From Chlorobiaceae bacterium (GTDB lineage Bacteria > Bacteroidota > Chlorobiia > Chlorobiales > Chlorobiaceae), in assembly GCA_013335115.1 (NCBI GenBank), contig JAAXWQ010000003.1, positions 1 through 64,000 on the forward strand: a DNA stretch of 64,000 bases. The letters run 5' to 3'. A program made the translations under genes and the position numbers. Position 1 is the stretch's first letter; each line of letters begins with the position of its first letter. Under the pieces are notes generated by a model. It made no database searches. It worked only from the letters and a program-made list of their open reading frames with translations, and was not told the origin of the DNA. This document shows, one piece after another, positions 1 to 64,000 of the stretch.

Positions 1-147
1 AAGCCAAATAACATAACCCTTTCGGGCTTCTCCCCCACTCGGCGACGTTGCCGTCTCAAGTGAAGGCTCCTAATGTACCAACCTACCCCTCCACTTCCAA
101 ATACTATTTCATCTTTCTTGATAAAAAGTGCGAAAAGGGGGAAATAA

Positions 148-180
148 AAAGGCCGGCTACCTGTGGGGTGCCGGCCTTTA
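148..180 (-). terminator. Terminator of glyA
   Basis: On the minus strand a perfect 10-bp stem (AAAGGCCGGC with GCCGGCCTTT) closes a 12-nt loop and runs into TTTTTATTT. It begins about 23 nt after the glyA stop codon. The rest of 1-147 shows no gene or other element I can support. Confidence 0.85.
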
Positions 181-202
181 CATAATGATGCTGCGCTACT
201 GC

Positions 203-1525
203 TCAGATGAGGGGGCCGTAGCCGTCGAGGGGGAAGCTGAGGCAGAGCTCGCGGACCTCTGCCCTGACCTGGCGGCAGACGTCGGCAATGTCGGCGTTGT
301 TGGCCGAGGAGATGACGCGGTCGATGAATCCGGCGACCTTCTCGCTCTCGGCGACCTTCATGCCTCGGGTGGTCATGGCCGGGGTACCGACGCGGATGCC
401 GCTGGTGACGAACGGCGACTTGTCATCGAAGGGCACCATATTTTTGTTAACGGTGATGCCGGCGTCGTGCAGGAGGTTCTCGGCGACCTTGCCGGTGACC
501 TCCTTGTTGCGAAGGTCGAGCAGCATGAGGTGGTTCTTCGTGCCGCCGCTGACGATATGATAGCCCATGCCGATGAATTGGGCAGCCATGGCTGCGGCGT
601 TGTCCTTGACCTGCTGGGCGTAGACCTTGAATTCGGGCTGCAGCGCTTCGCCGAAGGCGACGGCCTTGCCGGCGATGATGTGCATGAGCGGGCCGCCCTG
701 GATACCGGGCATGACCTCGGCATCCATCACTTCGGACATCATCTTGACGCGGGAACCGGTCTTGGTCTTGATGGTGATGCCGAGCGGGTTCTCGAAGTCC
801 TTGCCCATCATGATCATGCCGCCGCGCGGACCGCGAAGGGTCTTGTGGGTTGTGGTGGTCACGAAGTGGCAATGCTCCATCGGGTTCGGCAGGACGCCTG
901 CGGCCATGAGGCCGGCCGGGTGGGCGACGTCGGCCATGAGGAGTGCCCCGACCTTGTCGGCGATCTGGCGGAAGGCTTTGAGGTCGAAGCCCTGGGAGTA
1001 GGCGCTTGCGCCGGCGATGATGAGTTTCGGCTTGACCTGTTTTGCCAGCTCCTCGACCTTGTTCATGTCGATGATGCCGGTTTCGCGGTCGACACCGTAG
1101 GCGTGGGCGTTGAAGAGCTGGCCGGAGAAGTTGACCGGACTGCCGTGGGTGAGGTGCCCGCCGTGGGAGAGGTCGAGGCCCATGATGGGGTCGCCCGGCT
1201 TGAGCACGGAGAAGAGCACGGCCATGTTGGCGCTGGAGCCGGAGTGCGGCTGGACGTTGACGTATTCGGCGCCGAAGAGCTGCTTGGCGCGGTCACGGGC
1301 GAGGTTTTCGGCCACGTCGACATATTCGCAGCCGCCGTAGTAGCGCTTGCCGGGATAGCCCTCGGCGTACTTGTTGGTCATCACCGAGCCGCAGGCTTCC
1401 ATGACGGCCCTGCTGGTGAAGTTTTCCGATGCGATCAGTTCGAGGGTCTCGGTCTGGCGCCTGACTTCCCCGGTGATCGATGCGAAGACTTCGGGGTCCT
1501 GCATTTTCAGAATATCGTGCTTCAT
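203..1525 (-). CDS. glyA: Serine hydroxymethyltransferase
   Basis: PLP enzyme that interconverts serine and glycine while loading one-carbon units on tetrahydrofolate in the cytoplasm. The 440-residue product is somewhat longer than the usual 415-420. It opens with the conserved region containing IASENF (about residue 31), carries the [13 protein letters not shown] substrate segment (about 53-65), and has the PLP lysine in [14 protein letters not shown] at K228. The gene follows ribBA on the same strand with only a 16-nt gap, which suggests cotranscription, and it ends in a clear hairpin terminator. No anomalies are visible. Confidence 0.98.
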
Positions 1526-1541
1526 CGTGCGTCCTTCTTCT

Positions 1542-2822
1542 TTACGGTTGTTTGTGCTGTTTCAACTTTTCATCGGCGAGCTGTTCGAACCGGAGCCGAT
1601 CGTTGCCGTTGACGGTTTCGATCAGGTGCCCGAGCTTGTCGCGCTTGGTCTGGAGGTACTGGCGGTTGACGTCGTTCGCTTCGATCTCGAGCGGCATGCG
1701 CTCGACGATTTCGAGGCCGTAGCCTTCGAGCCCGACGATCTTCTTGGGGTTGTTGGTCAACAGGCGCATCTTGCGGACGCCGAGGTCCTGCAGGATCTGG
1801 GCGCCGATGCCGTAGTCACGCAGGTCGGCCTTGAAGCCGAGCTTTTCGTTCGCCTCGACCGTGTCGAACCCTTCGTCCTGGAGGTTGTAGGCCTTGAGCT
1901 TGTTGACCAGGCCGATGCCGCGTCCCTCCTGCATGAGGTAGACGAGCACGCCCCGTCCCTCTTTTTCGATCATCCGCAGCGCCGTAGAGAGCTGGTTGCC
2001 GCAGTCACAGCGCAACGAGCCGAAGGTGTCGCCGGTGGCGCACTGCGAGTGCACCCTGACAAGTACCGGCTCACCATCTTCGACGTTCCCCTTGACGAAG
2101 GCCATGTGGTTCTGCTGGTCGATGAACGATTCGTAGGCGAGCAGCCTGAATTCGCCGTAAGCGGTGGGAAGCCGGGACTCGACGGCTCGCTGCACCAGCT
2201 TCGATTGCTGCATGCGGTAGGCCACGAGGTCCTTGATGGTGATGAGCTTCATGCCGAGCTTCTCCTTGAGCTTGAGCAGCTCGGGAAGCCTGGCCATGCT
2301 GCCGTCGTCGTGCAGGATTTCGCAGAGCAGGCCTACCGGCTGGCCGCCGGCAAGGCGGGCGAGGTCGACAGCGGCCTCGGTGTGGCCGACCCTCCTGAGC
2401 ACGCCCCCGTCCATAGCCCGGAGCGGGAAGATGTGGCCCGGCCTGGAAAAGTCGTCGGCCGAGCAGGACGGGTCGGCGATCATCTTGAGGGTCATGTAGC
2501 GATCGAAGGCCGAGATGCCGGTGGTGACCCCTTCGGCGATGGCATCGATGGAGACGGTGAAGTTGGTTTCGTGCTGCGAGGTGTTGCGCTGCACCATCGG
2601 TTCGAGCTGCAGCTCCCTGGCCCGCTGCATGGGAATGGCGACGCAGAGCAGGCCCCGGGCCTCCTTGGTGATGAAGTTCACCATCTCCGGTGTCGCATGC
2701 TCGGCTGCAGCGATGAAATCGCCTTCGTCCTCGCGGTCTTCGTCGTCCACGACGATGACGAGCTTGCCGTTCCGGATGTCTTCTATGGCCGACTCGATGG
2801 TATCGAAACTCTGTTTGTTCAT
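1542..2822 (-). CDS. ribBA: Bifunctional DHBP synthase / GTP cyclohydrolase II
   Basis: Supplies both precursors of riboflavin: the N-terminal half makes 3,4-dihydroxy-2-butanone 4-phosphate from ribulose 5-phosphate, and the C-terminal half opens GTP. The 426-residue length fits a fused enzyme. The DHBP-synthase acidic motif [10 protein letters not shown] lies at residues 26-35. The zinc cysteines of cyclohydrolase II appear as [18 protein letters not shown] in the second half. The gene heads a minus-strand pair with glyA and diverges from carB across about 270 bp. I looked for an FMN riboswitch in that leader and saw none. Confidence 0.97.
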
Positions 2823-2983
2823 CCTGGTAGGTGTAGGTGCTTTGCGGCTCGGCCTGACTGGCCCTCGGGGCCGGGGTGTTTCTGGTCGGGAAGTTACACG
2901 AAATCCATGTAATGTAAAAAAACTTCACGACTCCGGTGCCCTTTCCCTGCTTGCCGCAGCGCCTTTCTCGGCACCGTAGCCCT

Positions 2984-3011
2984 TTGACTTGGAAGCGCTT
3001 TTTCTTATACT
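2984..3011 (+). promoter_or_regulatory. Putative sigma-70-type promoter of carB
   Basis: TTGACT (2984-2989) and TATACT (3006-3011) are separated by 16 bp, 78 bp before the carB start codon. The same 16-17 bp layout recurs before ilvE, trpD, tatA and recN in this window, which supports the call. There is no experimental evidence. Confidence 0.55.
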
Positions 3012-3089
3012 TGTCGGATTTTTTATACGACGGCCGAATGTTACCTTTATGGACGGTCGAATTTCCAAGTTTTCCCAATACGACACCGC

Positions 3090-4946
3090 ATGTCCACTCC
3101 AGCAACTGATCTTTCACCGGAAGCACGGCAACTTGCCGCAAAACTGCCTGCAAAGACCCTCAGGAAGGCCAAGGAGCATGGTTTTTCGGACTTCCAGCTC
3201 GCAACGATATTCCAGTCGAACGAAAACGCGGTCCGCGAACTTCGCAAGCATTGCGGAGTCGTATCGGTCTTCAAGACGGTCGACACCTGCGCCGCCGAGT
3301 TCGACGCGAAGACCCCTTACCACTACTCCACCTACGACGAAGAGAACGAATCGGTCCGCACCGACAGGGACAAGGTCATCATCCTCGGCGGCGGCCCGAA
3401 CCGCATCGGCCAAGGCATCGAGTTCGACTACTGCTGCGTGCAGGCCGTGTTCGCCCTGAGGGAGTCCGGCTACGAGACCATCATGATCAACTGCAACCCC
3501 GAGACGGTCTCGACCGACTACGACATCGCCGACAAGCTCTATTTCGAGCCGCTCACCTTCGAAGACGTCATCCGCATCATCGAGCATGAGCAACCGCTTG
3601 GCGTGATCGTCAGCTTCGGCGGCCAGACCCCGCTCAAGCTCTCCACCAGGCTCGACGCCGCGGGGGTGAATATCCTCGGCACCTCATCGAAAGGCATCGA
3701 CCTGGCGGAGGACCGCAAGAAGTTCGGCGCCCTGCTCGAAAAACTCGATATCCCGCACCCCGACTACGGCACGGCGACCACCTTCGCAGAGGCGCAGGAG
3801 ATCACCCGCCGCATCGGCTACCCGGTGCTGGTCAGGCCCAGCTACGTGCTCGGCGGCCGCGCCATGAAGATCATCTATAACGATGACTCGCTGAAGGAGT
3901 ATGTGGACCAGGCGCTCTTCATCTCCGAGAAATACCCGCTCCTGATCGACCGTTTCCTCGAGACGGCCGTCGAATTCGACATCGATGCGCTGGCCGACCG
4001 CACCGATTGCGTCATCAGCGGCATCATGCAGCACGTCGAGGCGGCCGGCATCCACAGCGGCGACTCGACTTCGATCCTGCCCTACTATAATATAGAGCAG
4101 TCGGCCATTGACAAGATGAAGGAGTACACGCGCAAGCTGGCCGAGCACATCGGCGTAATTGGCCTGATGAACGTGCAGTATGCCGTACAGAACGGCAACG
4201 TGTACGTCCTCGAGGTCAACCCGCGCGCCAGCCGCACCGTACCGTTCGTGGGCAAGGCCACGGCCATCCCTGTGGTCAAGATCGCCACGCGCGTCATGCT
4301 CGGCGAAAAGCTCAGCGACCTGCGCCGCGCATTCGACCTGAAGGACTGCGACGAGCTCGGCCTGACGCACATGGCCGTCAAGGAGCCGGTCTTCCCGTTC
4401 TCGAAGTTCATCAAGTCCGGCGTCTACCTCGGTCCGGAAATGCGTTCTACCGGCGAAGCCATGAGCCTTGCAGACGAGTTCCCGGAGGCCTTCGCCAAAG
4501 CCTACCAGGCGGCCAACATGCACCTGCCGCTCTCCGGCACGGTGTTCATCAGCGTGAACGAGCAGGACAAGAACCAGCGAATCATCAACGTCGCCCGCGA
4601 GCTCTACCGCATGGGCTTCGACATGGTGGCGACCACCGGCACCCACGCGTTCCTGACGCAGCACGGCATCGACTGCAAGCAGGTCTACAAGGTGGGCGAA
4701 GAGGGGCGGCCCAACATCTTCGACATCATCAAGCTCGGCAAGGTGGACTTCGTGATCAACACGCCCAGGGGTGAACGGGCGCTGCACGACGAGGAGGCCA
4801 TCGGTTCCGCGTCGGTGCAGAGCGGCGTGCCCTTCGTCACGACCCTCGAAGCTGCCGAAGCCTCGGTCCAGGCGATCGACTGCATCCGCTGCCAGGAGTT
4901 CGGGGTGAAGAGCCTGCAGGAGTACGCTGCCTACCGCTCACGGTGA
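3090..4946 (+). CDS. carB: Carbamoyl-phosphate synthase large subunit, C-terminal half
   Basis: Completes carbamoyl phosphate synthesis for arginine and pyrimidines. At 618 residues it is little more than half of a standard 1070-residue CarB. It begins with the end of the oligomerisation domain, then the second ATP-grasp module (KVIILGGGPNRIGQGIEFD near residue 95; NPRASRTVPF in the active site) and a C-terminal MGS-like allosteric domain. The N-terminal carboxyphosphate half is not in this window, so the large subunit is presumably made from two separate genes, as is known in some deep-branching bacteria and archaea. An ATG start with a promoter upstream and a complete domain order argue against simple truncation. 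Confidence 0.9.
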   Translation: MSTPATDLSPEARQLAAKLPAKTLRKAKEHGFSDFQLATIFQSNENAVRELRKHCGVVSVFKTVDTCAAEFDAKTPYHYSTYDEENESVRTDRDKVIILGGGPNRIGQGIEFDYCCVQAVFALRESGYETIMINCNPETVSTDYDIADKLYFEPLTFEDVIRIIEHEQPLGVIVSFGGQTPLKLSTRLDAAGVNILGTSSKGIDLAEDRKKFGALLEKLDIPHPDYGTATTFAEAQEITRRIGYPVLVRPSYVLGGRAMKIIYNDDSLKEYVDQALFISEKYPLLIDRFLETAVEFDIDALADRTDCVISGIMQHVEAAGIHSGDSTSILPYYNIEQSAIDKMKEYTRKLAEHIGVIGLMNVQYAVQNGNVYVLEVNPRASRTVPFVGKATAIPVVKIATRVMLGEKLSDLRRAFDLKDCDELGLTHMAVKEPVFPFSKFIKSGVYLGPEMRSTGEAMSLADEFPEAFAKAYQAANMHLPLSGTVFISVNEQDKNQRIINVARELYRMGFDMVATTGTHAFLTQHGIDCKQVYKVGEEGRPNIFDIIKLGKVDFVINTPRGERALHDEEAIGSASVQSGVPFVTTLEAAEASVQAIDCIRCQEFGVKSLQEYAAYRSR

Positions 4947-4949
4947 AAG

Positions 4950-4977
4950 CGTGACGCGTAACACGTGATGCGTGACG
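4950..4977. repeat. 7-bp tandem repeat array, CGTGACG class, 4 units
   Basis: Four heptamers in a row: CGTGACG, CGTAACA, CGTGATG, CGTGACG. The array starts 4 nt after the carB stop codon. It belongs with similar arrays at 15447 and 21039. Confidence 0.75.
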
Positions 4978-5013
4978 CAGGCTCTCTTCGAAATCGATTA
5001 TTTCAATACCATG

Positions 5014-5050
5014 ACGAACGGGCGGACACGATAGTCCGCCCTTCTTCGTT
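5014..5050 (+). terminator. Hairpin terminator after carB
   Basis: GGGCGGAC and GTCCGCCC form an 8-bp stem around the loop ACGATA, followed by the short T-rich tail TTCTTCGTTT. It lies about 70 nt past the carB stop. Between here and 5200 nothing else is recognisable. Confidence 0.65.
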
Positions 5051-5200
5051 TACCGGCTCGCCCTACGCCATCTCCCCATCTTCGTGTCACGCATCCCTCC
5101 GTCCCCGGAAACGATCTTCACCAGCATTCGCTTTATTTCTCTCAGGACCATCGGTTCATTATCTTACAGGGTTACATCCACCTATCCACAGGCGCACCAA

Positions 5201-5677
5201 ATGGCACCGACCATCGAAAACATCCTCGACGAATCGATACAGCTCGAACTGAACCTTGCCAGGCTCTACACCCTTCTCAACGACCGGTTCCCGGAGGACG
5301 AGGATTTCTGGTGGCAGCTCGCCATGGAGGAGCGCAGCCACGCGGCCCTGCTTCAGCAGGAGAAAAAACAGCCGCAGCCCCGGCTGAGCATTCCCGAGAA
5401 CCTGCTGGCGAAGGATTTCGAAGCGCTCAGGGCGAACAATGCGCTCATCGTCGGAGAAACGGAACGGTTCGCATCGGCATCGTGTTCGCGGGGGGAGGCA
5501 TTCGCGCTTGCGCTGAAGATCGAGATGGCGGCGGGAGAAGCCCATTTCCAGGAGTTCATGGAGAGCGGGGACGGTTCCCTTGCTGCGGATATCTTCAGGC
5601 AACTGGCCAGCGAGGACCAGAACCATGCCCGACGCCTGCGCGACTACATGAAGGAAAACGGGATCACGGCCGTTTAG
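5201..5677 (+). CDS. Ferritin-like (rubrerythrin-type) domain protein
   Basis: Predicted four-helix diiron-type protein of 158 residues. It shows spaced helix motifs: an E-rich first helix (ILDESIQLELNLARLY), EERSHAALL in the second, KIEMAAGEAHF in the third and ASEDQNHARRL in the fourth. The ExxH-like pairs are what the ferritin-like superfamily uses to bind iron. It lacks the rubredoxin tail of classical rubrerythrin. I chose the ATG at 5201 because helix 1 begins there; the frame is open upstream but without conserved sequence. A role in peroxide or iron handling is inferred from the family only. Confidence 0.75.
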   Translation: MAPTIENILDESIQLELNLARLYTLLNDRFPEDEDFWWQLAMEERSHAALLQQEKKQPQPRLSIPENLLAKDFEALRANNALIVGETERFASASCSRGEAFALALKIEMAAGEAHFQEFMESGDGSLAADIFRQLASEDQNHARRLRDYMKENGITAV

Positions 5678-5689
5678 GATTCCCCGGAT

Positions 5690-6565
5690 TCACTCCTGCC
5701 CCAGCGACAGGAACCGGTGCGCCCATCGCCCCTCCCCGTCGACCACCAGCTCGCCGTAGCGGTCGGGGACGTAGCGGAAGCTTCCTCCGTTGACGAAGGC
5801 CACTCCGTCGGCATGGTACTTCTGAAACCGGTGGAAATGGCCGTGCATGACCAGGCTCGCCCCGAGCGCCTTGATCGCACGAAGGTACTCATCCCGGTTC
5901 TTGAACTCCATGGTCCAGTCGAAAGCCTGGTCGATCAGCGCATCGGTACCGTAAACCCGGTAGGCATGGTGGCACAGCCCGATCACGAAACTTCCGGCGA
6001 GCGCTTCCGAGACCTCCCTGCCGCCAAGGGCCTTCAGGGTCGATTCCGAGACATAGCCACGGGCGCCGAGAGGGTTGTCGGAGCCCGACCAGGGAAGCAC
6101 GGAACAGCAGGCGACCAGGGCAATCCCGATACCTCCGAAATGCAATACCTTAACAAGAGGAAATCCTGCCACAGGGTCCCCGGGGTCGGCGATCAATGGC
6201 CGGAACACCGTGCAGAATCGTGCGAGCCGATCCGCGACCCGACGGCGCCGACCGCTGTCATCGGGATTCAGGGCATGGTAGAACCGCAGTTCCTCTTCGA
6301 GGTTGATCAGGTCATGGTTACCGGGAAGCACCGTCGTCCGGCCCAGTTCGAACAGGCCGTTCCTTGCCAGCGCGTCACGCACCACGAGCCAGTCGTCGGG
6401 GCTTGCCGTGTCGATAAGGTCGCCGGTCATCACGAGATGGTCGTAGCCTTTCTGGACGATTTCAGCCAGGAGACGGTCGAGTCGCTCGATCTGGCGGAGG
6501 TCGTTCTTGCCTGTCAGGTGCAGATCTGAGAGGTGCGCAATCCTCACTTTCTTGTCAATCGACAC
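5690..6565 (-). CDS. Calcineurin-like metallophosphoesterase
   Basis: Cytoplasmic metallophosphoesterase with the full metal-binding series: SDLHL near the N-terminus, MTGDLID, PGNHD, then GLCHHAYR and MHGHFHRF near the C-terminus. The product is about 291 residues with the GTG start at 6565. The frame is open to a TTG at 6688, but those extra 41 residues do not resemble the fold and no ATG occurs in them. The substrate is unknown; the family includes cyclic nucleotide phosphodiesterases, nucleases and UDP-sugar hydrolases. It converges on the ferritin-like gene 12 bp away and diverges from glgP. Confidence 0.85.
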   Translation of the reverse strand: MSIDKKVRIAHLSDLHLTGKNDLRQIERLDRLLAEIVQKGYDHLVMTGDLIDTASPDDWLVVRDALARNGLFELGRTTVLPGNHDLINLEEELRFYHALNPDDSGRRRRVADRLARFCTVFRPLIADPGDPVAGFPLVKVLHFGGIGIALVACCSVLPWSGSDNPLGARGYVSESTLKALGGREVSEALAGSFVIGLCHHAYRVYGTDALIDQAFDWTMEFKNRDEYLRAIKALGASLVMHGHFHRFQKYHADGVAFVNGGSFRYVPDRYGELVVDGEGRWAHRFLSLGQE

Positions 6566-6752
6566 TCGAATCGAGGTTTTACGGCTATAAAGCCTTAAAT
6601 TATCAAGATGTTGAAGCGGGGAAACGGCATGTTGCCAGCAGGGCCCCGCCTGTACGTGCCTTGTCAACCACAAGGCTGACGACAACAAGATACTGCGTTT
6701 TTATGAACCTGCGCCATAGGATGCGCGCACCACAACCCCAGTTACCAGCATA

Positions 6753-8873
6753 ATGTCCAAAAATACCAGCGCCGTAAAAAAACTTTCTCGCAACCTTTGG
6801 TGGTCATGGGATACCGATGCCAAGGAGCTTTTCAAGAACCTCTCCCCGCTCCTCTGGGAACGGGTCAACCACAACCCGGTCGAACTGCTCCGCCACATCT
6901 CGACCGACGAGCTTGAAGCCCGTTGCGAATGTGAATTCGGAAGCCGCATCACCCAGGTCAAGCAGCGTTTCGAAGAGTACATGGCCGATACCAACACCTG
7001 GGCCACCAATCATGCTCCCGAGCTGGTCGCCAATCCGGTAGCCTACTTCAGCGCCGAGTTCGGTATCCATGAGAGCCTCCGCATCTACTCCGGCGGCCTC
7101 GGCATCCTCTCGGGCGACCATATCAAATCCGCCAGCGACCTCGGCCTCAACTTTGTCGGCATCACCCTTTTCTACAAAGAAGGCTATTTCCGCCAGTACC
7201 TGAACCACGACGGCTGGCAGCTTGAGGACTACCCGCTGCAGTACCCGGAAAGCCTGCCGATCGAGAAGGTCACCACCAAGGACGGCAAGGACCTGATCAT
7301 CGAGGTGACCATCGCCCAGAGCACCGTTTACGCGCAGGCATGGAGCCTCAAGGTTGGCCGCGCCACCCTCTACCTGCTCGACACCAACATCCCGGCCAAC
7401 GAATCGCACTACCGCGAGATCTGCTCCAGGGTGTACGGCGGCGACCAGAACATGAGGATCAACCAGGAGATCCTGCTCGGCATCGGCGGCGTCAAGCTGC
7501 TGGAAGCCCTGCACCTGGAGCCTGCCGTCTACCACATGAACGAGGGGCACTCGGCATTCCTGACGCTCGAACTGCTGAGAAAGGAGATCGCAAAGGGCCT
7601 CAAGTTTGAAAAGGCCTGCGAAAAGGTCAAGGAGCAGTGCGTCTTCACCACGCACACCCCGGTACCTGCCGGTCATGACCGCTTTTCTCGCGACATGATG
7701 CACTACACCTTCGACAAGTACGTGACGCAGTGCGGCATCGACTTCGAGCAGCTGATGAAACTCGGCGCCGAAGACCCGCAGAACACCTCCGGGCTGTTCA
7801 CCATGACCGTGCTTTCGCTGAGGCTCTCAAGGAGCGCCAACGGCGTGTCGAAGCTGCATGGCGAAGTTTCCAGGGATATGTGGAAGCACCTGTACGGGAC
7901 TGATGATCCGAAGCAGGTGCCGATCGGCCACATCACCAACGGCATCCACACCAAGAGCTGGAGCAGCGGGTTCACCGACCGGTTCTGGAAAAGCCATGCC
8001 GAAAACATCGAAAACCTGTTCTCGTCCAGGGAGTCTGCGGAAAAGGCGCTCTCGAAGGTCTCCGACATCGACCTCTGGTGCCTTCGCTACCGCCTGAAAC
8101 GGAACCTGATCGACTTCATCTCGCGCTACCTGTCGAACCAGCTCTACCATCAGCACCAGTTCACGCCCTACAAGCCTGAGGACTCCTCACGGTCGGTCAA
8201 AAGCTCGCTGTCGCCCGACGTGCTGACCATCGGTTTCGCCAGGCGTTTCGCCACTTACAAGCGCGCCCCGATGATCTTCCAGGACATCGACCGCCTGAAC
8301 GCGATCATCAACAACCCGGTCATGCCGGTGCAGCTGATCTTTGCGGGCAAGGCACACCCGCACGACGATGCCGGCAAGGAGTACATCCGCCAGATCGTCG
8401 AACTGTCGAGGCGCCCGCAGTTCCTTGGCAAGGTCATCTTCCTCGAGAACTACAACCTGGGCGTCGCCAAGCGTCTCGTCTCGGGCGTAGACGTCTGGCT
8501 GAACAACCCGGTCAGGCCCATGGAAGCCAGCGGCACCTCCGGCCAGAAGACCGTGCTGCACGGCGGCCTGAACCTCAGCATCATGGACGGCTGGTGGTGC
8601 GAAGCATACAACGGTACCAACGGCTGGTCGATCGGCAGCGGCGAGGAGAGCGACAACTACGACGAGCAGTACCGGAAGGATGCCGCCAGGCTCTACGAAG
8701 TGCTGGAAAATCAGCTCATTCCGACATTCTACGAGCGCAACGAACACAACGTGCCGGTCCGCTGGCTGAAGAACGTGCGCAACGCCATCGCCTCGATTGC
8801 GCCGGTCTACAACACCGACCGCATGGTCAAGGAGTACACCCTGCGTTACTACCTCAAGGAACCGCGCGTCTGA
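6753..8873 (+). CDS. glgP: Alpha-glucan (glycogen) phosphorylase
   Basis: GT35 enzyme that releases glucose 1-phosphate from glycogen. The 706-residue length fits the short bacterial alpha-glucan phosphorylase class rather than the roughly 800-residue GlgP/MalP class. An N-terminal DUF3417-like segment starts with the LSRNLWWSWD motif. The catalytic part has NEGHSAF and TTHTPVPAGHDRF (residues about 270-310), FARRFATYKRA and the PLP-region VWLNNPVRPMEASGTSGQK. It leads a possible unit with pyrD 17 bp downstream. Glycogen is a known carbon store in green sulfur bacteria. Confidence 0.95.
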   Translation: MSKNTSAVKKLSRNLWWSWDTDAKELFKNLSPLLWERVNHNPVELLRHISTDELEARCECEFGSRITQVKQRFEEYMADTNTWATNHAPELVANPVAYFSAEFGIHESLRIYSGGLGILSGDHIKSASDLGLNFVGITLFYKEGYFRQYLNHDGWQLEDYPLQYPESLPIEKVTTKDGKDLIIEVTIAQSTVYAQAWSLKVGRATLYLLDTNIPANESHYREICSRVYGGDQNMRINQEILLGIGGVKLLEALHLEPAVYHMNEGHSAFLTLELLRKEIAKGLKFEKACEKVKEQCVFTTHTPVPAGHDRFSRDMMHYTFDKYVTQCGIDFEQLMKLGAEDPQNTSGLFTMTVLSLRLSRSANGVSKLHGEVSRDMWKHLYGTDDPKQVPIGHITNGIHTKSWSSGFTDRFWKSHAENIENLFSSRESAEKALSKVSDIDLWCLRYRLKRNLIDFISRYLSNQLYHQHQFTPYKPEDSSRSVKSSLSPDVLTIGFARRFATYKRAPMIFQDIDRLNAIINNPVMPVQLIFAGKAHPHDDAGKEYIRQIVELSRRPQFLGKVIFLENYNLGVAKRLVSGVDVWLNNPVRPMEASGTSGQKTVLHGGLNLSIMDGWWCEAYNGTNGWSIGSGEESDNYDEQYRKDAARLYEVLENQLIPTFYERNEHNVPVRWLKNVRNAIASIAPVYNTDRMVKEYTLRYYLKEPRV

Positions 8874-8890
8874 GCCCAACGAAACGCACC

Positions 8891-9835
8891 ATGGCATTAT
8901 CCTCAGCAACGAACTCCCCTGCCGCCATAAGCCTCGGCAGGGGGCTCGACCTCCGGTCACCCGTCATGCTCGCCTCGGGGACCGTCTCCTACGGTGAGGA
9001 ACTTTCAGGCCTCTGCGACCTCGGCAGGGTCGGCGGGCTGGTCACCAAGGCCATCTCGCCGGAACCCCGCATCGGAAACCCGCCGCAGCGCATCGCCGAA
9101 ACGGCATGCGGCATGATCAACGCCATCGGCCTGGCCAACGTGGGCCTCGACCGGTTCGTCTCCGACAAGGTGCCGTTCCTGCAACAACTCGACACGCGGG
9201 TGATCGTGAACATCGCCGGTCGTTCGATCGACGACTACTGCCAGGTGGTCGAACGGCTCGACGGCGTCGAGGGGATCGCCGCCTACGAACTGAACCTCTC
9301 GTGCCCGAACGTGAAGGGGGAATGCATGATCATGGGGGTCAGCCCGGACGCCACCCGGGAGATCGTCTCCACCCTGCGGGCCATCACCGGCCGGCACCTG
9401 ATGGTCAAGCTCACGCCAAACGTCACCTCGATCAGCACCATTGCACTCGCCGCAGAGGAGGCCGGAGCAGACTCGGTTTCGCTGATCAACACCGTAGTCG
9501 GCATGGCAGTGGACTACCGCACCCGCAAGCCGCTGTTGAAGAACGTCACCGGGGGGCTCTCCGGGCCGGCCATCAAACCGATCGCGCTGGCGAAGGTCTG
9601 GGAAGTCACGAAAGCTGTCAAGATACCGGTCGTTGGCATGGGCGGCATCGCCAGCTTCGAGGACGCCATGGAGTTCCTGCTCGTTGGAGCCAGCGCCATC
9701 CAGATCGGCACCATGAATTTCGTCTACCCCGACATCGGCGAAAAGATCGCGATCGCGATCGACGACTACTTCTCCCGCCCGACCGCACCAGCGTTTTGGG
9801 ATTATGTAGGAAGCCTCATCCTGGACAACGGATAA
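8891..9835 (+). CDS. pyrD: Dihydroorotate dehydrogenase, class 1B catalytic subunit
   Basis: Oxidises dihydroorotate to orotate in pyrimidine synthesis. The 314-residue protein has the class 1 features: SPVMLASGTVSYG at the start, NLSCPNVKGE carrying the class 1B catalytic cysteine (NxSCPN), KLTPNVT, and FMN phosphate-binding GGIASFEDAMEFL. Class 1B enzymes work with a PyrK-type iron-sulfur subunit, which is not in this window. The ATG at 8891 is 17 bp after the glgP stop. The stop codon lies inside an inverted repeat made with the adjacent heptamer array. Confidence 0.95.
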   Translation: MALSSATNSPAAISLGRGLDLRSPVMLASGTVSYGEELSGLCDLGRVGGLVTKAISPEPRIGNPPQRIAETACGMINAIGLANVGLDRFVSDKVPFLQQLDTRVIVNIAGRSIDDYCQVVERLDGVEGIAAYELNLSCPNVKGECMIMGVSPDATREIVSTLRAITGRHLMVKLTPNVTSISTIALAAEEAGADSVSLINTVVGMAVDYRTRKPLLKNVTGGLSGPAIKPIALAKVWEVTKAVKIPVVGMGGIASFEDAMEFLLVGASAIQIGTMNFVYPDIGEKIAIAIDDYFSRPTAPAFWDYVGSLILDNG

Positions 9836-9902
9836 TGGACCAGGGACAATTTCCTCTTCCATTATCCATTATCCATTATCCATTATCCATTATCCATTAT
9901 CC
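9829..9902. repeat. 7-bp tandem repeat array, CCATTAT class, 6 units plus inverted arm
   Basis: Six perfect copies of CCATTAT fill 9859-9900. A GGATAATGG arm at about 9830-9838, which contains the pyrD stop TAA, is the reverse complement of the first array units, so the transcript could fold into a hairpin that works as a terminator. The same heptamer occurs in the other orientation at 19128-19155. Confidence 0.85.
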
Positions 9903-10049
9903 TCTTCTCTATCCGAGGGTAATTGACGTCCTGATCACGTAGCCGTCACCCCTCCGTTCCGGGTCATTCACGCAGGCCAGGTTCCATATTTGCCGGAATT
10001 GTCCTATCTTTGACACCTCAGGCCACCAATCATCAAATCCCTTTACCGC

Positions 10050-10532
10050 ATGCGCATTGGAATAGGAATCGACGTCCATCCGTTCGCCGAAGGCCGCAAA
10101 CTGGTCATCGGCGGCGTTGAAATCCCCTCCCCCACCGGCCTCGACGGCCACAGCGACGCCGACGTCCTGTTGCATGCCGTAAGCGATGCCCTGCTCGGGG
10201 CCGCAGCACTCGGCGACATCGGACTGCACTTCCCGAACACCAGCCCCGATTACAAGGATATCGACAGCATGATCCTGCTGAAACACGTTGGCCGACTGCT
10301 CGGCAAAGAGGGGTACAAACCGGTGAACGTGGACGTGATGCTGCTGCTCGAAGCACCGAAGATCGCCCCCTACATCCAGGAGATGCGCCGCAACATCGCG
10401 CGCTGCCTCGACATGGAGATCAGCGCCGTATCGGTCAAGGCGACCACCAACGAAAAACTCGGCTACATCGGCCGCGAAGAGGGCGCTTGCGCCCACGCGG
10501 TGTGCATTATTTCTACCCCACTTCCCCCCTGA
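10050..10532 (+). CDS. ispF: 2-C-methyl-D-erythritol 2,4-cyclodiphosphate synthase
   Basis: Fifth step of the MEP isoprenoid pathway, releasing CMP to form the cyclic diphosphate. The 160-residue length is standard. Zinc ligands are visible in GIDVHPF (D8, H10) and in the [20 protein letters not shown] segment; the C-terminal [16 protein letters not shown] is the family's CDP-binding tail. In a phototroph the pathway also feeds bacteriochlorophyll tails and carotenoids. The 3' end overlaps the convergent permease gene by 20 bp. Confidence 0.97.
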
Positions 10533-11784
10533 GTACCCTCACCGGCAGGTAGCTCGTCGCCCTTCTTGCAGGCCCAACCGACGAAACCACCGCAATGATG
10601 ACGCCGAAGACGACCACGATCACGTGGGCATCGGGGGTTTCGACCATGTTGATGCGATCGGCGCTGATCACGCCTGCGGTGCTTGGCGGGAAGCGGATTG
10701 AACTGACGAGCTTGCAGGTCAGGTGGCCTGCCGGGCTGCCGAGGAGCACCCCCATGAGGCCGATCATCAACCCCTCGAGCATGAAGATGCGCGTGATGCT
10801 CCTGCGCTGCACGCCCATGGAGCGCATGATGGCGATGTCCTTCACCTTCTGGAGGACGATGGTGGTCATGACCGACGCCACGCCAAGCCCGGCCACGATG
10901 AACACGAAGCCGACGAGCACCAGCGTAATCGTGCCGTTGCGGTTGTAGAACTCGATGACGTTGCGGTTGGTTTCGCTCCAGCTTTCGGTGTTGTATCCGG
11001 TCAGGCGCTCAATCCTTGCGGCCAGCCGGTCGGCGAGTGCGATATCGGTTATCCTGATGCCGATACCGGTCACGGAGTTCGACGGCATCGACTCCATGCG
11101 CTGGGCGAGGGCGAGGTTGACGTAAGACTCCCGAAGGTCCTTGGCGTTGAATCCGCTCCTGAAACGCCCCACGACCGTCACCGGATACTCCTGCCCCGTC
11201 TTGCTGACCAGCACGACATGGTCGCGGTAACCGACCCTGAGCTTCTCGGCCAGCAGGCATCCGAGGATAATGCCGTTCGGCGTCCAGGCGAGCTCGGACA
11301 GGCCGTTGGGCTCCATCAGGTTCTTCTTCAGGTTCGCCATGTTGGCCTCGCGGACCGGGATGATCCCCTTGGCGATGCAAGGCGCGAAACGGGTCTTGTT
11401 CCGGGCGATCAATTTGCTCGACACGTAAGGCGAGACATCGACCACCTCCCTGATAGGGCCGATTGCGCCGGTCACCTCCGAAAAGTTCTTGATGACCTCC
11501 CTTCGGTCGCTGGTCACATGCTTCTCGACCATGGCGACCTTCCCCGGAACGAGGCCGATCAAGTTGTCCGGCACGAGGGGCACCACCCGGTCGGCACCGA
11601 TGGTGATGTGGGGGGCGATGTCGATGATCTTGGTAAAAACGTTCTGCGACGAACCCCTGGCCACCGCGATCGTGGTGATCATCATCGCCGAACCGACCGC
11701 CACGCCGAGCGCCGTCAGGATGGTCTGGCGCTTGCGTTCCCGGAGGTGGATCCAGGCGATCCTGAGATGGTCGTAAAAGGTCAT
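10513..11784 (-). CDS. ABC transporter permease, FtsX/MacB type
   Basis: Inner-membrane permease of about 423 residues. One N-terminal membrane segment ([20 protein letters not shown]) is followed by a large periplasmic MacB-PCD-like region and three C-terminal segments of an FtsX domain, with the typical [16 protein letters not shown] loop between TM2 and TM3. Such proteins pair with a LolD/MacB-type ATPase for lipoprotein or efflux work, but no ATPase gene is adjacent. I chose the ATG at 11784 over a TTG five codons upstream. The substrate cannot be read from sequence. Confidence 0.85.
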
Positions 11785-11950
11785 TTGCCGATGGATCAAG
11801 GGGTTTGCGGCGCCGGTATTTCATCACGCGGCAATGAAATATCGTATAAATGCCATATCTTGGCTCTCAGAGTACCCACCACGGCATTGCATGGTGTAAT
11901 TACCAAAATAAGCCATTAAAAACCAACCCGAGCAACGAGGAGACAGCACT

Positions 11951-13156
11951 GTGAAAAAAATAGGCATCTTAACCAGCGGCGGCGACTGCGGCGGCCTGAA
12001 CGCCGTCATCAAGGGCGCCGCACTCATGGCCCTGAACAAGGGAATAGAACTGTATGTGATCCCGAACGGGTACGCAGGACTCTACAACCTCCTGAACCAG
12101 GAGAAGCTGGTCAGGTTCGACCAGGCCCGCCTCGACCAGTTCGACGCCAACTTCGCCGGATCCGAAGCCGGCCATTCCCGCGTCAAGATCAAGGCGATCA
12201 GCAACCCCGACAAGTACAACCGCATCAAGGCCGGCATGAAGAAGTTCGACCTCGACGCCCTGATCATCAGCGGCGGTGACGACTCGGGCAGCGTCATGAT
12301 CGACCTGAACCAGAACGGCGTGCAGTGCATCCACGCACCGAAGACCATGGACCTCGACCTGCAGACCTACTCGGTCGGCGGCGACTCCACCATCAACCGC
12401 ATCGCCCAGTTCGTCGAGGACCTCAAGACGACCGGCCGCACCCACAACCGGGTGCTGGTGACCGAAGTGTTCGGTCGCTACGCCGGCCATACGGCCTTCC
12501 GCAGCGGCGTGGCCGCCGAGGCCGACTGCATCCTGATCCCGGAGATCCCGGTCGACTGGGACGTGGTCTACGAACACGTCGTCGAGCGCTTCACGCGCCG
12601 CATCCGCCAGAGCGACGTGCACAGCGGCACCTACACGATCGTGGTTGCCGAAGGCATGAAGAACGCTGACGGGACGGACATCGTGGACGAATCGGCAGGC
12701 ATCGACGCATTCGGGCACAAGAAGCTCGCCGGCGCCGGCAAGTTCGTCTGCCAGCAGATCCAGAAACGCATGAAAGCCGATCCGCGCATGCCCCTCTTCA
12801 TGAAGGAGACCGGTATGTTCGTCGAGGGGGTCTACGAAATCCCCGAAGTGCGCGAAATCCATCCCGGCCACCTCGTGCGCGCCGGAAACTCGTCGGCCTA
12901 CGACATCAACTTCGGCTTTGAGGCCGGAGCCGCGGCTGTGCTGTTGCTGCTCGATGGCAAGACCGGGGTCACCGTCTCGAAGGTGAAGGGACGCAAGGTC
13001 GAGTACATCGAGTCGTCGAAAGCCATCGCCCAGCGCTACGTGGACCTCGACCAGGTAGCCATGTACGAGTCGCTCGGCACCTGCTTCGGAAGAAACTCCG
13101 TCCAGTACGACCCGATCCTCCGCGAAGTGGAAGGCGTCTACGAGCGCATCTACTGA
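11951..13156 (+). CDS. pfkA: Phosphofructokinase, predicted PPi-dependent
   Basis: Phosphorylates fructose 6-phosphate in glycolysis. The 401-residue protein starts with the donor-loop motif ILTSGGDCGGLN. Two positions decide the donor: it has GGDDS at 108-112, where ATP enzymes have GGDGS, and PKTMDLD at 130-136, where ATP enzymes have PGTIDND. Asp and Lys at these sites are the known signature of pyrophosphate-dependent PFK. The catalytic T-x-D-x-D is kept. The start is GTG with GAGGAG about 9 nt upstream. PPi dependence is inferred from these residues. A large palindrome follows the stop. Confidence 0.9.
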   Translation: MKKIGILTSGGDCGGLNAVIKGAALMALNKGIELYVIPNGYAGLYNLLNQEKLVRFDQARLDQFDANFAGSEAGHSRVKIKAISNPDKYNRIKAGMKKFDLDALIISGGDDSGSVMIDLNQNGVQCIHAPKTMDLDLQTYSVGGDSTINRIAQFVEDLKTTGRTHNRVLVTEVFGRYAGHTAFRSGVAAEADCILIPEIPVDWDVVYEHVVERFTRRIRQSDVHSGTYTIVVAEGMKNADGTDIVDESAGIDAFGHKKLAGAGKFVCQQIQKRMKADPRMPLFMKETGMFVEGVYEIPEVREIHPGHLVRAGNSSAYDINFGFEAGAAAVLLLLDGKTGVTVSKVKGRKVEYIESSKAIAQRYVDLDQVAMYESLGTCFGRNSVQYDPILREVEGVYERIY

Positions 13157-13162
13157 GGAAAA

Positions 13163-13208
13163 AGTCTGGGGTCAGGCCTTGTAAAAGTAAGGCCTGACCC
13201 CATTTCTT
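13163..13208 (+). terminator. 13-bp palindrome after pfkA; terminator or REP-like element
   Basis: GGGGTCAGGCCTT (13168-13180) and AAGGCCTGACCCC (13189-13201) are perfect inverted copies around an 8-nt loop, followed by ATTTCTTT. It can end pfkA transcription. The GGGGTCAGGCCTT arm also resembles the REP-like palindromes dispersed in many bacterial genomes, so it may be a mobile repeat reused as a terminator. Confidence 0.7.
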
Positions 13209-13288
13209 TCTCCCTGTAAAATCCGCTATCCCCCACCATCGACGTTACCCGTTCGCCCAGACGCTCACCGAAAATGGGTGTCCCCCAC

Positions 13289-13316
13289 TTTCAAAAAAGG
13301 CGAAACGGACTATCTT
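13289..13316 (+). promoter_or_regulatory. Putative promoter of ilvE
   Basis: TTTCAA (13289-13294) and TATCTT (13311-13316) are 16 bp apart, 43 bp before the ilvE ATG. The same hexamer pair, 17 bp apart, precedes recN. Confidence 0.4.
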
Positions 13317-13358
13317 AGAAGTTTATACCGAACAGCTTTCAAACCCAATGCACCTGTC

Positions 13359-14270
13359 ATGAACAAGTCTGCAAAAATATGGATGAACGGGGAGCTCATC
13401 GACTGGAATGACGCCAAGATCCACATCATGTCGCACGTCGTTCATTACGGATCTTCGACCTTCGAAGGCATCCGCTGTTACGAGACGGCGAAGGGATCGG
13501 CGATCCTTTTCCTCGACGAACACATCCGCCGGCTCAGCGACTCTTCGAAGATCTACCGCATCGAGATCCCCTACTCCGAAACCGAGCTGAAGGAGGCGAC
13601 CATCGCCACCATCAGGGCCAACGGGCACAAAGCCTGCTATATCAGGCCACTGGTCTACCGCAGCGTCGGGGCCCTCGGGGTGAACCCGTACCGCGCCGCC
13701 ATCGAGGTCGCCATCGCCACCTGGGAGTGGGGCGCCTACCTCGGCGAGGACGTGCTCGAGAACGGCGTCGACGTCAGGGTCTCGTCGTGGAACCGCATGG
13801 CGCCGAACACCCTGCCCTCATGGGCAAAGGCCGGCGGCAACTACCTGAACTCCCAGCTCATCAAGATGGAGGCGCTCGCGGACAACTACGCCGAAGGGAT
13901 CGCCCTCGACGTGAACGGCTATGTCTCCGAAGGCAGCGGCGAGAACATCTTCGTCATCAGGGACGGCGTCATCTATACGCCGATGTCTGGCCAGTCGATC
14001 CTGCCGGGCTTCACCCGTGGCGCCATCATGCGCATCGCAAAGGAGCTCGGCTACGAAGTGCGCGAGACGCTCATCCCGAGGGAAGCCCTCTATGTGGCGG
14101 ACGAGATCTTCCTCACCGGCACGGCAGCCGAGATCACCCCGGTCAGGAGCGTCGACAAGTACCCGATCGGCAACGAAAAACGCGGCCCGATAACCGAAGA
14201 ACTCCAGCACAACTACCTCAGGGTTGTGCAGACCGGCGAAGACCCGTACAACTGGCTGACCTTCATCTGA
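13359..14270 (+). CDS. ilvE: Branched-chain amino acid aminotransferase
   Basis: Class IV PLP aminotransferase for the last step of Ile, Val and Leu synthesis. I set the start at the ATG at 13359, giving 303 residues, the usual length; the frame opens at 13278 but that part does not match the family. Characteristic segments are the VHYGSSTFEGIRCY start region, the PLP lysine within the SWAKAGGNYLNSQLIKMEA stretch, the YVSEGSGENIFVI loop and FLTGTAAEITPV. holB begins 12 nt after the stop, so the two are likely cotranscribed. Confidence 0.95.
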   Translation: MNKSAKIWMNGELIDWNDAKIHIMSHVVHYGSSTFEGIRCYETAKGSAILFLDEHIRRLSDSSKIYRIEIPYSETELKEATIATIRANGHKACYIRPLVYRSVGALGVNPYRAAIEVAIATWEWGAYLGEDVLENGVDVRVSSWNRMAPNTLPSWAKAGGNYLNSQLIKMEALADNYAEGIALDVNGYVSEGSGENIFVIRDGVIYTPMSGQSILPGFTRGAIMRIAKELGYEVRETLIPREALYVADEIFLTGTAAEITPVRSVDKYPIGNEKRGPITEELQHNYLRVVQTGEDPYNWLTFI

Positions 14271-14281
14271 GCCTCAGGAGC

Positions 14282-15451
14282 ATGGGCTGGGACTCCATCG
14301 TCGGACATGGGCAGCAGATCCGGGTGCTGAAAACGGCACTCGTGACCGGGCGCATCGCCCATGCCTACCTCTTCGCCGGCCCGGAGGGGTCGGGCAAAGA
14401 GAGCGTGGCGTTCGAAATGGCAAGGATCCTCAACTGCCGCCACGAAGGTGCTGCGGGCCCGCAAGGCGCCTGCGGCCAGTGCGAAAGCTGCCGTCAGGCG
14501 GAACGGTTCATGCACCCGAACATCGAGTACCTCTTTCCGGTCGAAGCCGTCCTGCTCGAACCCTCCGATCCCTCGAAAAAAGAGAACAAGAAGCTTGTCG
14601 AGGCAAAAGAGCGTTACGACGCCCTGATCGAGGAGAAGAAGCGGAACCCCTACTTCACCCCGGCCATGGACCGCTCGATGGGCATCCTGACCGAACAGGT
14701 GGTCTCGCTGCAGCAGAAGGCATCGCTCGCCCCGAGGGAGGGCGGCAGGAAGGTATTCATCATCTCGCAGGCGGAACGGCTCCATCCTTCTGCCGCCAAC
14801 AAGCTGCTGAAGCTACTTGAGGAACCCCCGGCCCACGTCATCTTCATCCTCGTGTCGTCAAGGCCGGAATCGGTCCTGCCGACCATCCGCTCCCGCTGCC
14901 AACTCATCGCTTTCCAGAGGGTGAAACCGCTCGAACTCGAAGCATGGATCTCAAACAACGCCCCCGGCATCGACGAGACCGAACAGCGGTTCATCGCCAG
15001 CTTCTCGCGAGGCAACCTCAGGACCGCCACCGAACTGCTCGCCGGCAGAAGCGGCGAGGGGACTACCCCTGCCCTGGTGCGCCTCCGCGACCAGGCGATT
15101 GATTTCCTGAGGAACCTCCTGACCCCGGCCCGCCTCCACGAAGCGATCGCCACCTGCGAGGAGGTGTCGAAAAGCCTCTCCCGGGCCGAGCAGCTCATGT
15201 TCCTCGGCTCGCTCCTGCTCTTCTTCCAGGATGTCGCACGCCGCAGCGCATCCCCGTCATGCCCCGAGCTCAACAACCCGGACATCGCCGTGTCGATCGA
15301 CCGCTTCGTCAAGGGATTTCCTTCACGCGACCTGCACCGCGCCTCGTCCCTCATCGAGGAGGCGATCCGCTCGATCGAACGCAACGCGAACGTCACCCTG
15401 GTGATGGCCGGGCTTGCGGCGGAGCTGAAGGGGATATTGGGAAGATCGTGA
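14282..15451 (+). CDS. holB: DNA polymerase III delta-prime subunit
   Basis: Clamp-loader subunit of 389 residues. It has an AAA+ fold with the P-loop GPEGSGKES near residue 32. A four-cysteine zinc module follows (Cys of ILNCRHEG, then CGQCESC, about residues 50-66), then the sensor region ANKLLKLLEEPP and the SRC motif in IRSRCQLIAF. The ATG at 14282 matches the usual first residues (WDSIVGH). A basic, charged insert rich in K and E (about 95-125) sits between the zinc module and sensor. The stop codon lies inside a 7-bp repeat array. Confidence 0.9.
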   Translation: MGWDSIVGHGQQIRVLKTALVTGRIAHAYLFAGPEGSGKESVAFEMARILNCRHEGAAGPQGACGQCESCRQAERFMHPNIEYLFPVEAVLLEPSDPSKKENKKLVEAKERYDALIEEKKRNPYFTPAMDRSMGILTEQVVSLQQKASLAPREGGRKVFIISQAERLHPSAANKLLKLLEEPPAHVIFILVSSRPESVLPTIRSRCQLIAFQRVKPLELEAWISNNAPGIDETEQRFIASFSRGNLRTATELLAGRSGEGTTPALVRLRDQAIDFLRNLLTPARLHEAIATCEEVSKSLSRAEQLMFLGSLLLFFQDVARRSASPSCPELNNPDIAVSIDRFVKGFPSRDLHRASSLIEEAIRSIERNANVTLVMAGLAAELKGILGRS

Positions 15452-15474
15452 CGCGTTACGGATTACGTATTACG
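15447..15474. repeat. 7-bp tandem repeat array at the holB/cutA convergent junction
   Basis: CGTGACG, CGTTACG, GATTACG, TATTACG. The holB stop TGA (15449-15451) is inside the first unit, and the cutA stop (15470-15472 on the minus strand) is inside the last. Confidence 0.7.
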
Positions 15475-15790
15475 TCCCGGTCGTATCATCCAGCCAGCCG
15501 AGGTATCCGGGCAGGCCGCCGGTGACGGGGAGCTTGATGACTTCGGGAATGTCGTAGGGGTGGTACTCGCCGATATAGGCTTCGAGCTCCGCATACCGTT
15601 TTTCGGTCGTCTTGATGGTGAGCACGACCTCTTCCTCCCGCTGCAGGGATCCCGCCCAGACGAACAGGCTCCGGATGTCCGACATGTGGATACAGGCGGC
15701 CAGCCGGTTGCCGAGGATGCCTTCGGCAAGACGGTCGGCCTCTTCCCTGTCCGGCGCAGTGGTGATGACGATGCAATAGCTCTTGTCCAT
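15470..15790 (-). CDS. cutA: CutA1 divalent-ion tolerance family protein
   Basis: Small trimeric cytoplasmic protein of 106 residues, matching CutA1 along its length: IVITTAPDREEADRLAEGILGNRLAAC at the start, the central VWAGSLQREEEVVLTIKTT, and HPYDIPEVIKLPVTGG near the end. Family members bind copper and have been linked to metal tolerance, but the precise function is unsettled. It follows the M24 peptidase gene by 13 bp, so the two are likely one unit. Confidence 0.93.
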   Translation of the reverse strand: MDKSYCIVITTAPDREEADRLAEGILGNRLAACIHMSDIRSLFVWAGSLQREEEVVLTIKTTEKRYAELEAYIGEYHPYDIPEVIKLPVTGGLPGYLGWLDDTTGT

Positions 15791-15803
15791 GCCCTCTCTC
15801 CCG

Positions 15804-16895
15804 TTACAGTTCGATCAGCTCCTTGGTGAAACGCTGCAATGGCGTAGCCCCCTGAGGCCCGAGCAGCACCATGTCCTCGATGCGCACGCCGAATCGCCCT
15901 TCGAGGTAGATGCCGGGCTCGATCGTGAAGACCATGCCTTCCCGGAGCGTCTCCGTGCCGGCCTTGCCGACGCGGGGCGACTCGTGGACTTCGACGCCGA
16001 CGCCGTGTCCGAGTCCGTGGCCGAACGCCTCGCCGTAACCTTCGGCGGTGATGAAGGAGCGCACTTCGGCGTCAAGCTCCTTTGCGCCGATGCCGTCCCT
16101 CGCCGCATCGATGCCGAGTTGCTGGGCCCGCCGGACAATCCCGTAGATCTTCCGTGCCTCTTCCGGCACCCTGCCGAGGGCCACCGTCCGGGTCTGGTCG
16201 GAGGCGTAGCCGTCGACGATGCACCCCATGTCGATAACAATCAGCGAACCGGGCACGAACTTCTCCGCGGTCGGCCTGGCGTGCGGCATCGCCGACCGGA
16301 CGCTCCCGGCGACGATGGGGTCGAAGGAGTCCTTCTCGGCCCCGAGCTTCCGGTGCCGGTAGGTGATCTCTGCGGCAATGTCGATCTCGCTCACCTCCGG
16401 CGATATCATGGCGACGACCTCTTCAAGCACCTGCTCGCTGCAGGCAACGGCTTTCCGCATCTTCTCGAGCTCGGCGAGGTGCTTGAACTGGCGGAATCCG
16501 TCAAAAAACCCGACGACCGGGTGGAACTGCCTCCCATCCAGGCCTTCGGAGAGCTGCCGCATCTCGTGCCAGCTGACATGGTCGGCCTGGAGGGCCATGC
16601 GCTCGCCAAGCCGCAGGGGGCAGGCGGCAAGCTCCCTGGCGAGGTTATCCTTCATGATCACGACGGCGATGCCGGAAGTTTCCCGCCGCACCTGCTGCTG
16701 GTAGCGGAAATCGGTAAACAGGGCGGCCTGCCCGCCGACAAGGAGGAGTCGGGCGCTGGAGCCGCTGAAGCCGGTAAGCCACCGGATCGTCGGCAAGTCG
16801 GTCACCAGGAGCGAATCGATCGACCCGGCGGCCATTTTACGGGTGATCTCGCCGAGCAGGGATGCCCGATGGGCCTGGAGATGCTGCTGGATCAT
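15804..16895 (-). CDS. M24-family aminopeptidase (Xaa-Pro type)
   Basis: Cytoplasmic dimetal peptidase of 363 residues that removes N-terminal residues ahead of proline. An N-terminal creatinase-like domain (about 1-130; DLPTIRWLTGFSGSSA) precedes a pita-bread domain with the metal ligands in IVIDMGCIVDGYASDQTRT, the HGLGHGVGVEVHE motif, TIEPGIY and FGVRIEDMVLL. The exact choice between PepQ and PepP cannot be made from sequence alone. A divergent promoter region with trpD lies upstream. Confidence 0.92.
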   Translation of the reverse strand: MIQQHLQAHRASLLGEITRKMAAGSIDSLLVTDLPTIRWLTGFSGSSARLLLVGGQAALFTDFRYQQQVRRETSGIAVVIMKDNLARELAACPLRLGERMALQADHVSWHEMRQLSEGLDGRQFHPVVGFFDGFRQFKHLAELEKMRKAVACSEQVLEEVVAMISPEVSEIDIAAEITYRHRKLGAEKDSFDPIVAGSVRSAMPHARPTAEKFVPGSLIVIDMGCIVDGYASDQTRTVALGRVPEEARKIYGIVRRAQQLGIDAARDGIGAKELDAEVRSFITAEGYGEAFGHGLGHGVGVEVHESPRVGKAGTETLREGMVFTIEPGIYLEGRFGVRIEDMVLLGPQGATPLQRFTKELIEL

Positions 16896-16933
16896 GGGAA
16901 CGGTACCTCGAAAAAGTGCTGCCAGACCGGCAG

Positions 16934-16961
16934 TTGCTAATAGACCAGATTTTAGTATAAT
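16934..16961 (+). promoter_or_regulatory. Putative promoter of trpD
   Basis: TTGCTA (16934-16939), a 16-bp spacer and a consensus TATAAT (16956-16961), 43 bp before the trpD ATG. This is the best match to a sigma-70 consensus in the window. Confidence 0.6.
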
Positions 16962-17003
16962 TCAAATTCACGGATTTTTCTCATCTCGACCTCGACCAAC
17001 ACC

Positions 17004-18059
17004 ATGCACCAACAGGAACTTCTTCAGAAACTGCTGGAGGGAGCGATCCTTTCCGGGCAGGACATGGAAACATGCTTGAATTCGATCATGGAGGGGCGAT
17101 TCACCCCTGCCGGCATCGGGGCGATACTCGGCATGCTCCAGATGCGGGGCATCACCCCGACTGAAGCGATCGGTGCCTGGGAGGGCGTCATGGACAAGGC
17201 CACGACGGTGAGCCTCGCCCCGAACGCCGTCGACACCTGCGGCACTGGCGGCGACCACACCGGAACCTTCAACATTTCGACCGCAGCGGCCCTCATCGCC
17301 TGCGGTGCCGGTGTTCCGATCGCCAAGCATGGAAACCGCTCGGTCACGAGCAAGTGCGGTAGCGCCGATGTGATGGAGGTTCTCGGCTGCCGCGTGGACC
17401 TACCGCCTGAGGCCTCCGAAATCCAGTTCCAGGAAACCGGCTTCGCGTTCCTGTTTGCGCCCCTGTACCACCCTGCCATGAAAGCCGTGGCCCCCATCAG
17501 GCGGGAACTCGGCATCAGGACCATCTTCAACATGCTCGGGCCTCTCCTGAACCCCGCGAAGGTGCGGCGGCAGCTGATCGGCGTATTCGACCCATCGGTC
17601 ATGGAGCTTTATGCCGAGGTGCTCATGCATGCCGGATGCGATCATGCCGTGATTGTGCACGGCAAGACCGACACCGACATGAGCCTCGACGAGCCGAGCG
17701 TCTGCGGCACGACCGAAATGCTCGAACTCCTGGATGGCCAGTTGACCCGCTATACGACCAACCCGGAGGATTTCGGACTTGGCAGATGGACCCTCGAAGA
17801 GCTTGAAGGGGGCGACAGCGAGGACAACGCAAGGATCATCCTTCAGATCCTCGACGGCTCGGCGACCCAGGCGAAAATCGATGCCGCCCTGTTCGCGGCT
17901 GCCATCACCTGCCACGTCTCGGGCATGGCGACATGCATCGACGACGGCCTCAGCAAAGCCAAGGAGAGCCTCGAAGGAGGATACGCTTCGGAGAAACTCT
18001 CGAAGATCATCGAAGTCAACCACCGGCTTGTCGCCGGCCTCAAGACAGCCGAAAACTAA
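17004..18059 (+). CDS. trpD: Anthranilate phosphoribosyltransferase
   Basis: Second step of tryptophan synthesis, transferring phosphoribose from PRPP to anthranilate. The 351-residue protein carries DTCGTGGDHTGTFNIST (PRPP loop, near residue 73), AKHGNRSVTSKCGSADV (anthranilate site) and the IRTIFNMLGPLLNP segment. No other trp genes adjoin it. The next gene, 72 bp downstream on the same strand, is a bacteriochlorophyll synthase; I recall the same adjacency in other Chlorobi. Confidence 0.97.
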   Translation: MHQQELLQKLLEGAILSGQDMETCLNSIMEGRFTPAGIGAILGMLQMRGITPTEAIGAWEGVMDKATTVSLAPNAVDTCGTGGDHTGTFNISTAAALIACGAGVPIAKHGNRSVTSKCGSADVMEVLGCRVDLPPEASEIQFQETGFAFLFAPLYHPAMKAVAPIRRELGIRTIFNMLGPLLNPAKVRRQLIGVFDPSVMELYAEVLMHAGCDHAVIVHGKTDTDMSLDEPSVCGTTEMLELLDGQLTRYTTNPEDFGLGRWTLEELEGGDSEDNARIILQILDGSATQAKIDAALFAAAITCHVSGMATCIDDGLSKAKESLEGGYASEKLSKIIEVNHRLVAGLKTAEN

Positions 18060-18131
18060 AGGCTTACGATTTTTCGGAAAAACACGTATAATGAATGTTT
18101 TCTTCACAGCCGAAGCGAGAATCAGTTTAGC

Positions 18132-19124
18132 ATGAACGGAAGCGATACGCTCAACCCCGAGCTGCAGCAGAACATCCGCGAGAAGTTGCACCTCTCGGGC
18201 ATCAGCCCGTCAAGGCAGAAGATTATCGAACAGGCTCTGGAGAACGTCAACAGGCCGGGCTTCAGGATCGAACCCGGAGCCATCGTCCCCCTCATGAAGC
18301 CGGTCACCTGGTTCCCGCCGATGTGGGCATTCGCCTGCGGCGTCGTCTCCACCGGCCACAGCGTCTCGGACAACCTCTCCATCCTGGTCCGCGGTGTCCT
18401 GCTCGCCGGGCCGCTGATGTGCGCCATGTCCCAGACGATGAATGACTACTTCGACCGTGAAGTGGACGCCATCAACGAACCGGAACGCCCCATCCCGTCA
18501 GGAAAGATCTCGAAGCAGGCAAGCTGGTTCATCACCTTCGGGCTCATCATCACCGGCTTCCTCGTCGCCCTGTCCATCCATCCCTACGTCGTCGTCATCG
18601 CCTTCGTCGGCGTGCTCATGTCGCATGCCTACTCAGGCCCGCCGATCCGCGCGAAAAGGAACGGGTGGTTCGGCAACCTGATCGTCGGCCTCGCCTACGA
18701 AGGGGTCGCCTGGCTGACCGGCAGCTTCTCGATCACCCAGGGGGTCCCGTCGACCGAATCGATCGCGCTGGCCGTCATCTTCTCACTCGGCGCCCACGGC
18801 ATCATGACCCTGAACGACTTCAAGTCAATCGTCGGCGACAACATCCGAAAGGTCGCATCAATACCGGTACAACTCGGCGAAAAGAAGGCGGCCATCCTTG
18901 CCTCCGTCGTCATGGACCTAGCCCAGGTCGCCGCCATAGCCATCCTCGTGGCGAAAGGCTCGTTCCCGGCAGCCGTCATCGCCATGGCGCTGTTGGTGTT
19001 GCAGCTCCCGATGCAGAAGATCCTGATCGACCGACCCGCCGAAAAGGCCGTATGGTACAACGCTTTCGGCACACTGCTGTATGTGTTGTCGATGATGGTG
19101 TGCGCCGTAGGGATAAGGCCATAA
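18132..19124 (+). CDS. bchG: Bacteriochlorophyll synthase (UbiA family)
   Basis: Inner-membrane prenyltransferase that esterifies a (bacterio)chlorophyllide with a prenyl diphosphate. It has about 330 residues and eight to nine hydrophobic segments. The first aspartate-rich motif is NDYFDREVDAINEPERPIPSG starting at N104, which is diagnostic of the BchG/ChlG/BchK group, and a second one is in the TLNDFKSIVGD stretch. Green sulfur bacteria carry three paralogues (BchG, BchK, ChlG). I favour bchG because of the neighbouring trpD, but ChlG or BchK cannot be excluded. The soluble N-terminal 45 residues are longer than usual. Confidence 0.82.
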   Translation: MNGSDTLNPELQQNIREKLHLSGISPSRQKIIEQALENVNRPGFRIEPGAIVPLMKPVTWFPPMWAFACGVVSTGHSVSDNLSILVRGVLLAGPLMCAMSQTMNDYFDREVDAINEPERPIPSGKISKQASWFITFGLIITGFLVALSIHPYVVVIAFVGVLMSHAYSGPPIRAKRNGWFGNLIVGLAYEGVAWLTGSFSITQGVPSTESIALAVIFSLGAHGIMTLNDFKSIVGDNIRKVASIPVQLGEKKAAILASVVMDLAQVAAIAILVAKGSFPAAVIAMALLVLQLPMQKILIDRPAEKAVWYNAFGTLLYVLSMMVCAVGIRP

Positions 19125-19127
19125 GAC

Positions 19128-19155
19128 AATGGACAATGGATAATGGATAATGGAC
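19128..19155. repeat. 7-bp tandem repeat array, AATGGAY class, 4 units
   Basis: AATGGAC, AATGGAT, AATGGAT, AATGGAC, starting 3 nt after the bchG stop. It is the reverse-complement family of the CCATTAT array after pyrD. Confidence 0.8.
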
Positions 19156-19273
19156 GAGGCTTGGGAGAATTGCTGAAAGGGCACAGAGCCAAATGGGCAG
19201 TGTAATTGTTTCGGTTTTTCTGATTGAATTCGTATATTCAGCTTCATTTTATAACGACAACTGAGATCCTATC

Positions 19274-19492
19274 ATGTCCAAAGTCTGTGTGCTGACCGGA
19301 AAAAGGCCGAAATACGGCAATAATGTCTCCCATGCGAACAACCATACCCGTACCCGTTGGGAACCCAATCTCCACACCAAGAGAATCTGGATCGAAGAGG
19401 AGAAGTGCTGGGTGAAGGTCCGCATTACCGCCAAGGCGATGAAAATCATGTCCAAGACCGGCACGGCCGAACTTGCGAAGCTGCTGAAGTAA
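19274..19492 (+). CDS. rpmB: 50S ribosomal protein L28
   Basis: Ribosomal large-subunit protein of 72 residues. It has the family opening [29 protein letters not shown] and the [15 protein letters not shown] tail. It lacks the zinc-binding Cys pattern of some L28 versions. It is monocistronic: a terminator follows 38 nt after the stop. Confidence 0.97.
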
Positions 19493-19530
19493 AACCGGTC
19501 CGCCGGAATCCCTGCAGTAAGGAAATTACA

Positions 19531-19560
19531 AGGCTCATCCACCGGTGAGCCTTTTTTTTA
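19531..19560 (+). terminator. Terminator of rpmB
   Basis: AGGCTCA and TGAGCCT pair around an 8-nt loop, followed by eight T. It ends only 4 nt before the rnhA start codon, so rnhA expression must come from read-through or from a promoter overlapping this hairpin. Confidence 0.85.
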
Positions 19561-19563
19561 TCT

Positions 19564-20004
19564 ATGGAAAAAAAGATCATCATCTACACGGACGGCGCCT
19601 GCAGCGGCAACCCCGGCAAGGGAGGCTGGGGTACGCTACTCATGTATGGCCCGAGCACGAAGGAAATTTCAGGCTACGACCCGGCAACCACGAACAACCG
19701 CATGGAGCTCATGGCAGCCATCAGGGGACTCGAAGCGCTCAAGGAGCCCTGCCGCGTGGAGCTGTACAGCGATTCGGCCTACCTGGTCAATGCCATCAAC
19801 GAACGGTGGATTGACCGCTGGGTGAAGAACGGCTGGAAAACCGCGGCAAAAAAACCGGTGGAGAACATCGACCTTTGGCAGGAAATCCTGAAGTTGATTA
19901 GATTACACCACGTCACCTTCCACAAGGTCAAGGGGCACAGCGACAACCCTTACAACAACCGTTGCGACGAACTGGCACGGACGGCCATCAAGGACAACGC
20001 CTAA
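19564..20004 (+). CDS. rnhA: Ribonuclease HI
   Basis: Degrades the RNA strand of RNA-DNA hybrids. The 146-residue protein keeps the catalytic set D10 (IYTDGAC), E48 (NNRMELMA), D70 (LYSDSAY) and D135 (NRCDELA), with the basic protrusion WVKNGWKTAAKKPVEN between. There is no RBS room beyond the preceding terminator tail, which is unusual. Confidence 0.97.
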   Translation: MEKKIIIYTDGACSGNPGKGGWGTLLMYGPSTKEISGYDPATTNNRMELMAAIRGLEALKEPCRVELYSDSAYLVNAINERWIDRWVKNGWKTAAKKPVENIDLWQEILKLIRLHHVTFHKVKGHSDNPYNNRCDELARTAIKDNA

Positions 20005-20017
20005 TCCCTCACCACGT

Positions 20018-21043
20018 ATGAGCGGCACCGAAAAGACCCCGGAAATCCCGGCGCTACAGGCGCCGAAGAAGACTGGCCCGAAAGTCCTGGCCACCGTATT
20101 CATCATCGGCATGACGGGTTTGCTCGCCACCGTCATCTGGATTAACTGGACCAAGCCTCGCCAGAAGCCGGAACCCCTCAGCCCGGCGCTTACCACCATC
20201 ATCCAGGACATGCCTGGCACATCTGATGCCATGGTCTACGTCGGCCTCAAGGATATCCGCCAAAGCAGGTTCTGGAACGACGCCCTCCCCGACTCCCTGA
20301 AGCGGGCCATGCCGTTCAGCGCAGGCAAGCGGGTGGACGAGCTGATGAAGCGGCAGGGCATCGACCTCTCCCGTGACCTCGACACGCTGCTCGTCAGCTT
20401 CCAGCGTTCCGGCAGGAAGCAGCAGAAATTCATCGGCGTAGCTTGGGGCGACTTCCTCACCAAGGCTCCACCAGCCACCCTCCAGGCCGCAAGCCTTAAA
20501 ACCGCCGACATCTCCGGAAGGCACGCCTACGCCCTCGACAGCGCCCTGTGGGTCTGCCCCATGGGCCCCCGGGCCCTCGCCGTCGCCAGCAGCAAGGAGA
20601 TGCTCGAAGGCTTTTTCCATCCGTCGGGGCATATGCTCGAACGCGATTCGGTCTCGGCGGCGATGCTCGGCAAGGCCGCGTACAAGTCGCACCTGTGGTT
20701 CACCCTCTCCTCGCCCCAATGGACGGCCGCCGCCCTGCAGAGCCTCACGTCGAAGAACCGTGACGTCAGGTCGGTGGGCAACCTCAGCAGCCTGCAGCAC
20801 CTGGCCATGTCGGTAAAGTTCGATGACGGCCTGAAGGGCCAGTCGGAATGGGTGTACCGCGACCGCCGCGCCGCGTTCTTCGCCTCGTCGTTCCTGTGGG
20901 GGACCATCACCGTCGCCGGCGCCCCCGGCACCAGGACCGACCCTGCCGCCAGGAACCTGCTGAAACATGTCCGCGTGCACCAGAACCTCGAATCGGTCGT
21001 CATCAACGCCGACCTGCCGATTACAACATTCAGAAAACCGTGA
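20018..21043 (+). CDS. Membrane-anchored protein of unknown function
   Basis: I do not recognise the family. The 341-residue product has one hydrophobic segment at about residues 24-42 (VLATVFIIGMTGLLATVIWI) after a short charged N-terminus, then a long soluble part expected in the periplasm. That part has an alternating hydrophobic pattern and segments such as DAMVYVGLKDI and LWVCPMGPRALAVASS that recall DUF3352-like proteins, a weak resemblance. It starts 13 nt after rnhA and ends convergently against tilS, with both stop codons inside a short heptamer array. Confidence 0.75.
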   Translation: MSGTEKTPEIPALQAPKKTGPKVLATVFIIGMTGLLATVIWINWTKPRQKPEPLSPALTTIIQDMPGTSDAMVYVGLKDIRQSRFWNDALPDSLKRAMPFSAGKRVDELMKRQGIDLSRDLDTLLVSFQRSGRKQQKFIGVAWGDFLTKAPPATLQAASLKTADISGRHAYALDSALWVCPMGPRALAVASSKEMLEGFFHPSGHMLERDSVSAAMLGKAAYKSHLWFTLSSPQWTAAALQSLTSKNRDVRSVGNLSSLQHLAMSVKFDDGLKGQSEWVYRDRRAAFFASSFLWGTITVAGAPGTRTDPAARNLLKHVRVHQNLESVVINADLPITTFRKP

Positions 21044-21059
21044 CTCGTCAAGCGTCACG
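21039..21059. repeat. 7-bp tandem repeat array, 3 units, at a convergent junction
   Basis: CGTGACT, CGTCAAG, CGTCACG. The stop of the upstream gene (21041-21043) and of tilS (21048-21050, minus) are both within it, as in the holB/cutA array. Confidence 0.6.
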
Positions 21060-22028
21060 TCTTCCAAACACCAGGAACCCGTCACGCTTGACCACCGAAA
21101 TACCGCGGCCGGCCTGCACGACCCGCCCTGGCTGGAGCCTGATGAGTGCGGTGAGGCGCTGCAGCAACTGGCTGTCTACCGGTGCACCCTTCGCCATAAC
21201 CGCCCGTTTCAGCAGCTCTTTCTGCTCGAAGGGGGTCAGTTTCAAGAGGGTCACGACATGCAGCCTTCCACCTTCCGGATCGAGCAATGGATTTCCCCGG
21301 ATCAGCCTCGTGAGGTAAAGTTCCACGAATTCGTCGAGTTCACCGGCATGCTCCGCCATGCGCCGGAGGGATGGCATGAGCTTGTCCCGGAACCGCTCCT
21401 CGACCACCGGGATCACCCGGTGCCGGATGAAGTTCCTGTCGTGGACCGTATCGAGGTTCGTCGCATCGGTGCGCCAGGTGATCCCTTTCGAGTCGAGGTA
21501 GGCTGCGAGCTCCTCCCTGCCGAAGGGCAGCAGCGGCCTGACGATCCTGCCGTTGACGGCCCTGATGCCCCTGAAGCCTCCGGGGGAGGTGCCCCGGAAC
21601 AGGTTGAACAGCATGGTTTCGGCATTGTCGCCGGCATGGTGGCCGGTCGCGACGCGCGTGTAGCCGAACGCCTCGCAAAGCTCATCGAAAAAGCCGTAGC
21701 GCTGCATCCTTGCCGTTTCTTCGAGCGACCGCCTCCAGGTTTCGGCATCGCCCCGGGCATCAAATCGGAGGGTGTGGCACTCGACCCCCAGCCGGCGGCA
21801 GACCTCTTTCACGAACTCCTCGTCGCCATCACTCGCCTCACCGCGCAAGCCGAAATTGGCATGGGCGACAGCGATGCCGTACCCGACCACCGGCCGGGAA
21901 GCCATAAGGAGTGCGAGCAGGGCCATCGAGTCCGCACCTCCGGAGACCGCCACGAGCACGACGTCGCCCGCTTCGGCCAGCTGCCGCTGCCGGAGGTTTT
22001 CGAGGAACTTTCTCTCTAGATGGTCCAT
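21048..22028 (-). CDS. tilS: tRNA(Ile)-lysidine synthase
   Basis: Modifies C34 of the CAU-anticodon tRNA-Ile to lysidine so that it reads AUA. The N-type ATP pyrophosphatase loop VSGGADSMALL is near residue 25, followed by HANFGLRG and the tRNA-contact segment ATGHHAGDNAETMLFNLFRGT. The start at 22028 (326 residues) fits the family; the 33 extra upstream codons do not. The prophage carries a CAU tRNA, which could be a TilS substrate if it is an isoleucine tRNA. Confidence 0.93.
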   Translation of the reverse strand: MDHLERKFLENLRQRQLAEAGDVVLVAVSGGADSMALLALLMASRPVVGYGIAVAHANFGLRGEASDGDEEFVKEVCRRLGVECHTLRFDARGDAETWRRSLEETARMQRYGFFDELCEAFGYTRVATGHHAGDNAETMLFNLFRGTSPGGFRGIRAVNGRIVRPLLPFGREELAAYLDSKGITWRTDATNLDTVHDRNFIRHRVIPVVEERFRDKLMPSLRRMAEHAGELDEFVELYLTRLIRGNPLLDPEGGRLHVVTLLKLTPFEQKELLKRAVMAKGAPVDSQLLQRLTALIRLQPGRVVQAGRGISVVKRDGFLVFGRRDA

Positions 22029-22192
22029 GCCTGAGGGCCGATGGTTGAATACGCTGGTCTCTTCGATTCCAAGATAGCAACTCGCCCCGTCTTTCTGCAA
22101 TCCCCGGAAAACGAACGTATTCGTCACGGTTTGTTCATGAAAAAAGCCGCAAAAAGGCTATCATTCACCCTCAGGAAACGAACAGGAGGACC

Positions 22193-22843
22193 ATGCGCAC
22201 TACCCGGTACGGCAAAGACAGCGTCATCAAAACGACCGTGATCTGCACGGCCGCCATCTCGGCCGGCATCTGGGTCCATTCAGCGGGAGGAGCCGCCATC
22301 TCGATAGCGGCGGCGCTCTTCATCGCCTTCTCGCTCTATTTTTACCGCGACCCCGAACGCACGACGCCCGCCGATCCCCGAGCGATCCTCTCCCCTGCGG
22401 ACGGCAAGGTGCTTTTGGTCAAGGCGGTCGACCATCCACTGACCGGAGAGCCCTCGACCCTCGTCAGCATCTTCATGTCGCCGTTCAACGTGCATGTCAA
22501 CCGGATACCGGTGAGCGGCCGGGTCATGCACCTCACCTACCACGCAGGCAAGTTCCTGATGGCCTTCGACCACCGGAGCATGACCGACAACGAACGCATG
22601 GAGGTCGGCATCGACAGCAGGTTCGGCACCATCTGGTTCTGCCAGGTCTCGGGATTCCTCGCCCGCAGGATCATCTGCAAGCTCGAGCAGGGCGACAACG
22701 TAACGGCCGGCAACCGGTTCGGCATGATCAAGTTCGGCTCGAGGGTCGACATCGTGCTTCCCCCCGGCATGAACACCAGCGTCGCCGTCGGCGATAAGAC
22801 CGTCGCCGGGGAAACGGTCATCGCCAGGGCGAAGGGTTTGTGA
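22193..22843 (+). CDS. psd: Phosphatidylserine decarboxylase proenzyme
   Basis: Makes phosphatidylethanolamine. At 216 residues it is the short form of the family, with two hydrophobic segments near the N-terminus (about 10-45). It has SPADGKVLLVKAV, the His-containing SPFNVHVNRIPVSG and the self-cleavage site G-S in IKFGSRVDIVLPPG, where the pyruvoyl group forms from Ser. The RBS AGGAGGACC lies right before the ATG. It diverges from tilS. Confidence 0.95.
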   Translation: MRTTRYGKDSVIKTTVICTAAISAGIWVHSAGGAAISIAAALFIAFSLYFYRDPERTTPADPRAILSPADGKVLLVKAVDHPLTGEPSTLVSIFMSPFNVHVNRIPVSGRVMHLTYHAGKFLMAFDHRSMTDNERMEVGIDSRFGTIWFCQVSGFLARRIICKLEQGDNVTAGNRFGMIKFGSRVDIVLPPGMNTSVAVGDKTVAGETVIARAKGL

Positions 22844-22858
22844 ACCAAGGCGCTTGAT

Positions 22859-22886
22859 TTGACCGTAAGCTTTAGGTATATATATT
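22859..22886 (+). promoter_or_regulatory. Putative promoter of tatA
   Basis: TTGACC (22859-22864), a 16-bp spacer and TATATT (22881-22886). It places the transcript start after the upstream in-frame ATG at 22888, which supports translation from 22933. Confidence 0.5.
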
Positions 22887-22932
22887 CATGATGCGTTTTG
22901 CGCCCAGTTTACCACTTTCCGGAGATACACCC

Positions 22933-23157
22933 ATGTTTGGATTAGGCGGCCAGGAAATCCTGCTCATCCTTCTCATCGTCCTGCTCCTGTTCGGACCGAA
23001 AAAGATCCCCGAACTCGCCCGCGGCCTGGGCAAGGGCATCCAGGAGTTCAAGAAGGCCCAGAACAACCTCACCGAGGAGTTCAACAAGGCCGTTGAGGAT
23101 GAGCCGAAGAGGGCTGAAGAACCGAAAAAAGCACCAGACCAGGAGCACAAGGCCTGA
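22933..23157 (+). CDS. tatA: Sec-independent translocase subunit TatA
   Basis: Pore subunit of the twin-arginine system for folded proteins. The 74-residue product starts [24 protein letters not shown]: a single TM helix ending in the invariant [16 protein letters not shown] hinge, followed by an amphipathic helix ([11 protein letters not shown]) and a charged tail rich in E, K and P. The start at 22933 is preferred over 22888 because the family begins right before the TM helix and a GGAGA RBS precedes it. It is the last complete host gene before the prophage. Confidence 0.95.
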
Positions 23158-23293
23158 TGTTCCCACGCGGGACCGCCAAGGATCCCACGTATTCACGTTT
23201 TCGAGGCATCGGGACCGGCTTCCCCCCCGCCCGCCGCTGAGCCACCCCCTGCCGTTGCATTGACCGTAAGATATCGACACACCATAACAGGAA

Positions 23294-23312
23294 AAAGATG
23301 CGTCCCCCCCAT
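23294..23312 (+). other. attL
   Basis: AAAGATGCGTCCCCCCCAT, matching the right-hand site at 60387-60405 except for T/C at the sixth base. The host side reads ACAGGAAAAAG then ATG, an RBS and start codon. Host sequence 23158-23293 holds the presumed promoter of the split lipoprotein gene but no other gene I can support. Confidence 0.85.
23298..23312 (+). pseudogene. Orphaned start (MRPPH) of the split lipoprotein gene
   Basis: ATG CGT CCC CCC CAT after an AGGAAAAA ribosome site. It is the first five codons of the gene whose body starts at 60406. In the lysogen the frame runs on into phage DNA for 16 codons (starting MVMSVFTGIF) to a stop at 23361-23363, giving a short meaningless peptide. Confidence 0.75.
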
Positions 23313-23376
23313 ATGGTGATGTCCGTATTTACAGGCATCTTCAGGCATCGGGGGGACAAGTAGAGGTCAAAGGGAC

Positions 23377-23414
23377 AAAAAAAAAGCCCCCGGTAGAGCA
23401 AGTACCGAGGGCTT
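23377..23414 (-). terminator. Terminator of the phage late operon
   Basis: On the minus strand AAGCCCTCGGTA and TACCGGGGGCTT form a near-perfect stem around CTTGCTC and are followed by nine T. It is the last element before attL and would stop late transcripts from entering the host chromosome. Confidence 0.9.
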
Positions 23415-23452
23415 GATAAGGCGGCGCAGGTTATCGGCCTGTCTTACCGCGA

Positions 23453-23495
23453 CACAGTCCCGTGAGGCTGTGCGCTGGAGGTGATAAGTCTCACG
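23453..23495. other. Possible pseudoknot in the non-coding stretch after the last phage gene
   Basis: CACAG (23453-23457) pairs with CTGTG (23468-23472). The loop sequence CGTGAG (23461-23466) is complementary to CTCACG (23490-23495), so an H-type pseudoknot can form on either strand. The 112-bp stretch 23415-23526 holds no convincing gene. Confidence 0.3.
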
Positions 23496-23526
23496 AGCAT
23501 GACCACCAAAATCAATTCCCTGTCGG

Positions 23527-23817
23527 TTATCGAGATGACGGCGTGGGCGACATGCTGATTATTGTTACCTCCGGGTCGCTATACTCTCCGCTCGTCGCCC
23601 TGCATACGGCCTGGTATGGCCCAGATGGCCATGATTCGCTGGTCTGGATACGACGCTCATAAGCACCAAGCGATCCATCGACCGCAGTCATATCGGCGTG
23701 ATTAACCCTCACGACACCTCTCGGATCTATCAGGGTTACAGTAACCGACGACGGAGTGATGCCTCCTTCCACTGTGACCGTCGTCTGTATCTTGATTGGG
23801 CTTCCGATTCTCGGCAT
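23527..23817 (-). CDS. Small phage protein, possible Ig-like fold
   Basis: 96 residues, function unknown. The sequence is beta-rich with a pattern seen in small Ig-like or YtkA-like domains (TVTVEGGITPSSVTVTLIDPRG, then SWPSGPYQAVCRATSG), but the match is weak. It starts 2 nt after the tail-fibre stop, so it is the last gene of the late operon and may be a fibre accessory or capping protein. Confidence 0.55.
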   Translation of the reverse strand: MPRIGSPIKIQTTVTVEGGITPSSVTVTLIDPRGVVRVNHADMTAVDGSLGAYERRIQTSESWPSGPYQAVCRATSGEYSDPEVTIISMSPTPSSR

Positions 23818-23819
23818 AC

Positions 23820-26108
23820 TTATTCCTCCCTGATCGTAATTTTCTGGTTTATGAATTTTTCTGCCTTGATGTGCTGATCGATAACACTCGACACAGCCAC
23901 CACCTGCGTTATCGCCGCATCAGCCACGACGGTCTGCTGCATGACAGCACCAACAGATACTGATTGCATCATGATCCGCGACACCTGCATCGCCGAACAC
24001 CGCACCGGAGCACCCGGCTGCCACGGCCTTCCAGCATCCGGGATACCCGACATGAGTCCGGCAGTTTCGAGCCCATACCTCTGCCCGATAGTCGCCGCGA
24101 CCACCTCCGGTAGTTCCGCCGAGATGTCCGATGCTCGGAGCATATCGACGAGTCCGATGTGCGGAGCGTCCAGCATAGGAGCACCTGCTGATATGCCACC
24201 GACAAACATGGCGTACACTTCACGAGCTTCCGGGTACCCGGACACCGGAGCCCCCGATGAGATGCCCGCCGATGCGAGCGCAACGACCTGCTGTAGCGTC
24301 GGCATCCCCGCATCAGGCCTTCCGGAACCGATGCCGGTGGCAATAACCGCATGCGACTGCCCGACGCACGGAAGCGCACACTCAGGCCTGCCGGATTCGA
24401 CCCCGGCCGCTTCAAGGTTGTCAACCTGACCTATTACCGGACGACCGGCTACCGGGGTTCCGGCCGATACCGAAGCCGCCATCAGGTGCGACACGACCCC
24501 GACCGATGGGCCAGCCAGGTCTGGCCCCGGCGCCTCAAGATTTGACGCCGACAGGTTGCTGATTACCGCCAGACCAGGAACACCGGCTGTTGGTATGCCG
24601 GCCGAAAGCCAGACCGCCGACACCGACTGCTCCTGACTGATCGAGGACGCGGAAAGATTGGGAACCCCGCTTGAGATGTCGGCTCCGTGAAGAACCTGCC
24701 CACTGGAGAAATCCGGCGAATCAAGGGTAGGTATCCGAGACGTCAGCACACTCGCTGAAAGAACGTGCGCCTGTAAGGCATTTGCCGGAGACAGGATAGG
24801 AGCTCCGGCCGCGACCGTTACAGCCTCGATAACGTGTGCCTGAGCGACCGACGGCACCCCTGAAACAGGAACGCCGGCAGATATTCCCGACGTCGAGATC
24901 CCGTGCTTCTGAGCCAGCGATGGGACGCCGGTGTCAGGTATCCCGGAGGAAATGGGAGCCGCACCAAGCGCCGTCGTGATTGCGATGATCCCTACCGCCA
25001 GCACCGGGACACCGGCAGAGATGACTGTACCGGCGAGGCTGTGTGTTTGCCCGATCATCGACAATCCCGAACTCGGCACCCCCGAGGATGCGCCGGATGC
25101 CCCCATGGTGTACACCATCGTCAACGTCGCTCCGGAAAGCTCCGGAGATCCAGAGTTGAGCGCTGCCGATCCCAGAGTATGACGCTGCCCAATAGCTGAC
25201 GAGTCGATCGCCGGGGCCGTACCACTTATCGAGGATGCCGCAAGATCAATAGATGATACGACTGAACTTGTTGGCGTTTCAAGCTCCGGAGCACCGGGGC
25301 TTATGCTTGTCGCTGTAAGTTCCCGAGGTGGCGTTACCTCCTGCGTCGCCGTTGGGGTTCCAAGGATCGGCGCCGCTGTATCAATGCTGGTCGATGATAG
25401 CGCTATCGGAGGTATCACCGTATACGTGATCCGCACCCATCCCTGTGCACCGGTTCCACCTGCACGGTTTGTCGTCGTCCTCCTGACGCATCCGCCGCCA
25501 CCGCCACCATAGACGCTGCCGGAGTTTCCGGCAAAAGAACCTGTACTCGATGTACTATAATTTGACGCAGCGCCTTTGCCACCGGGCGATACACCATTTC
25601 CACGCTGTGACGGGCCATTCATCATCGATGGTATCGCATCAGCCGCGACTCCACCGGGCCCAGAAGCACCGCCGCCACCACCGCCACCTAAGTTTGTCTG
25701 ACCGTCCTGTCCTCGGCCTCCGATATATATGGTAGATCCGACAGCACCGCTACTTGATGGAGTCGCGGCTGATGCTGAGTTTACTGGCCCTCCTCTCCCA
25801 CCTGGAGCCAGGACAAGCAGACTGCTGGTGCTTGAGTTCGTGACCGACGAACCAGAACCATTGACGGTGCTGCTATATGATCCTGTGGCTGCCGTGTTAA
25901 CGATGATCTTAAGCGAGTCCCCAGGGGCAACGGTTGCCGTTGCGGCGCAATAGCATCCGCCCTGTCCGCCACCTCCATATCCGTTTGTATTCCGCCCTCC
26001 GCCAGCTCCGCCGCTGCCGATCGCCTCGACAAAAACTGACGTAACGCCAACCGGGATTGTCAACCAACTATATCCAGGGGTCGTATATGTCAGTACCGTT
26101 TGTGCCAT
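23820..26108 (-). CDS. Tail fibre: polyglycine domain plus about twenty 23-residue repeats
   Basis: Predicted receptor-binding fibre of 762 residues. Residues about 1-230 hold a beta-strand opening followed by a glycine-rich part with runs such as GGGGGGGAS and YGGGGGG, like polyglycine-helix tips of phage adhesins. From about 235 to 700 there are about twenty tandem units of 23 residues with the pattern x-L-x-A-x-x-I-S-S-G-x-P-x-x-G-x-P-x-x-x-Q-x-H. One unit is TMGASGASSGVPSSGLSMIGQ followed by TH. The last 60 residues (MQVSRIMMQSVSVGAVMQQ onward) look helical. The stop codon overlaps the next ORF's start region. Repeat shaft proteins of this kind are known in other tailed phages. Confidence 0.75.
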   Translation of the reverse strand: MAQTVLTYTTPGYSWLTIPVGVTSVFVEAIGSGGAGGGRNTNGYGGGGQGGCYCAATATVAPGDSLKIIVNTAATGSYSSTVNGSGSSVTNSSTSSLLVLAPGGRGGPVNSASAATPSSSGAVGSTIYIGGRGQDGQTNLGGGGGGGASGPGGVAADAIPSMMNGPSQRGNGVSPGGKGAASNYSTSSTGSFAGNSGSVYGGGGGGCVRRTTTNRAGGTGAQGWVRITYTVIPPIALSSTSIDTAAPILGTPTATQEVTPPRELTATSISPGAPELETPTSSVVSSIDLAASSISGTAPAIDSSAIGQRHTLGSAALNSGSPELSGATLTMVYTMGASGASSGVPSSGLSMIGQTHSLAGTVISAGVPVLAVGIIAITTALGAAPISSGIPDTGVPSLAQKHGISTSGISAGVPVSGVPSVAQAHVIEAVTVAAGAPILSPANALQAHVLSASVLTSRIPTLDSPDFSSGQVLHGADISSGVPNLSASSISQEQSVSAVWLSAGIPTAGVPGLAVISNLSASNLEAPGPDLAGPSVGVVSHLMAASVSAGTPVAGRPVIGQVDNLEAAGVESGRPECALPCVGQSHAVIATGIGSGRPDAGMPTLQQVVALASAGISSGAPVSGYPEAREVYAMFVGGISAGAPMLDAPHIGLVDMLRASDISAELPEVVAATIGQRYGLETAGLMSGIPDAGRPWQPGAPVRCSAMQVSRIMMQSVSVGAVMQQTVVADAAITQVVAVSSVIDQHIKAEKFINQKITIREE

Positions 26109-26419
26109 CAGACCGCCGTATAGGTTGCTGAGAGATTGTCAGCAGAGATAATCCGGAACGAGTCGTCCGGCATGCGGGCGAAATAATCGCCAGCCACAGC
26201 AAGGCCAGTGCAGTCTGGGCAAGTGAATACACCGTCTACCTGTACGACAGGTGATCCGACGACGGACGCAGCCATGGCGATCAATGGCTCCCAATTGGAA
26301 CCATCAAACTGCACGGCCGTCAAGACATTGCCGTCAATGTCCCGGAACGACAGGAAGGTAAACAACGGAGCATCGAGCCCGTCGCTGCCATCAGATATGT
26401 CCAGCATCTCCTCGTCCAT
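26108..26419 (-). CDS. Small acidic phage protein, unknown
   Basis: 103 residues with a very acidic N-terminus (MDEEMLDISDGSDGLD) and a single CPDC pair near residue 70. It ends 1 nt into the fibre start, so translation of the two is probably coupled. A terminator-like hairpin lies just upstream, so this gene and the fibre may also be transcribed separately. No family recognised. Confidence 0.6.
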   Translation of the reverse strand: MDEEMLDISDGSDGLDAPLFTFLSFRDIDGNVLTAVQFDGSNWEPLIAMAASVVGSPVVQVDGVFTCPDCTGLAVAGDYFARMPDDSFRIISADNLSATYTAV

Positions 26420-26438
26420 CTCTCATCAGGTTATCGTT

Positions 26439-26482
26439 AAAAAAAGCCCTCCGGCGCTCGCTGAACGGTCACGCAGAAGGGC
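26439..26482 (-). terminator. Intrinsic terminator inside the late region
   Basis: On the minus strand GCCCTTCTGCG and CGCCGGAGGGC make an 11-position stem with one mismatch and one wobble pair, a 15-nt loop and then TTTTTTT. It would limit transcription into the fibre genes. Confidence 0.65.
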
Positions 26483-26504
26483 CACGATCAAGACCGGCTT
26501 TCGG

Positions 26505-26882
26505 TTATGCCGGTGACGGGATGCCCATATCGAAGGTCGTCAGGGTGAACGTATTTCCGGTCGTAACAGCCTGGGTGTCCGTCAAAGGAGCAGCCGCCAA
26601 AAGCCGGCTGTTTACAGTGTCTAAGATCGCGTAGTGCGATACCGTCCCGGTCCCGGACACGGAACCATCGGTAATCGCCGAGACCGTCACCTTACGGCCT
26701 CCGCCAGTGCGAGCACCCGGGGCGCTGATCGTCGGAGCCGCCTTGCTTCCAAGGGCATATGTGGCGTTCGCATCGGCAAAGGTCGCTGGTAACTGTGAGC
26801 AGATGGTGAGTCTGTTTCCGTTTGCGAACAGTTCATTGACCCCGTAGTCCAGAACCCTGTCGTTGAAATAGGCTGTTGACAT
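26505..26882 (-). CDS. Phage structural-region protein, unknown
   Basis: 125 residues, beta-rich, small amino acids dominant (APGARTGGGRKVTVSAITDGSVSGTGTVSHYAILD). It resembles small proteins found between lysis and fibre genes of other phages. It may be a tip or fibre accessory protein; this is inferred from position only. A strong hairpin follows it. Confidence 0.6.
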   Translation of the reverse strand: MSTAYFNDRVLDYGVNELFANGNRLTICSQLPATFADANATYALGSKAAPTISAPGARTGGGRKVTVSAITDGSVSGTGTVSHYAILDTVNSRLLAAAPLTDTQAVTTGNTFTLTTFDMGIPSPA

Positions 26883-26920
26883 TGTTTCTCCTCGATTTGG
26901 TTAATTTTTTCGCCGTTTTA

Positions 26921-27427
26921 TCATTTTTTCTCATTGGCGGCCAGGACTGTTCCGGCGCTGCTGCCGTAGTAGTAGGCCAGCATCATGCTGAACCCGGCAC
27001 CAAGTGCGCCGAGCATGATGTTGAGCAGGTCCCGACTTCCGTCCGGAGGAGCTGCCTGCATCATCCACCCGAGGAGGCCGAAGAAGCCGACAGTCAACAC
27101 GAGGGCCAAGATGGCCGGCGTTCGGTCCTTGATGGCGATCTCTCGCTGTCTGGCGCTGTTCCGGTCGTCGGCGTTCACTCGCGCGAAGTCGATATCGAGC
27201 TGGCGCATCTTGACAGCGAAATCAGCATCAGCCTGCTTTATCGCGATGAGCTGTTCCGGCGTCGCCCTGGCGATGACCTGGGCAACCGCGTCAGGCGTTT
27301 CGTCGTCGAGGCCAAGCGCTTTGGCGATGGTGTTGATGGCGGTGCCGGCTAAAGGGCCACCGAGGGCCTTGGCGATGGTGGGGGCAACACTGCCGATCAC
27401 CCCTGTGATATCTGATAGTATGCTCAT
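26921..27427 (-). CDS. Membrane protein resembling 3-TM holins of gene-transfer agents
   Basis: 168 residues from the ATG at 27427, which overlaps the lysozyme stop by 4 nt. An N-terminal amphipathic Gly/Ala-rich region (ITGVIGSVAPTIAKALGGPL) is followed by a charged helical stretch and two hydrophobic segments (TPAILALVLTVGFFGLLGWMM and IMLGALGAGFSMMLAYYYG). The layout matches the GTA-type 3TM holin family. It lies next to endolysin and another holin, so a lysis role is likely. Confidence 0.65.
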   Translation of the reverse strand: MSILSDITGVIGSVAPTIAKALGGPLAGTAINTIAKALGLDDETPDAVAQVIARATPEQLIAIKQADADFAVKMRQLDIDFARVNADDRNSARQREIAIKDRTPAILALVLTVGFFGLLGWMMQAAPPDGSRDLLNIMLGALGAGFSMMLAYYYGSSAGTVLAANEKK

Positions 27428-27867
27428 GATAAGAAGAGCTTTCGCTCCGCTTCCCTGCGCCGGACAAGTCCGGGCAGCTTTTTCCCGCCACCAACTACCC
27501 ATCGCCCGAACTCGTCGGCAGCCTCCTTGAGTTTGCCTTGGTTGACCAGTTTGAGCAGCGTGCTGGTGCGGAGATTCTGCGCCCCGACGTTGTAGGCAAA
27601 GTCGACCAGGGCGTCGAACTGGTTCTGGTTAAGCCTGACGGCGACGTATCGGTTGACTGCGGCCTCATACTCAGCAAGTGCCGCACGCATGATCTCGACA
27701 GCCTGCAAATCGTTAATAGGCGGGTCGGGGAGTTTGACCGGTCTGCCGTCGGCATACCGTGTAGACCCGTAGCCGATGGTTGGCACTCCTGCAGGGCACA
27801 GATAGGGTTTCGGAGAAAAGCCCTCGCTTGATTCGATGAGTGCGATAAGTTTACCACTCGCTTTCAC
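27424..27867 (-). CDS. Endolysin, GH24 (T4-lysozyme family)
   Basis: Peptidoglycan muramidase of 147 residues. The start contains the catalytic region: LIESSEGFSPKPYLCPAGVPTIGYGST, with the catalytic Glu in SSEG and the GYG-T element. In this subclass a Cys takes the place of the T4 Asp. NQNQFDALVDFAYNVG and GLVRRREAERKLFLS are family hallmarks. There is no signal peptide or SAR segment, so it needs a holin. It overlaps the holin genes on both sides by 4 nt, a typical lysis cassette. Confidence 0.93.
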   Translation of the reverse strand: MKASGKLIALIESSEGFSPKPYLCPAGVPTIGYGSTRYADGRPVKLPDPPINDLQAVEIMRAALAEYEAAVNRYVAVRLNQNQFDALVDFAYNVGAQNLRTSTLLKLVNQGKLKEAADEFGRWVVGGGKKLPGLVRRREAERKLFLS

Positions 27868-28178
27868 AGCGTTATCCTGTCTGTAAAGTTGTCAAGTACG
27901 GCCTCGATCTTATCATCGGCCTTACGCTCGACAATTGTGATGATTCTTGATCCAAGCCATCCTGCCCCGAAGTACACGGCTCTCGACATCTCTTGTGATA
28001 ACGAGAGCAGGCTGCAGGCGATGTACGCCAGCACCATGGCACACGCGGCAAGTCCGGCATCGATGATGACGCTCTTGGCCGTCACTGGCATACCGATTTT
28101 GATCTTATGCAAAAGGCTTGTTGCCGCACCGGACAAGCCGGCCAGAGCCATATCATATATATGCTGCTTCTCAGGCAT
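27864..28178 (-). CDS. Predicted phage holin
   Basis: 104 residues from the ATG at 28178. Two hydrophobic stretches (VIIDAGLAACAMVLAYIACSLL and the shorter AVYFGAGWLGSRIITIV) sit between charged ends, like LydA-type holins. Its stop overlaps the lysozyme start by 4 nt. The frame is open further upstream but the Arg/Trp-rich extension there is a shadow of the tail-tip gene. A hairpin without a T-run (28223-28240) lies in the preceding spacer. Confidence 0.65.
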   Translation of the reverse strand: MPEKQHIYDMALAGLSGAATSLLHKIKIGMPVTAKSVIIDAGLAACAMVLAYIACSLLSLSQEMSRAVYFGAGWLGSRIITIVERKADDKIEAVLDNFTDRITL

Positions 28179-28279
28179 ATTCACGTCCGGGGAGTTTGAT
28201 TTTTGTGTTTTGTTCAAGTTACCGCCCGATCTTCCGGGCGATGGATAGCCCAACAAAAAGGCGTGCTTATTTGCAGTGA

Positions 28280-31045
28280 TTAATTCACCCTTGCCCCGCG
28301 AACGTCGCCGAGCGTCGCCCATGTGATGTAGCTGTTGCCGTCTACGGCGTTTCCGGCGGATCCACCGGCTCCGGCGAAGGTGTTTGCTGGTTCTCCCGAT
28401 TCTCCTGCAGCGCCTAACGCTCCGCCGCTTCCTCCGTATCCACCATGACTGGTATTTCCGTAGTATCCGGTCCCACCCTCGCCACCAGTGAGTAATGCAC
28501 CGGATCCGCCAGAGCTTCCTGCACGATAGCAATCTCCTCTTAATCCGCCGTATCCGATGGCGTTCCCGGCTCCACCGCCGCCGCCGCCAGATCCAAGGAT
28601 TGGTAGCCAATCAGCGTAAAAGTATACGCCGCCACCGCCGCCACCGCCGCCACCGCCACCAATCAAACCGTTATTGTCCAGTGATACTGGGTACCGAGCA
28701 TATATCGCCGTGCCACCGCTATTACCACTATATCCGGAAAATGATGTATCCGATCCTCCTGAACCGCCCGATCCGCCCGTGCCAACGATATACCCGTTAT
28801 TAATCATTGCCACAGTTACGCCAGCCGGCCACGATCCAACATCCAGCGCATATAGCGATGTGCTCGACGATCCGATTACCACGTCGTTCTCGACGATAAA
28901 CGTCACGGTATCACCGCTGACCGGCGTCGGATAACTCTTATCGAACTCAGCCCGAAGGTTGACATTCAGCGCGTCCTGATCGAAGATGATGGTCTGCGGC
29001 TGCTCCGGCTCTTCTGGGTAGCTGTGCCACAGAAGTTCCTGCGCGGTCGCTGTCATCACGGCATCGCCGGGGTCGAGTTCTGTCACCTGTGCGTTTGCTG
29101 TCGTCTGCTCGCCCGTCGGTAGCTGTAGCGGCCATCCGGTGATGTTGTATCGCCCGGCCAACGCGACATTGACCAGCACGTCCGCCTGATGCCGGAAGAT
29201 TGCGAACTCGAACACTCTCGGCGCATCGCGGAACCGAGATAGGAGCCTGTATCCGAGATCAGACGCCGCTGGCCGGTTGGCCCGAGGAATCCATCGAGAG
29301 TAGATCTTCTTGATGCTCGGCACTCCGTAGGCTGCTTCTGCGTCTTCATCGACGATAGCCACGGCCGCCGCGTAGTTTTGCGTGTCGTCGAGCTTTTCGA
29401 GCGGATTGCGCTGCCCGTAGTATACCCACACCTGCGATAGCCTCTTTTCTGGCTGGTCTTTGACGCTGAACGAATCCCGCATGATGTCGCTTTCATCCAG
29501 CGCTCGATCCGCCGTTGTCAGCTCACGCACGACGTCCATGCGCACCTGTCGGCTGATGTCGTCCGAAAACAGGATGATCCCCGTCTGCTCGATCAGCTCG
29601 TTGATCAGGTCGCGAACGCTGGTAGGCTCCGCGACAAGCGAGTAGTACAGGCGGTTGATGAACGCGGCTGTCTTGGCTTTCCAGTCGGTCAACGTAACCC
29701 ACGACGCGTCTGTCGTCGAGTAGTTGATGAGTAGGTCATAGATGATGTCTGATGGGTCAAGTCCTGCTCCGGTCGAGGTGAAAAACGCCTTGCAGAGCTG
29801 CACCATGTCGTTCGCTTTGTGCGTGTCGGCCGTCGTGTCGAACTGCGCCCTGGTGATCGTCATGACGTCGGCCGAGCGCGTGAATGAACAGATCTCTTTC
29901 CCGCCGATGGCCACGTATCCTGATGTCGGATATTCTGTATCTCCGATGCCCGACGGCGACAGGGTGATCGTCGGTGCCGTAGCTGTCAGGTCAGCCGATA
30001 GCCTCCCCTTGCTGATGACCGGGCATTGCGCCTTGTCGTCGTCGGCGAGTTTGAGCACGTCTTTGGCTGTGATGGTGACTTTGCCGTCAAGCGAGGGCCC
30101 GCTGATCTTATCGACGATGAACGTCCGGACGTCCATGCCTTCCCGCGTCTGGCCTTCGGTGCCTTGGATATAACGGAGTTCTGCGCCCTGCATGTACTTG
30201 TGGCGTGCCCGAAACTTTCCCCAGAACGTCCCCTGCTCGAATGGGTTGTATCCTCTCGTTGTCCAGTACGGATCCCCGGCCGCTCCTGTGTCGGAATCGC
30301 GGTGATCGATCAACGACACCGAGACACTTGCACGCACGCCGATGTTCTCGGCGAGGCTTATCTGCTGCGGCCGATATGCCACGGATTTCAGCGACGGGAT
30401 GCACTCGATGCCGCTCTGGTCGTTGGCGTCAGGATATCCGAAGCGGATCGCCTGATGATCGGGGTCATCGATAGCGCTGAATGCGATGTAATCGATTTCA
30501 AATGCGTCACCTATAGATGCACCGATATCCATTCGGATTGTGAATATCGTACTCGATGACCAGTCGTCACCGCCTGATGTAAGGTGCCGCATGTCCCACG
30601 TTACAACGGACCACTCTGACGAGATAACTCCTGTCATCCCCCAATTCGAGTGCCACTCTTCGTAACCGTGTCCGGTTGTCGAATAGTAAACAGTTCCCTG
30701 TATGCTGGCACCTGATGTGCGGCGGATTCGTGTCGATATGATAGGGATCCCTGATCCGAGCCTGTCGATCCTAGCTGATATTAGTATCGGATCGATACTT
30801 GTTGACGCAACAGTTATCGTGCCTGTTGCATTATGTGTAACAGTTCCGCCTGTTATTGTCCATCCCTCGGAACTTGACGCGAAGTCGTATCGAAACACCT
30901 CTGCTGTCGATCCGAAACTAGCGGTGTCCCTGCAGGTCGCCAGCGAGTTGAAGCATTTCGTCCCGGTTGCGGTGCATGGCGAAACGCCGAAGGTGTGTGA
31001 GCATACGGGAACGTCGATCTCGATGTAGGTTAATACTTTTGTCAT
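28280..31045 (-). CDS. Tail-tip / host-specificity protein with C-terminal polyglycine domain
   Basis: 921 residues. The first 60 hold several cysteines (C15, CTATGTKC, ATC), a pattern seen in distal-tail hub proteins. A galactose-binding-like beta region (about 50-190) and a baseplate-hub-like body (about 210-690) follow. The C-terminus (about 740-921) is a glycine-rich domain with GGSGGSGGSD and an eleven-Gly run, introduced by the motif MINNGYIVGTGG found at the end of many J-like proteins. The polyglycine part is the likely receptor-contact region. It starts 4 nt inside the preceding gene's stop. Confidence 0.75.
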   Translation of the reverse strand: MTKVLTYIEIDVPVCSHTFGVSPCTATGTKCFNSLATCRDTASFGSTAEVFRYDFASSSEGWTITGGTVTHNATGTITVASTSIDPILISARIDRLGSGIPIISTRIRRTSGASIQGTVYYSTTGHGYEEWHSNWGMTGVISSEWSVVTWDMRHLTSGGDDWSSSTIFTIRMDIGASIGDAFEIDYIAFSAIDDPDHQAIRFGYPDANDQSGIECIPSLKSVAYRPQQISLAENIGVRASVSVSLIDHRDSDTGAAGDPYWTTRGYNPFEQGTFWGKFRARHKYMQGAELRYIQGTEGQTREGMDVRTFIVDKISGPSLDGKVTITAKDVLKLADDDKAQCPVISKGRLSADLTATAPTITLSPSGIGDTEYPTSGYVAIGGKEICSFTRSADVMTITRAQFDTTADTHKANDMVQLCKAFFTSTGAGLDPSDIIYDLLINYSTTDASWVTLTDWKAKTAAFINRLYYSLVAEPTSVRDLINELIEQTGIILFSDDISRQVRMDVVRELTTADRALDESDIMRDSFSVKDQPEKRLSQVWVYYGQRNPLEKLDDTQNYAAAVAIVDEDAEAAYGVPSIKKIYSRWIPRANRPAASDLGYRLLSRFRDAPRVFEFAIFRHQADVLVNVALAGRYNITGWPLQLPTGEQTTANAQVTELDPGDAVMTATAQELLWHSYPEEPEQPQTIIFDQDALNVNLRAEFDKSYPTPVSGDTVTFIVENDVVIGSSSTSLYALDVGSWPAGVTVAMINNGYIVGTGGSGGSGGSDTSFSGYSGNSGGTAIYARYPVSLDNNGLIGGGGGGGGGGGVYFYADWLPILGSGGGGGGAGNAIGYGGLRGDCYRAGSSGGSGALLTGGEGGTGYYGNTSHGGYGGSGGALGAAGESGEPANTFAGAGGSAGNAVDGNSYITWATLGDVRGARVN

Positions 31046-31815
31046 GCCTGACCCCCGATCTTGAACGATATGCTCATCAGCGCACCAGGTCCGCTGTTCT
31101 CCGGCACAGGAACGCCTCCGGACGTCCAGCAGTATCCGACCTCATCGGCATACTCGTCCTTTCGCCATGCGTAGAAAAACGGCTTGGTCGCACAGGCAAT
31201 GACGAACGGCTCGAAGGTCTCACGATACCATGCCGGCGTCATGTTGCTGATCCTGATTGCGCTGGCGTAGCTGGTCTGCCGGACTATGCGTCCGAGAAAA
31301 TCGCCATTCTCGGCCATACCATTGACCTCGGAAACATCCCGGCTGTAGGTGATCGGAGTGTGCCCGACATAGACGCCGCGCTGCAACTGCGTGATCGACC
31401 CGGCATAGATAACGCCGATATACGGTTTTATGCTGCCGGATGGCGTGATCTTCAGGCGGATGGCGTAAGGCGTTGATGATACGAATGTCTTAAGTATAGG
31501 TCGGTCATCCGTCACTGTGAACGGTGACGACAATGCGCTTACCCATGACCCGTTGCTTGTCGCCTGTACCTGTATATCAACAGTGCATCCGGATGAGCTC
31601 AGATTGTGCGCTGCGATACCGACATAATCGATTTCCGCGCTGGCAGTGTTCGTAATTGTCACATACTGCGCCGCCGTGCTGTCACTCTTCCATTTCAGGT
31701 TTGTCGCCGGGTTAGCCGCGTTGGTCGCTGGATATCCGGAAATCGAGCTGTCTGCCGTGATATTCCCGATGGTGACGATATTGTCGTATCCGATGTATTG
31801 CTGCTGCGTCGCCAT
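31042..31815 (-). CDS. Tail protein, probable distal tail component
   Basis: 257 residues, located between tape measure and tip. The N-terminal half is beta-rich with a carbohydrate-binding-like pattern (NLKWKSDSTAAQYVTITN, EIDYVGIAAHNLS). The C-terminal half has SNMTPAWYRETFEPFVIACATKPFFYAWRK, which resembles tail proteins next to J-like tips in other phages. The role is inferred from position. Confidence 0.65.
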   Translation of the reverse strand: MATQQQYIGYDNIVTIGNITADSSISGYPATNAANPATNLKWKSDSTAAQYVTITNTASAEIDYVGIAAHNLSSSGCTVDIQVQATSNGSWVSALSSPFTVTDDRPILKTFVSSTPYAIRLKITPSGSIKPYIGVIYAGSITQLQRGVYVGHTPITYSRDVSEVNGMAENGDFLGRIVRQTSYASAIRISNMTPAWYRETFEPFVIACATKPFFYAWRKDEYADEVGYCWTSGGVPVPENSGPGALMSISFKIGGQA

Positions 31816-31817
31816 GC

Positions 31818-33908
31818 CTATTTGATGTAGAGTTTACCGCCGTCGGCCATGTAGTCGTTCAGCAACTCAGCCACCTGCTCGCCGCTGTACAGGCTGTCCT
31901 TGTTGAGGCCGTAGATAGTGACGGTGCGGTTGCTCGTCGTCGTCGCTGCGCTTGTGCTTCCGTCTGATCCCGATGAATAGCTTGTGCTGTTTGATGATGC
32001 CGATATTGATTCTCCTGAGCTTCCAGCGGCGCTGGCTGCCTCAGCAAGTCCTGACGCTGCGATAAGGCCTACCTGTATTGCGCCCATAGTTGCGATAGCG
32101 GCCGCTGCGGGTGGCCCAGCAATCGGACCAAGCTCTGCCATGGCTCGCATCTTTGCTGCGGCAGTATTCTGGATTGTCTGGGCTATCATCAAGCCCTTGT
32201 TCAGCGCGATAGCCGCGAGTGCAGCGGCTTTTGATTTTCCCGCGACCATCGTCATCAGGTTTATCGCCATTGATGCTGTCTGCATCCTCATGTCTCGGAT
32301 GCTTTGCTCGACCTGCGCTTCTTTTTGAGATCTCTGCTCGGCGATCTGAGCGAGACTTTGAAGGTGCGCCAGTTCTGCTTCCTCTTTGCGGGCCATATAA
32401 TCGCTTTCGAGAATCTCTTTGTTTGCAAGCTGATCCTCAAGTGCCTTCATCTGCTCGTCATACCGTTCCTGCTCAAGCTCGGACTCTATCTTGAATCTTT
32501 CCTGCAGCGCCTCAAGGTCGCGCTGCCACTTGGTGACGCCATTGATCTCGTCCATCTTCTTTTGATGGTCTTCGGCTAGCTTCATGGCGAGCTCGTTTCC
32601 TTCTGCTGTGAGTTCCCCGCTCTTGCCGTAGTACTCTGAAAGCGCCTTGGCCCCGTCGGCGTATCGCTGGTCCTCCAGCTCACGCTCCGTCATCAGTGAT
32701 GTGCGGAGCGCGTCGATCCGGTCTTTTTGCTTGTCGGCCGCACCACCTCCCGATCCCGATTTAGCACCATTCCCCGGCGCAACGATCGCATTTGCCGTGG
32801 CGGCTGGTTTTGACGGTGATTCAGGTGCTCCCCATGATCCGGTTGCGCCATATCCAGTGCCTGTAGATCTCGCCAGTAGGCGGCGTGCTTCGGTGTCGTC
32901 GGCAGTCACCCACTCACCTACACTGACCTTTCCCGCTCGCATCTGGTTGAATAGAGCCACGGCGTTCCCGAGAGCAGCCACTCGTTTCGCCGTCCAGTTT
33001 ACCGCGTTTGCGATGGCGATGAAGCTGTTGATGATCCCGTCTCGGTTTTGGTCGAGCGTGACGCCGATCTGGTCGATAGCGCCGGACAAGCTCGATGTTG
33101 CCCCTGCGGCATTGTTCGACTGGTTGACGATCGACTCGACAACATTTGTGAGCTTGGTCATCGCCTGCCCGACAGTCTCCGGCATCCGAGCGAACTCGCC
33201 ATTGATCGTCTGTGTCTGCGATAGTAGCGCCTTCGTCACAGCGTCGGCAGACAGCTTACCGTCTTTGCCGTACTGCCGCAACTGCCCGATCGTGATTCCC
33301 ATACCGTCGGCGATCATCTGCGCGAGCCTTGGCGTCTGCTCCATGATGGAGTTCAGCTCTTCTCCACGAAGCACGCCGGACGCCATTCCTTGCCCGAGCT
33401 GCATCAGTGCGGCGGCAGCTGACTCTCCGGATGCCCCGGAGACGATCATTGCTTTGTTGATGCTTTCGGTGATTTGCAGGAGGTCGCCCTGTGATATGCC
33501 GAGCTGGTCGGTAGATCGTGCCAGTCTGGTGTAAAGGTCAACCGTCGCCGCATACTCGACGCGGGTGCCCTGGGCGATGGCGTAGAGTCCGGATTGTGCG
33601 GACTGGAACTCTTCTGTGGATTTCGTGACAAGCCGAAGCCGACCGTCGAGCTGCGTGTACTTGTCGCTGATGTCGATGAGCTGCTTTACGCCGTAGGCGA
33701 GCGCTCCGGCGGTAAGCATTCGGTTGAACTGCCCGAGCGCCGCGCTGGTGAGGTTGATGTTTCCTGTAATGCCCGCAAACGCCGATGATCCGGCCTTCGA
33801 CGCCGCTTCGAAATGCCGCAGCTTCGATTGGGCGTCGTGCATCCCTTTGGCGAACGGCGTCGTGTTCAGGCCAAGCGAGACGTAAAGATTGCCGACAGAT
33901 TTACCCAT
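31818..33908 (-). CDS. Tape measure protein
   Basis: Sets tail length and travels inside the tube. At 696 residues, the usual relation of about 0.15 nm per residue gives a tail near 100 nm. The N-terminal tape-measure domain is visible (SLGLNTTPFAKGMHDAQSKLRHF; GEELNSIMEQTPRLAQMIADGMG; VTKALLSQTQTINGEFARMPETVGQAM). A coiled-coil region rich in E, K and Q follows (about 400-560), then a hydrophobic Ala-rich stretch and a Ser-rich tail. The ATG overlaps the end of the frameshifted chaperone frame. Confidence 0.9.
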   Translation of the reverse strand: MGKSVGNLYVSLGLNTTPFAKGMHDAQSKLRHFEAASKAGSSAFAGITGNINLTSAALGQFNRMLTAGALAYGVKQLIDISDKYTQLDGRLRLVTKSTEEFQSAQSGLYAIAQGTRVEYAATVDLYTRLARSTDQLGISQGDLLQITESINKAMIVSGASGESAAAALMQLGQGMASGVLRGEELNSIMEQTPRLAQMIADGMGITIGQLRQYGKDGKLSADAVTKALLSQTQTINGEFARMPETVGQAMTKLTNVVESIVNQSNNAAGATSSLSGAIDQIGVTLDQNRDGIINSFIAIANAVNWTAKRVAALGNAVALFNQMRAGKVSVGEWVTADDTEARRLLARSTGTGYGATGSWGAPESPSKPAATANAIVAPGNGAKSGSGGGAADKQKDRIDALRTSLMTERELEDQRYADGAKALSEYYGKSGELTAEGNELAMKLAEDHQKKMDEINGVTKWQRDLEALQERFKIESELEQERYDEQMKALEDQLANKEILESDYMARKEEAELAHLQSLAQIAEQRSQKEAQVEQSIRDMRMQTASMAINLMTMVAGKSKAAALAAIALNKGLMIAQTIQNTAAAKMRAMAELGPIAGPPAAAAIATMGAIQVGLIAASGLAEAASAAGSSGESISASSNSTSYSSGSDGSTSAATTTSNRTVTIYGLNKDSLYSGEQVAELLNDYMADGGKLYIK

Positions 33909-34463
33909 TTTCCGATTCGTTCAGCAGTTCAAGCATTTCGTCATATTCCGCGTCAGTGGGGCGATGGCTGTGTGTCTGTTGTCGATCCTTTTTTCCCTGG
34001 TAGATTCGCCAAAGCTCTTCCGGCGACATCTTCCAGAACTCACTTGGTGATAGCTCAAGGTCGATCACAGCCAACTCATAAATCCTGCCCCATTCGACAT
34101 CGGAGACTATTTTTTTTTACCAGAGACCTGATGCTTCTTGTCAGGATCGCGCACAACCGGGAAAAACGCGGTCGAAACCGTATTGACCACATCCATGATG
34201 TTGTCGGACTCCATGATCGACACATACATGTCCTCGCCGCTTGCGTCGACGCCATGCTCTTTCAGCATGAGGGCGAGGATGCGGGCGACCTCGGTGATCT
34301 GGACCTCGCCGCGCGTTGCTCGTGCCACGATTCCGGCAAGGCTGATGCCGAGTCCGCCGGACAGCACCGGCTGCTCGATCTTGTTGATCATCGCAAACGT
34401 CGGCTTGACCGCGTAATCCTGCCCCTCGTAGCTGATGACCAGGTCGTTGAAAATGGCCGCCAT
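33901..34463 (-). CDS. Tail assembly chaperone, frameshifted long form (gpGT-like)
   Basis: Predicted product of a -1 ribosomal frameshift on a run of nine A (34118-34110, minus). The zero frame ends HQVSGKKK and stops at once. A shift back by one base continues KKIVSDVEWGRIYELAVID, then LELSPSEFWKMSPEELWRIYQ and a charged tail, to a TAA at 33903-33901. The long form has about 187 residues. The extension matches small chaperone proteins with the FWxMxPxEL pattern. Long-tailed phages commonly make G and GT forms this way to guard the tape measure during tail assembly. The frame ends just inside the tape measure start. Confidence 0.85.
34107..34463 (-). CDS. Tail assembly chaperone, short form (gpG-like)
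   Basis: 118 residues, typical of tail chaperones: beta start MAAIFNDLVISYEGQDYAVKPTFAMINKIE, helical middle (AGIVARATRGEVQITEVARILALML), then EHGVDASGEDMYVSIM. It lies between the tail tube and the tape measure. The terminal KKK-stop sits on the A9 slippery run. The ATG at 34463 overlaps the stop of a 54-residue gene by 3 nt. Confidence 0.85.
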   Translation of the reverse strand: MAAIFNDLVISYEGQDYAVKPTFAMINKIEQPVLSGGLGISLAGIVARATRGEVQITEVARILALMLKEHGVDASGEDMYVSIMESDNIMDVVNTVSTAFFPVVRDPDKKHQVSGKKK

Positions 34464-34627
34464 TACGGTAGCTCCTTTGTCTGTGTTTTCAGTTTCGCTT
34501 TTGTCTTTGGCTTCTGCGCCTTCTCAGCGCAGCCGAGCGACACCATGAGCGCCCCGTGCTTTTCGGATACACTCACGATATCGCCGACCTTATGTTCGCC
34601 CGATGCGATCTTCAGCTTGATATCCAT
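34463..34627 (-). CDS. Small lysine-rich phage protein (54 aa)
   Basis: MDIKLKIASGEHKVGDIVSV begins the protein and a tail rich in K, T and Q ends it (AQKPKTKAKLKTQ). It sits in tight array between tail tube and chaperone genes: its start is 2 nt from the tube stop and its stop overlaps the chaperone ATG as TAATG. Coupled translation is likely. No family recognised. Confidence 0.7.
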   Translation of the reverse strand: MDIKLKIASGEHKVGDIVSVSEKHGALMVSLGCAEKAQKPKTKAKLKTQTKELP

Positions 34628-34628
34628 A

Positions 34629-35030
34629 TCAGGCGACGGTTACCGCTCCGGCAGACTGGAGCGTGCATTCGAACGTTGCCGCACCCTGGTACTCGCCGGT
34701 CTGCGCATAGCTCGCGATGAAGAAGTTCCCGTAGAGTTTATGGCTTGTCGGCCACTCCATCAGGTACTCATCAACGACGTCGGTCGAGCTCATGGCCGCC
34801 GTCAGCGCGACGGCATCTTTTGCGATGCCAGAAAAGCTCATTTCGACCGTTTTTTCGCCGGGCTGATCAAGCAGCGTCCGGGTGCCGGAACTGTCGTCAT
34901 TGGTGATATCGATCGGCGAGTTGTTGATCGTAAAGCTTTTTGTACGGCAACCGGCAAGAGCGGTGCCGCCGGTTCCACTTGTCGATCCTTTTTTGAGCAC
35001 GAAGCTCCTGCCTGAAAATTCTCCTGCCAT
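34629..35030 (-). CDS. Major tail tube protein
   Basis: 133 residues from the ATG at 35030, which has AGGAAA upstream. The sequence has the features of TP901-1/HK97-type tube proteins: FVLKKG opening, TKSFTINNSPIDITNDDSSGTRTLLDQPGEKTVEMSFSGIAK, and the ending GEYQGAATFECTLQSAGAVT. Position before the chaperones and tape measure confirms it. Confidence 0.88.
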   Translation of the reverse strand: MAGEFSGRSFVLKKGSTSGTGGTALAGCRTKSFTINNSPIDITNDDSSGTRTLLDQPGEKTVEMSFSGIAKDAVALTAAMSSTDVVDEYLMEWPTSHKLYGNFFIASYAQTGEYQGAATFECTLQSAGAVTVA

Positions 35031-35047
35031 GGTGTTTTCCTGGTTTG

Positions 35048-35446
35048 TTATGGAACGAAATAGAAAATCTTGACTGTGATCACTGAAATCCACTCTTTTG
35101 TTTCCTCGACAGGCATGGTCCCGTCGCACGATACCAGCGTCTCAGTCACCTCGACCGGCGTTGATTGTGTCCATCGCGCAAGCGCGGCCTCTATCTGGGC
35201 TGATACGGCTTTTGCGGAGCCGTAACTGTCCGCGACCGCCGTGACCAGGTACTCGCTTTCCCGGTACTCGCCATCTCCGTCATCCGTCGAGATGCGATCG
35301 GTTGCATCCTCCTCGTAATACACCGCAGGCTTCGTTGTGCCTTGCGGCAGATAGCCGGGATAAATCCGAGTCCCGATCAATGCTGCAAGCCCGGCGTAAC
35401 CGGTCAGTCTGGCGACGATCGCTTTATCTATGCTGTCAATTGCCAC
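35048..35446 (-). CDS. Tail terminator / completion protein (DUF3168-like)
   Basis: 132 residues. The opening IDKAIVARLTGYAGLAALIGTRIYPGYLPQGTTKPAVYY and the middle AKAVSAQIEAALARW are typical of DUF3168 tail completion proteins, which cap the tail tube end joined to the head. It overlaps the upstream HK97-gp10-like gene by 11 nt. Confidence 0.85.
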   Translation of the reverse strand: MAIDSIDKAIVARLTGYAGLAALIGTRIYPGYLPQGTTKPAVYYEEDATDRISTDDGDGEYRESEYLVTAVADSYGSAKAVSAQIEAALARWTQSTPVEVTETLVSCDGTMPVEETKEWISVITVKIFYFVP

Positions 35447-35885
35447 CTTTTCCCGCCTCCCTCATGACTGCCTGCACGAGTTTTGATTCGATGCCAGACC
35501 TTACGTTGTCCTCTGCTCCGTCGAATGCGCTTTCCATCCAGTGTTTAGCATCGATGCCTCGCTTGGTGCCTTTTTCGGTAAACCGCCCCCAAAACGCATC
35601 GTTTGTGTGCACAAGGATCTTTACATCCGCCTCCCGAGCCTTTACAATGGTCGTGCTAATCTGCTGCCTGAGATGCTTTTTGAGGTAGCTGTATTTGTGG
35701 CCACCGAACACTTTTTGACGATCAACCTTTGACACTGGAGCGAATTGCCGAATCGCTGTTCTTAGTTGGCTTGCTCCGGCGATGGCTGCTGATTTCACAA
35801 CGCGTCTTGCCGCTTTGTCTCCAAGTGTCTGGAAGGCTGCTTGCAGCGCCTGTACTCCTGAGATGTTGAATCCGTCAGTTGACAT
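35436..35885 (-). CDS. HK97 gp10-like head-tail protein
   Basis: 149 residues: GVQALQAAFQTLGDKAARRVVKSAAIAGASQLRTAIRQFAP at the start and AKHWMESAFDGAEDNVRSGIESKLVQAVMRE at the end match the gp10-like family. A positively charged middle (KVFGGHKYSYLKKHLRQQ) differs from most members. It overlaps the head-tail joining gene upstream by 11 nt. Confidence 0.87.
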   Translation of the reverse strand: MSTDGFNISGVQALQAAFQTLGDKAARRVVKSAAIAGASQLRTAIRQFAPVSKVDRQKVFGGHKYSYLKKHLRQQISTTIVKAREADVKILVHTNDAFWGRFTEKGTKRGIDAKHWMESAFDGAEDNVRSGIESKLVQAVMREAGKGGN

Positions 35886-36228
35886 TGGTCTGCGCTATCA
35901 CTTCGCTGTACTGCTGCCGGTTCTTGTCCGCGATCTTTGTGATGTTGTATTCTTCATCTCCGTCAAGAATAATCATGTCATATGCCAGCCCAGAGACGAA
36001 TCTGAAGGTATATTTTGCTACCACCTGCGCTTTTTTGCTTGCCTCAACACCCGCGTTGCCTGATCGAAATTCTCGTGCTTGCTGCAGCTCCTTTTCGGCC
36101 CACGCATCCGTAACCGTGACCAGTGATACGATTTCCTCGCCGTACTCGTTTTGGGTTTTGCTCTTCCGTTTGATCGTGATCGGGATATCGAAACGTCCCG
36201 GATCGTATGTCTTGGTCCTATAGCTCAT
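35875..36228 (-). CDS. Head-tail joining protein
   Basis: 117 residues from the ATG at 36228. GRFDIPITIKRKSKTQNEYGEEIVSLVTVTDAWAEKELQQAREF and KYTFRFVSGLAYDMIILDGDEEYNITKIAD are the signature of the phage head-tail joining family (stopper-type). The longer open frame upstream is not supported, since it overlaps the connector gene in another frame. Confidence 0.87.
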   Translation of the reverse strand: MSYRTKTYDPGRFDIPITIKRKSKTQNEYGEEIVSLVTVTDAWAEKELQQAREFRSGNAGVEASKKAQVVAKYTFRFVSGLAYDMIILDGDEEYNITKIADKNRQQYSEVIAQTNVN

Positions 36229-36787
36229 ACCTGACCTTGTAATTGTCGAGCACTCGATGCACGCCAGACGGGATCGGAGTTCCGATGCCGTTGTCGTACC
36301 AGTGAACGACCAGCGCGATAATTGCCTGCTTGATCTTCTGTGGTACATCCGTCGAAGCGTCTCCGTAACCTGCCACAAACTTCACCATCACCGGTTCACT
36401 ATACCCGACGCCGACCGCTGGCCATTGCGATCCGGGCTCCAGCTTGATGCGGCCGGGCTCGGCCTTGATGTCGACCTGGTACAGGTCGGCGCTGGCGGTC
36501 TGCTGGTCGCCGTTCGAGTCGGTGTATTGCACCGACGTCACCGACTGCAGCGGTGGCCTCGGGATCATGATATCGCGTCCGCAAAGAGCATTCTCCGGCA
36601 GGACAAGCTCCCACGTCTGGGTGATCAGTGCGCGGCTGCAGATTTCCTCTACTTCGGCTGTTGCGGCAGCAATGAGGTCATCGAGCATGGTGTCATGCGC
36701 GGTCGTCCCGATGCGTCCATAGGTCTTCACGTCGGCGACGATAACCGGATATGCCGCCGGATCGGATGTTCTGCGCAGTGCGATCAT
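36218..36787 (-). CDS. Head-tail connector (gp6-like)
   Basis: 189 residues. Helical N-terminus with TTAHDTMLDDLIAAATAEVEEICSRAL, then PRPPLQSVTSVQYTDSNGDQQ and a C-terminal helix DVPQKIKQAIIALVVHWYDN: the family of adaptor proteins that dock under the portal. It is the first protein gene after the tRNA. Confidence 0.88.
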   Translation of the reverse strand: MIALRRTSDPAAYPVIVADVKTYGRIGTTAHDTMLDDLIAAATAEVEEICSRALITQTWELVLPENALCGRDIMIPRPPLQSVTSVQYTDSNGDQQTASADLYQVDIKAEPGRIKLEPGSQWPAVGVGYSEPVMVKFVAGYGDASTDVPQKIKQAIIALVVHWYDNGIGTPIPSGVHRVLDNYKVRYEL

Positions 36788-36803
36788 GGTATTTGTCTTT
36801 TTG

Positions 36804-36875
36804 TGCCGGGAGAGGGACTCGAACCCTCAGCCTCCTGATTATGAGTCAGGTGAGCTACCACTGCTCCATCCCGGT
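36804..36875 (-). tRNA. tRNA with CAU anticodon, inside the structural operon
   Basis: A complete 72-nt cloverleaf: 7-nt acceptor arms, D stem GAGC/GCTC with loop AGTGGTA, anticodon stem CCTGA/TCAGG with loop CTCATAA (anticodon 36841-36843), 5-nt variable region, T stem GAGGG/CCCTC with loop TTCGAGT. Position 1 is A opposite C72, a mismatch, and CCA is not encoded. It lacks the three G-C pairs of initiators, so it is elongator Met or the isoleucine tRNA that TilS modifies; sequence alone does not decide. Confidence 0.92.
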
Positions 36876-36908
36876 ATGTCGGGCAGGGCTTGCGCCCCAC
36901 CCTACGCG

Positions 36909-37361
36909 TCACACGATTTCGGCGACGGACGCGACGTCGTTGTCGCTGGCCGGATTGTACTTCGCGCTGATACCAAGCACGTTGACCGACACGATAGCGG
37001 CGGCGGTGGTGTTGGTGATCTCGACGGCGACGTAGCGGAACCCGTTGTTGATATCCAGCTCTTCGGCAAAGACGTTGATGATCGCCTGCTTGTTGCTGCC
37101 GCTGCCGGCCTCAGTGAGCTGCGTGATGGCCTTGTCGCTGACGTCCTTCTTGTTCGTCCCGTCAGATGCGGTTGCTTGTACGATCTTGGCATCGACTTTG
37201 CCAGTGGAGGTGATGGCGCCGACGTTGATGATGGCCATGGCGCCCTCGAACAGCGACATGTCGACGTAGTCGGTCGTCTTGGTCGCGGATGCGGCGTTGC
37301 TCTGCGGGTCAATGACGCCACCAATGGCGACGATATCAGACCCTTTCAGTTTTGCGTTCAT
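36909..37361 (-). CDS. Phage head-region protein, possible capsid decoration
   Basis: 150 residues, directly after the major capsid gene. It has the pattern TKTTDYVDMSLFEGAMAIINVG and FRYVAVEITNTTAAAIVSVNVLGISAKYNP seen in proteins at this place in other phages. Composition rich in small residues fits a head-surface or decoration protein. Function inferred from position. A GGGGCCG/CGGCCCC hairpin (37378-37399) without a T-run lies between it and the capsid gene and may tune their ratio. Confidence 0.65.
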   Translation of the reverse strand: MNAKLKGSDIVAIGGVIDPQSNAASATKTTDYVDMSLFEGAMAIINVGAITSTGKVDAKIVQATASDGTNKKDVSDKAITQLTEAGSGSNKQAIINVFAEELDINNGFRYVAVEITNTTAAAIVSVNVLGISAKYNPASDNDVASVAEIV

Positions 37362-37422
37362 GTTTTTCTCTCGTTGTGGGGCCGACCTATGCCGGCCCCG
37401 GTTTGTTGATTGTTACTCCTGA

Positions 37423-38718
37423 TTAGCCCCTGGTTGCAAGAGCCACAAAGTGGCTGCGGGTGTTGCTACCATTCTTCGGGCTGACGGCTGCACTCAGGTA
37501 CGGCATGCCCGTGTGGCGCACCGTCCAGCGGAACGCCTTCAGGTTGTAATCGAAGTACAGGTGGATCGACTCCGCGTACTTGATGCCGGAGTTTTTCATC
37601 ACGTGCATGTAGCCGTTCGGGTTGACGAAGTAGATGTCACCGACCGTGCCGAGTGTCTGGCAATGCTCGATCGGGTAGACCGGGCGGCCGAGCAGCGTAC
37701 CCATGGGGGCGTACTTGAAGCCCTGGTCGAACGGCATCCAGATCGGGTTGTTGTTGACGTTGAGCAGCATGATCTGCGGGATGACGTCGGGATTGACCAG
37801 CCAGTAACCCTGAGTAGGATTGATTGCCCGGCTGTACATCTTGGCCACGTTGGTGGCGTTGACCGTTGCGGCGGTCTGGCTGGTCTCCTTTGCGACCGAC
37901 ACGAGGCACGAGGCGTTCTTGATTCCGAGAGGCTTGCCGACACCGTCGCCATCGATCAGGCCGTTCGAGAGCTTGTACCTGAGAGCTGCGCCAGCCTTGT
38001 TGGTCAGCCTGTCGCCAAGCCTCGGCGCGTCTTCAAGCAGGTCCTCGGTTGCCAGCACATAGGCGTAGGCGTGGTTCAGCGCGACCTGCGACGCCTTGGT
38101 CGCCAGCGACGACGCGGTCATCTGCGATTCTTCCGAGCCGTAGTACGCCTGCACGCCGGTGCCTCCCCACGGGGTGGTCTCGTCGCGGATGATCTCGACG
38201 GTGTTGCTGCCGGTCGGCTCGGGCGGGAGTAGGTTGAAGAGGTCGTAGCTTGTCTCGCTGCCCTCGACGACCTCCCAGATGCCGGCGCGGAACTCGGCGG
38301 GGACCTGGAATCCCTCGTCGGAGCCACGGCTCTGCATGAACCCGGACGGAGCGCCGAGAATCCTCAGTCGATCATCGAACTGGCCGCCAAGCGCGGGGTT
38401 TGCTGCGCGGACCGCGGTTGCGAACTCGCCGATGGTAGAGAATCCTGCCGTAGGATCGTCTTCGCGGCGATCTTTGCCGATGACCGGGGAGGCGATCGGG
38501 TCGGTGATGCGAGCTGACGCCTGATTCACGCTGCTTTCGAGCGCAGCAAGGCTTTCAGCCCTCTCGATAGCGGTCTTGGCGGCATCGATGTCTTTGATGA
38601 TGGCGTCATACTGCGCGGCCTGTTCGTCGGTCATGATGCCGCCGTTCTCGGAGTCCGCCTTGGCGACGATCGCCTTGGCGTCAGCGAGTAGCTTTTTGAG
38701 TCTTTCTTTCCAGTTCAT
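37423..38718 (-). CDS. Major capsid protein, HK97 family
   Basis: 431 residues. A coiled-coil N-terminal delta domain (about 1-75; LKKLLADAKAIVAKADSENGG) is followed by a linker (about 75-110) where the prohead protease would cut. The HK97-fold core has FLQSRG-like GFMQSRGSDEGFQVPAEF, WGGTGVQAYYGSEESQMT, LLEDAPRLGDRLTNKAGAALRY and the C-terminal YFDYNLKAFRWTVRHTGMPYLSAA. It lies right after the protease gene as in HK97-type phages. Confidence 0.95.
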   Translation of the reverse strand: MNWKERLKKLLADAKAIVAKADSENGGIMTDEQAAQYDAIIKDIDAAKTAIERAESLAALESSVNQASARITDPIASPVIGKDRREDDPTAGFSTIGEFATAVRAANPALGGQFDDRLRILGAPSGFMQSRGSDEGFQVPAEFRAGIWEVVEGSETSYDLFNLLPPEPTGSNTVEIIRDETTPWGGTGVQAYYGSEESQMTASSLATKASQVALNHAYAYVLATEDLLEDAPRLGDRLTNKAGAALRYKLSNGLIDGDGVGKPLGIKNASCLVSVAKETSQTAATVNATNVAKMYSRAINPTQGYWLVNPDVIPQIMLLNVNNNPIWMPFDQGFKYAPMGTLLGRPVYPIEHCQTLGTVGDIYFVNPNGYMHVMKNSGIKYAESIHLYFDYNLKAFRWTVRHTGMPYLSAAVSPKNGSNTRSHFVALATRG

Positions 38719-38781
38719 TTTTGTGTTTGTTTTTTTTGTTTGATCCTTCGTTCACTGCGTTTGCCGGCATCGGCCAGCGGT

Positions 38782-39612
38782 TCACGCGTCGGCGTAAAGT
38801 CTCAGCCGCTCATGTGCGGCTTTCGTGCTGCGGCCAGATGTCCGGCCAATCTCCTTGATAACCTCAGACAGCGTCGATATACCGTCAATCAGCCTGGCGC
38901 TTTTGGCTTTGCTTGCGTGGAACACCTGGGCGTCCTTCACCTTGTCCCATGTGTTGTCGTCCATTCCTCTACCTTTTATTACCGCGCTTTTGAACTCGGA
39001 GAAGTGGGCATCGACGATGTCCTGATACATCTGCTTTTGCTCGTCACTGATCTCTGTTCCGGCAAGTCCAGCGCTCTTGAATTTTCCTGTATCGATCGGG
39101 ATCACTTTGATGCCGGCCTGCTCGTAGGCTTTACTCATGTCGTACATGGCCATTCGCACTCCTATCGATCCGACTACCGCCTGACGGCTGGCGTAGATCG
39201 ATTCCGCTTGTGATGCTATCCAGTAGGCAGCGCTGGCCGCAAGATCATCGACATAGGCCACGACTGGCTTTTTCTGATTGGCCGCTTTTACCGACTCGGC
39301 AAGTTCCGGTGTTCCTGCGACTGTGCCGCCGGGGCTGGATATATTGAGCACGATCCCGGAGATATCCTTATTTGCTGCGGCCGTCATGATGGAGTCCTGA
39401 ATCTCGGCCATGTCGGTGGCTCCGAAAAACAACTTCTCTATGAAGCTCGGGTTTTTCATCAGCGTACCGGATACGGGGATTACGGCTACGCCTCCACGAT
39501 GCTCTACCGCGTGACCGATGGATGCCGAAATCTCCGGCTCACCGAACTTGTCGCTGGCTGCAATGATGGCGAGGATCTTGTCCATCGCGTTTTTCTCTAT
39601 TGCCCAATACAT
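38782..39612 (-). CDS. Prohead protease, S49 (SppA-like) family
   Basis: 276 residues from the ATG at 39612, preceded by AAGGAGATGCC. S49 fold: VAVIPVSGTLMKNP, the SSPGGTVAGTPEL oxyanion region, DDLAASAAYWIASQA with the nucleophile serine, and VGSIGVRMAMYDMSKAYEQAG. It processes the scaffold part of the capsid. Phages use either ClpP-like or S49 proteases for this; this one is S49. It overlaps the portal stop by 16 nt. Confidence 0.9.
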   Translation of the reverse strand: MYWAIEKNAMDKILAIIAASDKFGEPEISASIGHAVEHRGGVAVIPVSGTLMKNPSFIEKLFFGATDMAEIQDSIMTAAANKDISGIVLNISSPGGTVAGTPELAESVKAANQKKPVVAYVDDLAASAAYWIASQAESIYASRQAVVGSIGVRMAMYDMSKAYEQAGIKVIPIDTGKFKSAGLAGTEISDEQKQMYQDIVDAHFSEFKSAVIKGRGMDDNTWDKVKDAQVFHASKAKSARLIDGISTLSEVIKEIGRTSGRSTKAAHERLRLYADA

Positions 39613-41135
39613 GGCATCTCCTTCATGATTGCGATTGCAAATTCGATCGAACCAATACCGCCTCTGCTCTTTGCGTAGTCCGCGCACGCTTGCGCAAGGG
39701 CTCCGTCATCGTAAACAAGGCCGACAATGGCGCACGCGTTTTCGACGGTCTTAGTGAGGTTCTCGTACAGTTCAGCGCTGACCTTACGATAAAACTCGTC
39801 ATCGGCCTTGCCGTTCTCGGAGGCTTTTGCCTCCTTGCGCTTTGTTCGGTCTACCACTTCGGCAATGATGGCGACGGTCGACTCGTGCACGGCCGAGCTG
39901 CGCTTGGATTGCTGGCCTTGTGCTTGCTTCTGCGCTGCGGCGTCCTGCACTTTATCGAGCGGGATCATGTTCAGCGGAACAAGCCTCGTGCGTCCAAGAC
40001 CGTCAGGCAGCTCGTCAAGATCCTCTTTCGCTCTGATCTCGTCGATGTCGAGGGCTCCGAGGTCGCGCATCCGTGTGTAGAACTCTGCGCGTTCCGACGG
40101 GGATCCGCGCAGCATGGCGTTGAAATCGAACTTTGTGTAGAGTGCTCCTCGCTCGTCGGGGCGGAACAGCTTCCGCTTCACTTCTTTTTCCCAGGCGATG
40201 CATCGCGGCATGATGCACTCCTCGATGTGTTCCTTGGCGTTCTGGAAGATGTTGCTGTGGGTTTCTCGATCCATCAGGCCCAGCTTGTATGCCTTGATGC
40301 CGAACCAGCGGGCGATTTCCTCGATGGTGAATTTTCGGCTGTCAAGGAACTGCGCCTCTTCCGGTGTGATGGCCCACTTCTCGACTTTCATGCCTTCCTG
40401 CAGCAGGATCGGCCGGCCAGTGTTGCCAGCTCCGGAGTACATTGACGCAATCGATGAGCGGATATTTCGCTCAGCGATATCGCTTAGTTGGTTCGGGTGC
40501 GAAAACACCGCCGAAGGCTTCAGCCCGTTTCGGAAAATGCTGTTGCTTGTCTTCTGCTGTGCGAGGCCACCGCCGACGGTCTCGCGGGCATATGCAAGCA
40601 CAGACATCCCGGTGATGCCGTCGAAGCTCAGGCCTTTGATGTGGAGGATGTTTTCCGGCTTGATCGGCTTCTCTGATCCTGCCGGGGTGTGGTACCGATA
40701 ATACAGAGCCCCTCCTGGCGTTCGATCCGGCCTGATCATGTCGGGGTCTATCAGCCACAGCGCGACAGGATCCCCGATTCGGTTGCGTATGATCTCTGCG
40801 TATGCGTTGCCCTTCAGCTCTCGATGCACCTGCATGGTCTTGACGAACGTGCCAGCATCCATTTCCGGATTCGGCTCCGTACTGATCAGGTAATCGACCG
40901 GGTGGTCATGGCGGCGGACGCGCTTGCCTTCCTGCTTCTCGTAGACGCCCCACGGCAGGCTCATCATGTCGTCCGTGATAATCTGGACGCAGCGATACAG
41001 TGCGGACAGACGCAGTGATGCGTCAACGCTCACGCGCTCGCCTGAATCAGTGCCCATCCATCCTGATGCGCCGACATCGGCCTGCCATTCCCTGTTTGGC
41101 TCAGGCGATGATGCAAACAGTCTGTCAAGAAACAT
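39597..41135 (-). CDS. Portal protein, HK97 family
   Basis: 512 residues from the ATG at 41135. Conserved portal segments: VSVDASLRLSALYRCVQIITDDMMSLPWGVYE, HPVDYLISTEPNPEMDAGTFVKTMQVHRELKGNAYAEI, ILHIKGLSFDGITGMSVLAYARETVGGGLAQQ and TIEEIARWFGIKAYKLGLMDRETHSNIFQNAKEHIEECIMP. The C-terminal 120 residues are an added charged helical part (AQGQQSKRSSAVHE onward) not needed for the portal core. It starts 10 nt inside a small TM gene. Confidence 0.95.
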   Translation of the reverse strand: MFLDRLFASSPEPNREWQADVGASGWMGTDSGERVSVDASLRLSALYRCVQIITDDMMSLPWGVYEKQEGKRVRRHDHPVDYLISTEPNPEMDAGTFVKTMQVHRELKGNAYAEIIRNRIGDPVALWLIDPDMIRPDRTPGGALYYRYHTPAGSEKPIKPENILHIKGLSFDGITGMSVLAYARETVGGGLAQQKTSNSIFRNGLKPSAVFSHPNQLSDIAERNIRSSIASMYSGAGNTGRPILLQEGMKVEKWAITPEEAQFLDSRKFTIEEIARWFGIKAYKLGLMDRETHSNIFQNAKEHIEECIMPRCIAWEKEVKRKLFRPDERGALYTKFDFNAMLRGSPSERAEFYTRMRDLGALDIDEIRAKEDLDELPDGLGRTRLVPLNMIPLDKVQDAAAQKQAQGQQSKRSSAVHESTVAIIAEVVDRTKRKEAKASENGKADDEFYRKVSAELYENLTKTVENACAIVGLVYDDGALAQACADYAKSRGGIGSIEFAIAIMKEMPCIGQ

Positions 41136-41286
41136 GCTTGCGCTTGATGTGTGGATAAATCGACACGAAAAGCAGCACAACTCCAGACACTATCAGCGCA
41201 ACGCCGATACCGTACTGCAGGGCGACCCCGGAGATAAGGCAGGCGAGCCCGATGACGAAAATGATGTCTGAAATGCTTGGCTTCAT
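41125..41286 (-). CDS. Small two-TM phage protein (53 aa)
   Basis: Starts MKPSISDIIFVIGLACLISG and has a second hydrophobic stretch ALIVSGVVLLFVSIYP, ending in a basic HIKRKHVS. Small two-TM proteins are often found just before portal genes in HK97-like phages, with unknown role. It overlaps the portal start by 11 nt. Confidence 0.7.
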   Translation of the reverse strand: MKPSISDIIFVIGLACLISGVALQYGIGVALIVSGVVLLFVSIYPHIKRKHVS

Positions 41287-41373
41287 ACGCGCGTCTGTTT
41301 ATCTGAAAACTACAGACGGCGTGACGGGTGGGGAATTGAACGGGTCGAATTGCGTGCTTAAAAGCACTTAGAA

Positions 41374-41399
41374 GTGAAAAGCCCGGTTATAGCCGGGCG
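41374..41399 (-). terminator. Terminator between the HTH/PLD cassette and the portal genes
   Basis: On the minus strand GCCCGG and CCGGGC pair around CTATAA and are followed by CTTTTCACTTC. It overlaps the end of the 113-residue HTH gene. A second hairpin, GTGCT/AGCAC (41354-41367), follows. Portal transcription must start or read through here. Confidence 0.6.
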
Positions 41400-41728
41400 T
41401 CGTCGTCAATCTTTTCGCGTTTTGGCCGGGTTCCGAATCCCCGTGCCTTTGTCTTGGTTGCGGCTTTCTCGATGTCCGCCTGCACTGCGTTGATGGCGCT
41501 GGCGTTGCCCTCGACGGCCGTCTTGAACCTTGCCACTTTGAGAAGTGCACGACCTGACGCCGCTTTGCTTTCGGCCCACTTATCGAAGCTGGTGCCCTTG
41601 CCGTGCGCTGAGATGTACTGCGCTCTCAGCTCTTCGATGGTTACGCCGACAAGCAGGGCAACCTCCTCTACGCTGCATTGCGCCTGGAAGTATTGCCCGG
41701 CCTGTTTGAAGTCGACAACTGCGCTCAT
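41387..41728 (-). CDS. HTH protein resembling terminase-small N-terminal domains
   Basis: 113 residues. The middle, CSVEEVALLVGVTIEELRAQYISAHGKGTSFDKWAESKAASGRALLKVARFKTAVEGN, has the helix-turn-helix pattern found in small-terminase-like and phage Phi29-type DNA-binding domains. A basic C-terminus (KTKARGFGTRPKREK) would help DNA binding. This phage already has a P27-type small terminase, so it may be a regulator or a second DNA-binding subunit. It overlaps the PLD-like gene's end by 4 nt. Confidence 0.6.
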   Translation of the reverse strand: MSAVVDFKQAGQYFQAQCSVEEVALLVGVTIEELRAQYISAHGKGTSFDKWAESKAASGRALLKVARFKTAVEGNASAINAVQADIEKAATKTKARGFGTRPKREKIDDDARL

Positions 41729-42540
41729 GGCTTAGAATGGGGCGTTGTCGTAGTTGAAGTTCTGCTGCTTGTACGTGTTTTTTCCCTTACGCTTTTTCGC
41801 GTTGGTGCTCCTGGTCGCGTTGTATCGCTTCCATTTTCCGCTTCCACTACCTGCCATAGCTTGTTCCTCCTGAGTGATTTGTTGATGATCGCATATTCCT
41901 TCAGCACGACGTCGTGATACGCTTGGCAAAAATCGAAATACTCCGGGTTTTCCTCGATCGTGAACTGCTCAACACATGCTGATGACCGGAGATTGGCGCT
42001 GCCGTGAATCACAAACTTCTTACCGCCGTCCGTCTCAAAGATAACGATTTTGGTATGAGATGATGCAACGGCGAGCTGGAAGCGGTCGTCCTTGTCCAGC
42101 TCCTGCAGCATGTACGGCACCAGTCCGTGGCGTTCGTTTGCATGGAAATAGTCGCTCACGATCAAATCCAGGCTATCGACGTATCCGCCGTCGAGCAGGT
42201 TGCTGAAGCTGTCGATGTTCTCGTCTGACAGGCTTAGCGTCGATACAGACAGCTTTTTCGTGTGGATGTTTCGCTCGACAAACAACGCCTCGATGAAGTC
42301 GCCGAAAATAAAGTTCCCGCTGACGATCGCGTGTGATCTTGTGCCGCTTCCGATCTCCATAGCCTTGGCCATCTCCACCGCGTTGTTGAATTTGACGTGG
42401 CGCTCTGGGACGTAGAGGCTCCCTGCTTTCTTCGGGTTGATGTACCGGTTTTCGTGCTCTTCAAGGAACGACGTGTCGAAATCCAGGTCAAACTCTGGCG
42501 TCTCAAAATCCAGCATTTCGAATAGTCCGTAATCAGCCAT
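41725..42540 (-). CDS. PLD-superfamily (HKD motif) protein
   Basis: 271 residues. One phospholipase D-type motif is visible: SSHTKIVIFETDGGKKFVIHGSANLRSS (H-x-K then G-S-x-N, about residues 160-187), and an earlier degenerate half may lie around GSGTRSHAIVSGNFIFGDF. Single-motif PLD proteins act as dimers and are often nucleases. The C-terminal 45 residues are low complexity, rich in T, S and R, and overlap another small gene in a different frame. It sits between terminase and portal, where a PLD protein has no standard packaging function. Confidence 0.65.
   Translation of the reverse strand: MADYGLFEMLDFETPEFDLDFDTSFLEEHENRYINPKKAGSLYVPERHVKFNNAVEMAKAMEIGSGTRSHAIVSGNFIFGDFIEALFVERNIHTKKLSVSTLSLSDENIDSFSNLLDGGYVDSLDLIVSDYFHANERHGLVPYMLQELDKDDRFQLAVASSHTKIVIFETDGGKKFVIHGSANLRSSACVEQFTIEENPEYFDFCQAYHDVVLKEYAIINKSLRRNKLWQVVEAENGSDTTRPGAPTRKSVREKTRTSSRTSTTTTPHSKP
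41732..41857 (-). CDS. Small basic protein nested in the 3' end of the PLD-like gene (41 aa)
   Basis: Starts MAGSGSGKWKRYNATRSTNA and continues KKRKGKNTYKQQNFNYDNAPF. An AGGAGG site 8 nt before its ATG (41857) is one of the best in the region, which argues that it is translated. It lies in another frame within the low-complexity tail of the PLD-like gene. It might bind nucleic acid; no family recognised. Confidence 0.55.
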   Translation of the reverse strand: MAGSGSGKWKRYNATRSTNAKKRKGKNTYKQQNFNYDNAPF

Positions 42541-42766
42541 TTGCTGCCTTGCTTTTGTTTCGCTTTGTTGCCCGCTCCATCACCAGCCGCTTTCCGGCCT
42601 CAGTGTACGCCACACCTCCGCCGTATTTCGCATAGTGCAGCCCCTCGGTAAGCTCCGAGGGGTAAGCGTACTTCCCGACCTTTTGACCGTTTCGGAGGTT
42701 TTGCAGCGTCTTCCTGGTGTATCCGGAGAGCTTTGCCAGCTCGTCTTCTGTGTACTGCTTTTTCAT
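42533..42766 (-). CDS. Small DNA-binding protein, MerR/excisionase-like
   Basis: 77 residues from the ATG at 42766. YTEDELAKLSGYTRKTLQNLRNGQKVGKYAYPSELTEGLHY follows the pattern of a MerR-type winged helix (HTH, then wing), and the basic C-terminus (ERATKRNKSKAAN) fits DNA binding. It overlaps the PLD-like gene start by 8 nt, so it may regulate that cassette. Confidence 0.6.
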   Translation of the reverse strand: MKKQYTEDELAKLSGYTRKTLQNLRNGQKVGKYAYPSELTEGLHYAKYGGGVAYTEAGKRLVMERATKRNKSKAANG

Positions 42767-42798
42767 TGCTGCGATACCTTTGTGATAGTTGATCTGTG

Positions 42799-43074
42799 TC
42801 AGTATTTCGGCATCAGATAGCTGTCGGACAGATACTCCCCGATGCGCTCCCATGCAGTATCCTCAGCATCATCGGACAAGCAGGAGAGGACCACATCGAC
42901 AACCGACTGGTTCTTGATCACTTCTTTTTTCTCAGCATACCCTCCGGTATTTCCGACCCACTTGATATAGGGCGACTTGACCGTGATCTTATCGGCGTAG
43001 ACTCTCGCGACATACTCGCAGTTGTCGTAGATCCCTACCTTGACGTCTTTGGTGATTGTGTGCTTTGGTGACAT
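42799..43074 (-). CDS. Hypothetical phage protein (91 aa)
   Basis: The ATG at 43074 has GGAG 8 nt upstream; the longer open frame is not supported. The sequence (KVGIYDNCEYVARVYADKITVKSPYIKWVGNTGGYAEKKEV) is beta-rich then helical. No family recognised. Confidence 0.55.
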   Translation of the reverse strand: MSPKHTITKDVKVGIYDNCEYVARVYADKITVKSPYIKWVGNTGGYAEKKEVIKNQSVVDVVLSCLSDDAEDTAWERIGEYLSDSYLMPKY

Positions 43075-43105
43075 GATGACTTCTCCGTTTTGTTTTTGCT
43101 GTTGG

Positions 43106-43462
43106 TTACTTACCTTCTTCCCATTCTCCCCAATCACCCTCTCCGATCGCGTCATTATCAATTTTGCGAATATCCAGGATGGCTTCATCAATGCCGATGG
43201 GTTCAGCGTTTTCGACATTTCCATACCACACACTATCGACGCCACGCTCTTTTGCTTCCATCAATTCGATGAGCATAGAGTCCTTACGCGTCTCAATAAT
43301 CCAGCGCTCATTTCCGGAAAAAGCAACCTGGCTGTTGTCATCGAAGACAAAGACGCTCGTCTCGCTCTTCCAAAGCTGATTTTCAGCGATTGCGTGTGCG
43401 CATGCTGACTCAGCGGCTTCGTTGAGGTCGGCGATTTCCATGATCTTTTCTGCTTGTGTCAT
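43106..43462 (-). CDS. Hypothetical acidic phage protein (118 aa)
   Basis: Acidic, helical N-terminus (EKIMEIADLNEAAESACAHAIAENQLW), a beta middle (VFVFDDNSQVAF) and a Glu/Gly/Trp-rich end (GEGDWGEWEEGK). The RBS CGGAGACGACA before the ATG is nearly identical to that of the next gene. It is the first gene of the HTH/PLD cassette after the terminase. Confidence 0.55.
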   Translation of the reverse strand: MTQAEKIMEIADLNEAAESACAHAIAENQLWKSETSVFVFDDNSQVAFSGNERWIIETRKDSMLIELMEAKERGVDSVWYGNVENAEPIGIDEAILDIRKIDNDAIGEGDWGEWEEGK

Positions 43463-43506
43463 TGTCGTCTCCGTTTTCGTTGTCGATGTTGTTGTTGTTG
43501 TCTCCT

Positions 43507-43565
43507 CACTTATAATATACCGTTTTATTCCAGAAAAAAGAATAAAATAATAAAAATAATGAGAT
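43507..43565 (-). promoter_or_regulatory. AT-rich promoter-like spacer after terL
   Basis: The 108-bp gap between terL and the acidic gene is strikingly A/T-rich on the minus strand (runs of A and T, then TATATT at 43519-43514) and ends in a CAA-repeat leader. It is the longest non-coding gap in the late region, so it likely drives the cassette. No clean -35 box is visible. Confidence 0.35.
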
Positions 43566-43570
43566 TTTTT

Positions 43571-45259
43571 TCACAACATCCGGACGCCCTGGCGCTCGTA
43601 AATGCTGGCCACGGATCCCTTAACATCTTTCAGCCAAACAACCAGCCCGAGTATTGACGCCATGACGCCATCAATCTTCGATTTCGGGTTTTCCTTGCTC
43701 AGGAAATAATTTTTGTTCACGGTCGATTTCAGCATGGCATTTGCGAACATCCAGATCAGGACCTTGTCTTTTTTGTCGAACACGAACTTGCCGTCGTAGA
43801 TGATCGCTTCCATTTCTTTCATTGGTGGCGAGATGTGTTTCGGCGACATAGGGACTTCAATGCATGTGAGCTTCGGCATCTCCTTCTGGATGCCCTGGAT
43901 GAGGTGCAGCGCGTTGTATGCGTCGTACCCAAGACCGCGGATCTCGTATTTCTTGGTGTCGGCTTTAACATCCTCAAGGATATAGTCGTAGTCTGTCCTG
44001 GCTCCGGGTGTGACGGTTATCAGCCCTTCAGCGGCCCATTGCTGCAGGTGAGCATTCTCGATGAGGTTTACCGTGTCTTCTGGCAGGTAGTATTTCAACA
44101 GCACGTGGTACCGGTCGCCTTGCTTGAACATTCGGGCATATGCGCATATATCGATTACTTTTGCAAGATCAAGCCCCAGGGCGCATTCCTCGCCAAGAAA
44201 ATCGTCCTCGTTCAGGTCTTCACCGCACTTGCCGAACTTCTTCATGTTGATCCACGCCTGCCCGCTGTTACTCCAAACATTCAGGTGCTTGCACTTGATG
44301 ATGTTCTGCTTCTCAGCCTTGGTCGTCGCCTCGTGGAGCTGCGCCTGCAGGTAATCCTCGAAAACTGAGACGCCGATGTTTGGGTTTGCTTTTGCCCAGA
44401 CGTTGAAATCCGTCCAGTCGTCCTCGGAATCAATCGTATATACCACCGCCCACAAGCGGTCATTCTGCATTGTCCCTCGCAGCACATCGATAGCGTCGCC
44501 TCGCGCAGTGTAGCACGGTGCTGACGTGTCTGTTCCGGCTGTGGTTATAACTGGCATCATCGGCTGACGGCGAGCTCCCATGCCTGTTTTCATGGTCTCA
44601 TACAGCACTGGTGTCGGATGCTCGTGGTACTCGTCGACAATCGCGCATGACGGGCTGGCTCCATCACCCGGGTTCCCAATGATCGGTAGGAACTTCCCGC
44701 CGTTTGACCGGCAATGGATCCCGGTCGGGTTGTCCCGGCTACCGGTGAGGTTGATGTCGAAGTGCTTGCGCAGTTCCTCGTCGTTGTTGATCATCATCCA
44801 CGCCGGATCGTAGACGAAATGCGCTTGCTTCTCGCTGGTGGCTCCCGAGTAGACTTCTGGTGCGCCCTCGCCGTCGGCCAGCAGCATGTAATTGCCGATA
44901 ATAGCCCCGATCTGACTTTTTCCGTTCTTTCTTGCGATTTCGGCGTAAATCTCACGGTACCGGCGCAGGTCATCACTCTTGCGTACCCACCCGAACGGAA
45001 CACCAAAGGCAAAACATTGCCACGGCTCCATCACGATCTGTCGTCCTCTCCACTCGCCTTTGATGTGCGTCATGGCCTCGGCGAATCCGAGGAATCTGTC
45101 GGCGGCATCCTGGTCCCAGTAGTACGGGAAATCTTTATCATCCTGCCGCGCAAGGTCTCCTGTGTGCCGCTGAACAGCAAGACGAATGAACTCACACGAC
45201 GGGATCTCTCCTGATGAGACTCCGGAGCAATACCCGGCTATCTTGTCGGCGTAGGTCAT
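43571..45259 (-). CDS. Terminase large subunit
   Basis: DNA-packaging motor of 562 residues. Walker A-type ARKNGKSQ lies near residue 112; the Walker B region CAIVDEYHEH (DE) is near 215; a coupling TTAG follows. The nuclease half has LGLDLAKVIDICAYAR and the late acidic GVMASILGLV region. It belongs to the HK97/lambdoid Terminase_1-like group, which pairs with P27 small subunits. It overlaps the small subunit by 4 nt. Confidence 0.93.
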   Translation of the reverse strand: MTYADKIAGYCSGVSSGEIPSCEFIRLAVQRHTGDLARQDDKDFPYYWDQDAADRFLGFAEAMTHIKGEWRGRQIVMEPWQCFAFGVPFGWVRKSDDLRRYREIYAEIARKNGKSQIGAIIGNYMLLADGEGAPEVYSGATSEKQAHFVYDPAWMMINNDEELRKHFDINLTGSRDNPTGIHCRSNGGKFLPIIGNPGDGASPSCAIVDEYHEHPTPVLYETMKTGMGARRQPMMPVITTAGTDTSAPCYTARGDAIDVLRGTMQNDRLWAVVYTIDSEDDWTDFNVWAKANPNIGVSVFEDYLQAQLHEATTKAEKQNIIKCKHLNVWSNSGQAWINMKKFGKCGEDLNEDDFLGEECALGLDLAKVIDICAYARMFKQGDRYHVLLKYYLPEDTVNLIENAHLQQWAAEGLITVTPGARTDYDYILEDVKADTKKYEIRGLGYDAYNALHLIQGIQKEMPKLTCIEVPMSPKHISPPMKEMEAIIYDGKFVFDKKDKVLIWMFANAMLKSTVNKNYFLSKENPKSKIDGVMASILGLVVWLKDVKGSVASIYERQGVRML

Positions 45260-45801
45260 CCGTTTTTCCGTGCCGGAGCAGTGAACTTATCCCACTTGCT
45301 TTCCTCTTTCGGCTTCTCGACGACAATCTGCTTTCGGGCAATCGGAGTCATACCAAATTCCGCCCAGAGCTTGAGCGCCTGGTTCCGAAGTCTCGCCTTG
45401 AGCTGTGTTTTCGGGTTCTCGACGATGTTGCCGTTTGCGTTGCGGTACAGGCCATTGATGTTCCAGTTTTGATCCTCGACCTGATACTGCCGGTCCAACT
45501 CTTTTTCGTCCCGCTCACACTGGCGCAGCTCGGCCATGACCTCGCAGAGTTGGCAGAAAAGCGGGATATCGGTTTCCTTGAGGACCCCAGCCTTTGCGAC
45601 GACCGGAGCCCATTTACGCCACTGTCGTTTTCCTGCTGGACTGAGCTGCCACGGCGTTGTGCTGCTTGCATCGACAGCATCCGGCTTTGGCATCAACTCG
45701 ATGATGTTTCCGTGTCGTGACTTGTTGAATGTTCCGTCGATCTGGTGTTGTTCGATCGTTTTACCTTTTGGTCCACCCTTTCCTTTCCGTGATACTGCCA
45801 T
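45256..45801 (-). CDS. Terminase small subunit, P27 family
   Basis: 181 residues. Opens with a basic RKGKGGPKGK tail, then LSPAGKRQWRKWAPVVAKAGVLKETDIPLFCQLCEVMAELRQCE and PKTQLKARLRNQALKLWAEFGMTPIAR, the signature of P27-type small terminases. It recognises phage DNA and feeds it to the large subunit. Confidence 0.9.
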   Translation of the reverse strand: MAVSRKGKGGPKGKTIEQHQIDGTFNKSRHGNIIELMPKPDAVDASSTTPWQLSPAGKRQWRKWAPVVAKAGVLKETDIPLFCQLCEVMAELRQCERDEKELDRQYQVEDQNWNINGLYRNANGNIVENPKTQLKARLRNQALKLWAEFGMTPIARKQIVVEKPKEESKWDKFTAPARKNG

Positions 45802-45864
45802 TGTTTCGTTTTTTCTATTACCCCAGCCTGAGTTATGACGCGCAAAAAAAAGAGGCCCCTAGTG

Positions 45865-46266
45865 TTATTCCTTGGCGTTTTCCTCTGAAATTTCCGACCC
45901 GCCCCCGGTGGCCTCGCTTTCTGCTCGTCGTCCGAACAGCTCGCCGCTATGCTCGATGGCATGGCACCTCTGGCACAAGCTCACCAGGTTCTCCGGCGCG
46001 TTGTTGCTCGTGTTGCGGTCGCCGTGATGCACGAGTGATGCAAGGGTTACTCTTCCCGCTTCTTGACAATGCTCACAGAACGGATCTCTTGCGAGTTTGG
46101 CCTTTCGGATCATCGGCCAGCGTCCACCGTATCCCCTCTGACTGCTCGTTGGATACTGCTTTAACCGATTGTTTCGCTCACTTCTTGAGTGCGCAAGGCA
46201 CAGGCCGTCTCGGCGCTCGGTAAGCTGATTGCATCCGGCATGTCGGCATGGCTTCAGGATCATCAT
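45865..46266 (-). CDS. HNH endonuclease
   Basis: 133 residues with the HNH core: CEHCQEAGRVTLASLVHHGDRNTSNNAPENLVSLCQRCHAIEH, with both CxxC zinc pairs and the HH-N-H catalytic set. HNH proteins placed just before a P27/TerL pair assist cos-type DNA packaging in HK97-like phages, so cohesive ends are likely here. The N-terminus has a further CRHAGCNQ zinc-like pattern. Confidence 0.9.
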   Translation of the reverse strand: MMILKPCRHAGCNQLTERRDGLCLAHSRSERNNRLKQYPTSSQRGYGGRWPMIRKAKLARDPFCEHCQEAGRVTLASLVHHGDRNTSNNAPENLVSLCQRCHAIEHSGELFGRRAESEATGGGSEISEENAKE

Positions 46267-46496
46267 AGCCTCCGCATTGCACCAAGTGGGAACATCCTCT
46301 CGATTGCGTCTACGATGTGCTGGGCCTGCCGCTTGCTGTCAGCGTCTCGCATGTGATCGATTATAGCCTGCTTGGCCTTGATTGCATTACCAAGACCGGT
46401 GATCTTGTGCTGCAACCGATATATCTCCTTCCTCATCTCATCGATATTCATGTCCTTCACATCCTTGCCTGGTTGTCTGGTCGGCGTGTCGCTCAT
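46263..46496 (-). CDS. Small coiled-coil phage protein (77 aa)
   Basis: A long helix (MNIDEMRKEIYRLQHKITGLGNAIKAKQAIIDHMRDADSKRQ) with coiled-coil spacing. It overlaps the HNH gene by 4 nt. Unknown function. Confidence 0.55.
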   Translation of the reverse strand: MSDTPTRQPGKDVKDMNIDEMRKEIYRLQHKITGLGNAIKAKQAIIDHMRDADSKRQAQHIVDAIERMFPLGAMRRL

Positions 46497-46517
46497 GGGA
46501 GTAAGCGGGTTTTGTGG

Positions 46518-46844
46518 TTATTGGAACGGAAGCAATAGACGGGCTACAAGCCACGATCTCCCAACAAACGACGCGATACTCGATAGGAGGTGTGTTCGTC
46601 GATCCTCGTCGATCTCTCGCTGCTCTGCGAGTATATCCTGCGCTGTCACGACGACGTCTTGCACGGCAAGCATCTGAATCGCCATATCAATCGCGGCGGT
46701 GTAGATGTCGAAGTCTCCGATGCTGAGACCGGCGAAACGCATCACGTCGTCACGTGTGCGGATCGTGTGTGAGTCCATGCCGACGTACAGCGTCATGGTG
46801 TGTAGATCGGCAGCAACTGTGCCGCACGCGTGGATGATCATCAT
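46518..46844 (-). CDS. Hypothetical phage protein (108 aa)
   Basis: From the ATG at 46844, overlapping the previous stop by 4 nt. Contains RTRDDVMRFAGLSIGDFDIYTAAIDMAIQMLAVQDVVVTAQDILAEQREIDED. All-helical; no family recognised. Confidence 0.55.
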   Translation of the reverse strand: MMIIHACGTVAADLHTMTLYVGMDSHTIRTRDDVMRFAGLSIGDFDIYTAAIDMAIQMLAVQDVVVTAQDILAEQREIDEDRRTHLLSSIASFVGRSWLVARLLLPFQ

Positions 46845-47332
46845 GGCTTCCAGGTCTTGAGTCCGTACTGCCTGACGTCCTCGATCTTGGCCCACTTCGG
46901 TTTGTCGAGGCCGACATCGATAGCGGTGTAGTCGTCCCACGAGAGGGCGCCGTCGTGGTGCTGCTTAGTGATCTCGGCGTAGGTGAGGGTCTTCACTCGC
47001 CGGTCAAACCCGATGAAGTTTCCGACGTTTGGCTCGTGTCCCCATGCGATATGATCTTTGATGACTCGCTTTACGGCGTCGATTGCTCGCTGCTTTGTAA
47101 ACCCCTCTTCGTGCATCATATCGGTGATCATCTTCACCTTCTCGACCTTCATATCCTGGAACGCAGTCATGATCGTTGCGCCAACTTCGAGATCGTCGCG
47201 AGGCGATAGCTTTTCTCCTTCGTAGATCGTCAACTCCCCCGTTTCAGGCAGGAATTGACGAGTGACTGCTGTTGATGAGGTCTGCAAGTCTCCCGAGTTT
47301 ACCAGCCGTAAGGCCGCGCTGTTGCTGTCCAT
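46841..47332 (-). CDS. Hypothetical phage protein next to the replisome organiser (163 aa)
   Basis: The ATG at 47332 has GGAGGA 7 nt upstream, although the gene then overlaps the replisome organiser by 89 nt. The body (EEGFTKQRAIDAVKRVIKDHIAWGHEPNVGNFIGFDRRVKTLTYAEI) is helical. Position right after the organiser suggests a replication helper, for example a helicase loader partner, but no family is recognised. Confidence 0.6.
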   Translation of the reverse strand: MDSNSAALRLVNSGDLQTSSTAVTRQFLPETGELTIYEGEKLSPRDDLEVGATIMTAFQDMKVEKVKMITDMMHEEGFTKQRAIDAVKRVIKDHIAWGHEPNVGNFIGFDRRVKTLTYAEITKQHHDGALSWDDYTAIDVGLDKPKWAKIEDVRQYGLKTWKP

Positions 47333-48098
47333 TGCTCATTCCTCCGTCTTTCTGTTTTCGATATTGTTCGAGAAACCTGTCGATGTACATCACGCCATTC
47401 TTGTCCTTGTCCCTGAGCTTCATGGGGCTCAGGAAGTTTGTTGACCAGAAGGGCTCGCCCCTTGCCCATGAGATGGCCTCGCACATCTCGGCACCGTTCG
47501 CCCTCCCATCCGTCTCTCGGAGGTGAAACCACAAGTGCGCCCACTTCACCCGGTTCGTCTGGTTGTCCTTGATCGCCCCTGGCCTCAGTTCTGTTGCCCA
47601 CCACTCCGAAAAGCGAATACTTTCATCCCGATATTCAGACGACTGGAAGTTGGAGGGAAGAGATTCGTAAGAATCTCTCTTCTTGTTATCATTGTTATCA
47701 TTGTTGGATGTGGTTGCTTGTTGGTTATCTCGCGGTTGCTCTGTTGGTTGCTTACTTGGTTGCTTGCGATCTTTCTTGTCTTGATAAGACGCGTAATTAC
47801 AAACCGTTATAACGCTGTATTTCTTGGTTGCTCTGATGGTTATTTCGTTGGTTGCTTTTAGCTTGTCCAGGGCGGTGCGTATTTCCTGTTCTGACATGCC
47901 GAGTTCGCGAGACAACTGAACCCTCCCGGTCAACACTTGCCCCCTGCCAATGGTCTCCCCTCTCCACCTTGTTTCTCTGTGGTTCGCAAGCAAAAGCAAG
48001 TGAATGAAAAGGCTCTTGGTCTTCATGTCCGTGTACCACTCCCATTGCGTGATCTTGCGGTGGAGCGTGATGAAGCTGTCGTTTTCAGGGGTTGCCAT
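47244..48098 (-). CDS. Replisome organiser (DnaD-like winged helix)
   Basis: 284 residues. The N-terminal winged helix (FITLHRKITQWEWYTDMKTKSLFIHLLLLANHRETRWRG, then GRVQLSRELGMSEQEIRTALDKLKATNEI) is the type found in phage replisome organisers. A low-complexity Gln/Asn/Pro linker (about 115-145) joins it to a C-terminal domain with YIDRFLEQYRKQ. The linker-coding DNA carries iteron-like repeats, as phage origins often lie inside their initiator gene. It needs a host or unseen helicase; no phage DnaB is present. Confidence 0.8.
   Translation of the reverse strand: MATPENDSFITLHRKITQWEWYTDMKTKSLFIHLLLLANHRETRWRGETIGRGQVLTGRVQLSRELGMSEQEIRTALDKLKATNEITIRATKKYSVITVCNYASYQDKKDRKQPSKQPTEQPRDNQQATTSNNDNNDNKKRDSYESLPSNFQSSEYRDESIRFSEWWATELRPGAIKDNQTNRVKWAHLWFHLRETDGRANGAEMCEAISWARGEPFWSTNFLSPMKLRDKDKNGVMYIDRFLEQYRKQKDGGMSNGQQQRGLTAGKLGRLADLINSSHSSIPA
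47712..47856. repeat. Iteron-like repeats: candidate phage replication origin
   Basis: GGTTGCT or GGTTAT begins at 47712, 47723, 47734, 47746, 47758, then 47826, 47838, 47850: spacing 11-12 bp, about one helical turn. The two clusters flank an A/T-rich stretch. An AGAGATTC/GAATCTCT hairpin (47659-47678) and a TTATCATTG doublet lie next to them. The set lies inside the replisome organiser gene. Confidence 0.6.
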
Positions 48099-48100
48099 GA

Positions 48101-48526
48101 TCAAGCCTCTGCAGGTGATATTGTTACCCGGACACCGGGCGTGTCGCTGTACCGCTTTGCTGCGTGCACCACGCACACGCATGAATCATCATGCCAGAAC
48201 ACTCCGTTCAGGGCATCCATGACGAACTTTTGAAGATTATCGATGTCCGGTTTCGACGTGTGATAATGCGGCGCATACTGCTTCATTTTTGACGCATTAA
48301 CTCCGCTGCCGAAGTGGCTTTTTGGACGCGGAAACCCAAAGTCGAGCACCACCACCAAAGGATCGCGTATTGGCTGTTCCGGTCGGTGCGCCAGCGACGA
48401 AAGCAGGAAATTGCCCTTGTCTGTGCTGCTTGGATCAACCATGATTGGCCGGTTGCCTCGCAGGAACGCCCGGTGCCTTTTGAGTGCCTGTGGTGGGCCG
48501 GGGACGAAAAACTCTATCGTGCTCAT
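48101..48526 (-). CDS. rusA: RusA-family Holliday junction resolvase
   Basis: 141 residues. FFVPGPPQALKRHR at the start and the catalytic KPDIDNLQKFVMDALNGVFWHDDS with its aspartates are typical of RusA. It resolves branched DNA made by recombination or before packaging. It starts 4 nt inside the previous stop. Confidence 0.92.
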   Translation of the reverse strand: MSTIEFFVPGPPQALKRHRAFLRGNRPIMVDPSSTDKGNFLLSSLAHRPEQPIRDPLVVVLDFGFPRPKSHFGSGVNASKMKQYAPHYHTSKPDIDNLQKFVMDALNGVFWHDDSCVCVVHAAKRYSDTPGVRVTISPAEA

Positions 48527-48840
48527 GCGTCACCATCCCCTGCGATATCATCGACGTAGTGCTGCATGTCGGATATCGCCTGCTTGAGCTTGCGGTTTGA
48601 CTCTGCCTCATGTGCTGACCACTGGTTAATCGCGACAGCCTCAAAGCACTGCTGGCTGCACTCGATCGATCGCCAGACGAAATCGACATCGCGCTGCTCA
48701 TGCAGGATCGCGGCAAAATCTCCCTTGCCCTCATCGTACCGATCAATGGCGTGCGCAAGCTCGGTAGCCTCGGTCCGTAACTTTCGGAGACGCTCCTTTA
48801 TCCCAAACGTAAATAACGCCTCAGTGTGGATGTTTTTCAC
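48523..48840 (-). CDS. MazG-like NTP pyrophosphohydrolase candidate
   Basis: 105 residues, all helical. KLRTEATELAHAIDRYDEGKGDFAAILHEQRDVDFVWRSIE has the ExxEL ... ExxD pattern of the all-alpha NTP-PPase (MazG-like) metal site. Phages use such enzymes to clear or balance nucleotides during replication. The match is by motif only. Confidence 0.5.
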   Translation of the reverse strand: MKNIHTEALFTFGIKERLRKLRTEATELAHAIDRYDEGKGDFAAILHEQRDVDFVWRSIECSQQCFEAVAINQWSAHEAESNRKLKQAISDMQHYVDDIAGDGDA

Positions 48841-48865
48841 AGTAAAACCTCTTGCCTTGCGGCCT

Positions 48866-49435
48866 TTAATTATCGGATAACGACGCCCTTCTGTTTGCTA
48901 TCTCGTGGTTGATATCGTGGCATGCTTGGATGCACATCCGGCGCCCTTCATCCTCGGTCTTGTAGTATCCGCCGTAGATCGTCCGGAGCTTTCCATCGAT
49001 GCGCACAGGGATCGAGACGTGATAGCACTCCTTGTGGATATTCCAGTGACAATAGGAGCTTGAGACCTTGATTTCTTTGGTCGGTAATGGCTGGACCTTG
49101 ATGCGTTCTGAGAACGATAACCCGTGCTTTGTGCCTCGTCTCTGCTGCCGTCTTTTCGGCGGCAGTTTCCCATTATCAATCCAGTAATCGAGGATGCGAT
49201 ACACCTCGTCTTGTGATGTCCCGTCGATACTGATATCATGTCCCATCACGTCGATGTGGTGCGCCCCCTTGCGCTCGTGGTAGAATGCCCAGACCACGCC
49301 GCGATGCAGGTGCAAGTGCTGTGTCTCAAGCCGGACATACTTCTGCAGGTTGGTCTTGTCCTCGCGTCGCCAGAAGATGCGGCCAGAGGGCTGCTCGATC
49401 GCCATTGGCTGCCGATATACTCCATCGGCCATCAT
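48866..49435 (-). CDS. Phage protein with AP2-like C-terminal domain
   Basis: 189 residues from ATG 49435. The C-terminal 60 residues (WNIHKECYHVSIPVRIDGKLRTIYGGYYKTEDEGRRMCIQACHDINHE) follow the AP2 DNA-binding pattern: W, basic strand, then GxYxTxDEG and helix. The N-terminal part (QHLHLHRGVVWAFYHERKGAHHIDVMGHDI) has many His, and a basic PPKRRQQRRG linker joins the two. AP2 domains in phages usually belong to HNH homing endonucleases, but no clear HNH motif is seen. Confidence 0.55.
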   Translation of the reverse strand: MMADGVYRQPMAIEQPSGRIFWRREDKTNLQKYVRLETQHLHLHRGVVWAFYHERKGAHHIDVMGHDISIDGTSQDEVYRILDYWIDNGKLPPKRRQQRRGTKHGLSFSERIKVQPLPTKEIKVSSSYCHWNIHKECYHVSIPVRIDGKLRTIYGGYYKTEDEGRRMCIQACHDINHEIANRRASLSDN

Positions 49436-49665
49436 CAGGATACCCTCCGTCTCGTCGTGACGTCCGGTAGATCCTCCTTCCAGAGCATGTCCTTGATGCG
49501 TAGGCATGCGGACATGGTGTCGATCTTGCCGTCGATGGCGTTGCGGAGCATGCGATATGCCTTTCCGGCTGCCGGGCTCTCCTTCTGTGCCTGGTACAGG
49601 ATGCTCGACGCTTCGCGCAGGTCGCAGTCGGCAAGGGCGGTGAAGATGCGGCGCTTGGTTGTCAT
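49435..49665 (-). CDS. Hypothetical phage protein (76 aa)
   Basis: Helical, basic: FTALADCDLREASSILYQAQKESPAAGKAYRMLRNAIDGKIDTM. It overlaps both neighbours by 1-4 nt. Unknown. Confidence 0.55.
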   Translation of the reverse strand: MTTKRRIFTALADCDLREASSILYQAQKESPAAGKAYRMLRNAIDGKIDTMSACLRIKDMLWKEDLPDVTTRRRVS

Positions 49666-49868
49666 GGCTGTACCTCCCTGTACTCGACCAGGTACCGCAC
49701 GACGATCGGCGGAAGGCAGTAGTCCTCCGGCATCGATGAGATGAGTGCATCGAGGGCGACGTCAGCGGCGATCTGGCGGCGGTTCTTGGTGTGCTTGGCG
49801 TGCTGGCAGGTGTCGCATCCCGCCTCGTGGTCGCACTCGTCGCCGGGTAGTGTGCAGTGGTGGGTCAT
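49662..49868 (-). CDS. Small Cys/His-rich phage protein (68 aa)
   Basis: The start holds MTHHCTLPGDECDHEAGCDTC then QHAKH, a possible zinc-binding cluster of Cys and His, followed by a helical DALISSMPEDYCLPPIVVRYLVEY. Unknown function. Confidence 0.55.
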   Translation of the reverse strand: MTHHCTLPGDECDHEAGCDTCQHAKHTKNRRQIAADVALDALISSMPEDYCLPPIVVRYLVEYREVQP

Positions 49869-49889
49869 TGGGGGACCTCCGTTTGGTTG

Positions 49890-50102
49890 TTAAAAAAGGC
49901 TCTGCTGGTAAATCCTTAGCTCGCTCTCTTCTGTCTTGATGAGGTTGCCTCCGACTGTCTCGATGCGGTACATATATCTCTCTGTCGGCTCGTCTCGGTC
50001 GGCGATAAGTATCTCGATCACCTCGGCCATGATGCCGCGATACAGGACGCGGTAGCCTTTGCCGTAGGCTGGTTCGTGGTGGTTGGTGGTGACGTAGATC
50101 AT
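49890..50102 (-). CDS. Hypothetical phage protein (70 aa)
   Basis: From the ATG at 50102, overlapping the PAPS-reductase-like stop by 4 nt. Beta-rich: KGYRVLYRGIMAEVIEILIADRDEPTERYMYRIETVGG, resembling small beta-barrel RNA- or DNA-binding folds only in outline. Confidence 0.55.
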   Translation of the reverse strand: MIYVTTNHHEPAYGKGYRVLYRGIMAEVIEILIADRDEPTERYMYRIETVGGNLIKTEESELRIYQQSLF

Positions 50103-50821
50103 AGTGCACACATACATGGTGTTGTATCTTCGTCTGGAAACATCTCGATCTCTCGGCCGCTCAAATCCTTTAGTTGCCTGAGTGTGATGTCACGAAAGAC
50201 CGTGTAATTCCATTTCTCTTCAGCTTGGCAAGCCCGTTCGAACTGTTCCGGGTAATGCTTCGCAATCGCAGCCCAATATCCTTTGGCCCCGGCCTTGAAG
50301 CACGGAATGCAGTTGTTGTGCTTCAGGTACTTATAAGGCTCGGGCAAGCATATGCCCCACTCATCACGTATAATGCGCTTGCAATCATCCGACGACAGTC
50401 CAGCATTGATTAGTGGAAACGCCACGCGCTCACCGTTTGCCGCAGCTCGGGCATCTGACCGTTGCGCTCGGCGGATTTCGTCGATTGAAAATCCGAGGTA
50501 CGAGATGAAGTCTTCGCCAAGCGCTTTCAGGAAGCGATCTGATGGGCGCTGTTTCAGCAACTGCGTGCAGAACGGCATAAACTGACCCGGCAGTGTGTGA
50601 TTGTCATCAATCAGTTCCCACAAATCGCGACCATCAGCGACCACCGTCATTTCGTGCTTGAGGAAGTCGCATATCTGCGCCCTAAATCGGTCAGCATCAG
50701 GATGTTCGCTTTTCGTATCACTGTAAAGCAGAATCACGTCATCATGTCCGATCTCGTCGATAACCAGCTTTGCAACTACTGCGCTGGCGGCCCCGCCTGA
50801 AAATTTCACCACGTGTTTCAT
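50099..50821 (-). CDS. PAPS-reductase-family (PP-loop) protein
   Basis: 240 residues. VKFSGGAASAVVAKLVIDEIG is an ATP-PPase P-loop, and LLYSDTKSEHPDADRFRAQICDFL the next family block. It lacks the ECGLH motif of sulfite-forming PAPS reductase, so that reaction is unlikely. It has a CIPCFKAG motif and a terminal CMC instead. Phage members of the family are widespread and mostly uncharacterised; relatives act in DNA phosphorothioation and tRNA thiolation. It overlaps the MBL-fold gene by 4 nt. Confidence 0.75.
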   Translation of the reverse strand: MKHVVKFSGGAASAVVAKLVIDEIGHDDVILLYSDTKSEHPDADRFRAQICDFLKHEMTVVADGRDLWELIDDNHTLPGQFMPFCTQLLKQRPSDRFLKALGEDFISYLGFSIDEIRRAQRSDARAAANGERVAFPLINAGLSSDDCKRIIRDEWGICLPEPYKYLKHNNCIPCFKAGAKGYWAAIAKHYPEQFERACQAEEKWNYTVFRDITLRQLKDLSGREIEMFPDEDTTPCMCAL

Positions 50822-51477
50822 CGCCCCGCCCTCCTGTAAGACGGTGCTGCCGTCGTCGGGATGCCTGTAGCCTGCTGGACCTCGCGAACGAAACGGGCTT
50901 CATCGCTGCGGTCGTCGGACAGGTGCAGGAGATGGATCTCACGGGTCTTGGACAGGTCCCATGCCTTCAGCGTCTCGATGCACTGGTCAATACTCATGTG
51001 GCTGGCGAACAGGCGGTCATTGATGCTGTCACCCTCGCGCATCAGGTCGCGGGCGTAGTTGGCCTCGATGGCGATGATTGTCGGGGAGAAGCTGAACGTA
51101 ACCGGGCTATAAAAACAGTCAATCAGGAACACGCAGGTCTCGCCGTCGTGGCCCCTGAAAATGTAGCCGTGATTTGTGATGTCGTGCTGGACCCCGAAGC
51201 TCTTGATTTGAATTGTGCCGACGTTCCTGGCTGGTGAAAAGTACGTCCCATTCTCAACAAGCAACCCGCGCTTCCGCAACTGCGAGGCTGTCATGAGGTT
51301 GAAATGGTCCCCGTGGTGATGACTAAAAACGCACGCGTCATAGTCGGATGGGGCTTTAGGTAGCAGTCGTTGAAGCTCCTTGTAGCTCACGCCGCACTCG
51401 ATAATGATGCTGGTGTGGCTGTCGGTCAGTTCGTATAGGTTTCCCGTGGATCCCGAGGCGTATGAATTGAATTTCAT
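50818..51477 (-). CDS. MBL-fold metallohydrolase
   Basis: 219 residues, from the ATG at 51477 with GGAGGT 7 nt upstream. FSHHHGDHF is the dizinc HxHxDH motif; ASGSTGN at the start, IAIEANYA, FASHMSIDQCIETLKAW and LLHLSDDRSDEARF complete a YycJ/nuclease-like layout. MBL proteins of this type accompany RecT genes in other phages and may act as the exonuclease partner. That role is inferred. Confidence 0.85.
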   Translation of the reverse strand: MKFNSYASGSTGNLYELTDSHTSIIIECGVSYKELQRLLPKAPSDYDACVFSHHHGDHFNLMTASQLRKRGLLVENGTYFSPARNVGTIQIKSFGVQHDITNHGYIFRGHDGETCVFLIDCFYSPVTFSFSPTIIAIEANYARDLMREGDSINDRLFASHMSIDQCIETLKAWDLSKTREIHLLHLSDDRSDEARFVREVQQATGIPTTAAPSYRRAGR

Positions 51478-52121
51478 AACAGTACCTCCTGTCCCATGCG
51501 ACACGCGGCTATTTCGCAATAGCGCTCGTTTTGCTCAATCAAAACAGCTTTACGGCCCAAGTCTTTTGCTGCGCGCCCTGTCGTTCCCGTCCCGCCAAAA
51601 GGATCAAGAATTATCTGCCCAGCGACAGAACAGCAGTCAATAACCAATCGAGTTATATGCTCGCTCGTGTATCCTGGATGACCGTAAGTCTTTTCGGTGA
51701 AGAAGTACCCACAACCAGGCACCATGCATCCCCCCCAATGGTCTTGTACCTTTTTGTATGGTTTTTTTGGAAGCAAAAGTGGCGCATACTGGTGTACATA
51801 CAATCCCCTGATTGCCCCGTATGGGTTCCACGTTGCGATAACAAGATGATGATCAGGGAGTCGGTTTAGAAACCATCTGATGTATATCTTGGGAGGATAA
51901 ACCGCCATCATATTCGAACGTTCGGAAATCATTGATATCCATTCGTCGCACCACTCGAAATATTTATTCTCTGGCATCCTGTCGTCATATTGACCGTAAT
52001 TTTTACCAACGTTATAAGGCGGATCAGTAAATGAAAAATCAAATCCATCAAGCTGCGGCATTACCTCTCGGCAGTCTCCGTGGTATATCGTAACAGCGTC
52101 ATCTTGGTAATACAGCTTCAT
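51474..52121 (-). CDS. DNA methyltransferase (beta class, DPPY)
   Basis: 215 residues. The catalytic FSFTDPPYNVGKNYG lies near residue 30 and the AdoMet motif ILDPFGGTGTTGRAAKDLGRKAVLIE near 165; this order marks the beta class of N4-C or N6-A methylases. No restriction enzyme is nearby, so it is likely an orphan methylase protecting phage DNA or marking it. The target sequence cannot be read. Confidence 0.92.
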   Translation of the reverse strand: MKLYYQDDAVTIYHGDCREVMPQLDGFDFSFTDPPYNVGKNYGQYDDRMPENKYFEWCDEWISMISERSNMMAVYPPKIYIRWFLNRLPDHHLVIATWNPYGAIRGLYVHQYAPLLLPKKPYKKVQDHWGGCMVPGCGYFFTEKTYGHPGYTSEHITRLVIDCCSVAGQIILDPFGGTGTTGRAAKDLGRKAVLIEQNERYCEIAACRMGQEVLL

Positions 52122-52165
52122 CGTCTCGGTTGTTTTTGTTCCCCGGTTCCGCCGGGTCGGGTTGG

Positions 52166-52290
52166 GGTGGTGGCAGGATTCGAACCTGCAATACGTGTTT
52201 CGCCTTCTTTCGGGTTTTTGGCCCAGAGGCAGTGACGTTCAACGAGTGAGAACTGCCCGCACTTGCGTCTACCAATTCCGCCACACCACC
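52166..52290 (-). tRNA. tRNA-Leu-like element with expanded anticodon/variable region
   Basis: The 7-bp acceptor GGTGGTG/CACCACC is perfect, the D arm (TGGCGGAATTGGTAGACGC) is leucine-type, and the T arm GCAGG-TTCGAAT-CCTGC is normal. The stretch between D and T arms is about 40 nt longer than a class II tRNA needs, with a GGCAGT/ACTGCC stem closing an 18-nt loop where a 7-nt anticodon loop should be. No anticodon can be assigned and CCA is not encoded. It may be a degenerated, intron-containing or structural tRNA-like RNA. Confidence 0.6.
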
Positions 52291-52313
52291 CTGATCTGCT
52301 GAACAAGCGAGCG

Positions 52314-53198
52314 TCAGAACCCCGGCCCCGCGTCGGCCATTGCCGGTGCAGCATCCAGCACCTCGCCGGTAACTGTGTCCACCTGGTCGGCGGATTCAGC
52401 TGGCTCAATCTTTGCATCCTGAGACGGGCCATCAAATCCGATTGTCTGCTTTCCGGCGTTTGCGACGACCTCGGCCTTGGCTCGCACCTCTGCAGTTGTG
52501 CCGTCATACTGCTCTACCTCGACAATGTCGCGCGACTCCTCGTATGACTGCAGACCCATCAGTAGCTCAGGAGCATAGAGTTTTCCGAAAAAGCTTGCCG
52601 TTCGGTATCTGAGCATCAGTTCCGGCATGGTCTGCCACTTGCTGCCGTTCTTTCCGTACCAGCCTTCTTTCACGGCCATTTCGATTGATACCTTCGGACT
52701 GTCAATGCGCTCGCCGGTTGCAAGCTCAACAGCCCACGCAACACACTCAACGTTCTGCACGGAAGCCTTATGCTTAGTAATCGTGCGCTGTCGGTCAACC
52801 CACTTTGTGACTTCGTACTCAACTTCTTTTTCTCCAAGGTTTTTCAGCTCAAACCGCAAGGGCGAGAACCTACCACACCCGTTGATTGCAGCAATGATCC
52901 ACTGCGACGACCATGACGGACGGCCCTCGACGATGTAGAGGTTCTGCATCACCATCAGCGGGTCAGCTCCCATGCGCTGTGACATATTCAGCGCTACAAT
53001 GCAGTTCGGTATGGCGTTGGGGTTGTCACCCTTCTTTTCATCGAAAGCCCTGTATGCGGTCGGCACGAGCGTCGAGCAGGAAAGCATCTTCGCAACTCGC
53101 TGCATGTGCTCAAACGATTGGGAGCTACCAAATCCCATACCCACGAGTGCCTGCTGGTCCTGTTTCGTAGCAAGCGCCTGTCCATTTTCCTGTGTCAT
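52314..53198 (-). CDS. recT: RecT-family single-strand annealing protein
   Basis: 294 residues. AYRAFDEKKGDNPNAIPNCIVALNMSQRMGADPLMVMQNLYIVEGRPSWSSQWIIAAIN and WQTMPELMLRYRTASFFGKLYAPELLMGL are RecT-family hallmarks. It anneals complementary strands in phage recombination. The acidic, Ala-rich C-terminal tail (DAKIEPAESADQVDTVTGEV) is typical. No lambda-Exo or RecE partner is present. Confidence 0.92.
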   Translation of the reverse strand: MTQENGQALATKQDQQALVGMGFGSSQSFEHMQRVAKMLSCSTLVPTAYRAFDEKKGDNPNAIPNCIVALNMSQRMGADPLMVMQNLYIVEGRPSWSSQWIIAAINGCGRFSPLRFELKNLGEKEVEYEVTKWVDRQRTITKHKASVQNVECVAWAVELATGERIDSPKVSIEMAVKEGWYGKNGSKWQTMPELMLRYRTASFFGKLYAPELLMGLQSYEESRDIVEVEQYDGTTAEVRAKAEVVANAGKQTIGFDGPSQDAKIEPAESADQVDTVTGEVLDAAPAMADAGPGF

Positions 53199-53222
53199 TG
53201 TGATTTATCTTTGTGGTTATGA

Positions 53223-53357
53223 TTAATTCTCATCATCGTCGTCGTCCACCTGCTTGATCTCCCACTTTGATCCGCATTCGGCGCAGTGGTATATCGTCGC
53301 TCCGGTCCCGACAATTCCGACCGCATCAAGCGTTTCGCCGCATTCTGGACATTTCAT
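53223..53357 (-). CDS. Small zinc-ribbon protein (44 aa)
   Basis: MKCPECGETLDAV opening and YHCAECGSKW: two CxxC pairs 19 residues apart form a zinc ribbon, followed by a DDDDDE tail. The start at 53357 has AAGGAGAT upstream. It lies between the SbcC-like and RecT genes and may be an adaptor for them. Function unknown. Confidence 0.65.
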   Translation of the reverse strand: MKCPECGETLDAVGIVGTGATIYHCAECGSKWEIKQVDDDDDEN

Positions 53358-53489
53358 CGTATCTCCTTGTGTTGTTAAAATGTTGGGCAAGCCCGGAAGT
53401 CTCTCGGCATTCTGGCCTTCTGGCTGATTGTTACCGGGGGCTGATCTGAGAGCCGTCGCTCCGCCTGCTGCCACTTCTTGCCCATAAGG

Positions 53490-55463
53490 TTATGCTGTTG
53501 CTTCTTCTGTCTGCTCGATCTCGACTGTCAGCCCGTCGTGCTCGTCGCTGGCCACCAGCTTGATCGTCTGGAAGGTCAGGTCTCCAAGATCAAAATCCCT
53601 TACCTGGCCGCGACGTCTGGTAACTGATTCGAAGTTGTCCAGGAAGCAGGGGGCACTGATGCCGTAGTGCTCGCCCAAAACCTCGATGATCTTCAGTCCG
53701 GCCCTGATCTTGCCGCCGGTGCTGCAGTCGCTCCAAGGCACCATCGCACCCTCTGGGCTCGGAACAAGTGTTTCGCAGCACTCGGCAAGTCCGCCGTTGA
53801 TCTGTTCCGAAAAGAGCCGGAACCCGAGCGGGGCAAACTTCTCGGCAACCCCATCCTCAAGCAGGCTCACCTTCGCCCGGGTGAAGTCCTCGCAAAGCAT
53901 GATCTTCCTGTCCAGCTCGTCGATCTCGGAGCCAAGGCGCTTCTGGTCGGCCTTCAGCTCTGCGATGCGGATGTCGATCTGCGCGGCCAGCTTGTTGTTG
54001 GCGGAAGCGTCGTCGTGAGCCTTGATCTGTGCTTGTGCCTGCTCGATCTCGGCGTCGACCTTCGCGGTGTCCGGGGTGCCGGTGGCGGCGGTGAGCTTCA
54101 GTGTCAGGGCAGCCAGTTCGGCCTGCAAACCGGACATGTTCGGGCCTTCGGGGTCCTTGATGAGCGCGGCGGCCTCATCGGCGGCGTTGCGGCTGGTATG
54201 CAGCTCATCAAGTTCCGCTTTCAGCTTGGTGATCTCTTCGCGCTTGCGCTCGATCATCGCGTTGTTGTCCTGTCCCTGCTTCCTGATGGATTTGATCTTC
54301 TCGGCATTGTTATGGCGGAACTTCGCCAGCACACTGGCGGCGGTTTCGGCGGGAAGCTCCTGACCGCACAGGCTACAAGTCGTTTCAGGTTCCAGCGATT
54401 CAGAAGCCAACTTGAAATCCGTCCTGAGGCGGTCGTTTTCGTCGGAGAGGTGATTGCAGTCAGATACAAGCACATTCGCCTTGCGGGTCACTTCCGAGAT
54501 AAGGCCCTCAATTCGATTGACCTCCCGTTGATGCCCTCGGCGCTTCTCGTCGGCGTCCATGACCGCCCTTCGATGATCCAGCGCCACCTGCTCGATCTCC
54601 GCCTTCTTCGCGGCAATCTGCTGCTGCACCTCCGACGTGTCACCGGCAAGCGCTGCGGCCCTGCCGTTCTGCAAGTTCCTGAGCTTGGCCGTCAGGTCCG
54701 GATAGCTTCCGATGCCCTGCGGCGGCATGCAGGCGGCTTCGCCCGGCTTGGCTTTGCTCGCCTCATCGATACGTGCCGGGATCACGTCGAGGCTGTCGTT
54801 GATGGCCTTGCGCTGCGACTTGAGCATCTTCAAGGTGTCCTCGAAGGTCCGGTTTTCCATGATGCCCGGCAGCTCGGCGAACTTGTCGCCGTGGGCCTCG
54901 ATCACGCTGACATCCGTCACGTCGCCCGCGACCTCAAGCAGAATCCGGCGGCGGTCCTGCCACTTCTGGGCGTTGAAGTGGGTGATGCTGGTCAGCATGC
55001 GGAAAAGGTCCTCGCGGACAAGGCCAGCGACAAAGGCGTCGAAGTCTTTTTTCGGCTTAGGCACGCTGTCGATGTAGTAGGTAGTCTCATGGCCGCTGAA
55101 CTCTGGGCTCTGCGAACCTCTCTTCTTTGTCCATTTTTCGAGAAGCACCTTGCGCAGAGTGACGGTGCGGTTCCACTCAGGTCCGCTTGTCCGGTCAAGT
55201 AAATCCTCAATCCGGAGCACTGCCTCGACCTCATGCTCCAGGTTGTGGATTTCCTGCCCGGCGTCGTCCAGCGTCTTGACCGAGAAAGCGCTGTCGCCGG
55301 CCTGGTTCTTGCCAAATAATACCCACGAGAGGGCGTCGGCTACCGTCGATTTCCCTGCGCCGTTCCTGCCGTAGATCGTTGCGTTCTGGCCCTCGGGCTC
55401 AAAGCCGAACTCCTGAACCCCTTTGAAAGACTGGAGGCTTAACCGCTGTAGCTTGATTTCCAT
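53490..55463 (-). CDS. SbcC/Rad50-like ATPase
   Basis: 657 residues, SMC-type layout. Walker A GRNGAGKSTVADAL near residue 33, long coiled coils (about 190-500) with a zinc-hook CxxC (CSLCGQEL) near residue 360, and a C-terminal ATPase half with CSTGGKIRAGLKIIEVLGEHYGISAPCFLDNFESV. It may tether or process DNA ends for RecT. The nuclease partner of SbcC (SbcD/Mre11) is not encoded; the MBL-fold protein is a possible stand-in. Confidence 0.9.
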   Translation of the reverse strand: MEIKLQRLSLQSFKGVQEFGFEPEGQNATIYGRNGAGKSTVADALSWVLFGKNQAGDSAFSVKTLDDAGQEIHNLEHEVEAVLRIEDLLDRTSGPEWNRTVTLRKVLLEKWTKKRGSQSPEFSGHETTYYIDSVPKPKKDFDAFVAGLVREDLFRMLTSITHFNAQKWQDRRRILLEVAGDVTDVSVIEAHGDKFAELPGIMENRTFEDTLKMLKSQRKAINDSLDVIPARIDEASKAKPGEAACMPPQGIGSYPDLTAKLRNLQNGRAAALAGDTSEVQQQIAAKKAEIEQVALDHRRAVMDADEKRRGHQREVNRIEGLISEVTRKANVLVSDCNHLSDENDRLRTDFKLASESLEPETTCSLCGQELPAETAASVLAKFRHNNAEKIKSIRKQGQDNNAMIERKREEITKLKAELDELHTSRNAADEAAALIKDPEGPNMSGLQAELAALTLKLTAATGTPDTAKVDAEIEQAQAQIKAHDDASANNKLAAQIDIRIAELKADQKRLGSEIDELDRKIMLCEDFTRAKVSLLEDGVAEKFAPLGFRLFSEQINGGLAECCETLVPSPEGAMVPWSDCSTGGKIRAGLKIIEVLGEHYGISAPCFLDNFESVTRRRGQVRDFDLGDLTFQTIKLVASDEHDGLTVEIEQTEEATA

Positions 55464-55473
55464 GATTTTCCCC

Positions 55474-55683
55474 TTATTTTGTTACTGTTGATGTTGTTGA
55501 CCTGCCCTTTGCTTCTGCGGGTTCGTCGGTTGCCGCCTTCGAACTCGCTTTTTTTATGCCCAGTACCGCCGCCCGATACCCTGCGATCTCATGCCGCAGC
55601 TCTGGAGTCGGCCCGTCCACCTCCAGCCTGTCCAGTATCGACCGGCACGCGGCCAACAGGTTTGCCATGCGTATGTCGTCCAT
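55474..55683 (-). CDS. Small hypothetical phage protein (69 aa)
   Basis: From the ATG at 55683, with AAGGAGGAAC 5 nt upstream. Helical N-terminus (RMANLLAACRSILDRLEVD), Lys/Ala/Thr-rich tail. It overlaps the preceding membrane-protein frame by 95 nt. Confidence 0.6.
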   Translation of the reverse strand: MDDIRMANLLAACRSILDRLEVDGPTPELRHEIAGYRAAVLGIKKASSKAATDEPAEAKGRSTTSTVTK

Positions 55684-55879
55684 CGGAGTTCCTCCTTGGT
55701 TCATACCACGTTGCTATCTTATCCGCTACCCACACAAGCATACAGGCCCCTGCCCCATAGGCTGCAGCATCAGCAAGCGGCTTGAGTATCGCCGGATTGT
55801 CGCCGTTGACGGCCATTGCGTATGTGGCGCAGAAGGCCAGCAGGATACAGGCTTGCATAATCAGCTTGATCGTCTTCAT
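55589..55879 (-). CDS. Small membrane or exported protein (96 aa)
   Basis: The N-terminus MKTIKLIMQACILLAFCATY is hydrophobic like a signal or TM segment, and AAAYGAGACMLVWVADKIATW is a second one. RBS AAGGGAG precedes it. The last 32 residues overlap the next gene in another frame and look unconstrained, so only the first 64 may matter. Confidence 0.5.
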   Translation of the reverse strand: MKTIKLIMQACILLAFCATYAMAVNGDNPAILKPLADAAAYGAGACMLVWVADKIATWYEPRRNSDGRHTHGKPVGRVPVDTGQAGGGRADSRAAA

Positions 55880-56040
55880 GCTTCACTCCCTTCAGTCTGC
55901 ATCAGCCTCCACTGCCACGAATCCGTCCCGTGATAGCAGATGCCGTACCCAGTCAGTTCGAAATGCTGCGTCTTGCGCATCGGCGTCATCAGCCTCCCGA
56001 TTGCTTCCAAGACGATTACCGCCAATCCTTTGTTGATCAT
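55876..56040 (-). CDS. Small hypothetical phage protein (54 aa)
   Basis: Starts MINKGLAVIVLEAIGRLMTP and ends WQWRLMQTEGSEA, its stop overlapping the next ATG as ATGA. Tight packing and an intact frame support it. Confidence 0.5.
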   Translation of the reverse strand: MINKGLAVIVLEAIGRLMTPMRKTQHFELTGYGICYHGTDSWQWRLMQTEGSEA

Positions 56041-56058
56041 GTCGTCCCCCTTTGTTGG

Positions 56059-56271
56059 TTATTGAGCTACTACAAAGTCAGTATCCGGCCACCTGCTCAT
56101 CTCGATCTTCGCTATCAGCGCATGAGCGTATGCGTCGTCAGGGTGCAGGCACGCATTGATGATGCACTTGTGGCCAAGCTCCACCGGTTTCGTTATCGCG
56201 CACGATTCCAGGAGCCTCAGAGCATCTTTCAGGCGTCCGGCGCTGATAGCTTCGATGATCCCCGCTTTCAT
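56059..56271 (-). CDS. Small helical phage protein (70 aa)
   Basis: From the ATG at 56271 with GGAGTG upstream; its ATG overlaps the stop of the HTH gene. MKAGIIEAISAGRLKDALRLLESCAI is a helical pair. Unknown. Confidence 0.55.
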   Translation of the reverse strand: MKAGIIEAISAGRLKDALRLLESCAITKPVELGHKCIINACLHPDDAYAHALIAKIEMSRWPDTDFVVAQ

Positions 56272-56561
56272 GCGACACTCCGCTTGGCCCGCTTGATCCG
56301 CTGCAATTGCATGAGGCTCTCGGCCTTTGACGTCAACGTCTGGCACACGTTGCTATCAAGGTCGCACTTGCGGAACCGCATGTCTGACCCGGCCATGATG
56401 GCAACCAGGTCTCCCCGCTGCATCATATTGCGGATAGTCTGCGGTGCACATTTGAGGTACGCAGCGGCCTCGGCGGTCGTCATCGTTACTACGTTGCGCA
56501 TCTCGGCAAGCTCTGTCCGCAGGGCGCGAATCTCGGACAGGATTGTATCGGTCTCAGTCAT
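56268..56561 (-). CDS. Excisionase-type HTH protein
   Basis: 97 residues: after a coiled-coil start, TMTTAEAAAYLKCAPQTIRNMMQRGDLVAIMAGSDMRFRKCDLD is a clear MerR-like/HTH_17 winged helix as in Xis proteins. It could be the excisionase or an early regulator. Position in the early operon, not beside the integrase, leaves this open. Confidence 0.75.
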   Translation of the reverse strand: MTETDTILSEIRALRTELAEMRNVVTMTTAEAAAYLKCAPQTIRNMMQRGDLVAIMAGSDMRFRKCDLDSNVCQTLTSKAESLMQLQRIKRAKRSVA

Positions 56562-56562
56562 G

Positions 56563-57336
56563 CTACACCACCCTTTTCAGATTTGAGGCAGATGCGTGCT
56601 GCTCATTGTACCTCCTTACGGCCCGATGAACCGCCTGACGGCCTGATTCTGTCCACGTGGTCGTGATGCTGGTGCGCGTCTCGCCATTTGATCCCTCGAA
56701 GGTGGTTGTCCTCGTCTTGGTGTACCCCTTGTCCTGATGCTTGGCATAGAGAACCCAATGGCCATCGTGGTAATACTGCACCCCAAGTTCCCGAAGGATC
56801 GCGTTCAGCTTCTGAGCTGACATACCAAGTTCCTTGGCAATCGTCGTCGTGGTATGTGTGTTTGTCGCCTGAAGGACCTCGTTGCAATACTGGACCTTCG
56901 GGGCCTGCGCCTTCAGTTCGACCGCTTGAAGCTCGATAACCTCGTCTTTCTGCTCGATCTCAGCCTCAAGGCGCTTCACGTCACCGAGAAGCAGTTGGAA
57001 GGCTCTCAGCTTCGTGCGCTCAGGATTGTTCAGTTCGGCTTCCATTGCATTGAAGGCAGCAATGAACTCCTCCTTGAACTTCGCAGCCTCTTTTCCAGTG
57101 AAGCCCATGACAAGGAAGCTGAAGCCGTCGCGGGTGATCTGATACATGGGGCGGCTCTCACCTTTCTTGTCCGTGTATTCAACCGCCGCAAAATTGCGGG
57201 CGTTAAAATCGTCGCTACACTCCATATTCCTGATCGCACGTAGAACTATGTCGTGCTTCCTCCCGAATCTCTCCGCAATCAGCAGGCTCGTCGTCAGCGC
57301 CCGCTCGTTGTCCTTGATGAATACCAGGTCGTTCAT
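56563..57336 (-). CDS. Antirepressor: Rha domain plus KilAC domain
   Basis: 257 residues. Rha domain (FGRKHDIVLRAIRNMECSDDFNARNFAAVEYTDKKGESRPMYQITRDGFSFLVMGFTGKEAAKFKEEFIAAFNAME), a coiled coil (about 105-135) and a KilAC DNA-binding domain (TTTIAKELGMSAQKLNAILRELGVQYYHDGHWVLYAKHQDKGYTKTRT). Such proteins are antirepressors or early regulators. It follows the Cro-like gene with 4 nt overlap. Confidence 0.92.
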   Translation of the reverse strand: MNDLVFIKDNERALTTSLLIAERFGRKHDIVLRAIRNMECSDDFNARNFAAVEYTDKKGESRPMYQITRDGFSFLVMGFTGKEAAKFKEEFIAAFNAMEAELNNPERTKLRAFQLLLGDVKRLEAEIEQKDEVIELQAVELKAQAPKVQYCNEVLQATNTHTTTTIAKELGMSAQKLNAILRELGVQYYHDGHWVLYAKHQDKGYTKTRTTTFEGSNGETRTSITTTWTESGRQAVHRAVRRYNEQHASASNLKRVV

Positions 57337-57584
57337 GCTATACCCTCCCGTTTTGCTTGTTCGATAAGGCTCCTGAATTGTGCGGCACGCTCCTGCCTTT
57401 CTTCCCGAAGGCGACGGCTCACCTGCATGGCGAGCTTGAATGTTTCATAGTGAGACATGCGAGTGATACGCTTCTGTACGGCACGGTATCCGATGGTCTC
57501 ACCGCGCTGACGCAGAATCGCCGTAACCTCAGCAATGGTGCCGTATTCCAGCTCTGGTGTCGTTTCATAAGGAATTGTTGGCAT
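57333..57584 (-). CDS. Cro-like early regulator candidate
   Basis: 83 residues: YGTIAEVTAILRQRGETIGYRAVQKRITRMSHYETFKLAMQVSRRLREE may contain a helix-turn-helix. It is the first gene leftward from the repressor-operator region, where Cro sits in lambdoid phages. The classification is by position. Confidence 0.55.
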   Translation of the reverse strand: MPTIPYETTPELEYGTIAEVTAILRQRGETIGYRAVQKRITRMSHYETFKLAMQVSRRLREERQERAAQFRSLIEQAKREGIA

Positions 57585-57602
57585 CTTATTCGATGTTCTA
57601 TA

Positions 57603-57680
57603 TTAGTTCATTCGGTGTAGCTCATTTGTATCAATCTATGAAATTCCTTAGCTACATCAAAGAAAATTCTTAGTCACAAG
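57603..57680. promoter_or_regulatory. Operator region between repressor and Cro-like genes
   Basis: Three direct copies of a TTAG(C/T)(T/C)(A/C)CA-like motif: TTAGTTCAT (57603), TTAGCTACA (57648), TTAGTCACA (57670), and one inverted copy TGAGCTACA (57616-57624, minus). TGTAGCT and AGCTACA also form an inverted pair across 31 bp. These are candidate repressor sites controlling both divergent promoters. Confidence 0.5.
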
Positions 57681-57695
57681 AAAAAATTATTGGCC

Positions 57696-58124
57696 ATGTC
57701 GAAAATTTTAAGTGAGCGGGAAATCGGGGCTAACCTGCGAAAGGTCGTTGATGCTTCCGGCCTCGGCGTAGACGGCTTCGCTGCGGCAATCGGGATCAAG
57801 CCTTCGGCTCTGAGCAACTTTCTTAATGGGTCCGGCGGAAGAAAGCCGTCCAACCTCATAACAGAAATCATAGCTCAGGGTATCAATGGTAATTGGTACC
57901 TGACTGGCGAAGGTCGCATGTTTGCGCACGAAATGAAGGCGTCGGCCGACGATGAGATTGAAAACGCTGAATTATTGAAGACTGAGGCTCAAAAGATTCA
58001 GCTTTTTTTCGACCGAGGATGGGTTCGGTGCAACTGCAAGAGTGAGGGAACTTTTAGCGGATACGACAGTTCAACGAGAGCGGAGCGGAGCGGAGCGGAG
58101 CGGAGAAGGCGAGGCGATGAGTGA
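57696..58124 (+). CDS. Phage repressor, HTH type; frame probably interrupted
   Basis: The only plus-strand phage gene. Residues 1-75 form a CI-like HTH domain (SEREIGANLRKVVDASGLGVDGFAAAIGIKPSALSNFLNGSG). The present frame ends after an implausible Cys/Arg-rich tail at residue 142. Past a run of seven T (58003-58009), one of the other frames stays open without stop to 58191 and reads STEDGFGATARVRELLADTT and onward, ending 5 nt before the terminator. One T fewer would join the two. No LexA/S24 peptidase domain is visible in either version. Confidence 0.75.
   Translation: MSKILSEREIGANLRKVVDASGLGVDGFAAAIGIKPSALSNFLNGSGGRKPSNLITEIIAQGINGNWYLTGEGRMFAHEMKASADDEIENAELLKTEAQKIQLFFDRGWVRCNCKSEGTFSGYDSSTRAERSGAERRRRGDE
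58081..58105 (+). repeat. Five perfect CGGAG repeats in the repressor 3' end
   Basis: CGGAG x5 without interruption. As a 5-bp unit inside an open frame, any copy-number change shifts the reading frame. Confidence 0.9.
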
Positions 58125-58148
58125 TGACCGTGACGAGCCGGAACGACG

Positions 58149-58181
58149 AAGCCCCGTCCGTGAAGTTTTCGGGCGGGGCTT
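58149..58181. terminator. First of two hairpins after the repressor
   Basis: AAGCCCCGTCCG and CGGGCGGGGCTT pair with one T-G wobble around TGAAGTTTT. It would lie inside the coding region if the repressor frame is extended. Confidence 0.55.
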
Positions 58182-58196
58182 GGTGGCATAGAGTAG

Positions 58197-58234
58197 AACA
58201 ATAAAGCCCCGGTTATGATCGGGGCTTTATTGTT
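58197..58234. terminator. Bidirectional terminator, repressor versus TerB-like gene
   Basis: A 15-bp perfect stem, AACAATAAAGCCCCG with its complement CGGGGCTTTATTGTT, around an 8-nt loop, T-rich on both strands. It separates two convergent genes. Confidence 0.9.
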
Positions 58235-59024
58235 ACGTCAACCCAAAACGCTTTTTCATGTAATCAAGGGCCTCTTCTTCGTGAGCGTGTACAGTTTTTT
58301 GGGTTGCAACTATCTTCTCGGCGGCTTCGTACAGATAAGACTTCATCGCAGTCCCTTCGTGCGAAACCTTTCCAACTGCGACCCTGAATACCTGGATCGA
58401 CGGGTTTCCATACCCATTGAGCTCTTGGGCGATCTCTTCATCGGTAATCCTGCCGTCATTTGCGAGATGGCGAACAACCAGATTTATGACGTCTCGCTCT
58501 GCCTGCCTTAACTGGCCGTCAGCTTTTCCTACGTACAGTAAGATGCGAATTGCGTCTAATTGGTTTTCGAATGTTCTGCTGAGTGACCTATTTGGTGAAG
58601 ACTCGTATATCGACTCAAGGTATCCCCTTAGATCCTTGATCACTTCGCCCGTCATCACATCTGTAGCGGAAAGAACACGATCAATCTTAAAGTAGCGCGT
58701 CGCATTTCGCAAGTGACAAAAGCACCTAAACATGCCGCCGTCGTTAGAAGAGAACATGCACTGATTAACGTCTACCAATCGGCTTGTGACTTGTCCTTTG
58801 CCGTCCTTGTACTCAATATCAATTGATACTGTTACAGGCACAGCTTCTTCACATTCCCATCCGTCAAACTCCCATGCGTCCTTCTGTTCTTCGGTAGTAG
58901 ATCCATCAAATACAACATTTCTTGGAACAGTAGGCCATATGCTGTCTGCGGGACCCTGCTTACGCCTTGATTTAGCAAAGATATACAGGATTGAAATAAA
59001 TATAATGATGACCAGTAAATCCAT
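58233..59024 (-). CDS. Accessory membrane protein: TM, WYL-like and TerB-like domains
   Basis: 263 residues from the ATG at 59024 (AGAGG 5 nt upstream). One N-terminal TM helix (LLVIIIFISILYIFAKSRRK), then a WYL-like module (VDVNQCMFSSNDGGMFRCFCHLRNATRYFKIDRVLSATDVMTGEVI) and a C-terminal TerB-like helical domain (DAIRILLYVGKADGQLRQAERDVINLVVRHLANDG). It lies between repressor and integrase with its own terminator, the classic place for lysogenic-conversion genes. Related domains occur in stress and phage-defence proteins, so superinfection exclusion is possible; this is inference. Confidence 0.7.
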   Translation of the reverse strand: MDLLVIIIFISILYIFAKSRRKQGPADSIWPTVPRNVVFDGSTTEEQKDAWEFDGWECEEAVPVTVSIDIEYKDGKGQVTSRLVDVNQCMFSSNDGGMFRCFCHLRNATRYFKIDRVLSATDVMTGEVIKDLRGYLESIYESSPNRSLSRTFENQLDAIRILLYVGKADGQLRQAERDVINLVVRHLANDGRITDEEIAQELNGYGNPSIQVFRVAVGKVSHEGTAMKSYLYEAAEKIVATQKTVHAHEEEALDYMKKRFGLT

Positions 59025-59122
59025 GTTTACCTCTGGCTTTGGGGTTGTACTTAAGCGCCAAATCGGTCGTAATACCTGCGTAGTCCAAAAGTACACATAA
59101 ACAACATCGAGCGCAAATGAGA

Positions 59123-59143
59123 AGCCCGGTTCGTCGCCGGGCT
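59123..59143 (-). terminator. Hairpin after the integrase gene
   Basis: AGCCCGG and CCGGGCT around a 7-nt loop, followed on the minus strand by TCTCATTT. It is about 56 nt after the integrase stop. The sequence resembles the hairpin at 41374. The spacer 59025-59198 holds nothing else I can support. Confidence 0.5.
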
Positions 59144-59198
59144 ACTTATGCTCGTGTTAATGCTCGTGCGCATAAAGATGAGTATAATGGCGCAAAAG

Positions 59199-60266
59199 CT
59201 ACAATACGATCCGGTCTGCCGCGTCGTCAACTGCGGAGTCCAGCACCCGGGCGTAGATCTGAGTTGTGCGAACGTCGGAGTGGCCGAGCAGCTTGCTGAC
59301 GACCTCGACCGGCGTACCAGCCGCGAGCTGCAGGATGGCGTAGCTGTGGCGCAGGCAGTGCATGGTGACGTTGCGCGTCACTCCGGCAGCGACAAGGTAC
59401 TCTTGCAGGGAGGTGTTAAGCCCGCCACACCACGGCACCCACCGGAACACCCGGCCCGTCCCTCTTGTCCCGAGCAAGGCCACTGCCTGCGCAGGGATCC
59501 GTTTCCGGCTCCACCTCTGGACCTTTGGCTGCCGGTATTGTATATATATGTGGCCGTCGGCATCCTCGATGACCTGTGACCATTCGAGAGCCTTGATGTC
59601 TGACGTCCGTAAACCGGTCAGCAGCGCGAAAAGGATAATGGACCGGTGCGGCTCGCGGTACTCGGTGGCCATGAGGCTCCGGGCTTCGTTGAGCGATAAG
59701 AACTCTCTTGGCCGTGGCGAACCCTGTATGCTGTCGATACGGTCGTGCAGTGGCTCGCGGATGACCTGGTGCCGATACGCCTGTCTGAGCGCCGTGCGGA
59801 AGCAGGCGAAATATCCCTGTGCCGATACAGGTCGGAGCTTTGTGTCCTTGACTTGCTTGATGAGGTACCGCCGGAACCGGTCGCACCGATCCGCTGTCAG
59901 TGTCGCCATGATGTCGCCGGTGATCCCGCATGAATCGGCATAGTGCCGCATGTTCGTCCACTGCTTCGCCGTCGTACCGGTTCGCTCGTCGGTCAGCTCT
60001 CGCAGGTACTCGCCAACGGTCAGCTCTGATTTTTCCGATAGGAATCCGAATCGGCCATCATCGATCTCTGACTGGCGCTTCGTTCGAACCTTTTCGGCAA
60101 GGGCCATCGTCGTCCGGTTATGTGTCCGCTCTGATGCGGTGGCGGGCTTGTCGAAGATGTAGAGTTCCAGGTACTCCTTAGATCGCTTGCTCTGCCCTCG
60201 ATAAATTTCGAGGTACAGGCTGCGGCGACCGTTTGAGATGAGCTTTGTTCTGACCTTGACTTTCAT
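59199..60266 (-). CDS. int: Tyrosine-family integrase
   Basis: 355 residues from the ATG at 60266. The N-terminal arm-binding domain (KVRTKLISNGRRSLYLEIYRG) is of the type common in Bacteroidetes/Chlorobi elements. A SAM-like core-binding domain follows (about 80-180). The catalytic set is complete: R in LLTGLRTSDIKALEW, HCLRHSYA, LLGHSDVRTT and the tyrosine in QIYARVLD. It sits beside attR, as expected. Confidence 0.95.
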   Translation of the reverse strand: MKVKVRTKLISNGRRSLYLEIYRGQSKRSKEYLELYIFDKPATASERTHNRTTMALAEKVRTKRQSEIDDGRFGFLSEKSELTVGEYLRELTDERTGTTAKQWTNMRHYADSCGITGDIMATLTADRCDRFRRYLIKQVKDTKLRPVSAQGYFACFRTALRQAYRHQVIREPLHDRIDSIQGSPRPREFLSLNEARSLMATEYREPHRSIILFALLTGLRTSDIKALEWSQVIEDADGHIYIQYRQPKVQRWSRKRIPAQAVALLGTRGTGRVFRWVPWCGGLNTSLQEYLVAAGVTRNVTMHCLRHSYAILQLAAGTPVEVVSKLLGHSDVRTTQIYARVLDSAVDDAADRIVL

Positions 60267-60386
60267 GAGGGTACAAGTGGGGGACAAAGTTTATGATATT
60301 CGGGTATACGGCGGGTGATACCAGATTTATTCGACCCCCGAAAAATAAGGCTTTACAGGGCATTAGAGCAAGCACAAAACATGATG

Positions 60387-60405
60387 AAAGACGCGTCCCC
60401 CCCAT
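60387..60405 (+). other. attR
   Basis: AAAGACGCGTCCCCCCCAT, one base different from attL. The host sequence continues in frame as CTTTTTGTCGTGTTCATG (LFVVFM). Confidence 0.85.
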
Positions 60406-61377
60406 CTTTTTGTCGTGTTCATGCTGTTGGCCGCCGGTTGCAAGGACCACACTGAACCCCGGAGTTTTTCGGAAACCCTGCCCGTACAGGCCGGCCTGGT
60501 GCGGCCCGTCATCAATGAGATCATGTTCGACCCGTTGCAGAAATCCGACGACGGCATCCCGGACCAGCCGGAATACGTCGAGATCTACAATCCCGGGACG
60601 ACACCGGTCGACCTGACCGGCTGGTACCTATCGGACCGATCGAACAACAAGCGCTATTTTGCGCCCACAGGCGGCATCAACACGCTGGGGCCGGGGCAGT
60701 ACGCGGTGATCACCCCTGAAAAGGGCGGCAGCGTCGGCTCGTCCCGCCTGGTCGCCTACTTCAGGTACCTTCCGGGGCTTGCCGATGCGATAATCTTCCT
60801 GGACACCGCACACTCTACACTGGACCTGAACAATGATGGAGACTTCGTCAGGCTGCTCAACCAAAGCAACGAGCTGGTCGATTCCGTCAATTACACTACG
60901 CTGTGGCACAATCCGGCCAACAAGGAGACCCAACGGATCTCGCTGGAGAAGTTCAACCCGCTCATGCAGTCCGACTCCCCCCTGAGCTGGGGTTCGTCGA
61001 CCGATGCGACCTTCGGGGGCACCCCTGGCAAGGCCAACTCGATCTACATCCCTCGGTCAAGGAGCGAAGGGATGTTCCTGCTCTCACCGAATCCTTTCTC
61101 GCCGAACGGTGACATGAGGGACGACGTGCTGAAGATCACGGTCAACCTCCCGGCAGACGCCTACCAGCTCGCCGTCACGGTATACGATGCAATGGGCGCG
61201 GAAGTCAGGAGGCTCGCCTCGGGAACGCCTGCCGGCCCGGTAGCCCTGATCATATGGGACGGCTGCAATAATGCCGGCGCACCAGCTCCCTCAGGCATCT
61301 ACAGGATAACCATGAACGCCGCCGGATCCAACGGGTCCCGATACAGCTCGACCGCAAGCGCCACCATTGCCCGGTGA
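60406..61377 (+). pseudogene. Body of lamin-tail-domain lipoprotein, cut off from its start by the prophage
   Basis: The frame reads LFVVFMLLAAGC, a lipobox with the acylated Cys, then a lamin-tail domain (NEIMFDPLQ ... PEYVEIYNPGTTPVDLTGWYLSD; about residues 35-150) and a FlgD-like Ig fold (LAVTVYDAMGAEVRRLASG ... SGIYRITMNAAG). In the lysogen the only in-frame starts are GTG 60415 and ATG 60421, which would lose the basic n-region and most of the hydrophobic core of the signal peptide. The protein is probably not exported while the phage is present. Rejoined to 23298 it reads MRPPHLFVVFMLLAAGC. Confidence 0.85.
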
Positions 61378-61401
61378 GGGTCATGCCTGAGACGGGGTAT
61401 G

Positions 61402-61430
61402 TTTCAAACATGATGATTTCGCCGTATCTT
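61402..61430 (+). promoter_or_regulatory. Putative promoter of recN
   Basis: TTTCAA (61402-61407), 17-bp spacer, TATCTT (61425-61430), 42 bp before the recN ATG. Confidence 0.4.
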
Positions 61431-61471
61431 CAGTGAAACCTTGTCCAGGCATTCCAAACCGCTCCCGAACC

Positions 61472-63178
61472 ATGCTTCAGAGCCTTTACGTCAGGGATTT
61501 CGCGCTCATCGACGAGCTGTCGGTCAGCTTCGATCCCTGCCTGACCATCATCACCGGCGAGACCGGCGCGGGCAAGTCGATCCTCATGGGGGCGCTGAAC
61601 CTGGTGCTCGGCGAACGGGCAAGCGCCGAGCTGGTGCGCGCCGGCGCCGCGAAGGCGGTTATCGAGGCGACCTTCTCCGCCGAGCACTATGACACGATCG
61701 CCCCCCTGCTCGAAGAGGCCGGAATCGAGTGCACTCCGGAACTCATCCTCCGCAGGGAGATCGCCGCCGGGGGCCAGTCGCGCTGCTTCATCAACGACAC
61801 CCCCTGCCCGCTCACCCTGCTCAGGCAGGTGGGACGGGAACTCGTCGACCTGCACGGGCAGCACGACCACCAGTTGCTCCTGCACCCTGAGACCCATGCC
61901 GGCATGCTGGACGGGTTCGGCCAGCTCCACGGCGAGGCGGATCGCTACCGCGGCCTGCTACAACAGTACCGGCAGCTTCGCCGGGCGCTCGACGAACTGC
62001 TGCTGCAGGCTGAAACGCTCAGGGAAAAGCGGGACTTCATCGGGTTCCAGTTTCGCGAGCTCGAAGCGGCCGGCCTCATCGAAGGCGAGGAGGCTGCGCT
62101 CGAGGAGGAGATCAACCTGCTCGAAAACGCTGAAACACTCTTCAGCCTCGGCACGAATCTCGGCGAAAAGCTTTACGACGCCGACCACTCCGCCTACGCA
62201 TCCCTGTCGGCCTCGGTACACCTCCTCGAGAAACTCGCCGCGATCGACCGGCGTTTCGAGCCATCACTCGACGAGCTGCGGGGCGCCCTGGCATCAGTCG
62301 AGGAGGCCAACCGGTTCGCCGGGCGCTACACCTCGGGCATCGAGTTCAACCGGGACCGGCTCGAGGAGCTGCGGGAGCGGCAACTCCTGCTGCAACGACT
62401 GTCGAAAAAGCACGGCAGGAGCATCCAGGAGTTGATCGGGCTTCGGGATCGCCTGTCAGCCGAGCTCTCGGCCGAAGAGAGCGTCGCCGCCGATGCTGCG
62501 CAGCTCAGGAATGAGATCGAATCGGCGCGAACCGGACTCTCGGCAACGGCCGTCGACCTGTCGGCCATGCGGCGCAAGGCGGCCGGACTCCTTGAACACG
62601 AGATCGTCGCCGTGCTGCAGAAGCTCAGCATCCCCAACGGCATCTTCAAGGTGGAGCTTACCAGGGAGGAGGCTGCCGAAGGGGACATCACGCACGAAGG
62701 CCGGAGGTACCGGGCTTTCGACAACGGGTTCGACCGGGTCGAATTCATGATCTCCACCAACCTCGGCGAAGCACCGAAACCGCTCGCGAAAGTGGCGTCG
62801 GGCGGCGAGATCTCGAGGGTCATGCTGGCCATGAAAAGCGCGCTGGCCAAGGCTGCCCGCCTGCCGATCCTCGTGTTCGACGAAATCGACACCGGCATCA
62901 GCGGCAAGGCGGCCCAGGCGGTCGGCATCAGCCTGAAACAGCTCTCGCGACTCCACCAGATCGTCGCCATCACCCACCTGCCGCAGATCGCGGCCATGGC
63001 GGACCTGCACCTGTCGGTCTCCAAGCGGGTCGAGGGTGAACGGACCGTCACCGGCGTGGCGCCACTCGGCAACGACGAACGGGTCGGGGAGGTCGCGCGG
63101 CTGATCAGCGGGCACACCATATCGCCCGCATCCCTGGAGCTTGCCGGCGAACTGATCGCAGCCGGAAATTCCGTATAG
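61472..63178 (+). CDS. recN: DNA repair protein RecN
   Basis: SMC-like ATPase of double-strand-break repair, 568 residues from the ATG at 61472. Walker A GETGAGKS at 29-36, RCFINDTP and [12 protein letters not shown] in the N-terminal head, coiled coils in the middle, and the C-terminal head with [21 protein letters not shown] (signature) and [15 protein letters not shown] (Walker B). [17 protein letters not shown] closes the active site. Normal length. Confidence 0.97.
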
Positions 63179-63246
63179 CAATTCAGGAAGTTTTGGCTAT
63201 TATTCGGCAATATTCGAACCTCGACACCAATCATTTATTGAGTTTT

Positions 63247-64000
63247 ATGTCCACTCGCCTCATCACCGGTTCCGCCGTGGCATTGGTCACCCCCTTCAGG
63301 CAGGACGGCACGGTCGACACCGACGCCCTTGTCCGGCTGGTTCATTTCCAGCGGGAAGCCGGCACCGATATCATCATTCCTTGCGGCACGACCGGCGAAT
63401 CGCCGACCCTGTCGACCGCAGAGCAGACCGAAATCATCCGTATCGTGCGCGAGGAGGCCGGCTCCTCCATGATGGTGGGCGCCGGAGCAGGCACCAACGA
63501 CACCGCCCATGCGATCGAGCTTTCGCGCAATGCCGAAAAGGCCGGAGCCCAGGTAATCCTTTCCGTGGCACCTTACTACAACAAGCCGTCGCAGGAGGGA
63601 TACTACCAGCACTTCAAGCACATCGCCCAGGCGGTCTCGATCCCGATCATCCTGTACAACGTGCCGGGACGAACCGGCAGCAATGTCACCGCCGACACCA
63701 TCATCAGGCTGGCCAACGACTTCGACAACATCCTCGCCGTCAAGGAAGCCTCGGACAACATGGAGCAGATCGCGGAGCTGATCGAACGACGACCCGGGCG
63801 ATTCTCGGTGCTGACCGGAGAGGATTCGCTGATTCTGCCCTTCATGGCCATGGGGGGAGACGGCGTCATCTCCGTGGCAGCCAACCAGGTACCGAAAGCG
63901 GTCAAGGGACTCGTCGACGCCATGAAGGCAGGAAACCTCGAAGAGGCACGCGCAATCAACCGGACCTACAGGAAGCTCTTCAAGCTGAACTTCATCGATA
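63247..64000 (+). CDS. dapA: 4-hydroxy-tetrahydrodipicolinate synthase, 3' end outside window
   Basis: First committed step of lysine and diaminopimelate synthesis. The 251 residues present include GTTGES (47-52), [25 protein letters not shown] (catalytic Tyr) and the Schiff-base lysine in AVKEASDN. The ATG at 63247 fits the family N-terminus ([14 protein letters not shown]). About 40 residues are missing beyond the window edge. Confidence 0.96.

Follow-up and report, generated by a model that had tools for sequence, protein, structure and literature searches.

A candidate anti-CRISPR locus with an AcrIF2-like gene between the terminase and portal genes of a Chlorobiaceae prophage

Introduction

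AcrIF2, which inhibits type I-F and type I-C CRISPR-Cas systems, is a protein with 24% acidic residues and a pI of 4.0 (PMC7913775). Inhibitors that are carried by prophages are an established cause of tolerated self-targeting (PMC10810201, PMC6990116, PMC7648647), and blocked or mutated cas expression is another known escape from it (PMC6990116, PMC10810201). The literature searched yielded no anti-CRISPR from Chlorobi.

The DNA considered here (the window, a stretch of 64,000 nucleotides from a Chlorobiaceae genome) carries a prophage with a cassette of extra genes between TerL and portal. The best explanation for this cassette, held with moderate confidence, is that it is an anti-defence accessory locus, probably directed against CRISPR-Cas, which occupies a variable slot and includes an Aca-like regulator. 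The evidence on the locus was read from the sequence of one genome.

Organization of the cassette and its place in the prophage

The prophage runs from about 23.5 kb up to an integrase gene at 59199-60287; a search for attachment sites gave only a 13-nt shared word, which is unconvincing. The minus strand carries five open reading frames (ORFs) and a sixth, nested one between the TerL and portal genes (Table 1). An earlier note on this DNA had proposed that extra genes form a separately bounded accessory cassette at this point, and this is borne out by the closest prophage relatives found, one from the same genus (G006) and one from the same family (G079), which differ there from the window. 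HNH, TerS and TerL (56%) are common to all three prophages, and the G006 contig (L091), the only one of the two in which the portal is visible, additionally shares the 53-aa gene, portal (65%), Clp protease and capsid. In G006, the stretch from TerL to the 53-aa gene codes for a 124-aa protein, RadC (PF04002) and proteins of 181 and 258 aa; similar genes are found downstream of TerL in G079. RadC and the three other genes occupy the place of the cassette at 8081-10350 of L091 and 4875-6984 of L092. Since other genes follow TerL in two related prophages, the slot is variable and the cassette reads as a real, accessory insertion in a chlorobial HK97-type prophage. The 53-aa membrane gene, judging from its homologue in G006, belongs to the conserved phage backbone and lies outside the cassette. 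TerL relatives were absent from the viral contigs searched, and ten other small ORFs of the prophage matched no known Acr in Pfam.

Two other features of the prophage are a tRNA-Met gene (anticodon CAT) at 36803-36875, in the late gene block directly downstream of the capsid gene, and a phosphoadenosine phosphosulfate reductase-like gene at 50099-50821 (phrog_424, 7e-41), which is of interest given the sulfur-oxidising host.

Overlaps between genes of the cassette (8 nt between the HTH and PLD genes, 4 nt between the PLD and 113-aa genes) indicate that the set reads as a single operon. The gap that separates TerL from the 118-aa gene is 28.7% G+C, compared with 55.6% for the prophage. The promoter-like gap and the terminator suggested earlier as borders are both present, the latter as a GC-rich hairpin and T tract 3' of the last cassette gene, but neither promoter consensus matches around the gap nor such hairpins are more frequent than in shuffled sequences. 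The gap also contains an 8-nt inverted repeat (TTTTATTC/GAATAAAA, 43523-43547), which is A/T-rich and could be due to chance; it is a possible operator. The 113-aa protein encoded at the end of the operon, previously described as a second HTH protein, does look HTH- or TerS-like on inspection, but it had no match in profile searches or among phages and no similarity to TerS of the G019 phage when the two were compared directly (G019 is a genome of the same genus that holds a PLD relative). Searches with the whole cassette against PADLOC and NCBIfam gave nothing useful.

Table 1. Features of the TerL-portal region and perfectly matched protospacers in the window
Feature	Position	Strand	Evidence or remarks
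Protospacer of spacer 9 (in integrase), perfect	60132..60164	-	PAM AAC
Protospacer of spacer 35, perfect	44859..44891	-	PAM AAT
TerL, cassette border	43571..45259	-	phrog_9 E 3e-152; TerL_ATPase/TerL_nuclease; holds protospacers of host spacers 23, 35, 38
A/T-rich gap with promoter-like site	43463..43570	-	28.7% G+C
118-aa acidic protein, AcrIF2-like N-terminal half, candidate anti-CRISPR	43106..43462	-	PF25704, phrog_19304, PDB AcrF2
91-aa protein (u91), phage-restricted, candidate second anti-defence protein	42799..43074	-	Viral relatives, AF2 model
77-aa HTH protein, Aca-like candidate regulator	42533..42766	-	A3 family
PLD-like protein, 271 aa (HTK...GSANLRSS)	41725..42540	-	phrog_16945 endonuclease 1.6e-5; 57 viral relatives
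Nested 41-aa gene, PLD partner, C-terminus ...NAPF	41732..41857	-	AGGAGG upstream of ATG; in relatives, a gene of its own after PLD
113-aa protein, TerS/HTH-like by inspection only	41387..41728	-	No homologue found
Intrinsic terminator-like hairpin closing cassette	41381..41398	-	GCCCGG-loop-CCGGGC-TTTT
53-aa membrane protein, backbone gene beside portal	41125..41286	-	phrog_7105 6e-11; 43% identical homologue before portal in L091
Portal	39597-ca. 41130	-	phrog_12 E 3e-113
Protospacer of spacer 34, perfect	23790..23822	-	PAM AAT

The AcrIF2-like protein

Residues 13-58 of the 118-aa protein match the AcrF2 profile PF25704 (E 1e-4, 22.9 bits). This falls short of the whole domain and of the Pfam gathering score of 27 bits, and because that cut-off is missed the protein is left out of the AcrIF2 family. 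PDB AcrF2 chains match the same N-terminal half (phmmer E 0.004), and the C-terminal half shows no similarity. When aligned with AcrF2, the protein has a Smith-Waterman score of 73, far above shuffles of its own sequence (n=5000; mean 25 +/- 4.6, maximum 50), and the second-best AcrF2 score among the 882 reading frames of the window is 35. The protein is small and acidic as AcrIF2 is, with 23.7% D+E and a pI of 4.12.

Homologues of the 118-aa protein were absent from the viral contigs, phages, plasmids and 150 relatives searched, and so recurrent association cannot be shown; 98 genomes of the order and 14 controls held no other AcrF2 match. A single-sequence AlphaFold2 model of the protein was poor (pLDDT 52), and neither an AcrF2 fold nor a PDB match was seen; the fold search with this model was discarded, as the confidence of the model is too low for the outcome to mean anything. 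The leading hypothesis is that the 118-aa protein acts like AcrIF2.

The 91-aa protein and the HTH protein

The second gene of the operon encodes u91, a 91-aa protein that has relatives in 14 viral contigs and none in 297 other genomes searched. Several of the relatives have RecT, YqaJ, Erf or DUF3560 genes nearby, in early regions (DUF3560 was confirmed by profile, the other three were named by inspection). On one contig (L070/L074), a u91 gene with an HTH relative after it is placed between TerL and portal, the arrangement also seen in the window. The AlphaFold2 model of u91, built with 13 sequences, has four strands and two helices with a pLDDT of 89.7, and comparison of this predicted fold with PDB and BFVD gave no match at E <= 0.001. 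u91 thus forms a phage-restricted family whose predicted fold is of high confidence but unmatched.

The 77-aa HTH protein matches HTH_3, HTH_26 and HTH_17, in each case under the Pfam cut-off, and so it is a small HTH protein for which the previous label of a MerR-like regulator was generous. Its family occurs in 16 of the 150 genomes searched, and a search of its profile against PDB found no relative. In chlorobial elements, relatives of the HTH gene adjoin RadC, DUF3560 or DNA methyltransferase genes (the last named by inspection) together with other small ORFs. The gene is therefore a small HTH gene within an operon, and its kind recurs beside candidate anti-defence genes in different elements, as expected for an Aca. 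The genome has three copies of the family, the two outside the window being located on C20 (L104) and C13 (L105), and one of these is directly downstream of a DUF3560 gene.

The host type I-E CRISPR-Cas system and self-targeting

In the same genome, contig C1 has a type I-E operon of cas3, cse1, cse2, cas6e, cas7e, cas5e, cas1 and cas2. All eight genes are open, and for each of them one or more curated NCBIfam models reach their cut-off (for Cas3, those of the helicase and HD domains); the Cas3 motifs are present. The array has 60 repeats and 59 spacers, and ten of the spacers match the prophage with four or fewer mismatches (three are perfect, five have one mismatch, one has two and one has four). 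Reversed spacers gave no match at five or fewer mismatches (0/59), and chance was rejected as the source of the matches. All ten protospacers have AA immediately upstream and 58 of the 59 spacers have C or T as their first base, from which the PAM is taken to be AAY; AAYN32 is the design motif given for the type I-E system of V. cholerae (PMC7677007). The prophage is thus targeted, with a proper PAM, by the intact CRISPR-Cas system of its own host. Among the imperfect targets, that of spacer 12 (59631-59663) has its PAM changed to AAA, and that of spacer 18 (27680-27712) has its sole mismatch at spacer position 6. A lone stray copy of the type I-E repeat is found at C9:4265-4290, away from the array contig.

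With perfect self-targeting spacers and intact cas genes, some means of blocking or silencing interference must exist in the host. The tolerated targets reveal that interference does not act, though not for what reason. The main rival to an inhibitor, which we consider somewhat unlikely, is that the host CRISPR-Cas system is silent or otherwise non-functional and needs no inhibitor, with the 118-aa gene coding for a small, acidic and unrelated protein of the phage. There are precedents for blocked or mutated cas expression (PMC6990116; PMC10810201), and the AcrF2 match is partial and under the cut-off. All of the cas genes are intact, however, and the AcrF2-like score is far above that of composition-matched shuffles. 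In addition, the many spacers in the array against this type of phage indicate that adaptation has been active, which counts against a silent system.

Alternatively, the assembly could mix strains, with the prophage from one cell and the targeting array from another. The assembly consists of 29 contigs and may be of an isolate or a metagenome bin, but the prophage lies inside a 263-kb contig, the 59-spacer array was assembled in one stretch and contamination is 0.45%, which leaves a mixture improbable.

The PLD-like protein and its partner

The PLD-like protein carries SHTKI...GSANLRSS, identical in both A1 members, and so has the HxK and GSxN motifs. The PLD motif noted earlier is therefore in the sequence, but the PLDc_2 score of 15.6 bits is below the cut-off of 27. 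A search with a profile of the protein reached 57 viral contigs. Among those with enough flank, the region downstream of the PLD gene includes TerL in 46/51 and TerS and a ParB-like gene in 44/51 each, and in 50/51 a short ORF comes directly after the PLD gene (a count that takes in ORFs of unchecked relatedness). The nested protein proposed for the window agrees with this arrangement, as its 41-codon gene has its own ATG and AGGAGG site within the extended PLD frame and encodes a conserved PLD partner, 55% identical to the product of a separate gene in L030. The steady adjacency to ParB, TerS and TerL marks the PLD pair as a terminase-linked module.

The partner ORFs (41732-41857 in the window; L011-L067) are tiny; many are rich in Gly/Ser, and most of them have P[FY] at the C-terminus. 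Small ORFs after the PLD gene have such ends at 47/58 loci as opposed to 13/810 other genes, a contrast that is qualitative only, as each locus could contribute several ORFs and many of the loci are closely related. Some of the ORFs end in DDLPF or DDVPF, and the host SSB ends in DDLPF; it is possible from these termini that the partners mimic the SSB tip.

The conservation of the PLD pair bears on the proposal that the whole cassette is a packaging or auxiliary morphogenesis set, to which we assign a small probability. The position of the PLD gene and its partner beside ParB, TerS and TerL in 44-46/51 contigs and the TerS-like appearance of the 113-aa protein favor such a set. The 118-aa, 91-aa and HTH genes have no copies in the viral PLD loci, however, u91 is found in early regions of other phages, and related prophages lack such genes after TerL. 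The cassette as a pure packaging set was rejected accordingly.

PLD nucleases occur in defence systems, and the PLD protein has a weak PADLOC match to PbeA (E 0.0056), but a PLD nuclease-based module for interference or superinfection exclusion is very improbable and was rejected, as the association in viral contigs is with the terminase region and not with defence genes. The earlier note had placed the PLD protein at the center of such a system while allowing that a conserved packaging set in related phages would refute it, and the PLD and nested pair is conserved in just that way. The pair appears from its gene neighborhoods to belong to the packaging region and not to an exclusion system. 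The role in conflict that was suggested for the cassette does find support, but the gene that resembles AcrIF2, the u91-HTH pair and the I-E array with its self-targeting spacers provide it, not the PLD protein, and the evidence points to counter-defence instead of interference with other phages or their exclusion.

A model for the function of the cassette

An anti-defence locus remains the preferred reading. With an AcrIF2-like first gene and perfect host spacers against the prophage, the operon probably stops host immunity from cutting its own chromosome. In the mechanism proposed, the acidic 118-aa protein would block interference as a mimic of DNA, by binding the host I-E Cascade on its PAM/DNA-binding surface or close to it. 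u91 may act as a second anti-defence protein, and the HTH protein may act at the inverted repeat in the gap to repress the operon, in the fashion of an Aca. The PLD protein and its 41-aa partner would lie in the same operon without taking part in this function, as a DNA-processing module linked to the terminase. A more elaborate version is a chlorobial I-E anti-CRISPR locus with two new inhibitors (u91 and an AcrIF2-derived N-terminal half joined to a different C-terminal half), an HTH protein tied to no known Aca and PLD partners that mimic the SSB tip through P[FY]; we regard this full combination as rather doubtful.

If the preferred reading is true, AcrIF2-type inhibition would reach a third type I subtype and another phylum. 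Guilt-by-association searches in green sulfur bacteria would gain the HTH gene as a marker, and tolerated self-targeting would be testable within one lysogen. Attention would also turn to u91 as a small phage family with a well-predicted fold and no known function.

Comparison with known systems

The PLD protein resembles the phage proteins of phrog_16945 (endonuclease) and phrog_20533 in its single HxK...GSxN motif and its occurrence in phage genomes. It differs in that the profile match is weak (E about 2e-5) and in that the branch found in the window has a partner of ca. 40 aa, mostly ending in P[FY].

The acr-aca operons of proteobacterial mobile elements, such as the aca5 and aca9 loci (PMC7648647), differ from the cassette in that the HTH gene here is not tied to any known Aca and the host belongs to the Chlorobiaceae. 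Unlike in those operons, the HTH gene lies mid-operon, because the PLD module follows it.

The closest counterpart of the 118-aa protein is AcrIF2 (AcrF2, PF25704; e.g. orf30 of Pseudomonas phage D3112); the two are ~40% identical across ca. 47 residues at the N-terminus, FDDNS...SG among them, and carry the same strong negative charge. The 118-aa protein is longer (118 versus 90 aa), has an unrelated C-terminal half and falls under the Pfam cut-off, and the host system is I-E rather than I-F or I-C, with no aca1 identified. The gene for AcrF2 in the temperate phage D3112 is likewise located inside the head-gene block.
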